Positions 1 to 64,000 of a stretch of 64,000 nucleotides of DNA are shown piece by piece. Under the pieces are notes generated by a model. That model did no database searches. It was not told where the DNA came from and saw nothing but the letters and a program-made list of their open reading frames with translations. The number at the start of each line of letters is the position of its first letter. Positions within the stretch are counted from its first letter, which is position 1. A program made the translations under genes and the position numbers. The stretch is from a virus, in the IMG/VR virus record IMGVR_UViG_3300017917_001573, positions 1-64,000 of that record; one strand, written 5' to 3'.

Positions 1-179
1 CCAGGATCTCCTTCCTCAATGACTTCAAGAGACCATACTTCTGAATCAATATAAAATGATCCAAAAGTACCGTCTGAATTCTTTGGTAGTGATTTACCAA
101 AGACACCTAAGAAATCATCAGAGTCTACGAGGTAGCAATTACCGCTTACGTAGATAGCTTCCTGATGTGTATGTAACAT
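1..179 (-). CDS. Partial hypothetical protein (C-terminus beyond the window)
   Basis: An open minus-strand frame begins with ATG at 177-179 and stays open to base 1, giving 59 codons that start MLHTHQEAIYVSGNCYL. No stop is reached, so this is only the N-terminal part. The peptide is acidic and soluble-looking with no signal or membrane segment. It lies downstream of the 143-aa minus gene, separated by about 160 bp rich in hairpins, so it may have its own structured leader. No family is recognised. The frame is clean and the start plausible, but the evidence is limited by the short visible length. Confidence 0.6.
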   Translation of the reverse strand, partial: MLHTHQEAIYVSGNCYLVDSDDFLGVFGKSLPKNSDGTFGSFYIDSEVWSLEVIEEGDP

Positions 180-208
180 AAAAATAGAGTTAATGAATAA
201 AAATTAGT

Positions 209-293
209 ACAATGTAGCGACATTGTGGTACACTCTTCTCATCGCTTGAGAGAGGTTCTTTGACAACAAGTATAAGTCACTATGGTGTCAAAG
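209..293 (-). other. Three consecutive inverted repeats in the leader of the minus-strand gene
   Basis: Three stem-loops follow one another: 209-215 with 220-226 (7 bp), 233-241 with 247-254 (8 bp with one bulge) and 258-265 with 286-293 (8 bp, 20-nt loop). In the minus direction they would form the 5' leader of the gene starting at 179. They could be terminators, a regulatory leader or processing sites. No known riboswitch is recognised. Confidence 0.4.
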
Positions 294-300
294 GATAATT

Positions 301-340
301 AAAGAATAGCACACTATGAAAATAGTGTGCTATATTCTTT
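301..340 (-). terminator. Hairpin at the end of the 143-aa minus-strand gene
   Basis: A 12-bp perfect stem (306-317 with 322-333) around a 4-nt loop lies directly after the TAA stop of the minus-strand gene at 339-341, and partly pairs onward with flanking A- and T-rich bases. The T-run on the minus strand is weak, so termination efficiency is uncertain. The position fits a transcription end. Confidence 0.55.
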
Positions 341-770
341 ACTTCTGAGTAGCTACCAGATTTGTATCTACACAAGCCCAATAAACCTTGGAACCTGTGG
401 AAGTCATCATGTATTTGCCGTCGCCATCAGGTTTAGAGCTTCTAACTTGAAACTCAATTGTTTGTCCCTCTGTAAGTTCAACATTGGACGACACCAATTT
501 AACGGGTTTTTGTTGTCCGTCAAACTCAACAAGTCCACAAGCCTTTTCAGTGGTAACTGCAAAAGTAGTTCCATCAGTTCGGGTTTTTACCTCACCCTTA
601 ACCGATTTTCCCATACCGAGGAATCGACCTTTGTAGATTTTCACCTCAATTCCATCAGATGTGGTATGTTGCGAAATTGGTTCACCCAATTCCGCAACAC
701 GTGCAAAAGGTGCTTCCAATAAACCAAAGGGTTGAAATGTTTTTGCTTCAATTTTTGCTTCACCAGCCAT
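339..770 (-). CDS. Hypothetical protein, 143 aa
   Basis: The minus-strand frame starts MAGEAKIEAKTFQPFGLLEA and encodes a soluble protein of mixed beta-type composition with several Gly and Lys residues (GRFLGMGKSVKGEVK) and no membrane or signal segment. It ends at TAA followed at once by a strong hairpin. An overlapping plus-strand frame exists but looks non-biological, being rich in Ser, Phe and Cys. The gene points away from the structural genes, as expected for the other half of a crAss-like genome, where replication functions lie. A single-strand DNA-binding or nucleic-acid role is only a guess from context. No motif establishes it. Confidence 0.75.
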   Translation of the reverse strand: MAGEAKIEAKTFQPFGLLEAPFARVAELGEPISQHTTSDGIEVKIYKGRFLGMGKSVKGEVKTRTDGTTFAVTTEKACGLVEFDGQQKPVKLVSSNVELTEGQTIEFQVRSSKPDGDGKYMMTSTGSKVYWACVDTNLVATQK

Positions 771-865
771 TTTAATAAAATTTTAAGTTAAACGAAATTT
801 AGCTAAACAAAGAGTCCAATACATTCTTTTTAGAAAATTTCTTTTCTGAATAAGTATGTAGGGGA

Positions 866-900
866 ACCCCAGGTCAGCTATTTGCTGCGGGGTGTTTTTA
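866..900 (+). terminator. GC-rich hairpin followed by a T-run
   Basis: ACCCC (866-870) pairs with GGGGT (889-893), and CAGC (875-878) pairs inside it with GCTG (884-887). The stem is followed by GTTTTTA. It has the form of a plus-strand intrinsic terminator, but no plus-strand gene is seen upstream. It might end antisense transcription into the minus-strand genes or be part of their leader. Confidence 0.4.
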
Positions 901-1023
901 TGTGGGGTCCTCCCATCACACGTCATTACACAAAAAAATTTTTAGAAAAAAAAATTTAAAAAACATCCTTAACTCCCACCTCTCAATACCCACCTTTTTA
1001 ACTCAACCCTACTAACTCAAACC

Positions 1024-1041
1024 TATATACTTAAGTATATA
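1024..1041. repeat. 18-bp perfect palindrome
   Basis: TATATACTTAAGTATATA reads the same on both strands. It sits in the most AT-rich part of the divergent intergenic region. It could be an operator or an origin element. No protein can be assigned to it. Confidence 0.35.
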
Positions 1042-1198
1042 TTACTATACTGAGTAAATATTTATAACCTATTGAGTCATAGTTTTTTACAAGGAAGCAA
1101 AATGAACTTTTTGTACTTTTTAACCCTGTTTTATACTAAAAAGTACGATACAGTGAACTTTTTTATTTTCCCATACTAAAAAATATTTTTTAAAAATA

Positions 1199-1229
1199 GT
1201 TGCATACTAAGAAACCTTTCGTATATTTG
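1199..1229 (+). promoter_or_regulatory. Bacteroidota-type promoter for a candidate small RNA
   Basis: TTG at 1200-1202 and TATATTTG at 1222-1229 are separated by 19 bp, matching the Bacteroidota primary sigma pattern TTTG / 19-21 bp / TAnnTTTG. Transcription would start near 1236. The spacer contains CATACTAA, also present in the promoter at 1796-1827. Confidence 0.7.
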
Positions 1230-1235
1230 TAAGGC

Positions 1236-1355
1236 AATCTATTGCACAGTTCAATGAGTTCCTGGTTACTTCATTTAAAATTATTAACCAGTGTTTTTTA
1301 AAAGAGACTTAATTACGTTAAGTAATCTGTCTAAGAGGGGAAACCCTCTTTTTTT
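1236..1355 (+). ncRNA. Candidate small RNA of about 120 nt
   Basis: A complete transcription unit without a credible gene: a promoter at 1199-1229 and a terminator at 1333-1355. The predicted RNA folds into successive stems at or near its 5' end: 1234-1238/1241-1245, 1262-1268/1285-1291 (CTGGTTA with TAACCAG) and 1307-1312/1318-1323, before the terminator stem. The longest internal frame is about 15 codons. It resembles no RNA family I can name, and its role is unknown. Confidence 0.5.
1333..1355 (+). terminator. Intrinsic terminator with GAAA loop
   Basis: AAGAGGG (1333-1339), loop GAAA, CCCTCTT (1344-1350), followed by a T-run to 1355. It ends the candidate small RNA starting near 1236. 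Confidence 0.8.
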
Positions 1356-1371
1356 AAAAAATAAAAAAATG

Positions 1372-1402
1372 TTGTGTATAACAAAAAAGATGTGTATCTT
1401 TG
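1372..1402 (+). promoter_or_regulatory. Bacteroidota-type promoter for the structured RNA region
   Basis: TTG at 1372-1374 and TATCTTTG at 1395-1402, separated by 20 bp. The predicted start, about 1408, falls exactly at the left edge of the long inverted repeat that begins at 1409. Confidence 0.65.
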
Positions 1403-1408
1403 GTGCAA

Positions 1409-1740
1409 CTCTGACAGGTTAAACAACATAAAAAAAAATATTAAGGACAACCCCTTAGTTTTAGTAGTATGTTGTTTAACTTAGTCAGAGGTTAAAATAA
1501 GATTCTCCTAAAAAACTAAGGGGTATTTTATTTTACGGTGTAGGAGAATCACTGGTAAAATAAACATCTGAACTTGTATACTACAATATACTTGGATCGG
1601 GTAAAATAAATCCCTTGTAGATAGCATTAGATTTTCTGATTTTTTAGTGACTGTAATGACCCCAACTAATACACTAATACAACGGTACAACTTACCACAT
1701 AGAGCTTGGTAAACTCAATTTTAAAATCAGCAAGGGGTCG
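1409..1740 (+). ncRNA. Candidate structured RNA with long stems and loop-loop complementarity
   Basis: Stem A joins 1409-1430 to 1468-1490 (about 20 pairs, one irregularity). Stem C joins 1501-1510 to 1541-1550 (10 pairs, perfect). The loop of A contains 1450-1462, which is perfectly complementary over 13 nt to 1512-1524 in the loop of C, so the two hairpins could form a kissing complex or switch partners. 1527-1536 can instead pair with 1555-1564, a sequence repeated at 1601-1610. Further on, 1636-1643 pairs with 1723-1730 and 1658-1663 with 1734-1739, crossing like a pseudoknot. A promoter ends just before the first stem. The 3' end is undefined; a weak T-rich stretch lies at 1774-1786. No known RNA family is recognised. 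An origin of replication is an alternative. Confidence 0.55.
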
Positions 1741-1795
1741 AAATTTCAAAAATCTACCATAAGTTATAGCTCAATTTATTTTTTAGTATACAAGA

Positions 1796-1827
1796 TTTGT
1801 AGCATACTAAAAAAACGTGTATATTTG
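1796..1827 (+). promoter_or_regulatory. Promoter of the Acb2/Tad1-like gene
   Basis: TTTG at 1796-1799 and TATATTTG at 1820-1827 with a 20-bp spacer, a full match to the Bacteroidota consensus. The start ATG follows at 1846, leaving a leader of only about 12 nt. Confidence 0.8.
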
Positions 1828-1845
1828 TATTCTAAATAATTCAAT

Positions 1846-2073
1846 ATGGAAGAACTAACATATGGACAAAAAGCTGTAGGAATTAAATTTAATCCTGGAC
1901 AGCTAAGTGAAGTAGATGTATGTAAACAACGATTTGCAGATCTAATTGATATGATGAATGATCTCAGGAATACTACAAAATCAATAGAAACAAAACGACT
2001 ATGTAGTATTGCAATTACAGAATTACAAGGATCACAAATGTGGGCAGTAAAAGCTATAACTTGGAAAGATTAA
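1846..2073 (+). CDS. Acb2/Tad1 hairpin-domain-like protein, putative anti-CBASS or anti-Thoeris sponge
   Basis: A 75-aa protein beginning MEELTYGQKAVGIKFNPG, with a helical middle (CKQRFADLIDMMNDLRN) and the ending SIAITELQGSQMWAVKAITW. The conserved blocks KAVGIKFNP and AITELQ-x-x-QMWAVKA-x-TW match what I know of the small phage family annotated as Acb2/Tad1 hairpin domain. Characterised members of that group bind cyclic nucleotides made by CBASS or Thoeris systems and so shield the phage. Length is right for a stand-alone domain. It is alone between its own promoter (1796-1827) and a strong terminator (2100-2124), fitting early, separately regulated expression. The family match is by memory of motifs; sponge activity here is inference. 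Confidence 0.65.
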   Translation: MEELTYGQKAVGIKFNPGQLSEVDVCKQRFADLIDMMNDLRNTTKSIETKRLCSIAITELQGSQMWAVKAITWKD

Positions 2074-2099
2074 AAAAATAGTTTGATAAGGTTTAGGTA

Positions 2100-2124
2100 A
2101 GAGGTGTTTATCACCTCTTTTTTA
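2100..2124 (+). terminator. Intrinsic terminator after the Acb2-like gene
   Basis: AGAGGTG (2100-2106), loop TTTAT, CACCTCT (2112-2118), then a run of T. It insulates the Acb2-like gene from the next unit. Confidence 0.85.
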
Positions 2125-2158
2125 TTGTATACAAGTTTAGTAGATGTGTGTATCTTTG
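2125..2158 (+). promoter_or_regulatory. Promoter overlapping the start of the RepL-like gene
   Basis: TATCTTTG at 2151-2158 is a perfect -7 element. The nearest TTG (2125-2127) is 23 bp upstream, slightly long. The predicted start falls at about 2164, on or next to the ATG at 2163, so the message may be leaderless. Confidence 0.6.
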
Positions 2159-2162
2159 TGAT

Positions 2163-2648
2163 ATGAATAATCCTTTTGTAGTAGGTGAGAAAATAGAGTT
2201 GATAAGAATTGGAAGAACTAAGTTTATTTCCAATACTAAAAGTGATGGTGTACAAACACTCAACCACTCCTATACTACAATTAGAGACAATGTATTTATT
2301 GATAAGGATTCAAGAGTTTCTTTGTATAAACCAACTGATTTAAGGAATTTATTTTGTTCTTTTAATGGTGTTACATTAAAGTTGTATGTGTATATTGCAT
2401 TGTCTTTACAAAAGGATTGTGATTATGTAAAAGTAGATTCTAAAGATTTTATGCTTAGGTCAAATGTTAAATCAAAAAGCTCATTTTACAAAGCTATAGA
2501 AGAATTAGAAACATACTCTATCATACTAAAAAAAGAGAAGAATTATTATTGGGTAAATCCATTTTTGCTTTTCAATGGTAATAGAGTTGCCTACTTCCAA
2601 ACTAATTATCCTGAACAGATAAGTATAGTGGCAACAATTAAAAAATAA
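2163..2648 (+). CDS. RepL-like winged-helix DNA-binding protein
   Basis: 161 aa when started at ATG 2163. An upstream in-frame GTG at 2148 would place the start before the -7 element at 2151-2158 and cannot be used from that promoter. The region around residues 65-140 has a winged-helix layout (LKLYVYIAL, then SSFYKAIEELETYSIILKK) followed by YYWVNPFLLFNGNRV, which resembles the YxxNP-xxxx-G ending of RepL-type plasmid replication proteins. It probably binds DNA, as a replication initiator or a transcription regulator; its own promoter overlaps its start, which would suit autoregulation. The PhoH gene follows after 3 bp, so the two are co-transcribed. Confidence 0.6.
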   Translation: MNNPFVVGEKIELIRIGRTKFISNTKSDGVQTLNHSYTTIRDNVFIDKDSRVSLYKPTDLRNLFCSFNGVTLKLYVYIALSLQKDCDYVKVDSKDFMLRSNVKSKSSFYKAIEELETYSIILKKEKNYYWVNPFLLFNGNRVAYFQTNYPEQISIVATIKK

Positions 2649-2651
2649 AGT

Positions 2652-3299
2652 ATGAACAAACCAAAACCAAATGGACCTAAAAATCCCATTAAGAAGTTTG
2701 AGGCAATCTTGTCTCCAGAACAAAAGAGTGCTAAAGCTATAATTTATGCTAACAAAGTTACTGTACTAAAAGGTAAGGCGGGAACAGCAAAATCTTTTGT
2801 AGCATGTAATGCAGCATTAGATATGTTGAGTAAGAAACAAGCAGATAAGATTTACATTATTAGACCTGCTGTTGCAATTGAGGATTTAGGTTTTCTTCCT
2901 GGTGATATTAATGAAAAACTAGGACCTTATTTTATTCCTATTTTTGAGAATTTGGAGAAGCTAGAAAATAAAGAAAAAGTGGAACAGTATTTGAAATCAG
3001 GTACTATTACAATTGTTCCCGTTGCTTTTATACAAGGAATGACTATTGATACAGTAGCTATTGTTGATGAAGCACAAAATATTACAGAACAACAAATGAA
3101 GATGTTGCTTACTAGATTGGGTAAACAAGGTAAATATATTATTACAGGAGATACTGATCAAGTAATGCTTAGTAAAAATGAAGTGTCGGGATTTGAAAAA
3201 CTTCTAGCATTAGAAAATAAAATTGATAACTTTGCAGTAGTAGAACTTCTAGAGAATAGAAGGGATCCGTTTGTAAAAGATGTATTAGAAAAATGGTAA
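2652..3299 (+). CDS. phoH: PhoH-like P-loop ATPase
   Basis: 215 aa with the PhoH ATPase pattern: Walker A GKAGTAKS at residues 41-48, the IIRPAV segment, Walker B VAIVDEAQN near 134-142, and the sensor ITGDTDQ near 165. PhoH proteins are SF1-helicase-related ATPases common in phages, with suspected roles in RNA or nucleotide metabolism; their precise phage function is not settled. Length is normal for the compact phage form. It lies 3 bp after the RepL-like gene and overlaps the next gene by 7 bp, so it is in the middle of an operon. Confidence 0.92.
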   Translation: MNKPKPNGPKNPIKKFEAILSPEQKSAKAIIYANKVTVLKGKAGTAKSFVACNAALDMLSKKQADKIYIIRPAVAIEDLGFLPGDINEKLGPYFIPIFENLEKLENKEKVEQYLKSGTITIVPVAFIQGMTIDTVAIVDEAQNITEQQMKMLLTRLGKQGKYIITGDTDQVMLSKNEVSGFEKLLALENKIDNFAVVELLENRRDPFVKDVLEKW

Positions 3300-3577
3300 A
3301 ACCAGAAGTACCTCTGTTAGTAGAGGATAAAATAGAAGCTCTTTTAAAGAAGTTTGATTTAGGGGAGTATATACAAGATGAAAGATTAGTTAAGCTTTTA
3401 TTCAATGTATACTGCCAAGCGCAATTAGATTTTATTAATGAACATGTAGATGAATTTACTACACATACAGGAGCATTAACACAAGTCCACATACTACAAA
3501 TGATGGACCATTTAAATAACACTGAAACCTTATTTTGTAAAAATTATAAATCAAATTTTAAAGATGATACTCATTAA
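3293..3577 (+). CDS. Hypothetical protein, 94 aa
   Basis: A small acidic, helix-prone protein (MVKPEVPLLVEDKIEALLKK) without membrane segments or recognised motifs. It overlaps the end of phoH by 7 bp and the next gene by 14 bp, showing translational coupling within the operon starting at 2163. Function unknown. Overlapping starts in this block recur and argue that it is real. Confidence 0.7.
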   Translation: MVKPEVPLLVEDKIEALLKKFDLGEYIQDERLVKLLFNVYCQAQLDFINEHVDEFTTHTGALTQVHILQMMDHLNNTETLFCKNYKSNFKDDTH

Positions 3578-3920
3578 ACTAAAAACACATTTTATTCCAG
3601 CTAATGCTTGTGAAGCATTGAATGAATTATGTAATACATTAGAAGAAGAACATGATCATTCCCAAATTGGTAAAAGTAATCCTATTCCATTTGATCCATA
3701 TACTAATAAAGAGTATTTACATCACTTGGATGAATGTGTTGAAATCAAAGAATTGTATCATAATCTAGAAGGTCATATTGTACAAGAAGTATATTCTATT
3801 AAATACAAAAATAGAGATTGTACAAAAATCTGTTTTACAGATATGACAGATCTAGTTATTGAAGAATCTATTGATGATGTAATTGCTAAATTTAAACAAG
3901 CAGGATATACAATTGTATAA
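3564..3920 (+). CDS. Hypothetical protein, 118 aa
   Basis: A soluble acidic protein (MILIKLKTHFIPANACEAL) with scattered His and Cys and the ending DDVIAKFKQAGYTIV, which looks like a compact alpha/beta domain. It overlaps the preceding gene by 14 bp and is the last gene of the 2163-3920 operon, followed by a terminator at 3971-3996. No family is recognised. Confidence 0.7.
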   Translation: MILIKLKTHFIPANACEALNELCNTLEEEHDHSQIGKSNPIPFDPYTNKEYLHHLDECVEIKELYHNLEGHIVQEVYSIKYKNRDCTKICFTDMTDLVIEESIDDVIAKFKQAGYTIV

Positions 3921-3970
3921 TTTGCTATATTACAACAAGACTAGGATTTAATCATTTTAGGTTAAGTATT

Positions 3971-4003
3971 AAAGGGAGATTCACTAATCTCCCTTTATCT
4001 TTG
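3971..4003 (+). terminator. Terminator hairpin overlapping a -7 promoter element
   Basis: AAAGGGAGAT (3971-3980) and ATCTCCCTTT (3987-3996) form a 10-bp stem with a 6-nt loop. The following bases include TATCTTTG at 3996-4003, a perfect -7 element for the gene at 4021. No good -33 box is visible, since the stem occupies its place. The unit appears to end one transcript and start the next. Confidence 0.6.
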
Positions 4004-4020
4004 TAGTATATATCAAACAA

Positions 4021-4350
4021 ATGGAAAATAAAACGTTTAAAAAAGAGGTTGAGAGTGTTAGAGAGGTGTTTCTCAAGATTATCTTTAGAGGATATTTAGG
4101 GTACACTATTTCTGATTCTCAAATTAAGGTTCTCTGCGAGTTGATGGATAAACCTTACCATACTTCAAATCTAAACGAGTTGGCGGTAAAAGTAAATCTT
4201 TCTGAACAAGTAGTTAGAAATATTCTCTCAAAGTTTAAGAAGAAAAGAATTTTAGATGTGATCAATGGAAATTACACTATTAACAAATTTCTTAATATCT
4301 TTGATGAAGAAATTAGTTTAACATTTGTTTTAAAGAGAAAAGAAAAATGA
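4021..4350 (+). CDS. Winged-helix-type DNA-binding protein
   Basis: 109 aa. After a basic N-terminus, residues about 35-90 read as helix-turn-helix plus wing: DSQIKVLCELMDK, then LNELAVKVNLSEQVVRNILS, KFKKKRILDVINGNYTINK. This is the layout of MarR- or sigma-like winged helices used by small phage regulators. It is the first gene after the terminator-promoter unit at 3971-4003 and overlaps the next gene by 4 bp (ATGA). A role as a middle or late transcription regulator is inferred from position and fold; no DNA target can be named. Confidence 0.65.
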   Translation: MENKTFKKEVESVREVFLKIIFRGYLGYTISDSQIKVLCELMDKPYHTSNLNELAVKVNLSEQVVRNILSKFKKKRILDVINGNYTINKFLNIFDEEISLTFVLKRKEK

Positions 4351-4709
4351 TTGAATATGATGTGATCAACAAAATGACTTCTTGTAGAGTTGGTAAAGAC
4401 GTTGATGAGGTTAAGTTTATTATGAACACTTACTGGAACAACATCCAAAAGGTTTTGTCTAGTGGTGATGCATCTGTAATAAACATTCCTAATTTTGGGA
4501 AATTTAAAATTGCATACAGCCAATTACACAAAGAATTTGCAAAGAAGAAACGAGTTGCAGAACAATCTATTGTAGTATACAATGACCATCCTAGTGAATA
4601 CAACAAAAATAAGATGGAAACTTGTATTGCTGCATACGAAGAAATTCTAAAACGATTTGTAGAAAAGTATGATGTAGAATATATTCAAAATGAAAAAAAG
4701 AAAGATTAA
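4347..4709 (+). CDS. HU/IHF-related DNA-binding protein candidate
   Basis: 120 aa. The central segment VINIPNFGKFKIAYSQ matches the F-G-x-F core of HU/IHF-type DNA-bending proteins, preceded by a helical N-terminal half (DEVKFIMNTYWNNIQKVL) as in that fold. The C-terminal half is basic and helical, replacing the usual DNA-binding arm. crAss-like phages are known to carry IHF-like subunits near this part of the genome, which supports the reading. It overlaps the genes on both sides. Alternative: an unrelated small structural accessory protein. Confidence 0.5.
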   Translation: MIEYDVINKMTSCRVGKDVDEVKFIMNTYWNNIQKVLSSGDASVINIPNFGKFKIAYSQLHKEFAKKKRVAEQSIVVYNDHPSEYNKNKMETCIAAYEEILKRFVEKYDVEYIQNEKKKD

Positions 4710-4977
4710 CATTCGTCAAATCTTAGAAGGTTGGGGTAATGAAGTTCTAGACACATTTGATGCACTAGACCCAGAAATTAAACAACTATCTAAAGACAGA
4801 TTAGAGATTTGTATGTCATGTCCTTTACGTACTCATAGCACATGTGATGTGAATAAAAGCATCATCATTGACAATGTAGAATATTATGGTTGTGGTTGTT
4901 ATTTACCAGCTAAATCAAAATGTGTAGATTGTGAATGCCCTGCTAATAAATGGGGAGGAAATGAAAGTAAAGATTAA
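4690..4977 (+). CDS. Cysteine-rich zinc-binding protein
   Basis: 95 aa. The first 35 residues are helical. Residues about 41-85 contain CMSCPL, a lone Cys about 8 residues on, CGCY, CVDC and ECPANKW, nine Cys in total, spaced as for one or two zinc sites. The ending C-P-x-x-K-W is common to small Bacteroidota phage zinc proteins. The start overlaps the HU-like gene by 20 bp. Likely a DNA- or protein-binding accessory factor; exact role unknown. Confidence 0.7.
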   Translation: MKKRKINIRQILEGWGNEVLDTFDALDPEIKQLSKDRLEICMSCPLRTHSTCDVNKSIIIDNVEYYGCGCYLPAKSKCVDCECPANKWGGNESKD

Positions 4978-5152
4978 TTGGCATGAAATAGAAGAACTAT
5001 CTGATCTATTAGAAGTGTTTAGTTTAATGTTTAACGGATTTGTAGTATATGATGATGTTAAACAAAAAGAAATAATCAAACAAATTAAAGCGTATAACAA
5101 GAAACACAAAACAAAAGTTGTGTTTGAAATTGAAACAAAAAATGGAAATTAA
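4961..5152 (+). CDS. Hypothetical protein, 63 aa
   Basis: Starts MKVKINWHEIEELSDLLEVF. A longer frame could begin at 4931, but ATG 4961 is preceded by GGGGAGGAA, one of the few Shine-Dalgarno-like sites in the window, and reduces overlap with the zinc protein to 17 bp. The protein is a short alpha/beta unit with no recognised motif. It overlaps the GroES-like gene by 11 bp. Confidence 0.65.
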   Translation: MKVKINWHEIEELSDLLEVFSLMFNGFVVYDDVKQKEIIKQIKAYNKKHKTKVVFEIETKNGN

Positions 5153-5528
5153 ACCACACAATGATGTAATTCTATTGGAATTACCTAAAGAACTAAAAGC
5201 AGTTATTGAATCAATTGATAATTCGACTATTGTTGTATCAGAAGATACATTAAACGAACGTAAACAAGAAGCAGTAAGAAAATTTTATGAAAATTCTGGA
5301 GTATTTACAGTTCATTCAGTAGGTCCGCTTGTAGAAGGTATTGTTAAAGGTGATAGAATCGTAATTGATGGTGATCCTTCTCAAGTATCTTTTTATCACG
5401 ATGGAAAACTAGAAATTTATTTTCGTATTAAATCTTATCAAGTAGATGCTGTAATTACAGGTCTTATTGAAAAAGAAGTTATTCGTAAAAATACAACTGC
5501 AACAAAGAGCGGTATTCTACTCTCTTAA
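5142..5528 (+). CDS. GroES-like co-chaperonin candidate
   Basis: 128 aa from ATG 5142 (an upstream frame from 5118 would add eight residues). The layout matches the chaperonin-10 fold: a first strand IKPHNDVILLELPKE as in GroES, a loop with STIVVSEDTL resembling the GroEL-binding mobile loop tripeptide, then VHSVGPLVEGIVKGDRIVI matching the V-G-x-x-x-x-x-V-K-x-G-D-x-V core, and an ending YFRIKSYQVDAVI like the terminal strand. Phage co-chaperonins such as T4 gp31 adapt host GroEL for folding the capsid protein. The position upstream of the terminase-capsid genes suits that. The match is by motif order only. Confidence 0.5.
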   Translation: MEIKPHNDVILLELPKELKAVIESIDNSTIVVSEDTLNERKQEAVRKFYENSGVFTVHSVGPLVEGIVKGDRIVIDGDPSQVSFYHDGKLEIYFRIKSYQVDAVITGLIEKEVIRKNTTATKSGILLS

Positions 5529-5550
5529 CCCCCTTTTAAATTTGATCCAT

Positions 5551-5820
5551 ATGAGCGTTCAGTTACAATTACAAACAAAAATTCTAATGGTGTTGCAGGA
5601 CATTGCCAATGAAACAAAAGGGGAACCTTTGTACATGCATTTACAATTGGCTTTTTCTGAACGCTCATTGGATTCTATTTCTGGAGATAAAGACTTGTAT
5701 GACATTCTTTTATACTACAGAAGTTTGGTTGAATTAAACAACCAAAAACATTTGCAGGATCCATTTGGAGATGAGCCAGATGATGATTATAGTTCGTTAG
5801 ATGATGATTTTACATACTAA
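5551..5820 (+). CDS. Hypothetical acidic protein, 89 aa
   Basis: Starts MSVQLQLQTKILMVLQDIAN. The frame extends upstream to a TTG at 5467 inside the preceding gene, but ATG 5551 gives a clean 22-bp gap and a sensible helical start. The C-terminus is strongly acidic (PDDDYSSLDDDF). The next gene starts at the base after the stop. Function unknown; acidic tails of this type occur on small virion or chaperone-partner proteins. Confidence 0.65.
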   Translation: MSVQLQLQTKILMVLQDIANETKGEPLYMHLQLAFSERSLDSISGDKDLYDILLYYRSLVELNNQKHLQDPFGDEPDDDYSSLDDDFTY

Positions 5821-6363
5821 ATGTTTACAATACAACAAAACTCTGTAGTATTAGATCAACATGTATTTATAGTACCTGAATACAAAGCTGTTATGGAAAC
5901 ATACGGTGATTATGGTATTCAGGTATTTAAATACATTTATATGAGATATGACTTTAGAGTACCAGGATATGCAAATCTTTCAGAAGATGAAAGAGAAAAA
6001 GTTTGTCAAAAAGACTTTAATGTAAAAGAAGATGATTCTCCAGTATTTGAATCAGACTGTCCTATTATTAAGGCAGCTGTAGTCAAATATAAAGAGTTAC
6101 AAGAAACACCTTCTATGCGTTTGTTTTTTGCTGCTAAAAAATCTATGGAACAATTAACTAACTATTTAGATAGTTGTGAAATAGATCCTTATTTAAGTAC
6201 AAGAGATAAAACATCAGAAATTAAAACATTAACGGATACACAAGTTAAGATTGCATCCATTGTAGATTCATACAAAAAACTTGAAACACAAGTTAAAATG
6301 GAAATTGCACAAGGTTTAGCAAGAGGTAATGCGTATGTATCATCAAGAGAAATACCGAAATAA
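5821..6363 (+). CDS. Hypothetical protein upstream of the terminase, 180 aa
   Basis: A helical soluble protein beginning MFTIQQNSVVLDQHVFIVPE, with a long C-terminal helical part (TDTQVKIASIVDSYKKLETQ). Its start abuts the previous stop and its stop overlaps the next ATG by one base (TAATG). Small subunits of phage terminases often lie just before the large subunit, and the helical character permits that reading, but no helix-turn-helix is clear. Unknown function is the safest call. Confidence 0.75.
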   Translation: MFTIQQNSVVLDQHVFIVPEYKAVMETYGDYGIQVFKYIYMRYDFRVPGYANLSEDEREKVCQKDFNVKEDDSPVFESDCPIIKAAVVKYKELQETPSMRLFFAAKKSMEQLTNYLDSCEIDPYLSTRDKTSEIKTLTDTQVKIASIVDSYKKLETQVKMEIAQGLARGNAYVSSREIPK

Positions 6364-6749
6364 TGGAAAAAAGAAATATAAATACAGTAGTAAATATGTT
6401 CTTGTCAGAACTATTTGCATTTAGAAATGATGTTCATTTGGCACATTTGAATGTACATGGACCAGCTGCACATGCTGCACATATTGCGTTAAACGAATTG
6501 TATGATGCAATTTTAGAGTTTGCTGATGAATTAGTAGAAACCTATCAAGGACAATATGGGTTGTGTGATTTAACTATTCGGTCATCTAATACTTTAGTAT
6601 GTAAAGATCCATGTCAAGTAGTAGAAAAAATTATTCAATTTGTAAATACAAATAGAGCATGTTTTATAGATAGTCACCTACAAAACATTGTGGATGAACT
6701 AATTGCTTCTGTATACAAAGTATATTATAAACTAGAAAACTTGAAATAA
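6363..6749 (+). CDS. Dps/ferritin-like protein
   Basis: 128 aa, all-helical. The N-terminal helix reads FLSELFAFRNDVHLAHLNVH, followed by GPAAHAAHIALNELYDAI and LEFADELVETY, resembling the Dps pattern with an H-x-x-H-x-N-x-x-G turn and helix B acidic positions (E, D, E). Such ferritin-like proteins are frequent in large phages of Bacteroidota and in some T4-like phages. Iron binding or DNA protection is possible, but a purely structural role cannot be excluded. It is coupled to TerL through a shared TAATG overlap at 6747-6751. Confidence 0.6.
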   Translation: MEKRNINTVVNMFLSELFAFRNDVHLAHLNVHGPAAHAAHIALNELYDAILEFADELVETYQGQYGLCDLTIRSSNTLVCKDPCQVVEKIIQFVNTNRACFIDSHLQNIVDELIASVYKVYYKLENLK

Positions 6750-9700
6750 TGCAAATTTGGAGTGGATATGACCCAATAGATGATTGTGATCTACATTTAC
6801 TTAAACAGTATAAAGATGTAGATTATACTCCTGGGAAATATAAATGGTCTAAAACTAAAGAATTTTCTGTAGTAGGTAGAAGGTTTCAACTTACTGGAAA
6901 ATACTGTGATTATATGGAAGGTTCTCCTGCCTATGATGAATTCTGGGATATGGAAGAATATAAAATTAAGCATGGTATGATTAATAGTGATGGGCATTAT
7001 ATATGTGGTCCAATGTACTCCTATTTGAACTATGGTATCATTTATGATAAGAAACAAAAGAAATCTATTCAACCTGATTTTTGGGATTCTGATGCATACT
7101 TCTGGATAGAAGATTTAAAATCTGAAGTAAGAGGTGTGATGCTAGGTGGTACAAAAGCTCGCCAAAGAGGATATTCTCTAAAAGGAGCGCATAAAGTTAT
7201 TTTAAAATTTTATCACGTACCAAACTCCATTTCTTATGTTGGTGCATATATTGATGATAAAGCATCTAAGTTTTGGGAAATGGTTGAAGCAAATGCTAGA
7301 CATTTAGATTTAAATACTCCGTGGCATAAAAATAAAACCCCGTCTACAAAAGAATTTTGGAAAGCTCAAGTACAAGTAACTGAAGATACTGGTAAAAAAG
7401 TATTTAAAGGTTATATGTCTGAGTTTCATAAGGTTACATTTAAACAAAGCCCATCAAGTGGGGTAGGTGGGGCGTGTCATGGAAAAGACACCAAAATTGT
7501 TATGTCTGATGGGACATTAAAAAATGTACAAGATATAAAAGTAGGAGAATATGTAATTGGCGAAGATGGTAAACCTAAAAAAGTTTTAAATTTATTTTCT
7601 GGGCAAAAAGAATTGTTTTTAGTAGAACAAATAAAAGGTCAATCTTTTACAGCAACAGGTGATCATTTATTGTATTTAAAAAACAGAGATGTAAAAACTT
7701 CAGATGATTTTTTTACAGTACAAGTAAAAGATTGGAATAATTTATCCGATTGGAAAAAAACGGTTTACGTTCAAGTAAAAAATAGAACAGTTATACCATT
7801 TTGTAATATTGATCCAACAATTGATCCTTATTATTTAGGGTTATGGTTAGGTGATGGATTTAGAGATTCAATGCGCATTATTGTAAATAAAACAAAAGAC
7901 ATTGAAATATTCAATTACATCAAATCCTTTTTAGGTGATTATTCTTTGTATACAAGAAAAGAGGTAAATCGTTACAATGACGAAATGTATATAATGGGTA
8001 GTAAAATATCTATTGATCGTGAAGACACGCCTCTGTTAAAAGAATTTATAAAGTATAATTTGTTTTATAATAAACACATTCCTAAAGAAGTATTTAGTGC
8101 TTCTCCAGAATATAGATTAAACGTATTAGCGGGACTAATTGATTCTGATGGATATTTAAATAGTGTCAACTCATATGAAATATCCTGTAAAAGCGAGGAA
8201 TTGGCTAAACAAATTAAACTATTAGCTGGTGGATTAGGAGCATATGGTAATATATCAAAAAGAAGAAACAAATCTGGAATGTCTTCTCCAGATAGCATTT
8301 CACATGTTGTAAGATTTTATTTTACAGAACAAATAGTACCATGTTTATTGCCTAGAAAAGTAAACACATACAAAAAAGTAAAAGACACATCATCATCACC
8401 TATAAAAAGTATTACATCAATTGGAGTAGATAATTATTATGGTATTGAAGTAGAGGATCATTTGTATTTCTTAGAAGATTATACACTGACTCACAATTGT
8501 GACATGTTTGTATACGAGGAACCTGGTTTATCACCTACTTTAATGCAAACAATCAAGTATCTAGAACCCGCAATGTCAGATGGTGATTATAGAACTGGTC
8601 ACTTATGGGCATTGGGTTCAGTAGGGGAATTAAAAGATTCTAAAGACTTAGAAAAAATTGTACGTTCACCTAAAGACTATGGTTTTGCAGAATTTCCAAA
8701 TAATTTTGATCCTAAGAAATCAAATCCACCTTGCGGTTGGTTTCACCCTGCATCATGGTCCTATAAAGGGTATATTGATGAAGAAGGTAATTCTGATGTA
8801 GAAGGTGCAACAAAACGTATTTTTGAGAAACGTGATAAAGCAATTAGACAATCACCTAAAGATTATATTCTTGCAATTACACAAGATCCATTGACTGTTG
8901 ATGAAGCATTCCAAGCAAGGGATGTAAATAAATTTCCTGTTAAACTTATTTCTAAACGTTTAGCAGAATTAGAAGAATCTGGATTTAGAGGAACCTATGT
9001 CGATTTACAATTTGGTAAAGACGGTATTGAATGGGAATTAAGTGAAGACTATCCTGTTACAGATTTTCCTGTAAAAGAACATTCATACAAAAAAGGTTGT
9101 ATAGAAATATTTGAGTTTCCAGATATAACATTATCATTTGGTACATATGTTGCAGGACTTGACCCTTATAAGTTTGATGAATCAAAATATTCAGATTCTA
9201 TTGGATCTATTTATATATACAAAAGGACAGTAACATTAGAAGGTTCTTATCAAGATAGAGTTGTAGCATGTTATCATGGTAGACCAGATAACTTGGATAT
9301 ATTCTATGATAATATTGAAAAACTTGTAAAATTCTACAATGCACAAGTATTGATAGAAAATGATGTCAATGATATTATCCGACATTTCCTACAAAAAAAC
9401 CTACACAAATACTTAGCTAAAACACCAGGTTGGATTAAAGATGTAGCAAGTAATACATCTGTAAATACAGAATATGGTATTCGAGCTACTGTAAAAAATA
9501 TTGAACACTTTGAAAATTCTATTATCAAATATTGTATAGATGAGATTGGATCTCGTTTTTCAGAAGATGGAAAAGTGTCTGTACCTATTTATGGTGTAGA
9601 AAGAATTGATGACAAAATGCTATTGATAGAATTATTGGCTTATACTAAAAATGGTGGTAACTATGATAGGATACGTTCTTTTGGAATTACTTTAGCATTT

Positions 9701-9835
9701 GCTAATGGTATGGACCGTGTGTATACCAAAGGTGATGAAGCACCTGACTATAGTTATATGGCAGAAAGAGTAAAACACAAAGGTCCATTTGCTGCTAGTT
9801 CACATTCAACAATTCGTAAAAGACCTAGACGATGA
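6749..9835 (+). CDS. terL: Terminase large subunit interrupted by an intein
   Basis: 1028 aa, of which residues 243-583 are an intein; the spliced protein would be 687 aa, normal for a crAss-like TerL. It is the ATPase-nuclease motor that packages DNA through the portal. The N-terminal ATPase half has a degenerate Walker A (GTKARQRGYS near residue 135). After splicing, the Walker B strand reads GGACDMFVYEEPG. The nuclease half shows AGLDPYKF with SDSIG (near 803-820), VLIENDVNDII (near 870) and RIDDKM near the end, as expected for the three acidic clusters of the RNase H-like domain. The gene overlaps the portal gene by 4 bp. Confidence 0.95.
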   Translation: MQIWSGYDPIDDCDLHLLKQYKDVDYTPGKYKWSKTKEFSVVGRRFQLTGKYCDYMEGSPAYDEFWDMEEYKIKHGMINSDGHYICGPMYSYLNYGIIYDKKQKKSIQPDFWDSDAYFWIEDLKSEVRGVMLGGTKARQRGYSLKGAHKVILKFYHVPNSISYVGAYIDDKASKFWEMVEANARHLDLNTPWHKNKTPSTKEFWKAQVQVTEDTGKKVFKGYMSEFHKVTFKQSPSSGVGGACHGKDTKIVMSDGTLKNVQDIKVGEYVIGEDGKPKKVLNLFSGQKELFLVEQIKGQSFTATGDHLLYLKNRDVKTSDDFFTVQVKDWNNLSDWKKTVYVQVKNRTVIPFCNIDPTIDPYYLGLWLGDGFRDSMRIIVNKTKDIEIFNYIKSFLGDYSLYTRKEVNRYNDEMYIMGSKISIDREDTPLLKEFIKYNLFYNKHIPKEVFSASPEYRLNVLAGLIDSDGYLNSVNSYEISCKSEELAKQIKLLAGGLGAYGNISKRRNKSGMSSPDSISHVVRFYFTEQIVPCLLPRKVNTYKKVKDTSSSPIKSITSIGVDNYYGIEVEDHLYFLEDYTLTHNCDMFVYEEPGLSPTLMQTIKYLEPAMSDGDYRTGHLWALGSVGELKDSKDLEKIVRSPKDYGFAEFPNNFDPKKSNPPCGWFHPASWSYKGYIDEEGNSDVEGATKRIFEKRDKAIRQSPKDYILAITQDPLTVDEAFQARDVNKFPVKLISKRLAELEESGFRGTYVDLQFGKDGIEWELSEDYPVTDFPVKEHSYKKGCIEIFEFPDITLSFGTYVAGLDPYKFDESKYSDSIGSIYIYKRTVTLEGSYQDRVVACYHGRPDNLDIFYDNIEKLVKFYNAQVLIENDVNDIIRHFLQKNLHKYLAKTPGWIKDVASNTSVNTEYGIRATVKNIEHFENSIIKYCIDEIGSRFSEDGKVSVPIYGVERIDDKMLLIELLAYTKNGGNYDRIRSFGITLAFANGMDRVYTKGDEAPDYSYMAERVKHKGPFAASSHSTIRKRPRR
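7475..8497 (+). mobile_element. Class 1 intein with LAGLIDADG homing endonuclease inside TerL
   Basis: 341 residues in frame. Splicing block A starts at Cys243 (CHGKDTKIVMSDGT), block B is TATGDHLLYL with the conserved T-x-x-H, and block G ends LTHN followed by Cys584 as the first C-extein residue. The centre carries both LAGLIDADG helices: YYLGLWLGDG near 361-370 and LAGLIDSDGYL near 460-470, so the endonuclease looks intact. Excision joins GGA to CDMFVYEE. The element can move into intein-free alleles of terL by cutting them. Confidence 0.95.
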
Positions 9836-12501
9836 TTATAGAAAATATAAAAGATTCTAAAGCATACGTAACCTATTTGGATAACTTTAGGTTGTATGTA
9901 CCAGATCAATTTGTACCAGATAAAGTTAAAAGAAGTCCTGACTGGATTAAAACAGCAATGGACTATTATTATACAATTGCTTTATCACAATGGAAAACAA
10001 ATACAAAACTTAAAAAACCTTACGAATTATTGGAAGGTAATTTAACAATGGAAGATTACTATTCAGCAGACTTACAACAAGCTGTTGATTTTATGTCTTC
10101 TGCAAATGTACAATTACCAGATTATATTAAACACTACCCTATTGTTAATCCACCAATCAATACTCTTTTAGGAGAAGTTAATGATCGACCAGATAACAAT
10201 AGATTTATTGCTATTGATTCATATACTAGAACAGCTTCTGTAGAAGAACAGAATGAATTTCTACAATCTAAAGTAGAAGAGTATGTGAACAATGTGATGA
10301 TGTTAAAAGCTCAAAAAGCAGGATTGCTTCAACAAAAACAACAACTTGCTGAACAAATTCAAGAATTGCAGCAAACTGAAGATCCAAATGCACAACAACA
10401 ATTAGAGCAATTAAATCAACAAATCCAACAAATTGATCAAGAAATTCAAGGATTTACACCAGAATGGTTTAAGTATGACAAATCTTCTAGTACACAACAC
10501 ATACTACAGGAATGGTCAAATCTTAAATTAGAACAACTTAAATTAATGTTTCAAATTCCTCACAAGAATACAGAAGCATTGAAAGACCTTTTGGCAGTAG
10601 CCAGAGAATTTCATCACGTATATATTGATAATGAATCACATGCTGGACTAGGATATGAAATTCTAAACCCTAGAAAAGTATGGTTTTTGTCAGAACCAGA
10701 TCCTATTTTAACAAACGATTGTTATGCAATTGGATATTTGGATTATTGGGAAATATCAAAAATCATTTCTAGATTTAAATTATCAGAAGAAGAAATTGAT
10801 CATTTAAAAGCTCATAAACACGATTATATGGGTTTACCAACAGGTGATAAAAACGTGTGGGAAACTACTGAAAAATCTTGGGCATCTATGTCTTTACCTC
10901 AACACGATCCATCTAAAACTTTGCAAGAAGCTGTATGGAGAAGTGAATTTGAACAAGACAATATTTTATCTACATACAAAGAAGAGTCTGGAGATTATGC
11001 TCCATCTGGTTATCATGGGCATGATAGCAGAATGTACAAATACTCTGTATGTATTGCATACTTTAAATCTAAAAGAAAAGTTGGAAAACTTACCTATACA
11101 AATGAAGATGGTGAGTTAGAAACTATTGTAGTATCAGATGATGTTAAATTGCCAGATACTACCTATACTATTGAATGGGAATGGAAAAACGTTTGGTACA
11201 GAGGTGTTCGTATTGGAGTAGGCATATACTTTATGGAACCATTGTATTATACAGATCTTCCTCCAATTATGGGAGTATTCCAAAAGAATAAAAATGCACT
11301 ACCTACTTCTACAGTAGATAAAATGAAAGTATATCAGATTATCTACAATATTTGTATGAACCAAATCTATTTGCTACTAGAAAAAGAGATTGGTAAAGTT
11401 CTTTTGTATAACATGAGGCATTTACCTAAATACAAAGATTTCCAAGATTCAGAAGCATTGGATATGTTTATTGATATTGCAAAAGGAGAAGGTATTATTG
11501 GATTAGATGATTCACCTGAGAATGTAAAAGGGGCTTCTACATTTAATCAATTTACAGCAATAGATTTAACTCGTACACAAGAAATTAAATCTCGTATTGA
11601 GTTGGCTACATGGTGTAAGTATGCATGTTGGGAATTGTTAGGATTTACCCAACAACGTTTGGGTTCAACTACTGCTACAGAAACTGCAACTGGTGTTGAA
11701 GCAGGTATTACACAATCATATGCTCAAACAGAACCTCTTATTGCATTACATGAACAATGTATGATGAAGGTGTATCAATTGTTGATTGATACTGCACAAT
11801 TTGTAGAAGCTGATAAACCAGACGCATCTATTCATTTTGTAAATAGTGAGCAACAAGAAATTATGTTTAGAATAAATGGTTCTAAACTTAAGTTGGCAGA
11901 TTTTGCTATTTTCCCATCTGATAGAAGAAAAGACAAACGTAGATTAGATGAACTTCGTCAAAGAAGTTTGGAATTTGCACAAAATAATCTACACCCATAC
12001 TACATTTCTGTAATTAACAGATCAGAAAGTGTACATGAGATTGAAAAAGTTCTTAAACAAGATTATGAACAAAAGCTTCAACAAGAAGCTCAAATGCAAC
12101 AAATTGAGCAACAAAAGCAACAACAACTTCAAGAAATTGAACAACAGCGTTTCCAATTACAACAACAACTCGTTAAAGAAGAACAAGCCTTTAAAGCTAA
12201 AGAAAATGCATTGGATCGTAAGAAGGACATTATGATTGCACAAATCAATGCATTGAAATTTGCTAAAGACAATGATGTGAATACTAACAATGTTCCTGAT
12301 GCATTGGAAATTGAGAAGTTTAATGCTGAGTATGCACGATCAATGCAAGAACTTAATCAACAAAAAACAAATGCATTAAATGACTACAATGTAAAACTTA
12401 AAGAACTAGATTTGAAAGAAGAAGAAATTAGATCTAAAGAACGCATTGCTAAAGACAAAAATAAAACAATGTTGAAAAACAAAGTAGCTGGAGAGAAGTA
12501 A
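9832..12501 (+). CDS. Portal protein
   Basis: 889 aa, directly after TerL with an ATGA overlap, the standard place for the dodecameric portal through which DNA enters and leaves the head. Length fits the large crAss-like portals. Two Gln-rich coiled-coil stretches are seen, one around residues 155-205 (LLQQKQQLAEQIQELQQ) and one around 730-800, followed by a long charged helical tail. The central part contains the acidic and aromatic segments usual in portals, such as YEILNPRKVWFLSEPDP. Identification rests on position, size and overall pattern. A strong terminator lies on its stop codon. Confidence 0.85.
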   Translation: MIIENIKDSKAYVTYLDNFRLYVPDQFVPDKVKRSPDWIKTAMDYYYTIALSQWKTNTKLKKPYELLEGNLTMEDYYSADLQQAVDFMSSANVQLPDYIKHYPIVNPPINTLLGEVNDRPDNNRFIAIDSYTRTASVEEQNEFLQSKVEEYVNNVMMLKAQKAGLLQQKQQLAEQIQELQQTEDPNAQQQLEQLNQQIQQIDQEIQGFTPEWFKYDKSSSTQHILQEWSNLKLEQLKLMFQIPHKNTEALKDLLAVAREFHHVYIDNESHAGLGYEILNPRKVWFLSEPDPILTNDCYAIGYLDYWEISKIISRFKLSEEEIDHLKAHKHDYMGLPTGDKNVWETTEKSWASMSLPQHDPSKTLQEAVWRSEFEQDNILSTYKEESGDYAPSGYHGHDSRMYKYSVCIAYFKSKRKVGKLTYTNEDGELETIVVSDDVKLPDTTYTIEWEWKNVWYRGVRIGVGIYFMEPLYYTDLPPIMGVFQKNKNALPTSTVDKMKVYQIIYNICMNQIYLLLEKEIGKVLLYNMRHLPKYKDFQDSEALDMFIDIAKGEGIIGLDDSPENVKGASTFNQFTAIDLTRTQEIKSRIELATWCKYACWELLGFTQQRLGSTTATETATGVEAGITQSYAQTEPLIALHEQCMMKVYQLLIDTAQFVEADKPDASIHFVNSEQQEIMFRINGSKLKLADFAIFPSDRRKDKRRLDELRQRSLEFAQNNLHPYYISVINRSESVHEIEKVLKQDYEQKLQQEAQMQQIEQQKQQQLQEIEQQRFQLQQQLVKEEQAFKAKENALDRKKDIMIAQINALKFAKDNDVNTNNVPDALEIEKFNAEYARSMQELNQQKTNALNDYNVKLKELDLKEEEIRSKERIAKDKNKTMLKNKVAGEK

Positions 12502-12522
12502 GGGTAAAACCTTACTTCTTTT
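12494..12522 (+). terminator. Terminator overlapping the portal stop codon
   Basis: AGAAGTAAGG (12494-12503) pairs perfectly with CCTTACTTCT (12510-12519) around a 6-nt loop, with more T after it. The TAA stop of the portal gene lies inside the left arm, so a terminating ribosome could affect folding. Confidence 0.8.
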
Positions 12523-12626
12523 CACTTAACCAAATTTGATTAATTTGCTATAAGTTTAAAAACAACGATTTAGTGTATACAGAAAAAACTTTAAAATAAC
12601 GTAAATAATAAACAATTTTGTATCAT

Positions 12627-13679
12627 ATGGAAGAAAATTTTATTGATGAACTAGGTCTTTTGGATACCTATAATGAAGACCCAACTAAAACTCAAGATCC
12701 AGATGTAGATCCTACTAAAAAGAAGGACTCCACACCTAAGACAGATGAGTTTATCGAAGGTACTGAACCAACTGAAACACCTGATGCTGTTGATTTGTTG
12801 AATGACTTTGAAACATCAGAAGAAGTGGACACTACACAATCTGCATCTATTGCATCATTTGCAAAAGGTCTTGTAGATAGTGGTTGGTTGGAAGCAGATG
12901 AATCTGAGATTACTGAAAACATGACTCATGAAGATTTTATTAAACTTTACAAGAAAACTGCTGAGAAAGAAGTTTCTAAAAAGTTTGATGAACGACTTGA
13001 ATCATTGGACGAAGCTAAACGTAATTTTGTAAAAGAAATCATGGAAAATGATGTTGACTTTACAGAATACTACAAAGCGCATTTGAATTCTGAAACAGTA
13101 GAAGATTTTGATGTATCCGATGATACAGATTCTGAAACATTGATTCATGAAGAAATGAAGATCAAAGGTTTTTCAGAAGATGAAATTCAAGAACGAATTG
13201 AGTTTTTGAAAGACAAAGGTAAACTCTCTGATACAGCAGAAAAAGCTAAACAAAATCTAAAGGCTCATTTTGAAAAACAAAAAGAGAAACTTAGAGAAGA
13301 AGCTAATAGAGCAAAAGTTGAAAAACAAGCTAAACTAGACGAATTTAAAAATAGTCTAGCATCTACTGTATCAACTGTTGTAAAAGCTGGTGAACTAGAT
13401 GGAATTAAGTTTACAGAAAAAGATAAATCTCAACTTGTAGACTTTATTACTAAACCAGAACATAGATTGGAAAATGGACAGGTATTAACTGGATTCTATA
13501 AAAAACTTGTAGAAATTCAGAATAACCCTGAAAAGCTTGTAAAGCTTGCAAAAATTCTACAATCTGATTTGGATGTATCTAGTGTAGTAAAAGTGAAACG
13601 TGAAACTGAAAAAGAAAAACAGTTTGATGATTCAAAAAAACGAGGTAATGCTTTCCCTAGAAAAGAAGCATTTATTTAA
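12627..13679 (+). CDS. Probable scaffolding protein
   Basis: 350 aa from ATG 12627 (a TTG at 12618 would add three residues). Very acidic N-terminus (ENFIDELGLLDTYNEDPTK), then long charged helices rich in Glu and Lys (AKQNLKAHFEKQKEKLREE), with no Cys and no membrane segment. This composition, and the place between portal and major capsid protein, are typical of phage scaffolds that guide head assembly. It opens a new transcription unit after the portal terminator. Sequence families of scaffolds diverge fast, so identity is inferred from context. Confidence 0.7.
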   Translation: MEENFIDELGLLDTYNEDPTKTQDPDVDPTKKKDSTPKTDEFIEGTEPTETPDAVDLLNDFETSEEVDTTQSASIASFAKGLVDSGWLEADESEITENMTHEDFIKLYKKTAEKEVSKKFDERLESLDEAKRNFVKEIMENDVDFTEYYKAHLNSETVEDFDVSDDTDSETLIHEEMKIKGFSEDEIQERIEFLKDKGKLSDTAEKAKQNLKAHFEKQKEKLREEANRAKVEKQAKLDEFKNSLASTVSTVVKAGELDGIKFTEKDKSQLVDFITKPEHRLENGQVLTGFYKKLVEIQNNPEKLVKLAKILQSDLDVSSVVKVKRETEKEKQFDDSKKRGNAFPRKEAFI

Positions 13680-13722
13680 TTAAAAACAATAACGTAAAAC
13701 TTAACCTTAAAAATATTTAAAC

Positions 13723-15327
13723 ATGGCTAATTATCTTCCTGGTACAGGTAAATCTAGGTTTGTTGTACAAGAACATAGTTCTATGCACCGTGACGCACTT
13801 GGTAAATTGACTTCATCTAATCACTTGAGTCAATTGTACAAAGATCGTCCAGCAGAATATGATCGTAAGATTATCACTTTGTTCGCACAAACCGCACTAT
13901 ATTCAAATGATTTCTTGAATCTTTTGAATGCATCAGACACATTCTTCATTGGTGGTAACACTGAAACTGTAGAATATGCAATTGATGTAAAAACCGAGCT
14001 TCCTAAAATTGTCGAAAACCTTGCAGTAGGTATTGCTAAACCAGGTGCTGGTGGTGGTACTATTGAATTGGTATTTGATAAAAAAGAATTCGTAAAAGGT
14101 GATCGTCTTACTGCAAACCGTCGTCAAATGGACGTACAGTTGTATGTAACAAAAGATCCTATTCCATCTGGTAAAAACTGGCGTTATACATTCACCGCAA
14201 TTGGTGGACAAACTGCATCATCTTTTGTAAACCCACAATTCTTGCGTGTTGGTACAGAGTATATGAAACTCGACAACATTACAGGTGAAAATACCGTAGA
14301 TCTTTCTGGTCTTAGCTCAACTGCAAGTAAGTTGAAATTGGTATTCACACTTTGTGAAGGATTTGGTGTTGAACACACTGTAACAGAATCTGCTAACTTC
14401 CGTGAAGTTACTAAACCTAATGGTGAAAAATATACACTTCGTTTGACTGAACGTAACAACATGGTTCAAGATTTGACTATGATTGCTAAACGTAATGTAG
14501 GTCAAGACGGACGTGAAATTACAGTCGATGTACGTTGGGCTAAAACAGTAGACGTTTTGATGCAGAAAGAAATGCTTGACATGCGTGTTAAGAAACTTAT
14601 CTGGGGACGTTCTGGTTCAGTTAAAGATGAAAACAACAACTTGATTCCAGTTGGTGCTGGTTTGTATCAACAAATGAAAGAAGGTAACTACCATACTTTT
14701 AATCGTGGTGAGTTTTCATTGAATATTATCCGTCGTCGTCTATCTGACTTGTACTACAATCGTGTACCAATGGCTGATCGTAAAACCCTTATTTGGACTA
14801 ACGAAGCAGGTCTTGAATTGGTAAACAACGAATTGCGTAAAGAGGCAGGTAAAATTACTTGGACTACTCTTCGTACAGAAACAGGTGCTGGTGTTATTAA
14901 AAACGTAGAAGGTGGTATGCATGGTTATCCTGCAATGGGTATCGGTTATACTTTCAACGAATTTATGACTACTGATGCAGGTCTTGTACAATTCAAACAC
15001 ATGCCAGCTCTTGATGATCCTATCACTAACTCTGAATATGGTGAGAACCAAAAAGCTCCAGCAGTATTCATGATTTTTGATATTTCAAATTCTACTACTG
15101 GTATGCCAACTGGTGTTCGTCTAGTACGTTCAAAAGGAATGCCTTCAATGACTTGGGGTTATATTAACGGTACCAGCCACTACTTGGGACACGCTGCTTC
15201 TCAAGGTATGGAATCTGCTAATATGATGCCTGGTTACAAAGCTTGGATGAAAGACCGTGTAGGTGTATTCTTGGAAGACCCTACTCGTTGTATGATCATC
15301 GAAGAAATTCCAGCATTTGGATTCTAA
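13723..15327 (+). CDS. Major capsid protein
   Basis: 534 aa, beginning MANYLPGTGKSRFVVQEHSS. The body is rich in beta strands and Gly, as expected of an HK97-fold shell protein, with segments such as TVDVRWAKTVDVLMQKEMLD and a C-terminal part with many aromatic and Gly residues. It shows codon use unlike its neighbours: CGT, GGT, GCT, AAC and TTC codons are common, the usual sign of very strong expression. It follows the scaffold gene by 43 bp and is followed by a strong terminator, both expected of the most abundant virion protein. Confidence 0.85.
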   Translation: MANYLPGTGKSRFVVQEHSSMHRDALGKLTSSNHLSQLYKDRPAEYDRKIITLFAQTALYSNDFLNLLNASDTFFIGGNTETVEYAIDVKTELPKIVENLAVGIAKPGAGGGTIELVFDKKEFVKGDRLTANRRQMDVQLYVTKDPIPSGKNWRYTFTAIGGQTASSFVNPQFLRVGTEYMKLDNITGENTVDLSGLSSTASKLKLVFTLCEGFGVEHTVTESANFREVTKPNGEKYTLRLTERNNMVQDLTMIAKRNVGQDGREITVDVRWAKTVDVLMQKEMLDMRVKKLIWGRSGSVKDENNNLIPVGAGLYQQMKEGNYHTFNRGEFSLNIIRRRLSDLYYNRVPMADRKTLIWTNEAGLELVNNELRKEAGKITWTTLRTETGAGVIKNVEGGMHGYPAMGIGYTFNEFMTTDAGLVQFKHMPALDDPITNSEYGENQKAPAVFMIFDISNSTTGMPTGVRLVRSKGMPSMTWGYINGTSHYLGHAASQGMESANMMPGYKAWMKDRVGVFLEDPTRCMIIEEIPAFGF

Positions 15328-15344
15328 TTTAATCTACGGAAATA

Positions 15345-15374
15345 AGAAAGGGTTGCAAAACCCTTTCTATTTTT
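15345..15374 (+). terminator. Terminator after the major capsid gene
   Basis: AGAAAGGGTT (15345-15354), loop GCAA, AACCCTTTCT (15359-15368), then ATTTTTG. A 10-bp perfect stem. Confidence 0.85.
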
Positions 15375-15429
15375 GTAATTTTATGCGAATTTAAATTAAT
15401 CATTTAATCAATTAAAATAACAAACAAAA

Positions 15430-16482
15430 ATGTCAAAATCAAACATTAAAAAACTTGTCCCAGTTCCATTTGATCCAATTACAAATCAAAACGATCCTCA
15501 GTATAATTCTGTGAAGAATCAACTTGAACGTATGGGACATAAACAATTTCCTAATACTAAGTTTTCTGTAATGCCTGTAAAAGATCCTCGTACAAAAAGA
15601 TACTTGACAGGTTTGGATGTAGATGCTATTAGTATTAAAAATATTGAAGATACAGAAGTTCGTGAAGCTGAAATTAAACGTATCACTACACTAAAAGCAG
15701 AACTAGAACGTTTGACAGGTCTTAATTTGGATCCTATTACTACAGATCCATCAAGACCTTGCTACTACGAATTGATTTCAAGATCTAGTACTGATGATCT
15801 TCCTCTTGGATTTGTATTTAATAACCCTTCTGTAGGTGAAGTATTTGATTTGTCTTCTCCAATGAAACAAATTGATTTTCTTTGGTTGTGTGAAACACCT
15901 TTCGTATTGAAATCCTTTATTGAGTATGAAAGGGGATATAATGCATATGCTCGATACATTGTAGAAGATATTGAAGCTGAAAACAAAGTAAAAGCTGACA
16001 AATACAAAATTAAAATGGATGCTACTACAGGGCTTAATGCATTCTACAATTCATCTAAAGTAGATAAACTTGCTACATTGTTGAATATTCCATATGCATA
16101 TGATGATAGTCAAGATGTAATTCTTGCATACGTTGCAGAATATTTGGATGGTATCACTAATTCATATATTACAGATGATCTTAAACAGTTTGTGAAATTT
16201 ACAAAGTTGAGTCCTGAACAATTGGATGCAAACTACTTTGCTACTCTATTTATTCGTGAAAGTATTGTTACAGAACAATATGGTGGTATAATTAGAGAAG
16301 GTGTTGATGAATATGGAGAGCGTCTATCTGAATCAGGTAAACAAGGTCTAGTTGAATATTTGCTAGATGCTAAAAACTCTGAAAAATATGCAATGCTTCG
16401 TGGTGCATTGGAAGAAGCAATTCAATCTAAATATGGTGTAAGAGTTTCTACTAAAATCCAAAAACGAAGTAAAGCTGTTTAA
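15430..16482 (+). CDS. Virion structural protein, 350 aa
   Basis: Begins MSKSNIKKLVPVPFDPITNQ and is a soluble mixed alpha/beta protein with a helical C-terminal half. It follows the major capsid gene and starts with an A-rich leader. In crAss-like genomes this place is held by capsid-associated or vertex proteins. There is no motif for enzymatic function. The specific role is an inference from gene order only. Confidence 0.7.
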   Translation: MSKSNIKKLVPVPFDPITNQNDPQYNSVKNQLERMGHKQFPNTKFSVMPVKDPRTKRYLTGLDVDAISIKNIEDTEVREAEIKRITTLKAELERLTGLNLDPITTDPSRPCYYELISRSSTDDLPLGFVFNNPSVGEVFDLSSPMKQIDFLWLCETPFVLKSFIEYERGYNAYARYIVEDIEAENKVKADKYKIKMDATTGLNAFYNSSKVDKLATLLNIPYAYDDSQDVILAYVAEYLDGITNSYITDDLKQFVKFTKLSPEQLDANYFATLFIRESIVTEQYGGIIREGVDEYGERLSESGKQGLVEYLLDAKNSEKYAMLRGALEEAIQSKYGVRVSTKIQKRSKAV

Positions 16483-16507
16483 TAACCTACCTTAATAATT
16501 TAATCCA

Positions 16508-17209
16508 ATGATCAATATAGTTGAATTTTCTAAAAGTATAGATGAAACATTAAATAAACTTGGTACAAACAAGAATTTCAATGTATCTATTCCTGCTAAA
16601 GTTAGAGCAATTAATCTTGCTCAACTAAAACTTATTAAAAATAAGTTAGGTATTCTGAATCCTTCTAAAAAAGGATTTGAATCTTTTAGACGTAGATTTG
16701 ATGAATTGGATTTTCTAATTGTTCCCAATAAGGAGGTATCTGTACAAACAATAGATGATTCTTTGTATGCAGATACTTCTTTATTGGAAGATTATATGTA
16801 CTACATCAAATCATATTGTACTGCTACAAAAGGAAAATGTAAGAATAGAAAACTTACTAATCACTTAGTTAATCATAATGATTTGATCAACTATTTGAAA
16901 GACAAAAATTACAAACCTTCTTTTGAATGGGAAGAACAGTATGTAACACTTTCTAATGGTAAATTAGAAATTCACAAAGCGGATGATTATACAGTAAATA
17001 AGCTATACTTGTATTATATACGCCAACCAAAACCTGTTAATCTTAGTGGATATACACAAAATGGCGTAGCTTCACAAAATATTAACTCGGAATTTCCAGA
17101 ATCTCTTAGAGATGAACTATTGGATATGACTTGTCAATTAATCGCTTCTAACAATGTAGATATGGCACAATATCAATTTACAGAAGCAAGAATCTCAAAA
17201 TCTGAATAA
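16508..17209 (+). CDS. Probable head-tail connector (ring/adaptor) protein, 233 aa
   Basis: Helical N-terminal part (MINIVEFSKSIDETLNKLG), a beta segment in the middle (YVTLSNGKLEIHKADDYTVN), then a C-terminal helix ending ELLDMTCQLIASNNVDMAQY. This helix-sheet-helix pattern, with the closing helix, is common in ring-forming adaptor proteins of short-tailed Bacteroidota phages. It lies 25 bp after the previous structural gene and 36 bp before the next. No catalytic motif is seen. Function by analogy only. Confidence 0.6.
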   Translation: MINIVEFSKSIDETLNKLGTNKNFNVSIPAKVRAINLAQLKLIKNKLGILNPSKKGFESFRRRFDELDFLIVPNKEVSVQTIDDSLYADTSLLEDYMYYIKSYCTATKGKCKNRKLTNHLVNHNDLINYLKDKNYKPSFEWEEQYVTLSNGKLEIHKADDYTVNKLYLYYIRQPKPVNLSGYTQNGVASQNINSEFPESLRDELLDMTCQLIASNNVDMAQYQFTEARISKSE

Positions 17210-17245
17210 ACTAAACTTTTTTGTTAAACTTAATTTAATTTTAAA

Positions 17246-18583
17246 ATGGAATACCGTAATACACAACTGTTTGTCCTTCCTACAAACGCAATTGCTGCTG
17301 ATGGACTTACTACTGTAGCTACTGTACAAAGTGGATCATCTTCTCCTGGTTCAACTGCTGTTAATGCTGTTGCTGATGGTGTAGTTGGTTTTGCAATTAA
17401 TGGTGCAAATAAAAATGCTACCACATTCAAAGGAATGCCTTATACTGTTGATAGTACCAATATTTCTGCTGGTGACTGGACTGGTATGGCAACTAATCCT
17501 AAATCAGTAAAAGTAATTCGTGGATTTAATCCTACCGATGATTTGTCTGCATGGGCTGGTGTAATGGAATCTGGAGATATTTTCTTCAACAACATCACCT
17601 CTATTCGCCAAGTCAACCCTTCGACTACTGAACAAGTAATGATTAAACAAGTTGGTTTTGATGCAACATCATTGAACAAATCTTGTTACGAATCTTTACG
17701 TATGGTATGTGGTAACACATACAGTTTGCAACTTCGTGCTAAATCTTTCTTGGCAGATTCTATCAGTGCAAAAGGTCTTGTTAAATCATACACTGTAAAC
17801 ACTGGTTGCTGCGAAGATCAACACTGCACAAACAAAGGTAACGCTCTTCAAATTGCATTCTCTGCTGCATATGATTTGGTTAATCAAATCAATACTGATC
17901 CAATGATGAAGGGTTATATTACTGCTCAAGTTGTAGGTTTTTATACAGCAGATCCTGCTGGTGCAAAAACAAAAACTCTTTTGACAGGTTCTACTACTCT
18001 AGCTGGTATTACTGCTGATTTGGCACTAGCTCCAGCTAATGATGTTGATGTTGAAGGAACTGATTGGGCTGTTGGTTTTAAATTGACTGGTGTAGCTGCT
18101 CCAAACTGGAATAACCCTTCTAACCCAATTGATTTCCAATTCCGTAATGATGGCGTTATTATTGGTGCATACTTCTCTAAAGGAAAACCAGTTGGTGAAC
18201 CTTATGTATGGGATGCTTGTACATATGCTCCTGTAACTCTTATCCAAGATTTGAAATTCAAAAAGAATACTGGTAAAGAAATTCAACAAATGGAAATCAT
18301 CCACAATGATTCTCATAACATTTTCAAAGAAGTATTCTACAATACCGCATACAATACTGTAAATCTTCCTAAGTATACAGACATTGCTCAGTATTACACA
18401 TTGTACTACATTGATTATAAAGTACAGGAAGACAATGCATATAACTCTAAAGTACCTCAAGATCGTAGAGTTATTCTTGCAGTACCTGTTGGATCAAATG
18501 CTGGTAGTTCTGTAGATAGCAATATCTCAGATATGATCACATTGCTTTCTACAAAATCTGGAGTACCAATTATCACTGAATAA
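17246..18583 (+). CDS. Virion structural protein, 445 aa
   Basis: Starts MEYRNTQLFVLPTNAIAADG. Small-residue-rich beta protein (many Ala, Gly, Thr, Ser) with a Cys/His cluster CCEDQHC near residue 192, a possible metal or disulfide site. Codon use leans toward GCT, GGT and ACT as in the major capsid gene, suggesting strong expression. It ends at a strong terminator. A decoration or tail-tube-like component would fit. No family name can be given from sequence alone. Confidence 0.7.
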   Translation: MEYRNTQLFVLPTNAIAADGLTTVATVQSGSSSPGSTAVNAVADGVVGFAINGANKNATTFKGMPYTVDSTNISAGDWTGMATNPKSVKVIRGFNPTDDLSAWAGVMESGDIFFNNITSIRQVNPSTTEQVMIKQVGFDATSLNKSCYESLRMVCGNTYSLQLRAKSFLADSISAKGLVKSYTVNTGCCEDQHCTNKGNALQIAFSAAYDLVNQINTDPMMKGYITAQVVGFYTADPAGAKTKTLLTGSTTLAGITADLALAPANDVDVEGTDWAVGFKLTGVAAPNWNNPSNPIDFQFRNDGVIIGAYFSKGKPVGEPYVWDACTYAPVTLIQDLKFKKNTGKEIQQMEIIHNDSHNIFKEVFYNTAYNTVNLPKYTDIAQYYTLYYIDYKVQEDNAYNSKVPQDRRVILAVPVGSNAGSSVDSNISDMITLLSTKSGVPIITE

Positions 18584-18599
18584 TCTACTCGAAAAACAG

Positions 18600-18623
18600 G
18601 GGTGGGAAACCACCCTTTTTTTT
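18600..18623 (+). terminator. Terminator with GAAA tetraloop
   Basis: GGGTGG (18600-18605), loop GAAA, CCACCC (18610-18615), followed by eight T. A strong intrinsic terminator that separates the head genes from the fibre genes. Confidence 0.9.
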
Positions 18624-18646
18624 GATAGTTATTAAACTTTTCAATC

Positions 18647-20923
18647 ATGCTTTGTATAGATAAAAACGATTTGTTTCTCAGAAAAGACTTCTTTACTTGT
18701 GATGAAAGTAAAGGTGTGTCTCTTTCTGCACTCATAAAAAAATTTGCACCAACTCCTGTTGTAAATAATGATGGTAATGCTACCTCTCATTATTTTAAAC
18801 TTGGAGCAAATGGCACTTTAAAAAGTATTCTTCTTTCTGATACTATTATTCATCCTGTAAAATTTGATTCTACAGAATCCATTGCTGTATCTTTTGATAC
18901 AAATAGTAATACATTTACATTTGATTTAGTAGGAGGTGCAGGTTTGGAAGCAAGTCTTACTGTACAAGATGAAGATGGACATTCTGAAAAATTAGTTTTA
19001 AATGATCCATTAAATTCTGCTGTTTTAACATTTGGTCAAGGTACTATGATTGTACCTACATACAATCCTGCTACAAATAAAATTAAATTTGATTTTAATC
19101 CAGGTGGTACACTTGCAGATTATGTAACAGGTGCTGGTACTAGAGCTACATTCCCAACACAAATTACAGCGTTTACTAACAACGCTGGCTACATTACATC
19201 TTCTGCATTAACACCATATTTACAGTCTTCTGTAGCAGCTACTACATATTTTCCACTATTAGGAGGTACAATTACTGGTACAGCAGGAAGCGGTTTTATT
19301 GGATTGCCTTCTCAAAATACAAATCCAACAGCAGAATCAGGAATTACTAAAATATATGCTGACTCCACAGGTAGATTTTCTTGGATTACAGGACTTGGAT
19401 TTAGAAGAACATTTACATCTACATCACTAACCGCTGACCGTGTATATACCCTAAAAGATGCTAATGGTACATTAGCTTTTACAAGTGATATTCCTACAAC
19501 TGTAAGTTCATTTACAAATGATTCAGGATATATTACATCATCTGCTTTATCTCCATATTTAACATCTTCTACTGCTGCTTCAACATATTTTCCATTAACA
19601 GGAGGAAGTATTACAGGTACTGGTGGTTTAGGATTTTTTGGAGCTATTGCACAAGCTTCTACACCTTTTGCACCAGCATCAGGATTTAGATTATTTGCTG
19701 ATTCATCTGGTAGATTTAGTTGGGTTGCTACTAATGGTTTAGTAAGAACATTTGATGCTACAGGCAATACAACAAATAGATCATACACACTCCCTGATTA
19801 CGATGGAACATTTATTCTATATGGTAACACTAATACATTAGGCTCTAATAGTTTATCATTATCTACTACAAATACAGGTAGTGGAAATACATTTTTTAAT
19901 TTAACAAATGGTTCTGCTGTAAACGTATTTAGAGTTTTTGCTGATGGTACACTTTCTCAAGCTCAATCCAGAACGGGTTTAACTACATCCACAACTATTT
20001 CTTCTTTTAGCACAACAATTGGAATAACCGATTCTAATAACGTAGTTTCTAAAATAATAGCATATAGTATTGATCCTACAATTACAGGAACGGGTTATAC
20101 TAATAAAACGATTGTAGGTTTGTCTATTAACCCTAATTCTAGAGGTACAGTAAATACTAGTACGAACAGAGTTAGAGCATTGGAGGTATTTCTAGGAAAT
20201 AGTACAAATAGCCTGACTCCAGATGAAGTATCTTTTTATGCAGGATCATCTTCTGTAAAAATTATTAGTAGTGGCGGATCAAGAGCGGATTTAACCTTTA
20301 ATACAAATGATACAACACAAATTGCACAATTTTTCCATCAAGGTTCTGGTACAACTAATGGTATGATAATTAGAAGTATTACTGGTAACTATGGTGTAAT
20401 TCTTCAAACAAACCTTAGCTCTACAAATAATACCAATATCTTAACATTTCAAAATGGTCAAACTGGATTTTTGAATATGGGATCTTCTGTATCAAATGTC
20501 AATTTAATGGGTTTGGCTGTGAATCTTGGTACAACTGCTTCGAGATGGACTGCTGGTTCTAGTGGTACAACAGTAACAGGTATTAACTGGTCTTTACCTG
20601 TAGCTTATGCTGATGGTACTAACTATTCAACATCAGCTATTTGTTTATTAGGAGATTTTGATATTACAGAAATTGGTACACCATCAGCTAGAGCTGCTTA
20701 TTATGGATTTAGATTTAGAAACACTAGATTTATGTCTGGTTTGAATCTTGGTAATACTGCCCCTGCTGCTGTATTAGATCTTGGTCAACATGCTGATACA
20801 ACAATTCCTACATTAAAAATTGCAGAGTCAAATACTACAGCTCCTAGCAATACTAGTACACCTACTGCTTGGTGTCGTATAGTAGTTAATGGAACTACAT
20901 ATAAAATGCCTTTATACAGTTAA
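18647..20923 (+). CDS. Fibre protein with tandem repeats, probable receptor-binding or head fibre
   Basis: 758 aa. A short N-terminal anchor (MLCIDKNDLFLRKDFFTC) is followed by beta-rich sequence. Two tandem units of about 113 residues begin near residues 175 and 288; each contains a segment like AGYITSSALTPYL and then TYFPL-x-GG-x-ITGT, a repeat common in fibres of Bacteroidota phages. The C-terminal third is rich in Thr, Ser, Asn and Gly, as in trimeric beta-structured tips. Most likely it forms a surface fibre that meets the host capsule or receptor. It is the first gene after the terminator at 18600. Confidence 0.8.
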   Translation: MLCIDKNDLFLRKDFFTCDESKGVSLSALIKKFAPTPVVNNDGNATSHYFKLGANGTLKSILLSDTIIHPVKFDSTESIAVSFDTNSNTFTFDLVGGAGLEASLTVQDEDGHSEKLVLNDPLNSAVLTFGQGTMIVPTYNPATNKIKFDFNPGGTLADYVTGAGTRATFPTQITAFTNNAGYITSSALTPYLQSSVAATTYFPLLGGTITGTAGSGFIGLPSQNTNPTAESGITKIYADSTGRFSWITGLGFRRTFTSTSLTADRVYTLKDANGTLAFTSDIPTTVSSFTNDSGYITSSALSPYLTSSTAASTYFPLTGGSITGTGGLGFFGAIAQASTPFAPASGFRLFADSSGRFSWVATNGLVRTFDATGNTTNRSYTLPDYDGTFILYGNTNTLGSNSLSLSTTNTGSGNTFFNLTNGSAVNVFRVFADGTLSQAQSRTGLTTSTTISSFSTTIGITDSNNVVSKIIAYSIDPTITGTGYTNKTIVGLSINPNSRGTVNTSTNRVRALEVFLGNSTNSLTPDEVSFYAGSSSVKIISSGGSRADLTFNTNDTTQIAQFFHQGSGTTNGMIIRSITGNYGVILQTNLSSTNNTNILTFQNGQTGFLNMGSSVSNVNLMGLAVNLGTTASRWTAGSSGTTVTGINWSLPVAYADGTNYSTSAICLLGDFDITEIGTPSARAAYYGFRFRNTRFMSGLNLGNTAPAAVLDLGQHADTTIPTLKIAESNTTAPSNTSTPTAWCRIVVNGTTYKMPLYS
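19171..19840 (+). repeat. Two diverged tandem repeats in the fibre gene
   Basis: Units starting near 19171 and 19511, about 340 bp each, encode similar peptides (AGYITSSAL, TYFPL, ITGT, then ADS-x-GRFSW). They diverge at synonymous and some amino-acid positions, so the duplication is old. Confidence 0.7.
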
Positions 20924-20945
20924 TCTTAAACTAAACAATACTAAT

Positions 20946-21254
20946 ATGGCTTTAACTTCTGATCCAGTTGTTTCAAAAATTCAATACAATAATGGTTCTA
21001 TCAACTTGTATATTGAAACATCTTACATCTTTATTTTACCAACATTCTCACAACAAGGATGCGAAGTACAAATTGCTTTATACAATACAAGAGAAGATTA
21101 TTTAGAAAGTAAACTTCCTTCATATACAATCAATCTTGGTACAACAGACATTTTTATTTCTGATAATGAACTTTCAGAAAAGTTACATACTTTTGTGCTA
21201 ACGTATTTAAATGAAAAATCTCCTGATACATGGAGTGTAACATCTTTAAAGTAA
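20946..21254 (+). CDS. Hypothetical small structural protein, 102 aa
   Basis: Starts MALTSDPVVSKIQYNNGSIN at 20946. The frame is open upstream into the fibre gene, but this ATG follows its stop by 22 bp and has an A-rich leader. The protein is beta-rich with an even pattern (YIETSYIFILPTFSQQGCEV) and may be a small fibre-associated or assembly protein. No family is recognised. Confidence 0.65.
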   Translation: MALTSDPVVSKIQYNNGSINLYIETSYIFILPTFSQQGCEVQIALYNTREDYLESKLPSYTINLGTTDIFISDNELSEKLHTFVLTYLNEKSPDTWSVTSLK

Positions 21255-21275
21255 ACTTTAATTAAACAAATAAAC

Positions 21276-21449
21276 ATGGAACAACTAACATTTAATCTAA
21301 CACTAACTGATCAAGAGGTAGCACTAATTGGTCAAGCACTAGCAGAACTACCTTTGAAAATTTCTAAACCACTATTTGATAAAATTCAAAATAGTATTTA
21401 TGAACAGTCTCAACCTAAAGAAGAATTTGTAACAACAACTGAAAGCTAA
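21276..21449 (+). CDS. Small protein, 57 aa
   Basis: MEQLTFNLTLTDQEVALIGQ starts at 21276. The pattern L-T-x-x-E-x-x-x-I-x-x-A-L-x-x-L-P, then a helix (SKPLFDKIQNSIYEQ), resembles a type of tiny protein seen often among phage structural genes. Its stop TAA shares a base with the next ATG (TAATG at 21447-21451), so it is translationally coupled to the endolysin. Too short for many ORF filters. Function unknown. Confidence 0.7.
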   Translation: MEQLTFNLTLTDQEVALIGQALAELPLKISKPLFDKIQNSIYEQSQPKEEFVTTTES

Positions 21450-22000
21450 TGAAACTTTTTTTATCCGCAGGACATGCTATCAAAGCTTCTGGTAAAGATC
21501 CAGGGGCTACTGGAAATGGATATTGGGAAGGTGATTTAGCATTTGCATTTGTATCACTTCTTAATACAGAACTACTTAATCTTGGTGTAAAAGCTACAGT
21601 AGATAATAAATCTAATATCTTAGTAAATACACTTAGTGTAATTAAATCTTTAGCTACTACAGAAGATTGGTTACTTATTGAATTTCATTTTAATGCTGGT
21701 GGTCCAACTGCTACTGGTGTAGAAGTTGTAATACCTAAAGTATATGATTCAAAAGAACAAAAAGTAGCAAAAGATATTGCTGATATTATTTCTAGAAAAT
21801 TAAACATTAAACTTCGCGGTAAGGCAGGTGTTATTACAGAAGATTTAACTGCTAGAGGCACACTAGGTTGGATGCGACCTACAGGAAAAAATATTCTTGT
21901 AGAATTGTGTTTTATATCTAACAAAAGTGATATTGATTCATACAACAAAAACAAAGTTGAATTAGCTAAAGCAATAGCTCAATATCTAAAGAACGTTTAA
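21449..22000 (+). CDS. Endolysin, N-acetylmuramoyl-L-alanine amidase (Amidase_3 type)
   Basis: 183 aa, a single catalytic domain. It starts MKLFLSAGHAIKASGKDPGA with the zinc ligand His9 in S-A-G-H, the ligand Glu27 in YWEGDL, the ligand His80 in IEFHFNAGG, and the catalytic Glu in ILVELCFISN near residue 152, a full set for the zinc amidase that cuts between muramic acid and L-alanine. There is no signal peptide, so it needs the holin to reach the wall. It is the first gene of a lysis cassette with a holin candidate and a spanin downstream. Confidence 0.93.
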   Translation: MKLFLSAGHAIKASGKDPGATGNGYWEGDLAFAFVSLLNTELLNLGVKATVDNKSNILVNTLSVIKSLATTEDWLLIEFHFNAGGPTATGVEVVIPKVYDSKEQKVAKDIADIISRKLNIKLRGKAGVITEDLTARGTLGWMRPTGKNILVELCFISNKSDIDSYNKNKVELAKAIAQYLKNV

Positions 22001-22021
22001 CTTTAATAGGGAAATACAGTT

Positions 22022-22669
22022 ATGCTTTTAGAAGAATCGCTTCAACATATTGTTGTATCTAATTTATTCCAAACAATAAATACTGTTTTATCTTCTGGGA
22101 TTGCTTTATACATCATAAAAGAATCCATCAATAAAAAGAAAAAACAAAAAGAACAACTTCAAGATAAAGACCCCTTAGCATCTATTGCTAAAAAGGAAAA
22201 ACTTCGTAGTATAGAAGAGTTTATTTATTTAAGGCTTACTGGTAAAAATAAACGCCCTAAAATTATAGCCCCCTGGTACTTTACCAATGGCACATATACA
22301 ACAGGTGGACTATCTATTAAAAAAATGCATTTGGCAGATGAATCATTTAATGACACTTCTGTACAAGGAATGATCAACCAATTACAAGATATTAAAGTAG
22401 ATTACTACGAACGTTTACTTAAACCATTTAGAGATGATCCATATTTGAAATGGTATTACTCTGATGAAACAAAAGTTCAAGATGGATTGGCTGCTACACA
22501 TAAAGAATGTGGTGGAAATCATATTTATATTTTTCCTGTTAGACATCTGTACAACAATATTCTAGTTGGGCTTTTAGTATTGAAATTTGAAGAATATCCT
22601 GATCTTTCAGAAGCAGATATTGAATACTTAGAAATTCAAACATCTAAAATGTGGGATTGTATAATTTAA
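22022..22669 (+). CDS. Membrane-anchored protein with GAF-like C-terminal domain, 215 aa
   Basis: One hydrophobic segment near residues 9-30 (NLFQTINTVLSSGIALYIIK) is followed by a very basic stretch (NKKKKQKEQ), so the C-terminal part lies in the cytoplasm. The last 60 residues (HIYIFPVRHLYNNILVGLLV, then DIEYLEIQTSKMW) resemble the end of a GAF sensor domain. It sits inside the lysis cassette between endolysin and holin. It might regulate hole formation, for example as an antiholin, but this is inference. Confidence 0.6.
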   Translation: MLLEESLQHIVVSNLFQTINTVLSSGIALYIIKESINKKKKQKEQLQDKDPLASIAKKEKLRSIEEFIYLRLTGKNKRPKIIAPWYFTNGTYTTGGLSIKKMHLADESFNDTSVQGMINQLQDIKVDYYERLLKPFRDDPYLKWYYSDETKVQDGLAATHKECGGNHIYIFPVRHLYNNILVGLLVLKFEEYPDLSEADIEYLEIQTSKMWDCII

Positions 22670-22679
22670 TTAACTATCT

Positions 22680-22922
22680 ATGATTCTAAAAACATGGTGG
22701 AAAAACTTTGTAGCAAAGACTCCACAAAGAAATAAAAAATTAAGAAATGTAGCTGTGAGTATTATTACCGCAGCTACTTCTTTAGAAGCAGTATTGAAAG
22801 TATCACCTCAATATCTTCAGTATTTACCTTCTTATACAGAAAAACTACTTGCATATATTATTTTATCTGGTGTAGTATTTGGTTTGTATCACCAATCAAA
22901 ATCTCAAGAAAATGAAATCTAA
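22680..22922 (+). CDS. Holin candidate
   Basis: 80 aa with two hydrophobic stretches, about residues 25-42 (VAVSIITAATSLEAVLKV) and 55-72 (LLAYIILSGVVFGLYH), a basic N-terminus and a short charged tail. Size, hydrophobic segments and place between endolysin and spanin fit a holin, which opens the inner membrane at the programmed lysis time. The stop overlaps the spanin start by 11 bp. Holins have no universal signature, so the call rests on topology and context. Confidence 0.7.
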   Translation: MILKTWWKNFVAKTPQRNKKLRNVAVSIITAATSLEAVLKVSPQYLQYLPSYTEKLLAYIILSGVVFGLYHQSKSQENEI

Positions 22923-23472
22923 ACTTCTATTTATACTTTCTATTGCAGCATTAACATGTTTAGTATTGCTTTCTGCTTGTAGTACAGAAAAGAAATGTAT
23001 TAAAAAACTAAACTATATAGAGTCACATTGCCCTCAACTACTAGGAAGAGACTCGCTTAAAATTGATACTGTAATTAAAGAACGTACTCTTGTAGATACG
23101 GTTACTGTAAATGTAGATACTACAGGATTAGATTCTTTGTTTTATACAGTAGATTCTTTACTTAAAGAATCTGGTAAAACAGATACTCTATACAAAAATA
23201 AACTTGTAAAATACATTCAATATAAGTATGTAAACAAGTCATCTAATGATTCATTAATTGTAGATTCAAATGGTGTACATTTAAGAGCATGGTTATACGA
23301 TGGTAGAATATATGCTTCTGTATCAGTAGATAGTATGTACATTCAATCTAAAAAAGCTATTAATTATTCTAAAACACCTATTACAGAAACCAATAAATTT
23401 AATTGGTGGAAAGTATATTTTTTTATCTTGCTGGCAATTACTATACTGATAGTTATTAAAAAATTGAAATAA
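22912..23472 (+). CDS. Unimolecular spanin (lipoprotein with C-terminal membrane segment)
   Basis: 186 aa from ATG 22912 (upstream frame from 22879 is not needed). The N-terminus is a lipoprotein signal, MKSKLLFILSIAALTCLVLL, with lipobox LLSAC and lipidated Cys23. The last 25 residues contain a single membrane helix (VYFFILLAITILIVI) ending in basic residues. A protein tied to the outer membrane by lipid and to the inner membrane by its C-terminal helix is the definition of a u-spanin, which fuses the two membranes at the end of lysis. The periplasmic part is beta-like. Its place after the holin confirms the reading. Confidence 0.85.
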   Translation: MKSKLLFILSIAALTCLVLLSACSTEKKCIKKLNYIESHCPQLLGRDSLKIDTVIKERTLVDTVTVNVDTTGLDSLFYTVDSLLKESGKTDTLYKNKLVKYIQYKYVNKSSNDSLIVDSNGVHLRAWLYDGRIYASVSVDSMYIQSKKAINYSKTPITETNKFNWWKVYFFILLAITILIVIKKLK

Positions 23473-24017
23473 TGAAAAGTCAACTCAAAGTTCACATAGA
23501 TAATAGCAGCCTGTATACAATAGGGTTTCGAGATGAATCAGATTACAATCTTGAAATCGAAATTCAAGAACCTCTTTTAGTAGTAAAAGCTCCTAACTTT
23601 TCTGCAAAAAGTATAGAATTTACACCGTATACTTGGAATACTGTAAATTCTAAAAATTTAGAGATTGCACAATGTGATTCTTTTGAAGTATTACCAGATG
23701 GCATCTACTATTATAAATACAGCAATGTACCACATGAACGTATTTTTGTAGAAGGACATTTTATGAGAACTGCTATACTACGTTCTTTGTATCAGAAAAA
23801 ATTATTGGATGTGTCTACACAAATTTCTTTAGTATCTGTTACCGACAATCCTCTTGTAAAACAATTACAAGAAATTAGTTTTCATATTGATGCAGCAGAG
23901 GCTAATGTGAATGAATGTTGTTACAATACAAATATTGCCATTCAACATTACAAAAAAGCACAATCTCTTTTGGCAGCATTTAAATCATACGATCATGTGT
24001 CCACTTGTCAGGTGTAA
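23472..24017 (+). CDS. Hypothetical protein, 181 aa
   Basis: Begins MKSQLKVHIDNSSLYTIGFR; the first 120 residues are beta-rich and the last 60 helical (LVKQLQEISFHIDAAEANVN, then CCYNTNIAIQHYKK). The start shares one base with the spanin stop (TAATG). In Bacteroidota phages, proteins of this shape lie among virion genes and may be chaperones or connectors for fibres. No motif establishes this. It overlaps the 28-codon zinc-knuckle gene by 23 bp. Confidence 0.7.
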   Translation: MKSQLKVHIDNSSLYTIGFRDESDYNLEIEIQEPLLVVKAPNFSAKSIEFTPYTWNTVNSKNLEIAQCDSFEVLPDGIYYYKYSNVPHERIFVEGHFMRTAILRSLYQKKLLDVSTQISLVSVTDNPLVKQLQEISFHIDAAEANVNECCYNTNIAIQHYKKAQSLLAAFKSYDHVSTCQV

Positions 24018-24081
24018 GATTTGTAATACTCCAACACCATCTTGTGATTTAGAAAGAAAAGTATGTAAAAAATGTAGATAA
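23995..24081 (+). CDS. Zinc-ribbon microprotein, 28 aa
   Basis: The frame starts MCPLVRCKICNTPTPSCD and ends KVCKKCR, with C-x-x-C at residues 7-10 and 24-27, a complete four-Cys zinc site. It overlaps the previous gene by 23 bp and its TAA shares a base with the next ATG (TAATG at 24079-24083), the same coupling used between other real genes here. Without it there would be a 63-bp gap. Small enough to be missed by standard calling. It could act as a zinc-binding adaptor. Confidence 0.6.
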   Translation: MCPLVRCKICNTPTPSCDLERKVCKKCR

Positions 24082-24287
24082 TGGATAATTATACTAAACT
24101 AACATGCAAGTATGCATACAAAACAAATAACATGCTTTTTAATAGAAGGTTTGGTATGAAAAAACCTGTAGACTTTGATACTATATTTTTTATACAACAA
24201 TCTCTAAAAGCACTAAAAGATGATTTTCTTACATCATCTGAAAAACAATTATTGTTAGACAATCTTAAACTTATAAGCAATGAGTAA
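24081..24287 (+). CDS. Hypothetical protein, 68 aa
   Basis: Basic N-terminal half (MDNYTKLTCKYAYKTNNMLF) and helical C-terminal half (SLKALKDDFLTSSEKQLLLD). It is coupled to the microprotein upstream and overlaps the next gene by 8 bp. No motif is recognised; the tight packing argues for a real gene. Confidence 0.65.
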   Translation: MDNYTKLTCKYAYKTNNMLFNRRFGMKKPVDFDTIFFIQQSLKALKDDFLTSSEKQLLLDNLKLISNE

Positions 24288-25404
24288 ATGCGATACATGC
24301 CTACAAACAATATCGTCTAATTGTATAAAATATACAGGTAATCCAATGTTGGAATTGGGTTTACAATGCGACATTCCTTTGAATGATGCATTTTATATTT
24401 TTGGACAGTATTTGATACAAGCATTAAATGATAGAAAAATTGATTTATCTGGAATTGATTCAGCATGTGTTGAATTAACCAACAATGAAAAAACATCTAT
24501 CACACTACTATTTAACAAACTATTTCAGTTGTATTGTGATGTAACTACAACTGGTGTACAAATTGCATCTCTACCAATTGATAGAGTTCTTTTTGTAGTA
24601 TCTAAATTGGATGAATATGTAAATGGAGATTTTTGGGGATCTATGACTCCAATGAGTTATTCAACACTTACTGAAACTAAGAATGTTGCTCAACTCTTCC
24701 AATACATTCTAACTCAAATAGATGCAACGTATGCTACAAAAACTTCTGTCACAAATCTTCAAACATCTGTGACAACATTACAAGCAAGTTTGACATCTTT
24801 GACTACTACTGTAAATAATTTAGATTTTACTGTTACAGCAGATTGGTGTTCTGGTACAGGAAGTAAAACTTTAGCTAATGCTATTATTTACATGTATACA
24901 AATATCAAAGCATTAAATAGCTCTATTTCTGGAAGTTCTTGTACATCCAGCTTTTCATTATCTAAAACAGGATACACAGGTTTTTCTTCTGTAAAAGCAG
25001 CAATGGAATATTTGATTGATCAAGCATCTGCAAATACTTCAAATTGTGTAGGATTTAATGTTACTACTGACATGGGTATTCCTGGTGCAGGAATTGATTT
25101 TGGTACAGGAACATTTACTATTAAAGGTGTATCAAATCCTGCTACTATTTCTCTAATTGCAGTAGATACAGAATTAAGTGCTGCCCCAGTAATGATTGAT
25201 TTAAAATCTACAACATCTTCCACATTTTGTACAGTAACCTCTGCTTTATCTGTAGTATCACCAGGTACTATTTCTGGTACATATGATTATACTGTATCAA
25301 TTAATCTTAAATCTAAACAAGCTACTCTTTATTTTATGTCTGGTGTAGGATGTAAAAAAACTATGACATTTAGTAATACTAGCGGTTCAGGTTCAATTTC
25401 GTAA
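24280..25404 (+). CDS. Fibre-like virion protein with N-terminal Cys-rich adaptor, 374 aa
   Basis: N-terminus MSKCDTCLQTISSNCIKYTG, with a C-x-x-C-x-x-x-x-x-x-x-C-I-x-Y-x-G pattern, then a helical region (residues 40-160) and a Thr/Ser-rich coiled coil (SVTNLQTSVTTLQASLTSLT) near 165-185 that suggests trimerisation. The C-terminal half is beta-rich. A similar start is found in the next gene, so both probably attach to the same virion site. It likely forms part of a tail fibre; the receptor cannot be inferred. Confidence 0.7.
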   Translation: MSKCDTCLQTISSNCIKYTGNPMLELGLQCDIPLNDAFYIFGQYLIQALNDRKIDLSGIDSACVELTNNEKTSITLLFNKLFQLYCDVTTTGVQIASLPIDRVLFVVSKLDEYVNGDFWGSMTPMSYSTLTETKNVAQLFQYILTQIDATYATKTSVTNLQTSVTTLQASLTSLTTTVNNLDFTVTADWCSGTGSKTLANAIIYMYTNIKALNSSISGSSCTSSFSLSKTGYTGFSSVKAAMEYLIDQASANTSNCVGFNVTTDMGIPGAGIDFGTGTFTIKGVSNPATISLIAVDTELSAAPVMIDLKSTTSSTFCTVTSALSVVSPGTISGTYDYTVSINLKSKQATLYFMSGVGCKKTMTFSNTSGSGSIS

Positions 25405-25425
25405 ATTTAAATAAACTAATAAACT

Positions 25426-26238
25426 ATGTGTCAATGTCAAAACTTATCATTGTCCGATTGTAATTGTAATAGAACACAACCTTGTGTTGAAGAACCTATC
25501 CCATCTACCTGTTCTAATGAATGTGTAGATTTTACAAAAGCACAATGTGTTCGATTTATAGGAAAAATTTCTAACAACATCGGTTTATCTGAAAATCCAT
25601 TGTTGTCTCAATTTATGGTAAAGGTTATTGCTCGTTTGAATAATATTCCACCATCATTTGAATCTACTTCTGTATCAGATTTTATCTTTGAAAATACATC
25701 TGTATTAGCTGGTACATTTACCCTAAAACAAAATGGACTTGCTGATATTATTACAGATGTATCATACAAATTACAAGGTATTTTTGCTAAAACCAATACT
25801 GGAACATTTTCAATTAACTCTACATCATCTGATACAAAATTAGTATTTGATACTGGTACTGTAATTAATGATTCCTTCAACCTTGTTTTATCATCTGGTA
25901 ATTATAACACTATTGAATCAAATGCTACCCTTACTGCTAGAGCTGGTAACCATGCTGTAGATTTTAAAATGTCTTTTAGTACAGAACAAACCAAAACATT
26001 GACATTTAAAATTAAAGTGAACAATGGTTCTGGTGCAACAGTTCTAACTAAACAAACGATTCAAACTACTGGTACAACAGGTGTACCTAAATACTACGAT
26101 GTAAATCTACAAACTATGTATGAAGCAGTTACTGGTGGTATGTTGTATACAGTAGAAATTGAATGTTTGGATTCAGGACATTCTGCAAATATTACAATAG
26201 AATCTGGTTCTATTGTTGTAAAAGAAGCAACTTTCTAA
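25426..26238 (+). CDS. Second fibre-like virion protein with Cys-rich adaptor, 270 aa
   Basis: Opens with a very Cys-rich segment (MCQCQNLSLSDCNCN, then CVEE and CSNECVDF) and AQCVRFIGKISNNIGLSENP, resembling the adaptor of the previous protein. The rest is beta-sandwich-like (TKTLTFKIKVNNGSGATVL), as in carbohydrate-binding or fibre-tip domains. It is the last gene before a strong terminator at 26258. A fibre tip or accessory adhesin is a reasonable guess. Confidence 0.65.
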   Translation: MCQCQNLSLSDCNCNRTQPCVEEPIPSTCSNECVDFTKAQCVRFIGKISNNIGLSENPLLSQFMVKVIARLNNIPPSFESTSVSDFIFENTSVLAGTFTLKQNGLADIITDVSYKLQGIFAKTNTGTFSINSTSSDTKLVFDTGTVINDSFNLVLSSGNYNTIESNATLTARAGNHAVDFKMSFSTEQTKTLTFKIKVNNGSGATVLTKQTIQTTGTTGVPKYYDVNLQTMYEAVTGGMLYTVEIECLDSGHSANITIESGSIVVKEATF

Positions 26239-26257
26239 CTTTCCATATATTTGTTTG

Positions 26258-26290
26258 AGGTGGGGTATTGAACCCCACCTTTTTATTTTA
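26258..26290 (+). terminator. Terminator between fibre block and metallophosphoesterase
   Basis: AGGTGGGG (26258-26265), loop TATTGAA, CCCCACCT (26273-26280), then TTTTATTTTA. A strong 8-bp GC-rich stem. Confidence 0.9.
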
Positions 26291-26322
26291 TTTGTATACT
26301 ACAAATCAATCAATTATATTTG
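26291..26322 (+). promoter_or_regulatory. Promoter of the metallophosphoesterase gene
   Basis: TTTG at 26291-26294, 20 bp, TATATTTG at 26315-26322: a full match to the Bacteroidota consensus. It starts within the T-run of the preceding terminator, so the end of one unit and the start of the next are fused. Confidence 0.8.
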
Positions 26323-26351
26323 TAGCATTAGTTAAACTAAATCATTAAGAA

Positions 26352-27443
26352 ATGACTAAAAAAGAATTTGCAAAACAATATCTATATGAAAAGGTGGAAA
26401 ATTGTTTTACATGGAATCAATACGCAGAGCATTTAAACGCTAAAAACGAAGGTTTTGTATATACTACAGGTGAAGCAGTACGTAAATTAATTGGTGTACT
26501 CCCAAAAGATTTAAATCCTATTTCTACAAATCCTGTAACACCAGATCAACTAGATTTGAAAAAAGTGTGGTATAATGGTAAAACGTGGTGTCAATCATAT
26601 GCTGTAAATGATTCAAATCTTGTACAATTTAAAGAAGATTTGTTAGAAGAACTTTCTGAAGTAGGAGGATTTAATTTTACTACAACAGAATATGAAGAAA
26701 CGGATTATATGGCAGAGCTTTGTCTTCCAGACTATCACTTTGGTAAAATTGATGGAAAATCTATCCATGAACAAAAAAATAACTTTGTTAGAGCAGTTTC
26801 AAAAATGGCTTCTTTTGCGACTACTTATACGATTGGTAAGTTCGTTTTTCCTATTGGTAACGATATATTTAACACTGATAATTCTCATTATACTACTACT
26901 GCTGGAACACCTCAAAAAAACAATACACACTGGCATACAATGTTTCATGTTGCATGGACCGCAGTTGTACAATCAATTGAATTACTTGTAAAAATTGCCC
27001 CTGTTGAAGTAGTTGTTGTACAAGGAAACCATGATTGGCAATCTTCCGTACATTTAGGAGAAGTTATTTCAGCATACTTCCATAATAACCCTAGTGTTAC
27101 TGTACACAATGATGCAGCTACTCCACGTAAATATATTTCTTTTGGAAACACTCTATTGGGATATACACATGGAGATAAAGAAAAACCACAAGATCTACCA
27201 TTGATTATGGCTACAGAAGTACCTGCATTATTTGCAGAAACCAAATTTAGAGAATGGCACATTGGACATCTACATAAACATTCTATACAATCATATAGAG
27301 GTATTAAAGTAGAAGTTCTTCCATCTTTAGTAGGTACGGATGAGTGGCATAAACAAATGGGTTATGATTCATTAAAAGAGGGTATTGTTAAAGTATACAA
27401 CAAATATTCTGGACCTGTGGCAGATTTTAAAGTACGTCTTTGA
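26352..27443 (+). CDS. Calcineurin-like metallophosphoesterase
   Basis: 363 aa. The two-metal site is complete: D127-x-H129 (CLPDYHFG), G169-N-D171 (IGNDIFNTD), G225-N-H-D228, H273-G-D, and G305-H-L-H308-x-H310. This set is that of Mre11/SbcD- and phosphodiesterase-like enzymes acting on nucleic acid or nucleotide phosphodiesters. Residues 1-120 form a separate N-terminal part, starting MTKKEFAKQYLYEKVENC, which resembles a small helix-turn-helix and may bind DNA. The gene stands alone with its own promoter and terminator amid structural genes, suggesting distinct timing. A nuclease role in DNA processing is plausible; substrate unknown. Confidence 0.88.
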   Translation: MTKKEFAKQYLYEKVENCFTWNQYAEHLNAKNEGFVYTTGEAVRKLIGVLPKDLNPISTNPVTPDQLDLKKVWYNGKTWCQSYAVNDSNLVQFKEDLLEELSEVGGFNFTTTEYEETDYMAELCLPDYHFGKIDGKSIHEQKNNFVRAVSKMASFATTYTIGKFVFPIGNDIFNTDNSHYTTTAGTPQKNNTHWHTMFHVAWTAVVQSIELLVKIAPVEVVVVQGNHDWQSSVHLGEVISAYFHNNPSVTVHNDAATPRKYISFGNTLLGYTHGDKEKPQDLPLIMATEVPALFAETKFREWHIGHLHKHSIQSYRGIKVEVLPSLVGTDEWHKQMGYDSLKEGIVKVYNKYSGPVADFKVRL

Positions 27444-27473
27444 TATTGATACTATTAAAAAGCTATAATATAA

Positions 27474-27500
27474 AAGAGGAGGTAAAACTCCTCTTTTTTT
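27474..27500 (+). terminator. Terminator after the metallophosphoesterase gene
   Basis: AAGAGGAG (27474-27481), loop GTAAAA, CTCCTCTT (27488-27495), then T. It isolates the metallophosphoesterase from the long late operon. Confidence 0.88.
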
Positions 27501-27529
27501 ATTTTAAAAGATCAATACTAAAAAATGAA

Positions 27530-27537
27530 TATCTTTA
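27530..27537 (+). promoter_or_regulatory. Possible -7 element of the tail/cargo operon
   Basis: TATCTTTA, one base off TAnnTTTG, lies 20 bp before the ATG at 27557. The bases upstream include ATACTAAAAAA, shared with other promoters in the window, but no clear -33 box. Its position after a terminator and before a 35-kb gene run makes a promoter necessary here or nearby. Confidence 0.45.
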
Positions 27538-27556
27538 AGACTTTATTATTTAACCT

Positions 27557-28246
27557 ATGACAAATAGAGAAATTATATCAGATATACGGAAAGCCAATAA
27601 ATTTATGGAGTATGATACAATGGTATCAGATAGATTTCTATTGTCTCTAGCTTTTAAATATAGTTTACTATTAATTCAACGTGAAACAAATAAACGTAAA
27701 CTTTGGAATTTATCCAATGCTTTTCATACAATCAATTGTTTTAAATTGGAACAAGTTCCTTTATCGCAATGTTTGGATTTTACATCTTCTGAAATTATTT
27801 CTAAATCAGTAGATAAACTCCCTAATGTAGAAAATGGATATTATGGGAATCTTATACAAGGTGTATATGATATTGAAGGACGAGTTGAAATTAAGGCTAC
27901 TTCTTTAAAACAATATCAAAACTATTTAAAACTCAATAAATTTAGGTCTTTAAAAAAAGAAGCATTTTATTTTATTGAAGAAGGTTATTTGTATATAACA
28001 CACCCTTCCATAGAGGCTGTAAAAATAGTTGCATTATTTTCAGAATATGACGTAAATTTGTCAAAGTATAAACAATGTGATTGTGATTGTTGTGATGATG
28101 ACGATTGTTATGCGCCATTAGATGAAGAGTTTAAATGTCCTGGATATTTAACCTCTTCTGTACTAGAAATGGTAAATAACCAATTACGTGTTTATGCACA
28201 ATTGAGAGAAGATAAGACCGATAATGGTGATGCTGATACTCAATGA
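27557..28246 (+). CDS. Probable tail ring/adaptor protein, 229 aa
   Basis: Helical N-terminus (MTNREIISDIRKANKFMEYD), a beta core with loops (residues 70-170), and a final helix (LTSSVLEMVNNQLRVYAQLR), the same helix-sheet-helix plan as the 233-aa protein at 16508. Near residue 175 there is a dense metal-binding-like stretch, CDCDCCDDDDC. It leads the long operon that encodes the tail complex in this genome type, where several ring proteins join the portal to the tail. The exact ring cannot be named. Confidence 0.6.
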   Translation: MTNREIISDIRKANKFMEYDTMVSDRFLLSLAFKYSLLLIQRETNKRKLWNLSNAFHTINCFKLEQVPLSQCLDFTSSEIISKSVDKLPNVENGYYGNLIQGVYDIEGRVEIKATSLKQYQNYLKLNKFRSLKKEAFYFIEEGYLYITHPSIEAVKIVALFSEYDVNLSKYKQCDCDCCDDDDCYAPLDEEFKCPGYLTSSVLEMVNNQLRVYAQLREDKTDNGDADTQ

Positions 28247-28269
28247 CGTAAATCATAATCTAAATTAAA

Positions 28270-28995
28270 ATGCCAAAAAGAGTACATCCTCTGAAAATTG
28301 CACAAGTATCCTATAACAGTGGTACTATGAAATGCTACAAACATTATTGTAGACAATGTGATAAATTTAATAAAACACCCCTTGAATACAAAGAATGGAG
28401 AGCTATTGTGCTAGAAGCAAATGAATTGTTAGCTGATAAAATTCTAGAAGGTAAACATATTAAATTACCGTTCTTACTATCATCTTTTCTAATTGCTGAA
28501 TTTAAACAAAAGGTAATTAAGAAAAACAAACGTTTAAATTTACCTATTGATTGGCAAAAAACAAAAGAGTTGGGTACATATGTATACCACACAAACTCAC
28601 ATACTAATGGAAAACTTCTAAAGTTCTTCTGGCATAAATCAGATGCATCTTTTAAATACAAAGAAATTTATGCGTTTAAAGTAGTACGTAAAGTTTCAAG
28701 AGCTATTGCACCTTTACAGAAATCAGAAGACAAACCACAATACATTGCTTTAGAAACAGTATCTGTTAAAAAGAAAACAATAGCCAAGTATCCAAAAGAT
28801 ATTCCAGTAGTTGAATTTGATGGTAAGACAAAACAACCTGTAAAAAGATGGAATAACTATATGGAATTGTTAAAGCATTATGAAGTATCAATGGCACATT
28901 TTACAAAACTTATTTCACTTCCATCTAAACGTTGGTTAAGAGGTAAAACATATTTAGTATACGATTTTAAAAATGAGTATGAACATATACAATAA
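28270..28995 (+). CDS. Probable tail-complex protein, 241 aa
   Basis: Basic protein (MPKRVHPLKIAQVSYNSGTM). The central segment IDWQKTKELGTYVYHTNSHT, followed by GKLLKFFWHK and YAFKVVRKVSRAI, resembles a conserved block of small structural proteins in large Bacteroidota phages, but I cannot name the family. Lys-rich composition may reflect contact with DNA or with acidic partners. It overlaps the next gene by 23 bp and lies in the tail operon. Confidence 0.6.
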   Translation: MPKRVHPLKIAQVSYNSGTMKCYKHYCRQCDKFNKTPLEYKEWRAIVLEANELLADKILEGKHIKLPFLLSSFLIAEFKQKVIKKNKRLNLPIDWQKTKELGTYVYHTNSHTNGKLLKFFWHKSDASFKYKEIYAFKVVRKVSRAIAPLQKSEDKPQYIALETVSVKKKTIAKYPKDIPVVEFDGKTKQPVKRWNNYMELLKHYEVSMAHFTKLISLPSKRWLRGKTYLVYDFKNEYEHIQ

Positions 28996-29830
28996 ATATC
29001 AGTACGAATTTGAATCTCCAGAAGGTTTGTACGCAGAAATTAAAATGGAACTGAGATCTTATTTTGAATCAGGTGCAGTTGATGATACATTGTTTTTAGC
29101 ATACACAGATACTTGTCTACAAAAGATAGGTCGTTCTATGCTACAAACAAAATATTCAATTATAGAATTGAAAAATCACAAGGCTATCTTACCCGAACAT
29201 ATTAAATACCTAAACGATGTTTTGTATGCAGGTGAGACATCAACCATTGTTTCAAAACCTTTTCTAAAACATGGTCATTCAGAAATTAAATATTTCAAAG
29301 ATGATGAACTTGGAGAAAATTCAGATCCTATCTGTAAAAAAATTATTGTATATCACGATGAATTTAAACAAGAGCAACAAACTACATTTACATATACAAG
29401 ACTAGTTCCAGTAGATGTAGAATCTAGGGAACTTTGTGAAAATCCGTGGTATAGAAATATGACTGAATTTACGGCATGGTACAGAACAAACGGTCGTATA
29501 CTAGAATCCAATATGAGAAATGGATACATTCTTGTATCATACAAAAGAAGATATGTGAATGATGATGGTTATTTATTGATTCCTGCTGAACAAAAGTTTT
29601 ATGACCTATTATCTAATTACATTAAGTATAGATTGTTTGAACAACTCTGGCATGTTGTAACAGATGAAAGTTCAAATCAAATACAAAACAAAATGTTGTT
29701 CTATAAACAACAATACGAAGAATCTCTAATTATTGCACGAACAGAATTTAATTCTAAGTCTTACAATGAACAATTAGATAGTACACGTAAAAGACAAAAT
29801 AGATTTAGACGCAAATACGATATATCATGA
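28973..29830 (+). CDS. Probable ring protein of the tail, 285 aa
   Basis: Begins MSMNIYNKYQYEFESPEGLY and has a helical first third (YTDTCLQKIGRSMLQTKYSI), a beta domain, and a C-terminal helical region ending in basic residues (KRQNRFRRKYD). It overlaps the 241-aa gene by 23 bp and the giant muzzle gene by 4 bp (ATGA), implying tight stoichiometric coupling. By gene order it corresponds to the ring protein next to the muzzle in crAss-like virions; this is inference. Confidence 0.65.
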   Translation: MSMNIYNKYQYEFESPEGLYAEIKMELRSYFESGAVDDTLFLAYTDTCLQKIGRSMLQTKYSIIELKNHKAILPEHIKYLNDVLYAGETSTIVSKPFLKHGHSEIKYFKDDELGENSDPICKKIIVYHDEFKQEQQTTFTYTRLVPVDVESRELCENPWYRNMTEFTAWYRTNGRILESNMRNGYILVSYKRRYVNDDGYLLIPAEQKFYDLLSNYIKYRLFEQLWHVVTDESSNQIQNKMLFYKQQYEESLIIARTEFNSKSYNEQLDSTRKRQNRFRRKYDIS

Positions 29831-32800
29831 ATGATGTAAACAAACATACAATTAGTACACCAACTAAAGGTTTAAATTTAGATAATATTACCTCTCAAAT
29901 TGTTGAGGGGTTTTATTCTTTAATGATGAATGGTATTAACCAATCTACAGAACACAAATATGCGGTATCTAATGAATCATCTACTGTAAAACTTACTACA
30001 TTTAAACCTGGTTACTATGTTATTGGAACAGGTGTTTTAATGGACAATAAATGTATTGTTGCACTAGTAAATCCTACTACCAACTTTTCTGAAATTGGAT
30101 ATTTTGATATTCAAGTAAAATCTGATTTAGAAGAACAAATTAAATTAAATCAAACTATTTCTGTACAAAAAACAGCTGAATATTTAGAACAAAATCAAAC
30201 TACATATACACCCCTTGTATACTCTACCAAAGCAAATCAATACGGATATTCAGCTAGTGATTATTATTCAAATATATCTATTACAGGAGATCCACAAGAT
30301 ACTCCACCTGTAAAGCCTACTCCATCTGTAGTATGTAATGGATTGATGTTTGATATTAATTATCCTGTTAGAAATATGGTTGTTAAACGAGACCTATTTA
30401 AAACCTATGTATTCTTTACAGATGGAAATATGGAACCTCGTTACTTAGTTCTTAGAGATATTGATACTACACCTTATGTAGATAATTCTCAAAGAGTTTC
30501 AGTAGGGCAATGTGAAGAACAACAATACTTAAACGAGCTTGACATACAAAAAATAAATATCTTTTCTAACAATAGACAACCTATTGTAGATGCTTTAGAA
30601 ATTGTAGAACAAGGTTCTATTCCTGTTGGTTCTGTTCAATTTGCAATTAGATATACAGACAAAGTAGGTAATCCTATTTCTCAAGTATACAACATTACAA
30701 ATCCTGTATATATTACAAAAGATTCATATTCTAAATCTTACAATAGTATTGAGGGTTCACCTATTCAATTATTTTCATCTAAAGCTGTTAGACTTGCTGT
30801 AAGAAATCTAGATACAAAATATGATTACTATCAACTAATGATCATTGAACAAGTAAATGGTGCAAAAAACTATTTTGCTCAAGGACCTATTAGTACAGAA
30901 CAAACATCTATTTTGTATACAGGAAATGAACAAATTAAACAAAAAATATCACTAGACGAATTTTATCAAGTTAGACCTAATATTCAGGCAGCAGATGCTT
31001 TAACAGAAGTTGATGATAGATTGGTACTATACAATATTACAGAAACAGTAGAACCTAATTTACAACGTGTAACAAACAATGTAAAACTTACGTGGTCTGC
31101 TGCTGCATTGCCTACTCAAATTGTATCTAAATCTTACAAAGATGGCGTATTTGCTGCAAACCATAAAGGTTATATGGGTGGAGAAGTATATCCATTTTCT
31201 TTTCAGTATGTATATGATGATGGTTCAGAATCTAGTTTATATCATATTCCAGGCAGAAAATTACAACCGTCTGATTTAAAAGAAGATCTTTCTGTATTAG
31301 ACTTTCCACAATCTACATCTTGTGATGATACTACATATCCATATTGGAAGTTGTATGACACATCTACTGTAAAAATTACTAAACAATGGCAAGACATTAA
31401 AGATGGAAAAATAAATAATCTTATACAAAGTGGTAAGGACAAATTTGTATCAGATGGTGTTGTAAAACTGACTACCTTTTTTAATGATGGGTACTTTGAA
31501 TTTTCTGGAAATCCTACAAATGGAGAGTATGTGACCATTACATTTAGAGATAATGATACTAAATCAGATACAGATTTTGATTTTGTATTTGTAAATACAT
31601 TACCTACTGGTACATTCTACAAAACTAATATTGACAACACTTCTTCATACTACATTTTATATGGTGTAATAAATGTTTTAATTGGTGCAACAGATGCAGA
31701 AACATTTGAAAACTTTGGTAAAGCTGTTGATTTATATAATGAAATATTTAGTTATGATATGCCTGTACCTTATAGACAAGGTACATACAATACCTATACT
31801 ATTTCAGGAGCAAGTGTATCTTTTTCTTTTGTAAAACGTTCTACTAATAATGGATATTTTGTAAGACTTGGAACAGGATCTACATCTATTTTTAATGAAA
31901 CAACAGCATCTTCTTGTCAAGGTTTGTCTAATCAACAAACATATTTGTCTAATCTTATAGATAATGCCACAATTAATTTTAAAACAAATACAGTAGATCC
32001 AGCAAATATTTTAAATAGTATTGTATCTAATCAATCATTTTATACAGATTATCCTATATCCTATGATTTGTATGATAGTGCAAATAATCTAGCTTACACT
32101 ATCTATGAATTTACAGGAGAGTTTTATGTTACTACAACATATGAAGTAGAATATAACACATCTGTACCGTCCATTGCCTTACTATTAAAATATGTAGAAT
32201 GTAATCCTATTACAGCATATGAAGGAGATTTTCAATACTGGGAATCCACTGAATACTATCCTTGTGATACAGAAGTATGGGGAGAATTAGCTGGTACACC
32301 TATTAGACATCATAAATTCCCAGAACGTTATACAGTTCCACATTTCCAAAATCTATTGGATATATCAGACAAGTATGGTTTAAATTATACATTCCTACAT
32401 CCATTTGCTGTAAAAGTAGACCATTCTTCTGTACTACAATCTATTAAGGATTCTGTTGAACAAGGTATTATATCTAAGAAAGATGCATCTAGAATTGTAG
32501 GATATAAATTGTATAGAGGTAATCGTGTAAATGATGCTTCTGTAATTGCTAAAGGTCTTTTGTATGATGTATGGGAACACAATAAAAAATTGTCTGCTGA
32601 TACTTCACAAAAGTTCTTTTATCAAAACTATCCATTTAATGACTTACATGCTGACCCATTTATTCTAACAAACAATGCTCACATGAGTTCCTTAAGTGAT
32701 TCTCAATCCATAGATTATATTAAAAATTCTAGTAATTGGATTAGACCTCTGAATGATGGCGAATTCAATAATAGGTTTACATTATTATCTCCAGATACAA

Positions 32801-35550
32801 GTTTTTGGAATATTCCTCTTTCTGGTAGATTACATGTAGATATGGAAGTATATGGTAAAGCTAAAGGACACTATTATCCAGTATTTGATCATGCTAAATA
32901 TAGACGTTTAAAAAATAGAGCGCATATTGGTTCTTGGGGTATTGCTGGTACATTAGCCACACTAGACAATTTAACAATTGGTACTACTGTAAATATTAAA
33001 GCTGGACAAATTCTACCAGAAACTGTCCAACTACAAGAAAGTATTCAAAAGCTTTTAGAATTAGGTACACCACTCAGACAATACGTATATCAATACAATG
33101 GTGTTGGTGAATACAACAGGTGTATACTAAATCCTGTAAAAGGTCAATTGTGGAGAGACATTGATATTGCTACATATTTAGACAGAGATATTGTAAATGT
33201 TGGAGATGTTAATCAATTCAACAATTTCAATAGAGAATCTTCTATGTATCTAAAATTAAACAACAATATTAGATCAACTACAATCAAAGATAATTCTAGA
33301 TATAAACCATCTGAATTAAAAATTAATCCAGAAGATTTTACACAACGAGATATTTCATCTTATTATGTATCTATCAAAAGACAGCTACCTGATCAGTATG
33401 GACAAGTTCATTCTATTGATTATTGTTATACTGGACAAATGTGGTTTATTAATCAACAGTTATTTCAAAACCTAAACTCTATCACACCCAATACTACAAA
33501 ATCTGTAATATCTAATACTACAGAATATAACGATAGTGTATTTGGTGGAGATGTGTATATTACAAAATTTGCATCCATTCGCTCACATAGTTATTTTGTA
33601 GACAACAGAAAAGGTTTTGTAAATGATTCTGGACAAGGTGTATCTGTAAACTATTCTCAACTATCCAATGTTGGTTATCCTGCGTATTTCTTAGATACAG
33701 AATTTACAGGTTTTGTATCAGACAACAATGAGATTTCTGAATCACAAGCTGAGATATTTGAACAATATGCTACAGAACAACAAAACGATTTAGATTCTAC
33801 TACTAAAACAGGCGATAATGTACAAACATCAGGTTTGAGAAAGACATTCAAAAAAATGAAACTTGCTATTAAATCTATGCTTACGTCTTTAATTAATCCT
33901 GCTAGAGAAGTATTGGATTATTCTGAAACAGATCAATCTAACATTATTGGACAACAAGGTATTATGTATCTAGCGTCTATTGGTATTCCTACCTTTTATG
34001 TTGAGTCTGTTATCAATACGGAAATGAGACATTCTGGAGAAAATTATGATGAAGATTTTTATCCTCGTATTTCATCAGATGTACCAGATACATTCTTAGT
34101 ACGTAAACCATTGGACAAAGACAACACGTATTTATACAACAGAGATTTCTCAAATCAAAATGTAGACAATGTTGCATTTCCAATGTCTATAAACTATTCT
34201 CCAAGAGATAATAAAAAGTATTATGCTAACAGAGCTGTATGGTCACAAAAAGGTTCTATTGAAGAAACATTACATAATTATGCATTATTTAGAGTAAATG
34301 ATTACAAGGATTTCAATACTAAAATTACATCTATTGCAGGTGTCTCTGGTGGTAAAACAGTTGTAACATTCCCTAATAAAACACACATCTACAATGCATA
34401 TTCTACCATAGACTCTAATAACAATACCAAAGCTCTATACTTTGGTACAGGAGATTTGTTTGAAAATGGACAATCTTTAGTAGATTCTGTAACAGGATAT
34501 TCTGGTTCTCAAGTAAAACAGTTTCTTTCTTGTGAAGTGGGTTCTTTTTGGGTAGATAATATTAGAGGCGCAATCTTTTCTTTTACAGATACATTGTCTG
34601 AAATATCTTTGTCTAACAAAGAATGGTTTAGAAAATATTTACCTTTCCAAATCATTAAACATTTTCCTAATTGTAAAATAGACAATACCTATCACTACAA
34701 CAAAGTAGGTATGACTATTGGATATGACAATACATTCAATAGAGTTCTATTTACAAAACATGATTATATTCCTCTAATCAATGGTATTACATACAATGAA
34801 ACATCTCACCGTTTTTATGTAAATAATAAAGAAGTATTTTTAGAAGACACCAATTATTTTAGGAATGTATCATTCACTATTTCATACGATGCACATATGA
34901 AAGAATGGAGTTCATTCCATTCATACAAACCTTCTACATACTTACATAATCAAAACAAGTTTCTTAGTATACTAAATAACAGAACATACATTCATAACAT
35001 TCAAGATAAATCATATCAAATTGTATATGGTAAATTGGAACCCTTCATTGTTGAAACACCTATATTTAATGGTACAACAGATATGTTACAATATGTAGAA
35101 AGTTATACTACTGTATATGAAAAAACGCTAAAAGGTACTATACAAGTATTTGATAAGTTTTACAATAAAGCAATTGTACACAACAAATATCAAACAACAG
35201 GTTTATTAAATCTTGTATACAAAGATGAAACCAACGATGATTTAGCTATAACTCATCCTTTTAGACGTATAGACTCTACCGACATTTTGTATTCTAACAA
35301 AGACAATGTTTATACCTTTAATCATATTTGGAATATTTTGAAACAACAAAAAGAAGTATTTATTCCAAATACAAAAGATCTAATTATACGAGATTTGAAT
35401 TTAACTCAATCTGATTATAGTATAGATCAAGATCAAATGGATAGAATAAGAGGCAAAGAATGTTTTGTTAGACTTATACAAGACTATACAGACAAATATC
35501 AGTTGATTACTGTATTTAATACAAATCATTCTCAACCTTCCGTTTATTAA
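29827..35550 (+). CDS. Giant tail muzzle/stabilisation-like protein, 1907 aa
   Basis: Beta-rich throughout, with many Tyr, Asn, Thr and Ser and no membrane segment. The N-terminal region (TPTKGLNLDNITSQIVEGFY) has the form of phage tail-stabilisation proteins that wrap the tail tip. Several segments alternate as in beta-propeller or sandwich domains (IGTGVLMDNKCIVALVNPT). In crAss-like virions a protein of this kind forms the muzzle that closes the tail and holds cargo. It is followed after 14 bp by the cargo genes, matching that order. Specific fold not provable from sequence. Confidence 0.7.
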   Translation: MNDVNKHTISTPTKGLNLDNITSQIVEGFYSLMMNGINQSTEHKYAVSNESSTVKLTTFKPGYYVIGTGVLMDNKCIVALVNPTTNFSEIGYFDIQVKSDLEEQIKLNQTISVQKTAEYLEQNQTTYTPLVYSTKANQYGYSASDYYSNISITGDPQDTPPVKPTPSVVCNGLMFDINYPVRNMVVKRDLFKTYVFFTDGNMEPRYLVLRDIDTTPYVDNSQRVSVGQCEEQQYLNELDIQKINIFSNNRQPIVDALEIVEQGSIPVGSVQFAIRYTDKVGNPISQVYNITNPVYITKDSYSKSYNSIEGSPIQLFSSKAVRLAVRNLDTKYDYYQLMIIEQVNGAKNYFAQGPISTEQTSILYTGNEQIKQKISLDEFYQVRPNIQAADALTEVDDRLVLYNITETVEPNLQRVTNNVKLTWSAAALPTQIVSKSYKDGVFAANHKGYMGGEVYPFSFQYVYDDGSESSLYHIPGRKLQPSDLKEDLSVLDFPQSTSCDDTTYPYWKLYDTSTVKITKQWQDIKDGKINNLIQSGKDKFVSDGVVKLTTFFNDGYFEFSGNPTNGEYVTITFRDNDTKSDTDFDFVFVNTLPTGTFYKTNIDNTSSYYILYGVINVLIGATDAETFENFGKAVDLYNEIFSYDMPVPYRQGTYNTYTISGASVSFSFVKRSTNNGYFVRLGTGSTSIFNETTASSCQGLSNQQTYLSNLIDNATINFKTNTVDPANILNSIVSNQSFYTDYPISYDLYDSANNLAYTIYEFTGEFYVTTTYEVEYNTSVPSIALLLKYVECNPITAYEGDFQYWESTEYYPCDTEVWGELAGTPIRHHKFPERYTVPHFQNLLDISDKYGLNYTFLHPFAVKVDHSSVLQSIKDSVEQGIISKKDASRIVGYKLYRGNRVNDASVIAKGLLYDVWEHNKKLSADTSQKFFYQNYPFNDLHADPFILTNNAHMSSLSDSQSIDYIKNSSNWIRPLNDGEFNNRFTLLSPDTSFWNIPLSGRLHVDMEVYGKAKGHYYPVFDHAKYRRLKNRAHIGSWGIAGTLATLDNLTIGTTVNIKAGQILPETVQLQESIQKLLELGTPLRQYVYQYNGVGEYNRCILNPVKGQLWRDIDIATYLDRDIVNVGDVNQFNNFNRESSMYLKLNNNIRSTTIKDNSRYKPSELKINPEDFTQRDISSYYVSIKRQLPDQYGQVHSIDYCYTGQMWFINQQLFQNLNSITPNTTKSVISNTTEYNDSVFGGDVYITKFASIRSHSYFVDNRKGFVNDSGQGVSVNYSQLSNVGYPAYFLDTEFTGFVSDNNEISESQAEIFEQYATEQQNDLDSTTKTGDNVQTSGLRKTFKKMKLAIKSMLTSLINPAREVLDYSETDQSNIIGQQGIMYLASIGIPTFYVESVINTEMRHSGENYDEDFYPRISSDVPDTFLVRKPLDKDNTYLYNRDFSNQNVDNVAFPMSINYSPRDNKKYYANRAVWSQKGSIEETLHNYALFRVNDYKDFNTKITSIAGVSGGKTVVTFPNKTHIYNAYSTIDSNNNTKALYFGTGDLFENGQSLVDSVTGYSGSQVKQFLSCEVGSFWVDNIRGAIFSFTDTLSEISLSNKEWFRKYLPFQIIKHFPNCKIDNTYHYNKVGMTIGYDNTFNRVLFTKHDYIPLINGITYNETSHRFYVNNKEVFLEDTNYFRNVSFTISYDAHMKEWSSFHSYKPSTYLHNQNKFLSILNNRTYIHNIQDKSYQIVYGKLEPFIVETPIFNGTTDMLQYVESYTTVYEKTLKGTIQVFDKFYNKAIVHNKYQTTGLLNLVYKDETNDDLAITHPFRRIDSTDILYSNKDNVYTFNHIWNILKQQKEVFIPNTKDLIIRDLNLTQSDYSIDQDQMDRIRGKECFVRLIQDYTDKYQLITVFNTNHSQPSVY

Positions 35551-35564
35551 TAAATTAAACAACT

Positions 35565-38500
35565 ATGTTGATACCTAATAAAAATAAATCTAAATCCAGT
35601 GTTCCTCAAGAACAACGTCCTATAAGTAATGATTCAGACAAAGACATTACTCAAATGATGGATTTATGGAATGTTATATCAGAAGGACCTACTACGGGTC
35701 CTTCTTTTGATAATCTATCAAACACACTATCTAATACTACAAATACAATTAAATCTAAAGTAAATAAATTTGTCCAAACACCACAAGCAAAAAAACTTTC
35801 TGATTTAGGACATCTTTCTTTAGATATTGGAGCAGGTGTATTACCTATGTTGAATTCTTATATGGATTCTCAAAATGCAGTACAACAAGCAAATGATACT
35901 ATTCAATCAAATGTATTTGGTCAAGTATCCCCTAAGAAACGTTTTAATATGGATTTTGTAGGAGAGAATGATCCACTGTTTGCATTACATGCTAAAGATG
36001 GTGCATCTATTGGAACAAGTATGGATGGTAGTGTGCCAGTAAATGCAGAAGGTGGAGAACTATATTTGAAACCTTCTACTGGAGAAGTATTACCAATTGA
36101 AGGTAAATCACATGCTGAAGGTGGTGTTAACTTTAAAGCTGAAGATGGATCTTTTGTATTGTCTGATACTTTAAAAATATCTAAAGAAGACCTTGAAAAG
36201 TATGTAGGAATTAAAGTTAAAACAAAAGAATTTACTATTGCGGAAGTAGTTAAACGATTTCCACATCATTTTGATGTATCCAAAGAACAAGAAATGCTAG
36301 ACAATCAAGCATTAGATCCAATACAAAAAAATACTATTGGTTTTAATATGAAACAAAAGTTAGAAAAGCTTTCTAAACTTTTAGCATACCAACAAGAAAA
36401 GAATGGTAACAATGGTGAAGAAATGATGATGTATGGTGGTGAAGCAACATATGCAAAAGAAGGTGCTAGTATACAGGATTATCTTGTTAAAAAAGGTATT
36501 GATGGGTCTTACGAAAATAGAAAAAAATTATTTTCTTCTATTATACCAAATTATTCTGGTACAGCAGAACAAAATACACTATTATTATCTAAATTTGAAT
36601 CTGGAGAAATAAAAGTGGATTCTTCTAATAATATTATCGCAAAAAAAAATAACAATAATCTTTTTGGTACAGGTGATTATATGAAAGATGTAATTAAAAA
36701 TAATTCAAAATATAATCCAAATCCTACAACAACAGAAACAACTCGCTATAATTCAATATCTAAGTTTAATAAAACAACTCAGGATATAATAATGGAAGTT
36801 GCAAAAAGAAATAATGGAAAAGTTCTTATTACAGATAAAGGATCAAAACAAACTATTGCAGGAACAATAAAAAATGGTAAAATTGATCTTATTGCGTTTC
36901 CTGTTTTAACAGGACAACAAGATAAACCTGGTCAATATCCTGATGGATACACATTTAATGAGGCTTCTAAAAATAAAAATGTTAGAATTACACCAACGGG
37001 GGCATTTTCTGTAAATAAACAAGATATATATGGTGAAACAGGTTTTAATTTAAATGGTCTTATGGATGCGTATCATATAACTTATCCTGATGAGAAAAAA
37101 ATAAGAGAACCCAAATATAGTGATAATAATCCAAACAATAATAATATGAGTTGGGGCTGTGTTAATTGTAGAAAAAAAGATATTGACTTTTTATCTGCAA
37201 ATTTTAATACAAATGATTCAGCATATATTATTGATACACGACTTCCATATGAGGAAAATATAAATATAATAAATACAAATTTTCACGTAAAGAAAAAAGA
37301 AATGGGTGGTCAAAATAATATCATTGCTAAAAAAGGCTCTAAAAATAAATACCAAGAAGCACAATCTAATTTTACTGTACAAGATAAAGCAGAATTTAAT
37401 AAACAATTAGAAGAAGCTGTTAAAAGAGGTGATAAAACATTTAATTTTAAAGGTTTGTCATATGCTGCAAAACAAGATCCCAATTACAAGTCTGGTATGA
37501 TGAAAAACAGTAACGGATTAACATTGGGTGATAATTATACAGATGATGATGCTAAAGCGTATTATGGAAATCCTAATGCTACTCAATTTCCAGCTTCAAA
37601 TTTAAGATCTAAAAACTCTTCTGTTCAGACTACTAAAAATGCAGGTTATGCAACAGTAGATATGTCAAATCCAGATTATCAAATGGATTTTAGAAATAGA
37701 CATTCTGATGTATGGCAACAATTTAATATGGGTGATTGGAAAGCATCTGATTATATGGATCGTACTAAAGTAAAAGCTGTACAAGAAGCACTCAATAAAA
37801 AAGGATACAATATTAAAACCGATGGTTATTTTGGACAAGAAACATTTCAAGTACCTGGCACAATGGGTAATCTTGAGCCTCTTAATGCACTTCTTGATAT
37901 TGCAGAAAGTCCTTTTGTACCTAAAGAAACGATTACATCTAGTACACCTGATTCTAATCGTGCTAAACCAAAACCTAAACAAGATTTGTATAAAGCTAGA
38001 CTTAAAGCATCTGATTATTTAAATCTTATTGATGACCCATCTAGCACAAATTACCATCCTGTATACAACAATGATGAAGTTAACCCAAATTTGATTTCTT
38101 TAAGATCAGCAAAAAATGATATTGCATCTCAATTCAATACACTTGTTAATTCTAATACAGGAAATCCTTCTGTAGATAATTTAAGAAAAAATGCTGGTTT
38201 TGCAGAAGTAATGAAAGCTAATTCACAAATTGCAGAACAAGAAAACAATACTAACGCTGGAATACTAAATCAATTTGCTCAATACAACAATGGTATAAAA
38301 CAACAAAACATGCAATTGCAACAAGCAGCAAATCATCAATTTGTTACAGAAAACAATCAGGATTTAGCTGCTAGACTTGATGCAAAACGTAAAAAGTTTT
38401 TAGACTTTGCTGAAAATGCTAGAAAAGTAGACCAATACAATGCACAATTAAATTTACTACAAAAAACATTTGGTGATCATTTTAAAATTGTAAATACTCC

Positions 38501-38687
38501 AGATGGACCTGGTATAGAACGTAACGGAAAAATTGTTAACTTTGATGGATTAAATAATATCACTCAACTAATGCAATGGCAACAAGCATTACAAACAAAT
38601 CCATATTCAAAAACAGAAGATGCAGACAATGGAAAAACAACTAAGAAAAAAATGGGTGGTAAGAATACTAAAAAACGATTACTGTAA
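35565..38687 (+). CDS. Virion cargo protein with L,D-transpeptidase-like and peptidoglycan-binding domains, 1040 aa
   Basis: Residues about 135-205 have Gly-rich motifs of Bacteroidota phage virion proteins (HAKDGAS, AEGGELYL, SHAEGGVNFKAEDGSFVLSD). Residues 304-350 read IQDYLVKKGID and YSGTAEQNTLLLSKF, a repeat I associate with phage cell-wall proteins. Residues 476-535 resemble a YkuD domain: TPTG at 476-479, His504 and S-W-G-Cys532-V-N. Residues about 735-761 fit a peptidoglycan-binding domain (VQEALNKKGYNIKTDGYFG). The C-terminal third is helical and Gln-rich, ending in basic residues. It likely helps cargo cross the wall. The segment 355-584 is bounded by a direct repeat. It overlaps the next gene by one base. 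Confidence 0.72.
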   Translation: MLIPNKNKSKSSVPQEQRPISNDSDKDITQMMDLWNVISEGPTTGPSFDNLSNTLSNTTNTIKSKVNKFVQTPQAKKLSDLGHLSLDIGAGVLPMLNSYMDSQNAVQQANDTIQSNVFGQVSPKKRFNMDFVGENDPLFALHAKDGASIGTSMDGSVPVNAEGGELYLKPSTGEVLPIEGKSHAEGGVNFKAEDGSFVLSDTLKISKEDLEKYVGIKVKTKEFTIAEVVKRFPHHFDVSKEQEMLDNQALDPIQKNTIGFNMKQKLEKLSKLLAYQQEKNGNNGEEMMMYGGEATYAKEGASIQDYLVKKGIDGSYENRKKLFSSIIPNYSGTAEQNTLLLSKFESGEIKVDSSNNIIAKKNNNNLFGTGDYMKDVIKNNSKYNPNPTTTETTRYNSISKFNKTTQDIIMEVAKRNNGKVLITDKGSKQTIAGTIKNGKIDLIAFPVLTGQQDKPGQYPDGYTFNEASKNKNVRITPTGAFSVNKQDIYGETGFNLNGLMDAYHITYPDEKKIREPKYSDNNPNNNNMSWGCVNCRKKDIDFLSANFNTNDSAYIIDTRLPYEENINIINTNFHVKKKEMGGQNNIIAKKGSKNKYQEAQSNFTVQDKAEFNKQLEEAVKRGDKTFNFKGLSYAAKQDPNYKSGMMKNSNGLTLGDNYTDDDAKAYYGNPNATQFPASNLRSKNSSVQTTKNAGYATVDMSNPDYQMDFRNRHSDVWQQFNMGDWKASDYMDRTKVKAVQEALNKKGYNIKTDGYFGQETFQVPGTMGNLEPLNALLDIAESPFVPKETITSSTPDSNRAKPKPKQDLYKARLKASDYLNLIDDPSSTNYHPVYNNDEVNPNLISLRSAKNDIASQFNTLVNSNTGNPSVDNLRKNAGFAEVMKANSQIAEQENNTNAGILNQFAQYNNGIKQQNMQLQQAANHQFVTENNQDLAARLDAKRKKFLDFAENARKVDQYNAQLNLLQKTFGDHFKIVNTPDGPGIERNGKIVNFDGLNNITQLMQWQQALQTNPYSKTEDADNGKTTKKKMGGKNTKKRLL
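36627..37334 (+). repeat. In-frame direct repeats bounding the L,D-transpeptidase cassette
   Basis: A 21-nt sequence at 36627-36647 recurs at 37314-37334 with 18 identical positions; both copies encode NNIIAKK. The distance, 687 bp, is 229 codons exactly, so recombination between the copies would delete the L,D-transpeptidase-like domain and keep the frame. The inserted part is more Asn/Lys-rich than its flanks. Confidence 0.65.
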
Positions 38688-41290
38688 TGAATAGATTTTC
38701 TAAAATAGTAGATTCTCCAAAATGGGAAGCAGATGTTCCTATTGAAATGTTACAAAAGGCTCTTTTGTATAAAGAAGATTTGTTCAATAAAAATCAAAGT
38801 ATTGTTGCACAAACATTACAAGCATCTAAAAAAATTGGTGACAGTATTATCAATGATGAAGCTCGTGCTAAGTTTAATGAACAGTACTCTAAGATTAAAG
38901 ACAATATCAATTCTAAATATTCATCTGATGTAGATTTATCTGATATGAATGTACTAAGTACAATCACATCAGAATTTTCTCCATTGGTAGACAACCATGA
39001 ATTAACCAGCACTATTTCAAAAGAACTTACTATTAGAGATAGTATGAACCTAATGAACAAGTTTAAATTAGATAACGATGAACGATATAGTGCTGAACAT
39101 GAAAGAACATTTCAATTAGAACTTCAGCAATATAAACAAAGTCCTATGGGTGCTAATTTGAATCCTTCATACAGAACAGCCTATGATGCAGATGGTGAAA
39201 TACAAAAATTAATTGCGGCATACAAACCAGACCATGTAAAAACAACTAGAGTTAAACCAGGTGGTTATTTGTATGAAGAAGAAGATGCTTCTGTAAATCA
39301 AGAAAAATTATATAATTATATACAAGCAAATCTTTCTAATCAAGGAAAAGAAGAATTGTTATATAGAGGTTATGGTCAATATTTGGCTAACTATGCTATG
39401 AATCCAGATCCTTTAACTAAAAATTTATATAAAGCAGGTTTAGTAGAATCATATCAATTCCAAGTACAGTCTAAATTAAAAGCACTTGATGTAGACATGA
39501 CTTCTACAAAAGCATCATTGTTGATTCATAAAGATAACCCTGAGTTAATTTCAACACTTACACAAAAACTAAGTGAACAAGAAAATGATAAAAAAGAACT
39601 TACTAATAAATTAAACTTTACATCTAATCCTAATAACGTATCAGATAAAATGCTTTTGGGTTTAGCATCTGACACACATTTTTTGAATACCATTGGTGTA
39701 AAAGCTGCTACAAATGCACACATTGATAATTCCAAAGATATTAAAGTAGATGAAACATATTTTAAACAACGTACATTAAATTTAGAACAAGCTAAAGTAA
39801 ATGAGTCTATTAGGCAACATAATTACGAACACCAAGATCGTATGTTAGAACTACAAGCTAAATATGGTAATACAACAAGTCCATTTGGTGGTTCACAAGA
39901 TGGTGTTGTTATTGGAGATGGTCCAGTTAATCCTGATGAAGCTAGAACAGTGTATGGTCAAGTTGTTTCTAATATAGAGAATACATTTCAACAAGGTTTG
40001 CAACAAATTCAAACAGAATTCTTTGATGATTATCTAAATTCTATTATTACAAATGGTACAGATGCTCAACGTAAAGCTGTTATTAGTATGCTTCCTAAAG
40101 ATAGACAAAAAGCATTTGCTAGTAGATCAGCTAGATTAACAGCAGATGATGTATTTGCTTTAGAAAACAATGCTACGTTAGTATCAGAATTTAATAATAC
40201 CGTTACTAATTATATGAAGATGCCTCCAGAAAAACGTCCTAACTATGGTTGGATTAAAGATTGGAATAATAATCCTCAACGTATTGCATGGCAAACAGCA
40301 TATGACAAACACGCTAGACTACAAGAAAAACTGACAAAAGATTTTAACGATGATGTAACTATTGTAGATCCTAAAACAAACAAAAAACGTAAACTTACTA
40401 GTACGGAACAATTTAAATTAGCTAATTTAATGAAAGAAATTGAATCTGCTAATTATGGTGGTTTAACGGATTATGCAACATTGAGTAATTTAAAAGGTGA
40501 GCAAGAGCAACAAGATAAACTTTTGAAAAAAGGTATTTTTGCAAATAAAGCTGAATTAGAATATTATCTCGATATTGTACATAATACAATGGTTGGAGAA
40601 ACAACGGGGATTGGTTCTCAAATTGTAAATGCATTAGGTGGACCATTAAAAATGAGTCCGTTGTCTCCAGGAGGATCGGGAGGAGCCGAAGGATGGTTAA
40701 ATAGTGCATCCAAAAAATTAAAAAGTGCAGATTTAAATAACATTGGTCAACTACCTAGTATAACACTTAGATACAACAAAAAAAATGCTGGTGATGTACA
40801 ACGTAACACAAATCTTATTGCACACATAAACAAAGATCTTCAATCAAAAGGATTAACTTTGTTACCAGATGAAGCTGTAATTACAGCTTTTACTTACAAT
40901 AGTGTGACATATAGTCTTGGTTCAACAAGTACTACGGAAGATGGTGAAAAAACATATTCTCCTGCAATGAAAACTGTTCCTATTGATGGGTTTAAAATAC
41001 CTGGTGTTAGAGAAATACTTGCACAAGGTATGACAGAAATTGAAGCAAAAATTCCTAACTCTACTTCTGGTAGAATGATTTATGGTACAGGTAATCATAA
41101 TGTTTCTGCTACTACAACAAAAGAAGGACGAGTAAAAGTGAATATTGATGGAAAAGAATTTGCAGATTATCAATTGGCTGCTATTATGAAACTACAACCT
41201 AAATCTTGGGCGGATGTGGTAAACTTTTTCAATGCTATGCCTCCTGTAGAACAAGAACGATTTATTAATCAATTAAACACTCAACAATAA
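38687..41290 (+). CDS. Helical virion cargo protein, 867 aa
   Basis: Strongly helical and charged (MNRFSKIVDSPKWEADVPIE, KLSEQENDKKELTNKLN), with no Cys in the visible parts and no membrane segment. A Gly/Ser/Pro hinge, GGPLKMSPLSPGGSGG, lies near residue 650. The C-terminal 200 residues become beta-rich. The start shares a base with the previous stop. Gene order suggests a protein of the cargo or ejection apparatus. No enzymatic motif is recognised. Confidence 0.65.
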   Translation: MNRFSKIVDSPKWEADVPIEMLQKALLYKEDLFNKNQSIVAQTLQASKKIGDSIINDEARAKFNEQYSKIKDNINSKYSSDVDLSDMNVLSTITSEFSPLVDNHELTSTISKELTIRDSMNLMNKFKLDNDERYSAEHERTFQLELQQYKQSPMGANLNPSYRTAYDADGEIQKLIAAYKPDHVKTTRVKPGGYLYEEEDASVNQEKLYNYIQANLSNQGKEELLYRGYGQYLANYAMNPDPLTKNLYKAGLVESYQFQVQSKLKALDVDMTSTKASLLIHKDNPELISTLTQKLSEQENDKKELTNKLNFTSNPNNVSDKMLLGLASDTHFLNTIGVKAATNAHIDNSKDIKVDETYFKQRTLNLEQAKVNESIRQHNYEHQDRMLELQAKYGNTTSPFGGSQDGVVIGDGPVNPDEARTVYGQVVSNIENTFQQGLQQIQTEFFDDYLNSIITNGTDAQRKAVISMLPKDRQKAFASRSARLTADDVFALENNATLVSEFNNTVTNYMKMPPEKRPNYGWIKDWNNNPQRIAWQTAYDKHARLQEKLTKDFNDDVTIVDPKTNKKRKLTSTEQFKLANLMKEIESANYGGLTDYATLSNLKGEQEQQDKLLKKGIFANKAELEYYLDIVHNTMVGETTGIGSQIVNALGGPLKMSPLSPGGSGGAEGWLNSASKKLKSADLNNIGQLPSITLRYNKKNAGDVQRNTNLIAHINKDLQSKGLTLLPDEAVITAFTYNSVTYSLGSTSTTEDGEKTYSPAMKTVPIDGFKIPGVREILAQGMTEIEAKIPNSTSGRMIYGTGNHNVSATTTKEGRVKVNIDGKEFADYQLAAIMKLQPKSWADVVNFFNAMPPVEQERFINQLNTQQ

Positions 41291-41293
41291 AAT

Positions 41294-44200
41294 ATGCCTA
41301 CTACAACAGATATATCAAATATTATTACAGGTCAAAAACCTGTTTCTGTACAACTTGCAGAAATGCATTCTGATTTGTTAAACAATATCAGAGAAAATGT
41401 TATACCTATAACACCACAAGCATCAAGTAATTATGGATTAACACCAACTGCTGCACCACAACAAAAATCATTTGCAGAAGTTGCAGCAGAAGTATTCAGT
41501 AATCCTATTAGAAACAGTACATTCGTTGCACCATATGAATATGCTAAAAAATATGATGATAAACAATTGGGATTTAATGCTGCACGTTCTTTTGAAGACC
41601 AAGAAGATATGTATGCTGATAAATTGTATTCTAGTTTTGGTGGTGCATTGTTAGGTATTGGTAAAGGTGTTGCAAGTAGAGGTTTATCTATTATTCCTAA
41701 ATTTTTAAGTTCCGCAGGTGTAATAGGTGGTTTTACAGCAGACATTTTTAGTGGGAATTTATACAACGGAAAATTAAATTACACCACTGATAACTTCTTT
41801 TTACATCTAATGGATGGTATAGATGAAGGATTAAGAGAAGTAATGCCTATATATGCAGACAAAGACTATTTTGAAGGTGGTTTACTTTCTAAAATGGGTA
41901 CTATGAAATTTTGGGCAGATGACTTCTTTGATGGTGTAGCATTTGCTGTTTCTTCTTATGGTAACGTTGGTTTGCTAAATGCGGCAGGTAAACTTGGTAG
42001 ATTAGGTAAACTTGGAAAAGCGGCAATGGCAGTAGAGGAAGGTGTTGATGCTTTATCAGATGCTGAACGTTTTGTACAAGGTAGTGAAACTATTAGAGAA
42101 GCTGCTACCTTGTCTGCTAAAGAAATGATGCAAGGTTTTACAAAAAACTACAAAGGTTTAGACATTAATTTTCTAGCATCAGATGCTGCAAAAGCTACTT
42201 TAAAAAACTGGGCTAAATCTGGTGGTTATGCTACATTTAATACTGTAACTGAAGCTGGAGCTGAAGCTAGAGACTTTAAAAAGCAATACAAACAACAATT
42301 AATTAACGAAGGTTTTTCTGAATCAGAAGCAAATGATATTGCATCAGAAAAAGCACTTAATGTATTCAACGGTAATATCATTGCTTTACTAGGCTCTAAC
42401 ATTATTGAGGTTAGAACAATGTTTCCATCTTTGTTTGGTACTACTGAAAATGCATTAGCAACAGCTAAACGAGCAATTGTTAATGGTGAAAAAGTAGCTA
42501 CACAAAGTTTGGCTAAAACAATGCTAAAAGGTATTGGGTTGAATATTGCAGCAGAAGGCATGTATGAAGAAAACATTCAAACGTCTATACAACAATTTGA
42601 GAAATCTTCTTCCCCTGACAATACTTCATTTATGGATATGGCTACCAATTCTATAGCCACTATGCTAAATAACATTGGTTATTTTGGATCAGCTCTAACA
42701 GGTTCATACAAAGACATGTCTGCTGATCAAAAAGAAGCAGTTGACTCAATTGTATTAGGTGCATTGATTGGTGGTTCTATGGGATCAAAAGGTTCTTATA
42801 GTGAACATAAATTATTAGAAAATCAAATCAAAACATTTGGTTCTCAATATGAAGGTTTAAAAAATAAACAAGCTGAAATCTTTTCTGTACTAGGAGAAGA
42901 CTTGAAGAATATATACAAAAAACAAGTTGTTCAAAATCCAGATGGAACTACTACCGAAACATATCATGATGAGAATGGTAAATTAGTATTTGATGAAGAC
43001 AAAATTGCAAAACTAGCATTCCTTAATATTGAAAATCAGAAGTTGGTAAATGAATACTTGTATCGCATTACAAACAATGATAAAAAAGGTGCTGATATAT
43101 TGTTAGATCAACTACATGCTAGATATGCATTTCAAACATTAACAAATCCTATTTGGGATGGGGATGCAGATTTAGCATTGAAACATATGGAGAATTCATT
43201 GGATTCATTTGAAGACAAATCAAATCCATTGCTTGCTACATGGCAATCTAATAAAGAACGTATTAAAGAGTATACAGAAATCTTTAAATCCATACAACAA
43301 GAACAACTCAATAAAAAGATTGATAATGTTGCAGACTTTCAATTTGCTAAGTTTGCTTTAGCATCTATGTTTTATGAAAAAACTAAACAATCTACATTAT
43401 CAAGACAAGCAAATGAGTATAGAGAAGAACGTGCTGCATTAGATAACAAGTTTAAAGAACCTAAAGAGATTATTGATGAAAATGGTAAGATTGTAGATAA
43501 TCCTAACTATATAACTCCTACACAAGAGGAATCTTCAAAAATGTCTTATTTAAAAAATCAATTGTCTACAATTCAATCTCTTGTAGATAGTTCAGAAAAG
43601 ACTATAAACATGTTCAGAAGTGATTCTGAAAGAAAAGTTTTTTACAAAAGAATTTTCGAGAGACAATCTGAAATCAATGACTTATTTGACCAAAGCGATA
43701 AAGTAGATGAAGAGTTAAAAGAACTTGAAAAAGAGGTTAAAACAAAACAACAAGAACTCTCTGATTTAGAAAACAAAGAAGAACTTACTCCAGAAGAAGA
43801 AACTAAATTAAAAGAACTACAAGACGAAGTACAAAAACTATCTGATGATTATCAAAACAAATATGAATCACATGCTGCATTTGTTGCAGATTTTGAATCA
43901 AAACATAGATTTGAAGGTGATATGTGGTTGGTTAAAAACTTTGATATAAAGAAAGGTGATTATCGTTCTTTTTCTGAACAACTAAAAGATATTGATAATA
44001 CACCATTACAATACAAACCTTATCTTGAAGCATATCAAGATATGAAGTTGTCTGTAGAATTTCACAAGATTGTAAATGACTATTTGGAAAAAGCTAATAT
44101 TTCTGTATCTGAATTAATTTCTACTGTTAATAATTTTATTCAAAATAAAAAAGACATTAGTGAAGAAGATTTAGCTTTACTTGATTCTTTGTATCAGATG

Positions 44201-46960
44201 ATCAAACGTAAAAACGCTGATGACAAACAAAACAACGTATTAGTAGATTTAAAAAATGTAGTTCTTACTCCATACTATCATCCTAAAATATCTAATGTAG
44301 TAGGTTTGTCAGCAGAACTATTGTACAGTGATTTAGATGAAAATGAGGAAACTATTGAAGAAGTTACAAAAGAACCTGTAAGTGTATTTAAAGAATCATA
44401 TGAAAATTATTTACAAACTGTAGAAAGTTCAAAAAATAAAATTGCCGATATTCAATCTTTAATTGAATTTGAAAAACTATTAAAGAAAATGAAATTAGAT
44501 GGTGGTCCTGTTTCTTTAAATAAAGGTTTTGTTACAAGTAAACGTAATTGGGCATTAAACAAGCAATCCATAGGATACTACAAAACATCGACTAATCCAT
44601 CTGATTTTGAATCACCATCTATCTTGTTGATTGATACACTTGGTCCGTTAGCTAGATTCTTTTTTGAAAGAGGTTATATACTAAATCAATTAGCATTAGC
44701 TCAATCTAAGTTTGAAGCATATGATGCATTGTCTGATAAATCTATGTATACAGAAAGTCCTACTGCTCTACAAAATTTGTATACTACATTAAAAGCTTGG
44801 CAAAAACTAATTAAAGAAAAAGATAGAAAAAATACTGGTTTTTTTGATGGTTTATCTGATAACATTGATCAAGCATTAAACAATGTAGATACTATGTTGG
44901 ATGCTGCAATGAAATCTGGAGACAATAGAATTGCAATGCAGAATAAAATGTTTATGTTGAATTTACAACAACATTTTATATCTATGGGTTTTGATTTAAC
45001 ATCTGGTACACTTAAAGCGCATGCTACTAGTCCGTTAAATCAGTTTTTAAATCATCCTAGAATTAAACCACTTTGGGAAGATAAAGATGTTGCATCTTTG
45101 ACAGAATATGATTTTGAAACTATTGCTGTTGGATTAAGAACTGTAATGACACCTACTGAAATAAATACTATAACTCAGCAATTAATTACATCTAATAAAC
45201 AAACATACAGTGTATTTAAAAGTGTAATTGGAGAAAGATCAACTGTATATCCATCTGATTATATTGGTTATTTTATGTTGGAACTATTTAAAGTAGAATC
45301 AGATAGTATTGATAAATTTAAACAACATCAAAATCTACTAATTCTATTAGAAGATTTAAAATCAGATAGTACATCCAAATTTACCATAAGAGGTAAAGAT
45401 TATACTAAAGATGAAATCATTAATCTTGTAGAAAATTTACTAACACACAATTTAAATGAAACCGCTATCTTAAACTTGAATACTGATTTTGTATACAAGA
45501 ATTATTTGACAAAGCTTGATAAATATGAAAAAACTCAATCTATTGGTCTATCATCAGAACAAAGAATGAGTCACATGATTTTTTCTAAGTATTTGTCAAT
45601 GAAAATCAATTACAAACCATTGATGTTAAATGCTGTTGCTGGTTCTGGTAAAACATCTACCTTTAAATGGTTGTTTGCTACAAATGAAATTACAGCAGAA
45701 AATACTCAATTCTTTGCTACAACAGATACTTCTGTATCTAGTCTACAAAATTCATTGTCTGCAAATAATGTAACTGTAAAAAATATATCGACAATAGATC
45801 CAAAGGCTGATTATTCTAATACTAAACATCTAGTAGTAGATGAAATTGGTTTAATTAGTGACAGTAATACAACTACTCTTAGAAAAATTGCAGAAAAAAA
45901 TCCTCACTTAAAAATTATATTTTTAGGTGACAACAACCAACTTCCAAAAAATGCAATTCAAGTATCTCATTTGTTTTCATTCCAATTACTTTACAATACA
46001 CCTTTGACACTATCTTTTAGAGCAAAGGTTACATCTATATCTGATGCATTCTCTAAATTTAAAAACAAATCTACTGTACCAGATACAGTAACATTGTCTG
46101 CATCTGGACCTATTGGAAAATCTGTATATGGTGTACATTCTGTAAATGGAAATGATTCTGTGCAATCTGCAAAATTTGATGAACAAATTCAAATTGAAGT
46201 AGACAACAATGCTGATATATTGATTATTACCTCTACCGATAAAATTGATTCATACAAAAAGAAATTTCCTTCTGCTACTGTTGTTACACCAATTGATGCA
46301 CAATCTCTTTCTAAAGACAAAGTATTTATTGATGTATCCTATGCAGACTATACATCTGCAAGAACTGGTGTACCATATTATGCACAAAGTACCCAAGAAG
46401 TTAAGAATACATTGTTCAATACATTGATGTACGTGGCAATTAGTCGTGGTTCTGAGTATGTGATGATCAAAGATTATGACAATAGATTTTCTAATACAGA
46501 AGATACGAATTTACAACAATCTGTAGCAGACTCTATTCAAAAATCAGAAATTGAAATACAAAAAAACAAAGTTCTATTTCAAGATTGGATTAAAGATGAA
46601 TTAGCTAAATTTGGTGCAAAACCAACTGTGTCTAATACTACACAAACCCAACCTCAACCACAGACACAACCTCAAACAGAACCTACTACTGAAACTGAAT
46701 CAGAAACTGAATCTCAAACTGAAAATGAAACTCAAAATAATTCAAATTTATTTGAAGATACATTATCTGATACAGAAAAAGATTTAGTATCAAGATACCC
46801 AGAAGTATATGCTATATTAAAATGGGTATATGATACAAAAGGTAGTGAACAAATGCCTGACACTATGTACAAAGAAATGCTATCTTTGGTGTATCAAAGA
46901 CTAACTGATGAAGAATCTACTTTGATTCAATCATACATTAAAAAGCAATCTGAATGTTAA
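41294..46960 (+). CDS. Giant virion protein with C-terminal SF1 helicase domain, 1888 aa
   Basis: The first 450 residues include Gly/Ala-rich hydrophobic segments (SSFGGALLGIGKGVASRG, LSSAGVIGGFTADIFSG) that may interact with membrane. Residues 450-1400 are long charged helices and coiled coil (EELKELEKEVKTKQQELSDL). Residues about 1440-1740 are a superfamily 1 helicase: Walker A G1450-S-G-K-T1454, Walker B VVD1516-E1517-IG, motif III G1545-DNNQLP, and motif VI Y1713-VAISRG. A TQ/PQ/E-rich linker follows (near 1780-1815). A translocating helicase packaged in the virion could pull DNA into the cell or act with the virion RNA polymerase encoded two genes downstream. Confidence 0.82.
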   Translation: MPTTTDISNIITGQKPVSVQLAEMHSDLLNNIRENVIPITPQASSNYGLTPTAAPQQKSFAEVAAEVFSNPIRNSTFVAPYEYAKKYDDKQLGFNAARSFEDQEDMYADKLYSSFGGALLGIGKGVASRGLSIIPKFLSSAGVIGGFTADIFSGNLYNGKLNYTTDNFFLHLMDGIDEGLREVMPIYADKDYFEGGLLSKMGTMKFWADDFFDGVAFAVSSYGNVGLLNAAGKLGRLGKLGKAAMAVEEGVDALSDAERFVQGSETIREAATLSAKEMMQGFTKNYKGLDINFLASDAAKATLKNWAKSGGYATFNTVTEAGAEARDFKKQYKQQLINEGFSESEANDIASEKALNVFNGNIIALLGSNIIEVRTMFPSLFGTTENALATAKRAIVNGEKVATQSLAKTMLKGIGLNIAAEGMYEENIQTSIQQFEKSSSPDNTSFMDMATNSIATMLNNIGYFGSALTGSYKDMSADQKEAVDSIVLGALIGGSMGSKGSYSEHKLLENQIKTFGSQYEGLKNKQAEIFSVLGEDLKNIYKKQVVQNPDGTTTETYHDENGKLVFDEDKIAKLAFLNIENQKLVNEYLYRITNNDKKGADILLDQLHARYAFQTLTNPIWDGDADLALKHMENSLDSFEDKSNPLLATWQSNKERIKEYTEIFKSIQQEQLNKKIDNVADFQFAKFALASMFYEKTKQSTLSRQANEYREERAALDNKFKEPKEIIDENGKIVDNPNYITPTQEESSKMSYLKNQLSTIQSLVDSSEKTINMFRSDSERKVFYKRIFERQSEINDLFDQSDKVDEELKELEKEVKTKQQELSDLENKEELTPEEETKLKELQDEVQKLSDDYQNKYESHAAFVADFESKHRFEGDMWLVKNFDIKKGDYRSFSEQLKDIDNTPLQYKPYLEAYQDMKLSVEFHKIVNDYLEKANISVSELISTVNNFIQNKKDISEEDLALLDSLYQMIKRKNADDKQNNVLVDLKNVVLTPYYHPKISNVVGLSAELLYSDLDENEETIEEVTKEPVSVFKESYENYLQTVESSKNKIADIQSLIEFEKLLKKMKLDGGPVSLNKGFVTSKRNWALNKQSIGYYKTSTNPSDFESPSILLIDTLGPLARFFFERGYILNQLALAQSKFEAYDALSDKSMYTESPTALQNLYTTLKAWQKLIKEKDRKNTGFFDGLSDNIDQALNNVDTMLDAAMKSGDNRIAMQNKMFMLNLQQHFISMGFDLTSGTLKAHATSPLNQFLNHPRIKPLWEDKDVASLTEYDFETIAVGLRTVMTPTEINTITQQLITSNKQTYSVFKSVIGERSTVYPSDYIGYFMLELFKVESDSIDKFKQHQNLLILLEDLKSDSTSKFTIRGKDYTKDEIINLVENLLTHNLNETAILNLNTDFVYKNYLTKLDKYEKTQSIGLSSEQRMSHMIFSKYLSMKINYKPLMLNAVAGSGKTSTFKWLFATNEITAENTQFFATTDTSVSSLQNSLSANNVTVKNISTIDPKADYSNTKHLVVDEIGLISDSNTTTLRKIAEKNPHLKIIFLGDNNQLPKNAIQVSHLFSFQLLYNTPLTLSFRAKVTSISDAFSKFKNKSTVPDTVTLSASGPIGKSVYGVHSVNGNDSVQSAKFDEQIQIEVDNNADILIITSTDKIDSYKKKFPSATVVTPIDAQSLSKDKVFIDVSYADYTSARTGVPYYAQSTQEVKNTLFNTLMYVAISRGSEYVMIKDYDNRFSNTEDTNLQQSVADSIQKSEIEIQKNKVLFQDWIKDELAKFGAKPTVSNTTQTQPQPQTQPQTEPTTETESETESQTENETQNNSNLFEDTLSDTEKDLVSRYPEVYAILKWVYDTKGSEQMPDTMYKEMLSLVYQRLTDEESTLIQSYIKKQSEC

Positions 46961-46961
46961 T

Positions 46962-49900
46962 ATGAATTGTTTTACTGAATTAGACAGACTAGTTGTTTCA
47001 ATCCAAGTATCAAAAGACCTGAAAGTTAATTTTGGGTCTTTTGATGTTCATATGAAACACATTTATACTACAAAACCATTACCTAAATCAGAAGGTTTAG
47101 AATACTACGAAAAGTATACAGAGTTATATAATTCTGTAGCATCTATGCTAGGTTTAGAATCTAGTTTAAATGTAGATGATGTTGTAGATTGGTACAATAA
47201 AAAACATAATCCTGTTACAGGACAAGGTTTACAATTTCCTTCAAGAGAACACATTAGACGTTCTAAAGACCAAGATGAAGAAAATGTGGGTAAATTTAAA
47301 GAAGGTGATGAAGTATTTTTAATCAAAGATGCAAATGGGAAAGTTGCTTTAGTAGGTAATCCAACTGCGTCTTTGTATAATGTACTTGCTGTATTGTCAG
47401 ATGATGAACTAACATTTCGATTCAAAGCATATACACCACTTACAGTATCTTCTAGTATACTAGAAAACAAGATAAATATTGAAAATGTATTTAATGCTCC
47501 AAAAGCAAAAGTAACTTTAGCAGAACCTGTAAAAACAGTATATGGAAATAATATACAAAATATTGAACCAGATCAAGTACAAGGTTCTTTAAATGCTATT
47601 GCTACAATGTTTGATGACTTAAATGACACTCAAGGAACTATTCCGTTACTAAGTATTGCAACACATTCTAATACAGATGAAGACTTTTTATTGGGTAGAC
47701 CTGTTGTAAAAATGCTCACATTAGATAATAATGGACATTATAAAATGGTTCCATTCCAAGTAGCATTGAACAAAGCGGCATTGTCAACAGATTCTCCTGT
47801 ATACAAGATGATGCAAACATTTTATGATAATGCTGTTATATTAAATAATGCTGGATTTCCAATGGGTTCTATTGAATTTGAAACATTGATTAAAGATGTA
47901 GCAAAATCATTTGTAAATGGAGAAATTTTATCCCAAAAGAAAAATGTACTTGTTTCTAAGTATGGACAAAGTGTATTTGATTCAGCATTGCAACTTGTGC
48001 AATTAACACATGGTCAAGAAAAAACTAAATATAGAAGTACATCTCTTGTAGATTTTTATACTACAGTAGGATTAAACGATAATCAAATACAAAAAAGAAA
48101 AGAACAACTTAAAAATCTGTTTGATGATTTTCAATTAACCGATGAACAAGTTGATCAAATTTTAAATTTGAATGATTTACTTTCAGGTAAAGTATTTGAA
48201 ATTGTATTTGGTATAAAGAATTCTGATTCACCTAGAACTCCAAAAACTAAAACTGTTGAAAAAGATGGTCAAACATATTTGTATACAGATTTGTTAGAAC
48301 AATTCAGAAAAAATATTCAACCATTGTTATCAGTAGAAACATCTGCTGGTGGTAGATATGAATTAAATCGTGTTGGAGATAAACTTGAAGAAAAACAAAA
48401 GATCAAAGGTGTTAGAACACCGCGTACTATTTTTACAAATAGAAACACAATTACCAAATATGAAAACGGTAAAGTTGTAGAATCTTATTATAGTCCACCA
48501 TTAATGAAAAATGGATATGGACCATTGCAAAAAGCTCTTAAACAACTTATTGCTGCAAACCAAGAATCTTTCTCTGGTACTTCAAAAACAGAAGGTACAT
48601 ATGTACATAACTTATTAAAACCTTTTTTTACAACAAGAGGTTCTAATGAAACAAAAGTATTTATTACAAAAGGTTTCTTTACATCAGATGACAATACTAA
48701 AAAACTTTATTTAAAAGGTATATTTAAAACATTACGTGCATTAAGCAAAGACTACAATACTAAAAAATACGATGATTTAGAAGATATGTCTAACCTTGAA
48801 AGTTTAGTAGAAGAGTTGGATATTATCGGTTTAGCAGAAGAAGATTTAGAAATGTTGTCTAATAACTTTAGTACATTCTATAATACAGAAAGACGATTTG
48901 AATCATTAAAAGATTACATTGATGCAGAATTAGAACAAATTCAACAACGTATTGAAAATGATAAAATCAATTTATCTGCATTGGGTAATTTCTTAGATCA
49001 ATCACATATTAATCCATCTACAAAAAGATTTAAAAAAGATGGTGAAAAGAAAGGTTCTTTCATTCGTAGTAATCCTAGATTAGCAGGTGAAATAAATGAT
49101 ACATTTGAAAAACAATATATTGATTTATTATCTTTAGCATATACATACCATACTAATCCTGAATTTAAATCTTTTATGGACAACAATCCTTTTTTAGAAA
49201 CAGGTTTTAAATTAAAAGATGAAACACTTACTAATACTGATCTTTTAGATAAGATAAATAGCATGCACAAAGAAACTGTTATTTCAGAATTTGAAAAATT
49301 AGTATCTTCTAATATAGAAACATCTGGTGTAATTAGAATTGAAAATTCCAAAGTTGATATAGATTTTAATTCAAATAATACTGTAAAAGAAGAATCTGTG
49401 TTAGAAGAACCAGCTCCTTCTACACAAACAGCTCCTGTTTCTACAAATACTAAAGCTGATATAGAAAGGAGAAGACAAGAAAAGTATAATACTCAGTACA
49501 ATAATTTAGTTTCTGGTAATGTATTAGATAATCAAGGAGACCCTGTTTTTGAAGAAGATAAAGGAATAGGAGCTAATGGTTTATTTACTTTAACAGAAAA
49601 AAAATATGGTCATGGTCACGTCAGAACTAGTGGGTTAAATTCTTTAAAGGTTCTTGAAGACTTATTAGAAGGTGCTGAGTTTTCAGGGTGGTTTGGAGAA
49701 ATTGGAGAAGGACCACATTCAACATGGGAGACTGGAAACTTTATAATTGTCTCTAATAATATCTATCCGATTAAAAACGGTAAATTAAACCTAAATGAGG
49801 TTGAGATAATATTAAATGCTGGATTAACTCCTTTTGCTCAAGAGCTTGCAAACAAGTATCCTAATGTAATTATTAAAGATTTTAATGGTAAAAAATATGA

Positions 49901-50162
49901 CGCAGAACTAGATTCTTTAGAAGATACTACTCAACCTACAGATGCTAAAGCTGATATAGAAGGATTTAAAGATTTTGTTAAAAATACTGACAACGTCACA
50001 GAACAAGACAATTCTGATACTGATACAGAAATCAATAGTTCCGAATTTGATGTATCGTATACTGATATTAATGTAACAGATGAGAAAGAACCTAACTCAG
50101 AAATTAAACCAGAAGAAAATAACAATGAACCATTAGATCCTTGTGATGGATTTGGTTTTTAA
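46962..50162 (+). CDS. Virion cargo protein, 1066 aa, with an inserted C-terminal cassette
   Basis: A mixed alpha/beta N-terminal half with VKMLTLDNNGHYKMVPFQVA and PRTPKTKTVEKDGQTYLYTD; a central segment AAGGRYELNRVGDKLEEKQ through TPRTIFTNRNTITKY recalls parts of giant crAss-like RNA polymerase-associated proteins. Residues 700-800 are helical. Residues 830-995 hold a foreign-looking module (YGHGHVRTSGLNSLKVL, GWFGEIGEGPHSTWETG) bounded by direct repeats. The last 60 residues are acidic. It lies between the helicase giant and the RNA polymerase giant, starting 2 bp after the former's stop. It may be a second subunit of the polymerase complex; this is inference. Confidence 0.65.
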   Translation: MNCFTELDRLVVSIQVSKDLKVNFGSFDVHMKHIYTTKPLPKSEGLEYYEKYTELYNSVASMLGLESSLNVDDVVDWYNKKHNPVTGQGLQFPSREHIRRSKDQDEENVGKFKEGDEVFLIKDANGKVALVGNPTASLYNVLAVLSDDELTFRFKAYTPLTVSSSILENKINIENVFNAPKAKVTLAEPVKTVYGNNIQNIEPDQVQGSLNAIATMFDDLNDTQGTIPLLSIATHSNTDEDFLLGRPVVKMLTLDNNGHYKMVPFQVALNKAALSTDSPVYKMMQTFYDNAVILNNAGFPMGSIEFETLIKDVAKSFVNGEILSQKKNVLVSKYGQSVFDSALQLVQLTHGQEKTKYRSTSLVDFYTTVGLNDNQIQKRKEQLKNLFDDFQLTDEQVDQILNLNDLLSGKVFEIVFGIKNSDSPRTPKTKTVEKDGQTYLYTDLLEQFRKNIQPLLSVETSAGGRYELNRVGDKLEEKQKIKGVRTPRTIFTNRNTITKYENGKVVESYYSPPLMKNGYGPLQKALKQLIAANQESFSGTSKTEGTYVHNLLKPFFTTRGSNETKVFITKGFFTSDDNTKKLYLKGIFKTLRALSKDYNTKKYDDLEDMSNLESLVEELDIIGLAEEDLEMLSNNFSTFYNTERRFESLKDYIDAELEQIQQRIENDKINLSALGNFLDQSHINPSTKRFKKDGEKKGSFIRSNPRLAGEINDTFEKQYIDLLSLAYTYHTNPEFKSFMDNNPFLETGFKLKDETLTNTDLLDKINSMHKETVISEFEKLVSSNIETSGVIRIENSKVDIDFNSNNTVKEESVLEEPAPSTQTAPVSTNTKADIERRRQEKYNTQYNNLVSGNVLDNQGDPVFEEDKGIGANGLFTLTEKKYGHGHVRTSGLNSLKVLEDLLEGAEFSGWFGEIGEGPHSTWETGNFIIVSNNIYPIKNGKLNLNEVEIILNAGLTPFAQELANKYPNVIIKDFNGKKYDAELDSLEDTTQPTDAKADIEGFKDFVKNTDNVTEQDNSDTDTEINSSEFDVSYTDINVTDEKEPNSEIKPEENNNEPLDPCDGFGF
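49450..49961 (+). repeat. 17-bp perfect direct repeats bounding a 165-codon cassette
   Basis: CTAAAGCTGATATAGAA occurs at 49450-49466 and at 49945-49961 in the same frame (KADIE), 495 bp apart. The enclosed segment uses codons that are scarce in the rest of the gene (GTC, CCG, GGG). Loss of the cassette by recombination would leave an intact frame. Confidence 0.75.
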
Positions 50163-50173
50163 TTGTAACTTTG
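50141..50173 (+). promoter_or_regulatory. Possible internal promoter before the RNA polymerase gene
   Basis: TAACTTTG at 50166-50173 matches TAnnTTTG and lies 20 bp before the ATG at 50194. A TTG at 50141-50143 is 22 bp upstream, slightly long. This is the widest gap inside the 35-kb operon after its first genes, so a booster promoter is plausible. Confidence 0.45.
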
Positions 50174-50193
50174 AAAAATATTAATATAACGAT

Positions 50194-53100
50194 ATGAGTT
50201 GTAAAGTAAAATCAATCGAACAAAAATACAGAGATGTTGCACCAAACATTGCAAACGATCTCCAAGACAATTATTCTCAAACACTAGACCTGGTTAAACA
50301 ATCGGGTCTAGTTACATTTGTAGATGGTAAATTTGTAACAAATAAACCTAATGAACTACAAGCATATTTAAGTACATACAATAAAACAGTAGATATTAAA
50401 GATGGTGTAGTATACACCAATCCATTACAGTCTACTATGTTAGAAGGTGGAATGTTAGAATCAGAAGCATTGAAATATGCTAAATCTATTTTACCTAGTT
50501 TGAAAAACAATGAATTATTGTTTGTAACAAGTTTAGCATTAAATGCAAAATTTCATACAGATGCTACTGGAGCATACAAAAATGGTTTAGTATATATTGC
50601 TTCAAACAATGGTGTAGTAGGTAAGTCTGTAATTCGACATGAAGTATTCCATAAAATTTGGAATGAATATTTATCACCTGCTGAAAAAGATTCTTTATTT
50701 AATTACTATAACAAAGACTTTAAAGCAAAAAATCTTTTTGAATTTGAGGAAATGCTTGCAGAAAAATACCAAGATTATGTATCTACAAAGAAACATAAAT
50801 CATCTGTTATTAAAACAATCTTCAATAAAATTCTAAGATTCTTTGGTTTAATTACTGCTAATACAGAATCTATTTCTAAATTCTTTGATCAAGTTGATTC
50901 AGGTGTTTTTAGTATACAAAAAGATGTTGCTGATAATACACCACGCTTTATGAAAAAAGTAGTAGAGAAAATGGGTTCTGTACAACGATATGAATTTGGT
51001 TTAGAACTAGTTAAAAGTTTTGCAACAGAAGCTTTTGGAAAAGGTTTTGCTACTTCTTTTGTAATAGATGGTAAGAATAAATTCTTAAATATTCCATCAT
51101 CAGACATTACAAACTTTCGCCTATACTCCAAAGCTGTCTTAAATCATATTAAAACAAATCCTGCATTTATTCAAAATTCAAAACTTATTGGTTCTGTATT
51201 TGATAATCCTAAGTTTGCTGATTTTAGAGAGTTGGTATTAAAAGATGCAAAAGCGGGTGAAACAAATACGGTATCACAAAAAGATAGTTTATTAGATGCT
51301 GTACAAAAACACTTTGATGAATTGTTTGCAGATGCTTTTGGTATTAAACCAGAAAAACTAAATCTTACAAAAGAAGAACTAGAAGAACTAGAAAATAATT
51401 TGATTGAAAAAGATGAAGAAGAAACTGGTAATCTTTCTCAAGAAATTAAAGATAAAACAAACATTGATGGATTTGAAAATAGTTCTCAACGTATCAAAGT
51501 ATTCTTGAGTACAATAAATGTATTAGACAATGTATTAGACAAGGAATTAGATGATGAATCTAAAGTCAAATACATGAATGCTAAACGTGTATATGCAGCA
51601 TTGGTAACAGCTATGCAGTATACAAACAAATTAGCTAAAAATGAATCATTTGGTACACAACTAGAAAAGAGTATACAAAATGGTAGACAAGGTTCTGATA
51701 AAAAAACTCTTGATGCAGTATTAAAAAAATTAGCTGCTATTGAAAAATCTATTGCAGATAGAAACAAAAGCAATTCTTCACCACTTTATTTTTTTAATGC
51801 AAATGAAGCACTTATTGTAAATAGTATCTATACAGATACAGAGTTGAGCAAAAAACAAAAACTTACTAATAAACTGTATCATTTTGATTTTGGTATGTAT
51901 GACAATTTAGAAATTGTAGATGTATCTAATGATAAATTAAAAGATGGACAGTTTGTTGTAAAAGCATATCACATTGCTACAAATAAAATATACTATGCAT
52001 TATGTGATGGAAAAGTTAGCAAAGAACCTTCTGAATTCAATAAAGCGTTTGTAGAACGTGTTCACAAACTGTTAGTTGAAAAAAAGACACCTCTAGTACA
52101 GAAAGAAAAATCTCTTATTGAATCTATTGTATCTGATTTAACAGGTACTGTAAACAATGATTTGTATACATCATTGACAAGTCATTTCTATTCTATTGTA
52201 GAACGTAACATTGCATTTATTAAATCTAAGTCTGAGTTTGAAAAGAAACAAATTCTTACAGATGAAGATGGTGAACCAATTGATATTGACATTGATGATA
52301 TTGATGAAAATACACCTGTTGAAAAACAAAGACCTATACGAACTGGTAAAATTATAAAGTCTACTGGTTCTGCTGATATTCCAATTCAAGCTGCAAAGTT
52401 TGTTAATGATTTAAATGCTGCAATATTAGAACCACAAAACGGTTTAAAAAATGCAGAGATATTATTGAATGCATTAAAAACAGAATATAAAGAATCTGAT
52501 AAACAAGCATTTTCTTTGTATAAAGCAGGTGTAATTGCAGCGTTTACAAATGCTAAATTAAAAAAATCTTATGCTGACGCGTACTTCAAAGCTATTGAAA
52601 GAAAAGATGCCAACTCTTTTACAAAAGGTGATTTAATTGAATTTTTAACACTTGTTTCAAAATTTGATAAAAATAAAGGCACACTTGATCAATACATTAA
52701 TAATGATGAATTAAGTAAAAAGATTTCTACTCCAGCAAATGAAATTGCAAGAAGTATTGTAAGTGGTTTTGATATTCCAAATGCAGTAAGTAAAACGATT
52801 GGTGGTAAAAAACAATACAAATTTGTTCGTTCTAATACTATCATGCGTAATCTAAAACAATTAGAATCGTATGGTAATAATCGTGTATACTCTAAGAATG
52901 ATGTAAATGCTGAGAATGTATTACCTGCTTGGGCAAGTAACACAAATAATTCATACTCCGTAAACCCATATGTTGATCCTACTACAAAATCAGATTTTAA
53001 AATTACAGAACATTTTTTAGTAGGTGGAGATGAATATAAGAATGCAAATGGATATGTTAATACTACTCCCTGGGCAAATTTAACTACTAAACAAAGACAT

Positions 53101-56100
53101 ATTCAAGTTCTTCAATACGCATGGGGACATGGTAAATTTAAAGAAGACGCACACCATATCTTTTTACCTCAACAAGGTGATGCTACAACAGCATATGTAG
53201 CACAAGTTCCTCTTACGTTTAATACACGTCTTGCATTAGAAAGAACTCTAATGATGCAAGCTAAAAAACTTACTAAAGAAGAACAGATTGAAAAACTAGG
53301 TTATTCACTAAAAAAATATAATTTCAATGACATTGTTGATTTTGAATTGATGGATGAAGCAGTAAAGAAAGTAACATCTAAAATCAAAAATCAAACATTT
53401 ACATCAATGACTGAAAGATGTAGATTTCTTTTGGATCCAGCTAATAAAAATCTTTTAGATGAACTAGAAAAAGAATTTGAAAAACTTATTCTTAAAGAAG
53501 TAGATAAAGAAATTCAGTTTATTGCACAAAACAAATATCATTTTACAGATAACTTTTTTGGAAATGATGTATTTGCTACACAAGTAAAAAATGCAAAAAC
53601 TCCAGAAGAAGCAGCCAACATTTTAAGTAAAGATGTTGACTTTTTGCGTGTTATTAAAAAAATTCTATATTCGCATTCATACAATGGATATTTCATCAAT
53701 CAATATTTGAATGGTGATTCAGAAACATATGGTGATGCTGCTGGTACATTAAAACGTAGAGATAGTAATGGTTCACCAAAAGAAAGTATGCGTATTTCAA
53801 ATGGTACAGCCGTAAATACAACTGGGGCAAGAGTTAAATTTAGAGCAGCTGTTGTAAAAGATATAAATATTTTTGGGAACCTAGAAGATGTGGCAGAGAA
53901 AGAAGAAAAAGAGGGAAAAGAATTAGACCCAAATCTAAAGAAATGGACTTCTGAAATGTTGCTAAATGAATTAGGTTTTACTAAAGAATCAGATCCAGAT
54001 TTGTTTAATGAATGGGAAGGTGATTACAAACCATCTGATGGTCAAGGTATTCACATTAAACGTAGAAACAATGAAATTAGAAGAAACTATGGTACTGAAA
54101 CAAATTATGGTAGAATTCTAAAACCTTTGATCAATGATAGATACACCAGAAATGGATTTGAAACTCCCTTTATTGGAAAGTATTCTAGTATCCTACTAGA
54201 TGAAAGTGTTGCTAAAGTTTCTCCAATTGCTAAACAGATTATGGATTGGATGGAAAAACACAACATTGATGAACTATTATTTGATAGTGCTATCAAATGT
54301 GGTCAAATGGATTCTCAGTATCAGATAGATTTGAATGATATTCTAAACGACACTGTACCACAATCACATATGGATAGTGCTATTGTTGAACTTAACAATG
54401 ATGCATACGGATTGCAATTAGATCCTATTTCTACTGCTACAAAAGTTACATATCCATCGCAACTATTTTATTTCCCACGTATTACACAAGATTTAAAAGA
54501 ATTTAAAACTGGTGTTAATCCCATTGATATGTATCAGTATATGGCTGATCTAATTGATTTTAGAAAAAGTGTAGATGATAGAAAAACTAAGTTTGGAGAT
54601 AAATACAATAGAACAGTATTGTTGAATAAAATCAAAGGTCAATTAGATGCTAAAAATCTAATGGGTAACGACTTACTTCAAGATTTATTGAATGCATTTG
54701 TTAAACAGAAAAAAGGAAATATTGCATTTAACTTACCAGTATTCTCTGAATTCTTAGAAAATGCGATTCTTGGAGGTAGATATAAAAATGTAGTACAAAC
54801 CAAATTCAAAGGTAAAAAGAACGTTCTAGTTTCTTCTGTACTAACAAACAACTATGGTTATAAATTTGATGAAAATACTGAATCTAAAATACCTAATCTA
54901 AAAACTTACAAAAATGATAAAGGTGAAATTGTATCACAAGCTGTTGTTCCAAAAGGAAAGTACATAACTAAGTCAGATGGAAAAAAGGTATGGAAAGGTT
55001 TGATTCCAGAAGAAGTACAAAACAAAATGATTGCTAATCAAAAAGCAGGTAAAGACATTTTAGATGGTGTTACTGAACAATTTATTTTGTTCGGTTTCCG
55101 TATTCCTTCAACTGGTATCCACTCTGCATTACCATTAGAAATTGTAGGTTTTTATGATGATAAAGGTACAAATGGTATTATTGTTCCACCAGATGTAGTA
55201 CAGAAACATGGATCTGACTTTGACGTAGATAGCTTGTTTACTATTGCATTGGATGAATTTCAAGAAGATTTCAAGGTTGGAGATACTACATACAGAAAAA
55301 ATACTGTAGTTGGTGAGAATGGTTCTTTAGAAGATATGTTGAAAGAGTATGCTGAGAAACCTACTTCAGAATTAGAAGAGTATATTACAAAAGCATATCA
55401 GAACAAGATTGCATCAGAAATGAAAAAAATCTTTGTTCATAAACACAATGCTCACATGATGACTACTACCATTAATATGCAACCATACAAAGATGTTATT
55501 GAAAGATTGTATGGTAAAAAACAAAAGATCACAGATCCATCTACTATTAATGGTATGTTGAAACAAGTTGAAGTAGCAATGGCTGGTGTAACAGGTACAG
55601 GTATTTCTGCATCTGCATTAAAATTCTTAGGTTACATTTATGAAGCTGGAGAAAATGGTATTCCTAAATTTAATCCTAAAGTATTGGAAACTATTTCTTT
55701 TGTATCTAATGGTCAAACAAAAGTTATTGATCAAGTAACTATTGACAGAGATGCTGTAAAAGAATTGGATGGTCTAGTAAACTTGAACATTGATAACATT
55801 AAAGAGTTAGGTCTAGATGCATTGAATTTGGATACTAATACTATTACATTGTTTATTGCAATGAGAATGGTAGGTTTAGATTTGAATCAATCTTCTAAAA
55901 TCATGACTTCTAAATTAATGCGTTATCTCCGAGATAACAATTTAAAAGTCAATACCGATATGTTAGTTACATTTGGAATAACGGAAGAAGCTTTTTCAGA
56001 TAAAAATATTAAACTTGATTTAGATGCATTGTTTGATCCTAAAAACAAAAAACTGTTTAATACAGATTTTAACTGGTCTGGATCTGAATATGATTATTCT

Positions 56101-58227
56101 GAATTTACAGATGCACAAAAGGAATTAACTAAACAATTACTTGTATTCTTGTATAGAATGAGTCAGGTTTCTAATATGGCACTTGAAGTAAATACATTAA
56201 TTGATGCTGTAGCTAAACCTAGAACAACAGTTGAGCAAGCAGAAAATCTAATTGATATATACAACAAATTGAATGATGAAAAAGGAACACTTCCAGAAGA
56301 TTATTCTTTTATTGCACAATTAGAACCACATTTACAAGAACTACTTAAAGAACAAGAATCTACAACTGTTTCTAATACATACATTTTTGATATTCCAAAT
56401 TTCTTTAAAGTAAACCCACATATCAAAGCTGCTGCAAAATCTGTTATTGCAGAATATGATTTTATGTCTAGAAACTTTCCATTCTATTCTTCTAAAATTA
56501 AACAGTTTATTATTGATAATCCAATACTAAGAAAAGTTAGACTTTCTGAAATTCAAACAGATGATAGAATGTTAAAAAGACAAGAGCTTATAAAATTTGT
56601 AATGTCTGCATTTTCTAAATCAAAACAAGTTAAACCTGTATACATCAATAAGACATTGTTTTCTGGTACAGATGCTTTTTACAACATGAGTGCTAAACGT
56701 TTAAAAGCCGCTAAAGAAATACTAAAAGACAATTACTTTTTAAAAGTAATCAATCCTACTTCAAAAGGTATTTTTAAATTAGAATCTAAATTAGCTGAAT
56801 TGTACAACCAAAATGCAATTAAAGAATCTTTTGATGAATTGAGATACCTTAAAGAAGAAATTCAAATTATTCCATATGAAACAAGTATTCAATTAGAAAA
56901 AGAATTAGCTGATTACAATGTTACTGCTGAACTTAAAAAAACACTTATTGAGTATGCTAAAGAAAAAGGTGTATTGGAAACTGTAGACAATATGAACGAT
57001 ATTCAAGAAGGGTATAGAATATTGAATTATACATTTACAAAAATGGATACGTATCAAGAAAATTCATATGCTGATATTATTTTTGAACAAGTTCTTTTAG
57101 ATGATGGTTTAACTAACACTTCTCAATCGTTGACTAGATATATTTCAGATGATATTATGATGAAGTATGCAAAGAATTTTACATCCTTGTTGTCTATAAT
57201 GAACTCTGCAAACGTAGATCATATGTTGGAAGATTTTACATTAGAATTTATGGTTAAACATAAAAACTTATATACAAATCTTAATTTGAGATCATTAGAA
57301 AAAACAAAAACACAATATGTATACGATGATAGTAAGCATCCTAAAGCACTACAAGTACATAGTGGTATGCATTCAGAATTGGGTTTTTATGATGCTAGTT
57401 TTCCAATAAAAGATAAAAATGATGTTAGACTTAATACAGCTAAAAAACTTATTGAGTATGATGGTGCTATTATGAAATTAATTGGACAAGAAGGTGGAAC
57501 ATTGTATTATAGAAAAATTGCTACTTTACCAAAAGGAGAAAATAGAAAGATGTCTTATTCAATGAATGATAAAATGATTTCATATCAACGTTTGATTAAC
57601 ATGGCAGATGAATTATATCTATCCGCCAATGTTGATCCAGAAATGTTTGAGATAGAAGAAAAACTTGCTAATTTATCAGACTATGTTAAAGAAGCTTTTG
57701 ATACTAAACAAATTGATGAAACAAACAACTATTACAAAGCACTAAAGCATTTTGTACAAAATGTGGTTGGAACTAAATTCTCAAACAAAGATACTGTATT
57801 AAACGTATTGAAAAGTGACATTAAGTATACACCAATTGATATTATTGAGTTTGCTAAAGATAAACCTATTATTCCTGTAAAAGAGAATAAAACTACTATT
57901 AAAATAATTAGTACAGAACGACCTGACGATAAAACTAGTGTACAGTTGTTTAACCAATTACGTATTCAATCAAAAGATTTTACATTGTTTAGAGATCCTA
58001 ACATTCAAGGTGGTTATTTAGTGACACATCTAATTAGCGATATTGGAATTAAAAACCCAACTCTTTACGAATATCATATTACAGAATTGGATGTAAAAGG
58101 TGTAACTTTGGAATTGACTCCTGTTAATAGCACAACAGATACATTTAACTTTTCAAATATAGATAAAGTAACTGATATGCTAAACGGAGACAAAGAAACT
58201 ACAATTAAACCATCTTGTAAACTATAA
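50194..58227 (+). CDS. Virion RNA polymerase, giant fusion with N-terminal zinc-peptidase domain, 2677 aa
   Basis: The catalytic signature of single-chain RNA polymerases of the YonO/crAss type is visible: H-G-S-D1675-F-D1677-V-D1679-S, three magnesium-binding Asp after a beta-barrel-like segment (FRIPSTGIHSALPLEIVGF, GIIVPPDVVQKHG). Near the N-terminus, VIRH149-E150-V-F-H153 is a zinc peptidase HExxH motif with a possible third ligand in FEEMLAEKYQDY around residue 187-198. In crAss-like phages this polymerase is thought to enter the cell with the DNA and transcribe early genes. The peptidase part may process cargo. Long helical regions fill the rest. It could use promoters different from those of the host. 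Confidence 0.88.
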   Translation: MSCKVKSIEQKYRDVAPNIANDLQDNYSQTLDLVKQSGLVTFVDGKFVTNKPNELQAYLSTYNKTVDIKDGVVYTNPLQSTMLEGGMLESEALKYAKSILPSLKNNELLFVTSLALNAKFHTDATGAYKNGLVYIASNNGVVGKSVIRHEVFHKIWNEYLSPAEKDSLFNYYNKDFKAKNLFEFEEMLAEKYQDYVSTKKHKSSVIKTIFNKILRFFGLITANTESISKFFDQVDSGVFSIQKDVADNTPRFMKKVVEKMGSVQRYEFGLELVKSFATEAFGKGFATSFVIDGKNKFLNIPSSDITNFRLYSKAVLNHIKTNPAFIQNSKLIGSVFDNPKFADFRELVLKDAKAGETNTVSQKDSLLDAVQKHFDELFADAFGIKPEKLNLTKEELEELENNLIEKDEEETGNLSQEIKDKTNIDGFENSSQRIKVFLSTINVLDNVLDKELDDESKVKYMNAKRVYAALVTAMQYTNKLAKNESFGTQLEKSIQNGRQGSDKKTLDAVLKKLAAIEKSIADRNKSNSSPLYFFNANEALIVNSIYTDTELSKKQKLTNKLYHFDFGMYDNLEIVDVSNDKLKDGQFVVKAYHIATNKIYYALCDGKVSKEPSEFNKAFVERVHKLLVEKKTPLVQKEKSLIESIVSDLTGTVNNDLYTSLTSHFYSIVERNIAFIKSKSEFEKKQILTDEDGEPIDIDIDDIDENTPVEKQRPIRTGKIIKSTGSADIPIQAAKFVNDLNAAILEPQNGLKNAEILLNALKTEYKESDKQAFSLYKAGVIAAFTNAKLKKSYADAYFKAIERKDANSFTKGDLIEFLTLVSKFDKNKGTLDQYINNDELSKKISTPANEIARSIVSGFDIPNAVSKTIGGKKQYKFVRSNTIMRNLKQLESYGNNRVYSKNDVNAENVLPAWASNTNNSYSVNPYVDPTTKSDFKITEHFLVGGDEYKNANGYVNTTPWANLTTKQRHIQVLQYAWGHGKFKEDAHHIFLPQQGDATTAYVAQVPLTFNTRLALERTLMMQAKKLTKEEQIEKLGYSLKKYNFNDIVDFELMDEAVKKVTSKIKNQTFTSMTERCRFLLDPANKNLLDELEKEFEKLILKEVDKEIQFIAQNKYHFTDNFFGNDVFATQVKNAKTPEEAANILSKDVDFLRVIKKILYSHSYNGYFINQYLNGDSETYGDAAGTLKRRDSNGSPKESMRISNGTAVNTTGARVKFRAAVVKDINIFGNLEDVAEKEEKEGKELDPNLKKWTSEMLLNELGFTKESDPDLFNEWEGDYKPSDGQGIHIKRRNNEIRRNYGTETNYGRILKPLINDRYTRNGFETPFIGKYSSILLDESVAKVSPIAKQIMDWMEKHNIDELLFDSAIKCGQMDSQYQIDLNDILNDTVPQSHMDSAIVELNNDAYGLQLDPISTATKVTYPSQLFYFPRITQDLKEFKTGVNPIDMYQYMADLIDFRKSVDDRKTKFGDKYNRTVLLNKIKGQLDAKNLMGNDLLQDLLNAFVKQKKGNIAFNLPVFSEFLENAILGGRYKNVVQTKFKGKKNVLVSSVLTNNYGYKFDENTESKIPNLKTYKNDKGEIVSQAVVPKGKYITKSDGKKVWKGLIPEEVQNKMIANQKAGKDILDGVTEQFILFGFRIPSTGIHSALPLEIVGFYDDKGTNGIIVPPDVVQKHGSDFDVDSLFTIALDEFQEDFKVGDTTYRKNTVVGENGSLEDMLKEYAEKPTSELEEYITKAYQNKIASEMKKIFVHKHNAHMMTTTINMQPYKDVIERLYGKKQKITDPSTINGMLKQVEVAMAGVTGTGISASALKFLGYIYEAGENGIPKFNPKVLETISFVSNGQTKVIDQVTIDRDAVKELDGLVNLNIDNIKELGLDALNLDTNTITLFIAMRMVGLDLNQSSKIMTSKLMRYLRDNNLKVNTDMLVTFGITEEAFSDKNIKLDLDALFDPKNKKLFNTDFNWSGSEYDYSEFTDAQKELTKQLLVFLYRMSQVSNMALEVNTLIDAVAKPRTTVEQAENLIDIYNKLNDEKGTLPEDYSFIAQLEPHLQELLKEQESTTVSNTYIFDIPNFFKVNPHIKAAAKSVIAEYDFMSRNFPFYSSKIKQFIIDNPILRKVRLSEIQTDDRMLKRQELIKFVMSAFSKSKQVKPVYINKTLFSGTDAFYNMSAKRLKAAKEILKDNYFLKVINPTSKGIFKLESKLAELYNQNAIKESFDELRYLKEEIQIIPYETSIQLEKELADYNVTAELKKTLIEYAKEKGVLETVDNMNDIQEGYRILNYTFTKMDTYQENSYADIIFEQVLLDDGLTNTSQSLTRYISDDIMMKYAKNFTSLLSIMNSANVDHMLEDFTLEFMVKHKNLYTNLNLRSLEKTKTQYVYDDSKHPKALQVHSGMHSELGFYDASFPIKDKNDVRLNTAKKLIEYDGAIMKLIGQEGGTLYYRKIATLPKGENRKMSYSMNDKMISYQRLINMADELYLSANVDPEMFEIEEKLANLSDYVKEAFDTKQIDETNNYYKALKHFVQNVVGTKFSNKDTVLNVLKSDIKYTPIDIIEFAKDKPIIPVKENKTTIKIISTERPDDKTSVQLFNQLRIQSKDFTLFRDPNIQGGYLVTHLISDIGIKNPTLYEYHITELDVKGVTLELTPVNSTTDTFNFSNIDKVTDMLNGDKETTIKPSCKL

Positions 58228-58232
58228 CAATT

Positions 58233-61200
58233 ATGTGTGGTACAGACGAAGCTAAAGAAAACCTTATTCTACAGGTTCAAAAAATAATTCCAAACTTTAA
58301 ACATTTAAATCCTGCTTTTAAACAAGAGCAGGATTTAATCATTGTTGATCAACGTAATCAATCCGAGTTGTATGCTGCTATTGAAGCATCTAACACAACA
58401 CTATTTCAATTAACCAATATTGAAAATATAATTGGTGAACCACGATTTCATAAACCTGGTAAAGTAGAATTACCTTTAAATCTTACACCAAAAAATATTA
58501 GAAATAGGTACATTCAACTTGAACAACAAAGAGATCCTCAACTTTCAGATGAATTACAAGAAGCATACGATTTAGCAAAAAAGGAATTTGCTGAAAAAGA
58601 ATCATTCGATTATATCGTAGATGGTGATGTAAAACCTATTTATGATAATATGGAAAGTAAAACTGTTCAATCAAGTATAAAAGTATTTCGACACTTGTCC
58701 ATTAAAGAAGGTTCTACACTTGAACCATTACCATTTACAGATAGATTGGCTTCTATATTTGGTGATAGAAAGAAAATGAGTGTTAAAGAAATTATTAATG
58801 AAATGATTCAAAACACCAAAGTAAATGATGCACATGGTTATCACAATATCATGTACAACTTCATTTCAAATCACATTGGTGATTTTGATGTATACATCAA
58901 ACCCTTAAAGAAAACTGTTCGAGGACAATATGTATACAGTATGTCTGGTGAAAGAATTGAACTAAATATAGATGGTGTAAACGAACGTGTTTTTCTACAT
59001 GAACTTATGCATGCTGCTACTGCAAGAATTCTTAGAGTATATGAATCAAATCCTGAACAGTTAACAGCTGATCAAAAGAATGCTATTTCTGAACTACAAA
59101 CTATTTTCTCTGAACTATTGGAACAAAAACCATCTTTGGGTAAACAATATGGTTTTACTAACTTAGATGAATTTATTGCAGAATTCTTTTCAAATGATTC
59201 ATTTAGAGAATCAGTTGGAAATATGAAGTTATCTAAATCTTATAAAATTAGATACAAACTTGCAGAACTAATTGGTAGACTATTGGGTTTCTTAAATTTT
59301 GAACCATATACTAAAAAAGTAGGAGTTGTTGTTATTGATAGAGTATTGATGTTGGCACAAGGTAATTCTGCATACAATACAGATGTAGAAGTAGAACTTC
59401 AATCTATTTCTCAAAATGAAGAATGGGATATACCATTGGATCAAAATGGAAAACAAGAAGATTTCTACGAAAACTCTAATACTAAAGAACGTAGAAAGCG
59501 TATTACTTCTGCAAACAATGGTTTGTTAAATCTAATGGCTAACAAGACCAATACAGAAGATTATTTAGTATCCATCAACTATACAGAAGATGAAATAAAA
59601 AATAATGTTGAAAAAGTAACTACACGTTTTCCTAATAAAAAACTTACACCTACTGCATTTAGAGAAGAACTTAAAAAGTTTTCCAAAATAGATCAGTTGC
59701 AAGGTAGTATTAGAGAGTTATTGATTCAATTTGATATTACTAAACAACAAGAACTAAAAGATAAAGCAGACAGACTAATTGAAGAATTACAACAATTAGA
59801 TCCAGAAAAAGTGGTAGACATGTCTTTTTTAAATAGAGGTAGTGAATTTAACGTTCTGGATGAACTATACAAAAAAATAGGATATACTGGTCAACGTACA
59901 GATGTTCCTGCTGAAAAAAGAAACAATATGAATTTTGGTGTAAAAGTTACATCAAAAACATTAGGTTATATGGGTACACTTGACTTTGTTATTGATAAAC
60001 CAGATGGTTCAGTTTCATTTATAGAAATGAAAACAGGTAACTCTTTTCTTAAAGAAAAATCATTTGTATCTCTTTATTTACATGGTATTGCAGAAGGTGT
60101 TCCTATCAGTAATTTGAACAATGCTCAACTACAATTGATGTGGTATATGTTTTTGTACAAGCTACAAAATCCTAGTAAAACAATTTCAAGTGGTAAAATA
60201 TTGTATGCTAATAGTGGAAAAACAATTGAATCTAGTGATGCTGTATTTGAATTAGAAAATGATGTATTTATCAAATTGATTCATAATTTCTTATTAGATA
60301 CTAAATTCTTAACCGACAATGGTTTTCCACAAGATTTGTATGAAAAATTGGAACAAGAATATATTGCAAATGGTGGTAAATCATTTGATGAATTGTTCAT
60401 GCCTCAAACATACTACAATGATAGTCCTGAAATTGATTTAAATACTTCAACATTATCAGCAGATGATATTATTGAACAAAGTGAAAAAGATATTCTATAT
60501 AATTCAAAAGGTCTACCATTATCGAAAGGTTCCGAAACTATATATAAAGAACAAAAAGAAACACTTGCTAATAAAGCTCTTGTAGTATTGAGAAGATATT
60601 CTTCTGAGGCATTGGATTATTCTAGTGCTAATTCTCCATTTAGATTGTTGTATCAAATGAATGATTGGAACCAATCTACACTTCAAGCCTTTTCTTTGTA
60701 TACAGAAAAGAATAGACAATTATATAGTAAAGAATTAACTGAACGTTTGACTACTGTTGAGAATTTTAGAAAGAAAATCTTTGGTAGTAATATGAAAGGT
60801 TTTGTATGGAATTCTAAAAAAACATATGGTCATTTATTTACGGAACATGTTGTATTAGATAGTGAAGGTAATGAATTGAGAAAAGAAAAACGTTTATTGC
60901 ATGCAAATGAAACTGATCCTGAAAATAAAGCTAGATGGAATAGTTTATCACCACAAGAAAAAGAATTCTTAGATTACTATCATAGACGAATGAAATATTA
61001 TTATCATCCTGAAACAGGTTTGTTTGCACAAAAGAATATCAATGATATTACAATGTCTAAACAAAACATTTCTGATATTGATGTAATAAATAAAACAGTT
61101 CGTTCAACAGACCCTTTTGTATACTACGAAGGTTGGTATCCTAAAGTAGTTTTAAAGGATACGAATGAAATTTCTGAAAACCTAAACATGCAAGGTGCTA

Positions 61201-63083
61201 AAGAAAAAATCAAATCTATTGCAAAAGATATTCGTAACAAATTTCTATTAACAGAAAAGAAATCTGAAGTAGCTTCTCAACCATTGGCATTGTTGTATCT
61301 AGGTTCACCATATGCTCTAAATAATCTAAGTGATATTTATTCAGTGGATCCATTTTATGCACTTTCTGAATTGGAAAATGCTAACTTGTATAAGAAACAC
61401 ATGGAAAAAGTGTTTCACGTAGGTAGAGCATTAACACTAGGTTTTTCTGAAAATACACATACAGATAGATATGGATTGGCTACTAAAACATCAGAAGATA
61501 TTTCAAGATGGTTAAAAGATTGGTTAGATGTAAATGTTTTAAAACTTCGATCTAAAACAGAATTGTCTAGTCCAATTAACTTTGCTAAAAATAAAAAAGA
61601 AGAAGATGGTTCTACTAAACAAAAACAATATGAAGTAAATGTATCAGGTCTTGTAAATACTACAACATCTCTTTCAGCAAATGCATTGATGACATTTCGT
61701 ATATTTGGTGCAGTAGGTAACTTTACTACTTCTCAAATGCTAAACTTTAGAAAACGTATTAGCAACCAAGTTTTAAAATCATTGGGTACAGATGAATCAT
61801 ACTTAGATTATTCTTTTGGTAAAGGTCAAGGATATTTCAAGTCAAATTCTAAAACAGTAGCTTATCTCAAAGATTCTATAACAGGTAACTTAGAGAATAA
61901 TACTATGCATCATTTAGCATTGCTTTGCAATATTCCAGTTGCATTTGATGTATCTGAGAAAATGGATAACCTTGTAAAAAGTAAAAAGTCATCTATTACA
62001 AGTATTTGGGACAAAGCAAAATATTCTATGTTGAATGCATCTGAAAATGCAAACACTGTACATATGTTTAGTGCATACTTACATAACATCAAAGTTAATG
62101 GTACACCTATCATAAACTATTATGATATGTTTGAACAAACAGAAGATGGTCAGTTAGCAGATACAGAACACAATAGAACATTACTACAACAAAAGATTCA
62201 AGAATTTGGTAAAGAAAATGTAGATATTACATTGGTTCCAGGTACAGCAACAGGCAAAGTTGCAACATACTTTGGACCTATCAGGTTTAAACAAAAAATA
62301 TCTTCTGGTGGTGCTACATCTTATATAGATGTTAGAGGTTTAACTACAGAAGAAATTGCAAAAGCTAAAGCTATTTATGACAGAGCGCATGGTGAATACC
62401 GTGATAAAATGGCTATGGAAGTAAATGGTCTTGCTACTATGTTTACTATGTTGCATAGATTCTTCCCTCGTATTCTAAAAAACATTTTTGAACAACGTAA
62501 ATCACTCGCTTCAATGGGTAGATATGAAACTGTATATGATGAACTTTTACAACAAGATGTAAAAGTATGGGTCAATGGTACAGTTGAAGGTTCTCTTAGA
62601 ATGTTTGTAAGTTTATTGATGATGTTTGGTACAAATGGTGGAATTAATGGTGTTAAGAAATATTGGAATACACTAGACATTGAACAAAAGAAACATTTAA
62701 TGGGAGCATTGGTTGGTGTTGCTCAATGGATTGCTGCATATGGAATTTATGTTTTAGCATTCTCTGATGATGATGATGATAACTATATTAAAAAATGGTT
62801 TAAGCGTTATACAGTAGATAACCCACTTCAAGATATTAACCCTAACTCTTTGTTAGAATCAGCTAAATCAGTAACTGTTCCAGTACCAGTAGATATTCTA
62901 CATAGATTTACATCTGGTTCTACAGAAATTATGTTTGCTACAGGAAACTATTTAATTGGTAATGATGAAGAAGCTTTTACTCAACGTGGTGATTTAAGAG
63001 GTTGGAACAACTTTAAGAAAACACTTCCTAATGCATCTTGGGCATTTGACTTAGTAGATAAATTAGAAACTATTGGTGAATAA
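58233..63083 (+). CDS. Giant virion protein with zinc-peptidase and PD-(D/E)XK nuclease domains, 1616 aa
   Basis: Residue 256 starts H-E-L-M-H260 (VFLHELMHAATARIL), with Glu317 in LDEFIAEFF as probable third ligand: a gluzincin-like peptidase. Residues about 565-605 form a PD-(D/E)XK core: GTLD584FVIDKPDGSVSF, then IE598-M-K600-TG. Residues 640-1300 are helical. The last 150 residues have moderately hydrophobic helices (RMFVSLLMMFGTNGG, WIAAYGIYVLAF) and a DDDDD patch. As the last gene of the cargo operon it is likely packaged and might degrade host DNA or trim the ejected complex. Both catalytic centres look intact; activity is inferred. Confidence 0.8.
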   Translation: MCGTDEAKENLILQVQKIIPNFKHLNPAFKQEQDLIIVDQRNQSELYAAIEASNTTLFQLTNIENIIGEPRFHKPGKVELPLNLTPKNIRNRYIQLEQQRDPQLSDELQEAYDLAKKEFAEKESFDYIVDGDVKPIYDNMESKTVQSSIKVFRHLSIKEGSTLEPLPFTDRLASIFGDRKKMSVKEIINEMIQNTKVNDAHGYHNIMYNFISNHIGDFDVYIKPLKKTVRGQYVYSMSGERIELNIDGVNERVFLHELMHAATARILRVYESNPEQLTADQKNAISELQTIFSELLEQKPSLGKQYGFTNLDEFIAEFFSNDSFRESVGNMKLSKSYKIRYKLAELIGRLLGFLNFEPYTKKVGVVVIDRVLMLAQGNSAYNTDVEVELQSISQNEEWDIPLDQNGKQEDFYENSNTKERRKRITSANNGLLNLMANKTNTEDYLVSINYTEDEIKNNVEKVTTRFPNKKLTPTAFREELKKFSKIDQLQGSIRELLIQFDITKQQELKDKADRLIEELQQLDPEKVVDMSFLNRGSEFNVLDELYKKIGYTGQRTDVPAEKRNNMNFGVKVTSKTLGYMGTLDFVIDKPDGSVSFIEMKTGNSFLKEKSFVSLYLHGIAEGVPISNLNNAQLQLMWYMFLYKLQNPSKTISSGKILYANSGKTIESSDAVFELENDVFIKLIHNFLLDTKFLTDNGFPQDLYEKLEQEYIANGGKSFDELFMPQTYYNDSPEIDLNTSTLSADDIIEQSEKDILYNSKGLPLSKGSETIYKEQKETLANKALVVLRRYSSEALDYSSANSPFRLLYQMNDWNQSTLQAFSLYTEKNRQLYSKELTERLTTVENFRKKIFGSNMKGFVWNSKKTYGHLFTEHVVLDSEGNELRKEKRLLHANETDPENKARWNSLSPQEKEFLDYYHRRMKYYYHPETGLFAQKNINDITMSKQNISDIDVINKTVRSTDPFVYYEGWYPKVVLKDTNEISENLNMQGAKEKIKSIAKDIRNKFLLTEKKSEVASQPLALLYLGSPYALNNLSDIYSVDPFYALSELENANLYKKHMEKVFHVGRALTLGFSENTHTDRYGLATKTSEDISRWLKDWLDVNVLKLRSKTELSSPINFAKNKKEEDGSTKQKQYEVNVSGLVNTTTSLSANALMTFRIFGAVGNFTTSQMLNFRKRISNQVLKSLGTDESYLDYSFGKGQGYFKSNSKTVAYLKDSITGNLENNTMHHLALLCNIPVAFDVSEKMDNLVKSKKSSITSIWDKAKYSMLNASENANTVHMFSAYLHNIKVNGTPIINYYDMFEQTEDGQLADTEHNRTLLQQKIQEFGKENVDITLVPGTATGKVATYFGPIRFKQKISSGGATSYIDVRGLTTEEIAKAKAIYDRAHGEYRDKMAMEVNGLATMFTMLHRFFPRILKNIFEQRKSLASMGRYETVYDELLQQDVKVWVNGTVEGSLRMFVSLLMMFGTNGGINGVKKYWNTLDIEQKKHLMGALVGVAQWIAAYGIYVLAFSDDDDDNYIKKWFKRYTVDNPLQDINPNSLLESAKSVTVPVPVDILHRFTSGSTEIMFATGNYLIGNDEEAFTQRGDLRGWNNFKKTLPNASWAFDLVDKLETIGE

Positions 63084-63106
63084 TTTAAAAGTCTGTTGTA
63101 TATTTG
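63073..63106 (+). promoter_or_regulatory. Promoter of the 112-aa gene
   Basis: TATATTTG at 63099-63106 is a perfect -7 element 37 bp before the ATG at 63143. The best -33 candidate, TTG at 63073-63075, lies 23 bp upstream, slightly far. Confidence 0.6.
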
Positions 63107-63142
63107 TATCACTTAAACAAGTAAACATTTAAACTTAAAATA

Positions 63143-63481
63143 ATGGAAGAAAAAGATCAACCAGAAGTACAAATGGAAGAATCTACAATGGTAGAAGAAA
63201 ATCCAACTGCTAATACACCAGAAACAGAAGAAGATCCAATTATTGGTTATAATATTGATGATGCAGCTAGTGTTACACTTTCTGGTAAACAATTTAAATT
63301 GTTTAATGCAGCACTTATGATGAGTCAAACATTGATGCAACAATATGTTCAACAACGTTTGATTAACGAAATGCCAGCTCAACAAGAAATGGATGAAGTT
63401 GTAAAGAATCTGAAAAAGATTGGTAAACTAAAACCCATTCGACAATCAGATACAATTAAAAAATCTGAACCAGTTAATTAA
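63143..63481 (+). CDS. Hypothetical acidic protein, 112 aa
   Basis: An acidic, Glu-rich N-terminus (MEEKDQPEVQMEESTMVEEN), then SVTLSGKQFKLFNAALMMSQ and a helix TLMQQYVQQRLINEM, then a basic tail. It has its own promoter and a bidirectional terminator, and is the last rightward gene before the minus-strand genes. It may be a small regulator or virion accessory. No known family is recognised. Confidence 0.65.
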   Translation: MEEKDQPEVQMEESTMVEENPTANTPETEEDPIIGYNIDDAASVTLSGKQFKLFNAALMMSQTLMQQYVQQRLINEMPAQQEMDEVVKNLKKIGKLKPIRQSDTIKKSEPVN

Positions 63482-63485
63482 TAAA

Positions 63486-63513
63486 AAAGGGAGTTATTAA
63501 ACTCCCTTTTTCT
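63486..63513. terminator. Bidirectional terminator between convergent genes
   Basis: AAAGGGAGT (63486-63494) and ACTCCCTTT (63501-63509) form a 9-bp stem with A-run on one side and T-run on the other, so it can stop transcription from both directions. The minus-strand stop codon (63497-63499) lies in the loop. Confidence 0.85.
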
Positions 63514-63841
63514 TTTTATGAATACTTTGTAATTTGTCCTTCTTATATTGTTGTATCTCTACTTTATTTAATCCGTTGTTAGTATATAAGATTTCTAGTC
63601 TTGCTTGAATATCTGCGATCTCTTTATGTATTTCTTGTATACTAGAAGAAGGATGATTATTCACATACTGAATAATTGCTAAAGCTGTTTCTGAACATTC
63701 TTCGGCAAGTTTCAATAAATCAAATGTACAATCCACTTTTAGTATGTGATTTTCTTTGTCTATCTTAATTTCATCCCAACCTTGTAATTGTCTAAATTTA
63801 TGATTAGGGTTCATTTCTTCACTTTCTTGAGTTATGTTCAT
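63497..63841 (-). CDS. MazG-like nucleotide pyrophosphohydrolase candidate, 114 aa
   Basis: The sequence LLKLAEECSETALAIIQYV followed by EIHKEIADIQARLEIL carries the E-x-x-E ... E-x-x-D metal-binding pattern of all-alpha NTP pyrophosphohydrolases (MazG/dimeric dUTPase superfamily), with about 22 residues between the two halves. Such phage enzymes hydrolyse nucleotides, or, as MazG, may lower alarmone or unwanted dNTP levels. The C-terminus is very basic. It overlaps the preceding minus-strand gene by 23 bp, so the two are translated together. Confidence 0.7.
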   Translation of the reverse strand: MNITQESEEMNPNHKFRQLQGWDEIKIDKENHILKVDCTFDLLKLAEECSETALAIIQYVNNHPSSSIQEIHKEIADIQARLEILYTNNGLNKVEIQQYKKDKLQSIHKKKKGV

Positions 63842-64000
63842 CTTGAATATATTTCTGTTTCATTTTTTCTAAATACAAGATTGCATCCATATGTTCTTCT
63901 TGTGCATGGTTAATCCATTCTACCATACTCAAATCATCTCTATCTAATGTTACACTATATTTAGCAATACCTATTTCAGAACGTTGTTTAAACTTATTTA
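63819..64000 (-). CDS. Partial protein, MazG-related or phage nucleotidase accessory domain
   Basis: The minus frame entering from the right edge gives 59 residues, including IAKYSVTLDRDDLSMVEWIN, HAQEEHMDAILYLEKM and a TGA stop at 63819-63821. The pattern KY-x-V-x-LDR-x-DL ... EW-x-x-HA-x-EE-x-x-DA-x-x-YL is known to me from small phage proteins related to dNTP pyrophosphohydrolases. The start lies outside the window. It overlaps the 114-aa gene by 23 bp, so the two probably form one operon for nucleotide metabolism. Confidence 0.6.
   Translation of the reverse strand, partial: NKFKQRSEIGIAKYSVTLDRDDLSMVEWINHAQEEHMDAILYLEKMKQKYIQDEHNSRK

What the first reader, a model, noticed from the sequence alone, without database searches (positions are those of the whole stretch)
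1409..1740. Structured, apparently transcribed RNA region with two long hairpins and a 13-nt perfect kissing-loop complementarity
Stem A (1409-1430 with 1468-1490) and stem C (1501-1510 with 1541-1550) each carry in their loops one half of a 13-nt perfect complement (1450-1462 with 1512-1524). 1527-1536 pairs with 1555-1564, whose sequence recurs at 1601-1610, offering alternative partners. Downstream, 1636-1643/1723-1730 and 1658-1663/1734-1739 cross as a pseudoknot. A promoter of the host type ends at 1402, so the RNA would begin exactly at stem A. There is no gene inside. This is far more pairing than an AT-rich spacer would give by chance, and could be a regulatory RNA, a host-factor decoy, or an origin primer. 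I recognise no family.
Basis: partly seen in the sequence, partly recalled or inferred. Interest (0 to 1): 0.8.

Follow-up and report, generated by a model that had tools for sequence, protein, structure and literature searches.

The report
Phage RNA with chained pseudoknots
In the control region of a crAss-like phage, a host-type promoter starts an RNA whose first ~158 bases contain four helices, each interlocked with the next, a pattern far beyond chance; no relative has been found, so it is a good candidate for an unknown phage RNA whose job still has to be tested.

Summary
The core observation holds. In 1403-1570 the only perfect helices of 9 bp or more are four: a (1418-1430/1468-1480, growing to 22 bp at 1409-1430/1468-1490), b (1450-1462/1512-1524), c (1501-1510/1541-1550) and d (1527-1536/1555-1564). 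They form an exact crossing chain a-b-a'-c-b'-d-c'-d': kissing hairpins plus an H-type pseudoknot. None of 3000 shuffles gave a chain of three, and none occurs elsewhere in this genome or in about 1.8 Mb from 18 relatives. Hairpin a alone has z = -8.9. The promoter at 1372-1402 predicts a start at 1407, two bases before hairpin a, and the + strand folds better than the - strand. The downstream pseudoknot (1636-1739) is not convincing. The spacer (771-1845) lies between divergent gene blocks, at the GC-skew minimum, upstream of an acb2-like anti-CBASS gene. No Rfam family, DNA match, structural homolog or close relative was found, so covariation could not be tested. Best reading: a host-polymerase-made, compact, 5'-terminal structured RNA acting as RNA, either on its own or as the head of a longer leader. 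A regulatory or stabilising acb2 leader, an origin transcript and a DNA-level element remain possible.

The parts
1372..1402 (+). Bacteroidota sigma-A type promoter P2 (TTG ... TATCTTTG, -7 box 1395-1402); predicted transcription start 1407
   Evidence: Pattern scan; box at -12 to -5 in flavobacteria (PMC9723704); 4 of the genome's 11 + strand GTATnTTTG boxes lie in 1221-2158. Transcription itself not shown.
1409..1490 (+). Hairpin a: 22 bp (1409-1430/1468-1490, one G-U, bulged A1483), 37-nt loop
   Evidence: MFE -34.4 kcal/mol, z -8.9
1450..1462 (+). 5' strand of kissing helix b, in loop a
   Evidence: 13-nt perfect complement of 1512-1524
1512..1524 (+). 3' strand of kissing helix b, in loop c
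   Evidence: duplex -18.3 kcal/mol
1501..1550 (+). Hairpin c: 10 bp (1501-1510/1541-1550), 30-nt loop holding b' and d
   Evidence: Perfect helix; competes with the alternative 1493-1534 hairpin in pseudoknot-free folding
1527..1564 (+). Helix d: 1527-1536 (loop c) with 1555-1564, an H-type pseudoknot with c; alternative partner 1601-1610
1636..1739 (+). Proposed downstream pseudoknot (1636-1643/1723-1730, 1658-1663/1734-1739); doubtful
   Evidence: Complements exist, but region z -1.0 and 4/500 shuffles match
1200..1350 (+). Promoter P1 (1200-1229) and intrinsic terminator (1333-1350): a separate short predicted transcript just upstream
   Evidence: its body has no fold signal (z -0.29)
1797..1827 (+). 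Promoter P3 of the acb2-like gene, predicted start 1832, with dyad TTTTTTAGTAT/ATACTAAAAAA at 1779-1814
1846..2073 (+). acb2-like anti-CBASS gene (75 aa), first gene downstream
   Evidence: Pfam PF24729 Acb2_Tad1_hairpin, E 1.5e-9
2099..2119 (+). Intrinsic terminator, the first good one downstream of the structured RNA
   Evidence: no convincing terminator 1560-1830
771..1845 (.). Divergent spacer between - strand (replication/nucleotide) and + strand gene blocks, at the GC-skew minimum

Best explanation
The region makes an RNA from a host-type promoter. It starts at about 1407, two bases before hairpin a. Its first ~158 nt fold into one compact domain: hairpin a and hairpin c kiss through helix b, and the rest of loop c pairs downstream as helix d. 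The domain acts as RNA, most likely as a non-coding RNA or 5' cap-like domain that is hard for nucleases to attack and presents a defined surface to a host or phage protein during infection. Shown: the complementarities, their crossing order, their improbability, and the promoter-like sequence placed exactly at the stem. Inferred: transcription, simultaneous formation of all four helices, and any function. The trans-acting step is a commitment from position: the domain lies about 280 nt from the next gene, which has its own promoter.
For: Four and only four helices >=9 bp, in perfect crossing order; 0 of 3000 shuffles with a chain of three; none elsewhere in the genome or in about 1.8 Mb of relatives. 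The helices use separate strands (none shared), as expected if they form together. z -6.1 for the domain. Predicted start 1407 against stem start 1409. The + strand RNA is more stable (-53.0, z -6.1) than the - strand (-41.6, z -4.5). No ORF inside. Own promoter for acb2 in between.
Against: No homolog, so no covariation. Without pseudoknots the kissing helix loses to local hairpins and is only about isoenergetic with them. No terminator or 3' end is visible, so it may be only the head of the acb2 mRNA. No RNA-seq. Helix d and the alternatives are AT-rich.
Confidence: 0.42

Rival explanations
1. It is the 5' leader of the acb2 mRNA and works in cis: it stabilises the transcript against 5'-end-dependent decay, or switches between alternative folds to tune read-through into acb2.
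For: No convincing terminator between 1560 and 1830, first strong one after acb2 at 2099-2119. Paired start of the RNA. Alternative, nearly isoenergetic folds exist, one with a weak terminator-like GGGG/U-rich end at 1520-1534.
Against: acb2 has its own promoter only 14 nt upstream of its start codon by prediction. The structured part is ~280 nt from the gene. Separate rather than shared strands are unlike a switch. 80 other acb2 loci have no matching upstream RNA.
Confidence: 0.25
2. It is an origin transcript or replication primer: the RNA folds, stays on the template as an R-loop and primes replication at the GC-skew minimum.
For: Divergent spacer, GC-skew minimum at the contig start, AT-rich palindromes 1024-1041 and 1177-1192 and repeats in the same spacer.
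Against: The skew also simply follows gene direction. No - strand host-type promoter in the spacer for a ColE1-like antisense RNA. No G-run/C-run pairing or primer processing site identified. No replication data.
Confidence: 0.13
3. The inverted repeats act at the DNA level (protein-binding dyads or cruciform at an origin or packaging site) and the RNA is incidental.
For: The spacer also has dyads over promoters; an unrelated acb2 locus (L152) shows chained inverted repeats that are really dyads of divergent promoters. Long inverted repeats occur at many origins (own knowledge).
Against: Crossing order has no DNA-level reason; helix a starts two bases after the predicted start; + strand RNA is favoured by a G-U pair.
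Confidence: 0.12
4. No function: a chance or mutational product (for example template switching that makes inverted repeats) in an AT-rich spacer.
For: Single genome, no relatives, AT-rich sequence; the downstream half is unremarkable.
Against: Shuffle and genome-wide controls; four helices of unrelated sequence would need four separate events.
Confidence: 0.08

Closest known systems
Kissing-hairpin / H-type pseudoknot RNAs as a structural class
   Same: Order a b a' c b' c' is a kissing-hairpin pair, and c d c' d' an H-type pseudoknot
   Different: Chained four-helix version with a 13-bp kissing helix; no sequence or family match
ColE1-type RNA II origin preprimer
   Same: Promoter followed at once by strong hairpins in a putative origin region
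   Different: No antisense promoter found, no demonstrated R-loop or primer site
5'-terminal stabilising leaders (ompA, T4 gene 32; own knowledge)
   Same: Stable stem within two bases of the predicted 5' end
   Different: Much larger pseudoknotted domain; next gene has its own promoter
Large ornate phage RNAs (GOLLD, ROOL; PMC12286853)
   Same: Non-coding phage-linked RNA with kissing loops
   Different: Far smaller and no Rfam match
6S-type RNA polymerase decoys
   Same: One long hairpin with a large internal loop
   Different: No Rfam 6S or Bacteroidales-1 match; separate second hairpin and kissing helix

Membership tests
Any Rfam 15 family | Covariance-model score above gathering threshold | tested here: not met
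   0 matches in the window; best sub-threshold match 19.9 bits against a cut-off of 48, E 0.94
ColE1-type RNA II primer system | Antisense RNA promoter on the opposite strand inside the preprimer | tested here: not met
   No - strand host-type promoter in 771-1850; a phage polymerase promoter cannot be excluded
ColE1-type RNA II primer system | RNA-DNA hybrid and primer processing at the origin | not testable with these tools
   Needs replication and R-loop mapping
Kissing-hairpin RNA (structural class) | Two hairpins whose loops are perfectly complementary | tested here: met
   a, b, c exact; 0/3000 shuffles reach a chain of three
Kissing-hairpin RNA (structural class) | Loop-loop helix forms in the RNA | not testable with these tools
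   Energy roughly equal to the non-kissing fold; needs probing
tRNA / tmRNA | Recognisable tRNA or tmRNA fold | tested here: not met
   ARAGORN found none
Conserved structured phage RNA | Compensatory changes among relatives | tested here: inconclusive
   No relative with the sequence found; single-sequence model gives no credible homolog in 23 genomes or 80 acb2 loci

The most novel reading that the evidence does not exclude
A new class of compact phage RNA, built as a chain of interlocked pseudoknots and made by host polymerase from the control region, acting in trans on a host defence or gene-expression factor beside the anti-CBASS gene.
Probability: 0.18. Interest if true: 0.82.

Novelty: new variant of a known kind. 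Interest (0 to 1): 0.55.

Why it matters
Searches of the held library turned up no described structured non-coding RNA in crAss-like phages (the library is incomplete). A strongly non-random RNA domain at a host-type promoter in the control region gives a specific, cheap target for RNA-seq, probing and mutagenesis, and its place next to an anti-CBASS gene makes an infection role worth testing.

Tried and rejected
Relatives by protein: PhoH-like, the 339-770(-) protein, MCP and TerL gave no close kin in viral contigs, and MCP none in genome contigs; MCP/TerL relatives are 23-35% identical. Exact DNA patterns of the kissing pair, stem A and the b' segment: no hit. BLAST against phages and plasmids: none for the RNA. 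Covariance model from the single sequence: weak matches in csAssE-Sib and phi14:2 lie inside coding genes with broken pairs and were rejected as chance. Chain search with helices >=8 bp gave a few hits in relatives; those inspected (DAC15, W08, W09) were a terminator hairpin or lay in likely coding sequence and were rejected; one in L034 was not inspected. L152, a chain upstream of an acb2 gene, looked like a homolog but is a pair of divergent promoters with dyads. RNA1-RNA2 and - strand leader-RNA2 pairing: not above shuffles. A per-window z-scan of relatives timed out.

Full report
What the window is. The window is bases 1-64000 of a 94,971-base virus record. It has crAss-like organisation: + strand structural genes (terminase 6749-9835, portal 9832-12501, major capsid 13723-15327) and a - strand block at 64-95 kb with ribonucleotide reductase, helicase and ligase genes. 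Capsid and terminase are only about 23-35% identical to the nearest relatives found, so it is a distant member. The two blocks diverge from the spacer 771-1845, the only ORF-free gap of 450 bases or more in this genome, at the GC-skew minimum. Skew also follows gene direction, so this does not by itself show an origin.

Check of the observation. All four core complementarities are at the stated places. Folded as RNA, 1403-1570 gives -53.0 kcal/mol, z = -6.1, with none of 200 shuffles as good; hairpin a alone has z = -8.9. Among 6324 windows of 120 nt on both strands, the 150 most stable were scored and the one holding hairpin a ranks second by z. The strongest result is topological: the only perfect helices of 9 bp or more in 1403-1570 are a, b, c and d, and they cross strictly in order, a b a' c b' d c' d'. 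In 3000 dinucleotide shuffles no chain longer than two occurred and none had three helices of 10 bp or more. In 1.89 Mb of this genome and relatives, no other chain of three such helices exists. The helices differ in sequence, so one duplicated repeat does not explain them.

Limits of the observation. Without pseudoknots, loop a prefers a local 7-bp hairpin and the c segment prefers 1493-1508/1519-1534. Adding the pieces, the kissing state (a -24.8, c -12.1, kiss -18.3) and the local state (-34.4 and -17.0) are about equal before any pseudoknot penalty. The sequence allows the chain; it does not prove that it forms. The downstream half is weak: z -1.0 for 1565-1745, and 4 of 500 shuffles show an equal pseudoknot.

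Transcription. Four promoters of the Bacteroidota sigma-A type (TTG ... GTATnTTTG) lie on the + strand at 1200-1229, 1372-1402, 1797-1827 and 2125-2158; 4 of the 11 + strand GTATnTTTG boxes of the genome are in this short stretch. In flavobacteria the TAnnTTTG box sits at -12 to -5 (PMC9723704), and in Bacteroides the elements are at -7 and -33 (PMC7366714). This predicts a start at 1407, two bases before the first pair of hairpin a. The + strand RNA also folds better than the - strand (-53.0 against -41.6 kcal/mol). These two points favour an RNA role over a DNA role. The upstream promoter has its own terminator at 1333-1350. After the structured RNA no convincing terminator appears before 2099-2119, behind the acb2-like gene, so the RNA may run into acb2, which also has its own promoter.

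Relatives. Rfam gives nothing. Protein, pattern and BLAST searches of viral, phage, plasmid and genome collections found no sequence carrying the RNA. A covariance model from the single sequence found nothing credible in 23 crAss-like or related records or in 80 loci around acb2 homologs. The tools state that records very near the window may be left out, so absence here is not absence in nature. Covariation, the test that would settle the matter, could not be run.

What it most likely is. I commit to a host-polymerase-made RNA whose 5' domain folds as interlocked pseudoknots and works as RNA (0.42). The choice of a stand-alone or trans-acting role over an acb2 leader (0.25) rests on the ~280-nt distance to acb2 and acb2's own promoter, and is inference. 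An origin transcript (0.13), a DNA-level element (0.12) and no function (0.08) remain.

Novelty and interest. The architecture is made of known elements, kissing hairpins and an H-type pseudoknot, in a combination without a known family, so I file it as a new variant of a known kind. It is a well-defined orphan with exact predictions (5' end 1407, protected loops), but with no comparative or experimental support yet.

Noticed in passing
1846-2073 (+): acb2-like anti-CBASS gene (PF24729); 221 relatives in viral contigs and 71% DNA identity to a gene of Pasteurella phage Pmp11, so it appears to move widely.
   Followed up: partly
1200-1350 (+): A second predicted short transcript: host-type promoter 1200-1229 and strong terminator 1333-1350, no ORF of 80 aa or more, no fold signal.
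   Followed up: partly
6749-9835 (+): The terminase large subunit carries an intein-like insertion at about residues 233-590; the related phage cr118_1 has one at a different place.
   Followed up: no
1574-1586, 4570-4582 (-), 26292-26304: Operator-like 13-mer TTGTATACTACAA at three places, one overlapping a promoter; also a dyad TTTTTTAGTAT/ATACTAAAAAA at 1779-1814 over the acb2 promoter.
   Followed up: partly
L014 about 890-903 and 1805-1822: Leptolyngbya phage Lbo-JY46, the best capsid relative in the phage collection, carries Bacteroidota-type promoter boxes (TATCTTTG), so its real host may be a Bacteroidota in the cyanobacterial culture.
   Followed up: no
G000 68401-68520 (-): The strongest hairpin by z-score in the genome among the windows scored (z -7.8), in the - strand gene block.
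   Followed up: no
960-1030: A G-poor, C-rich stretch with near-repeats (CTTAACTCCCACCT, CTCAATACCCACCT) next to an 18-nt perfect palindrome at 1024-1041, possibly origin-related.
   Followed up: no
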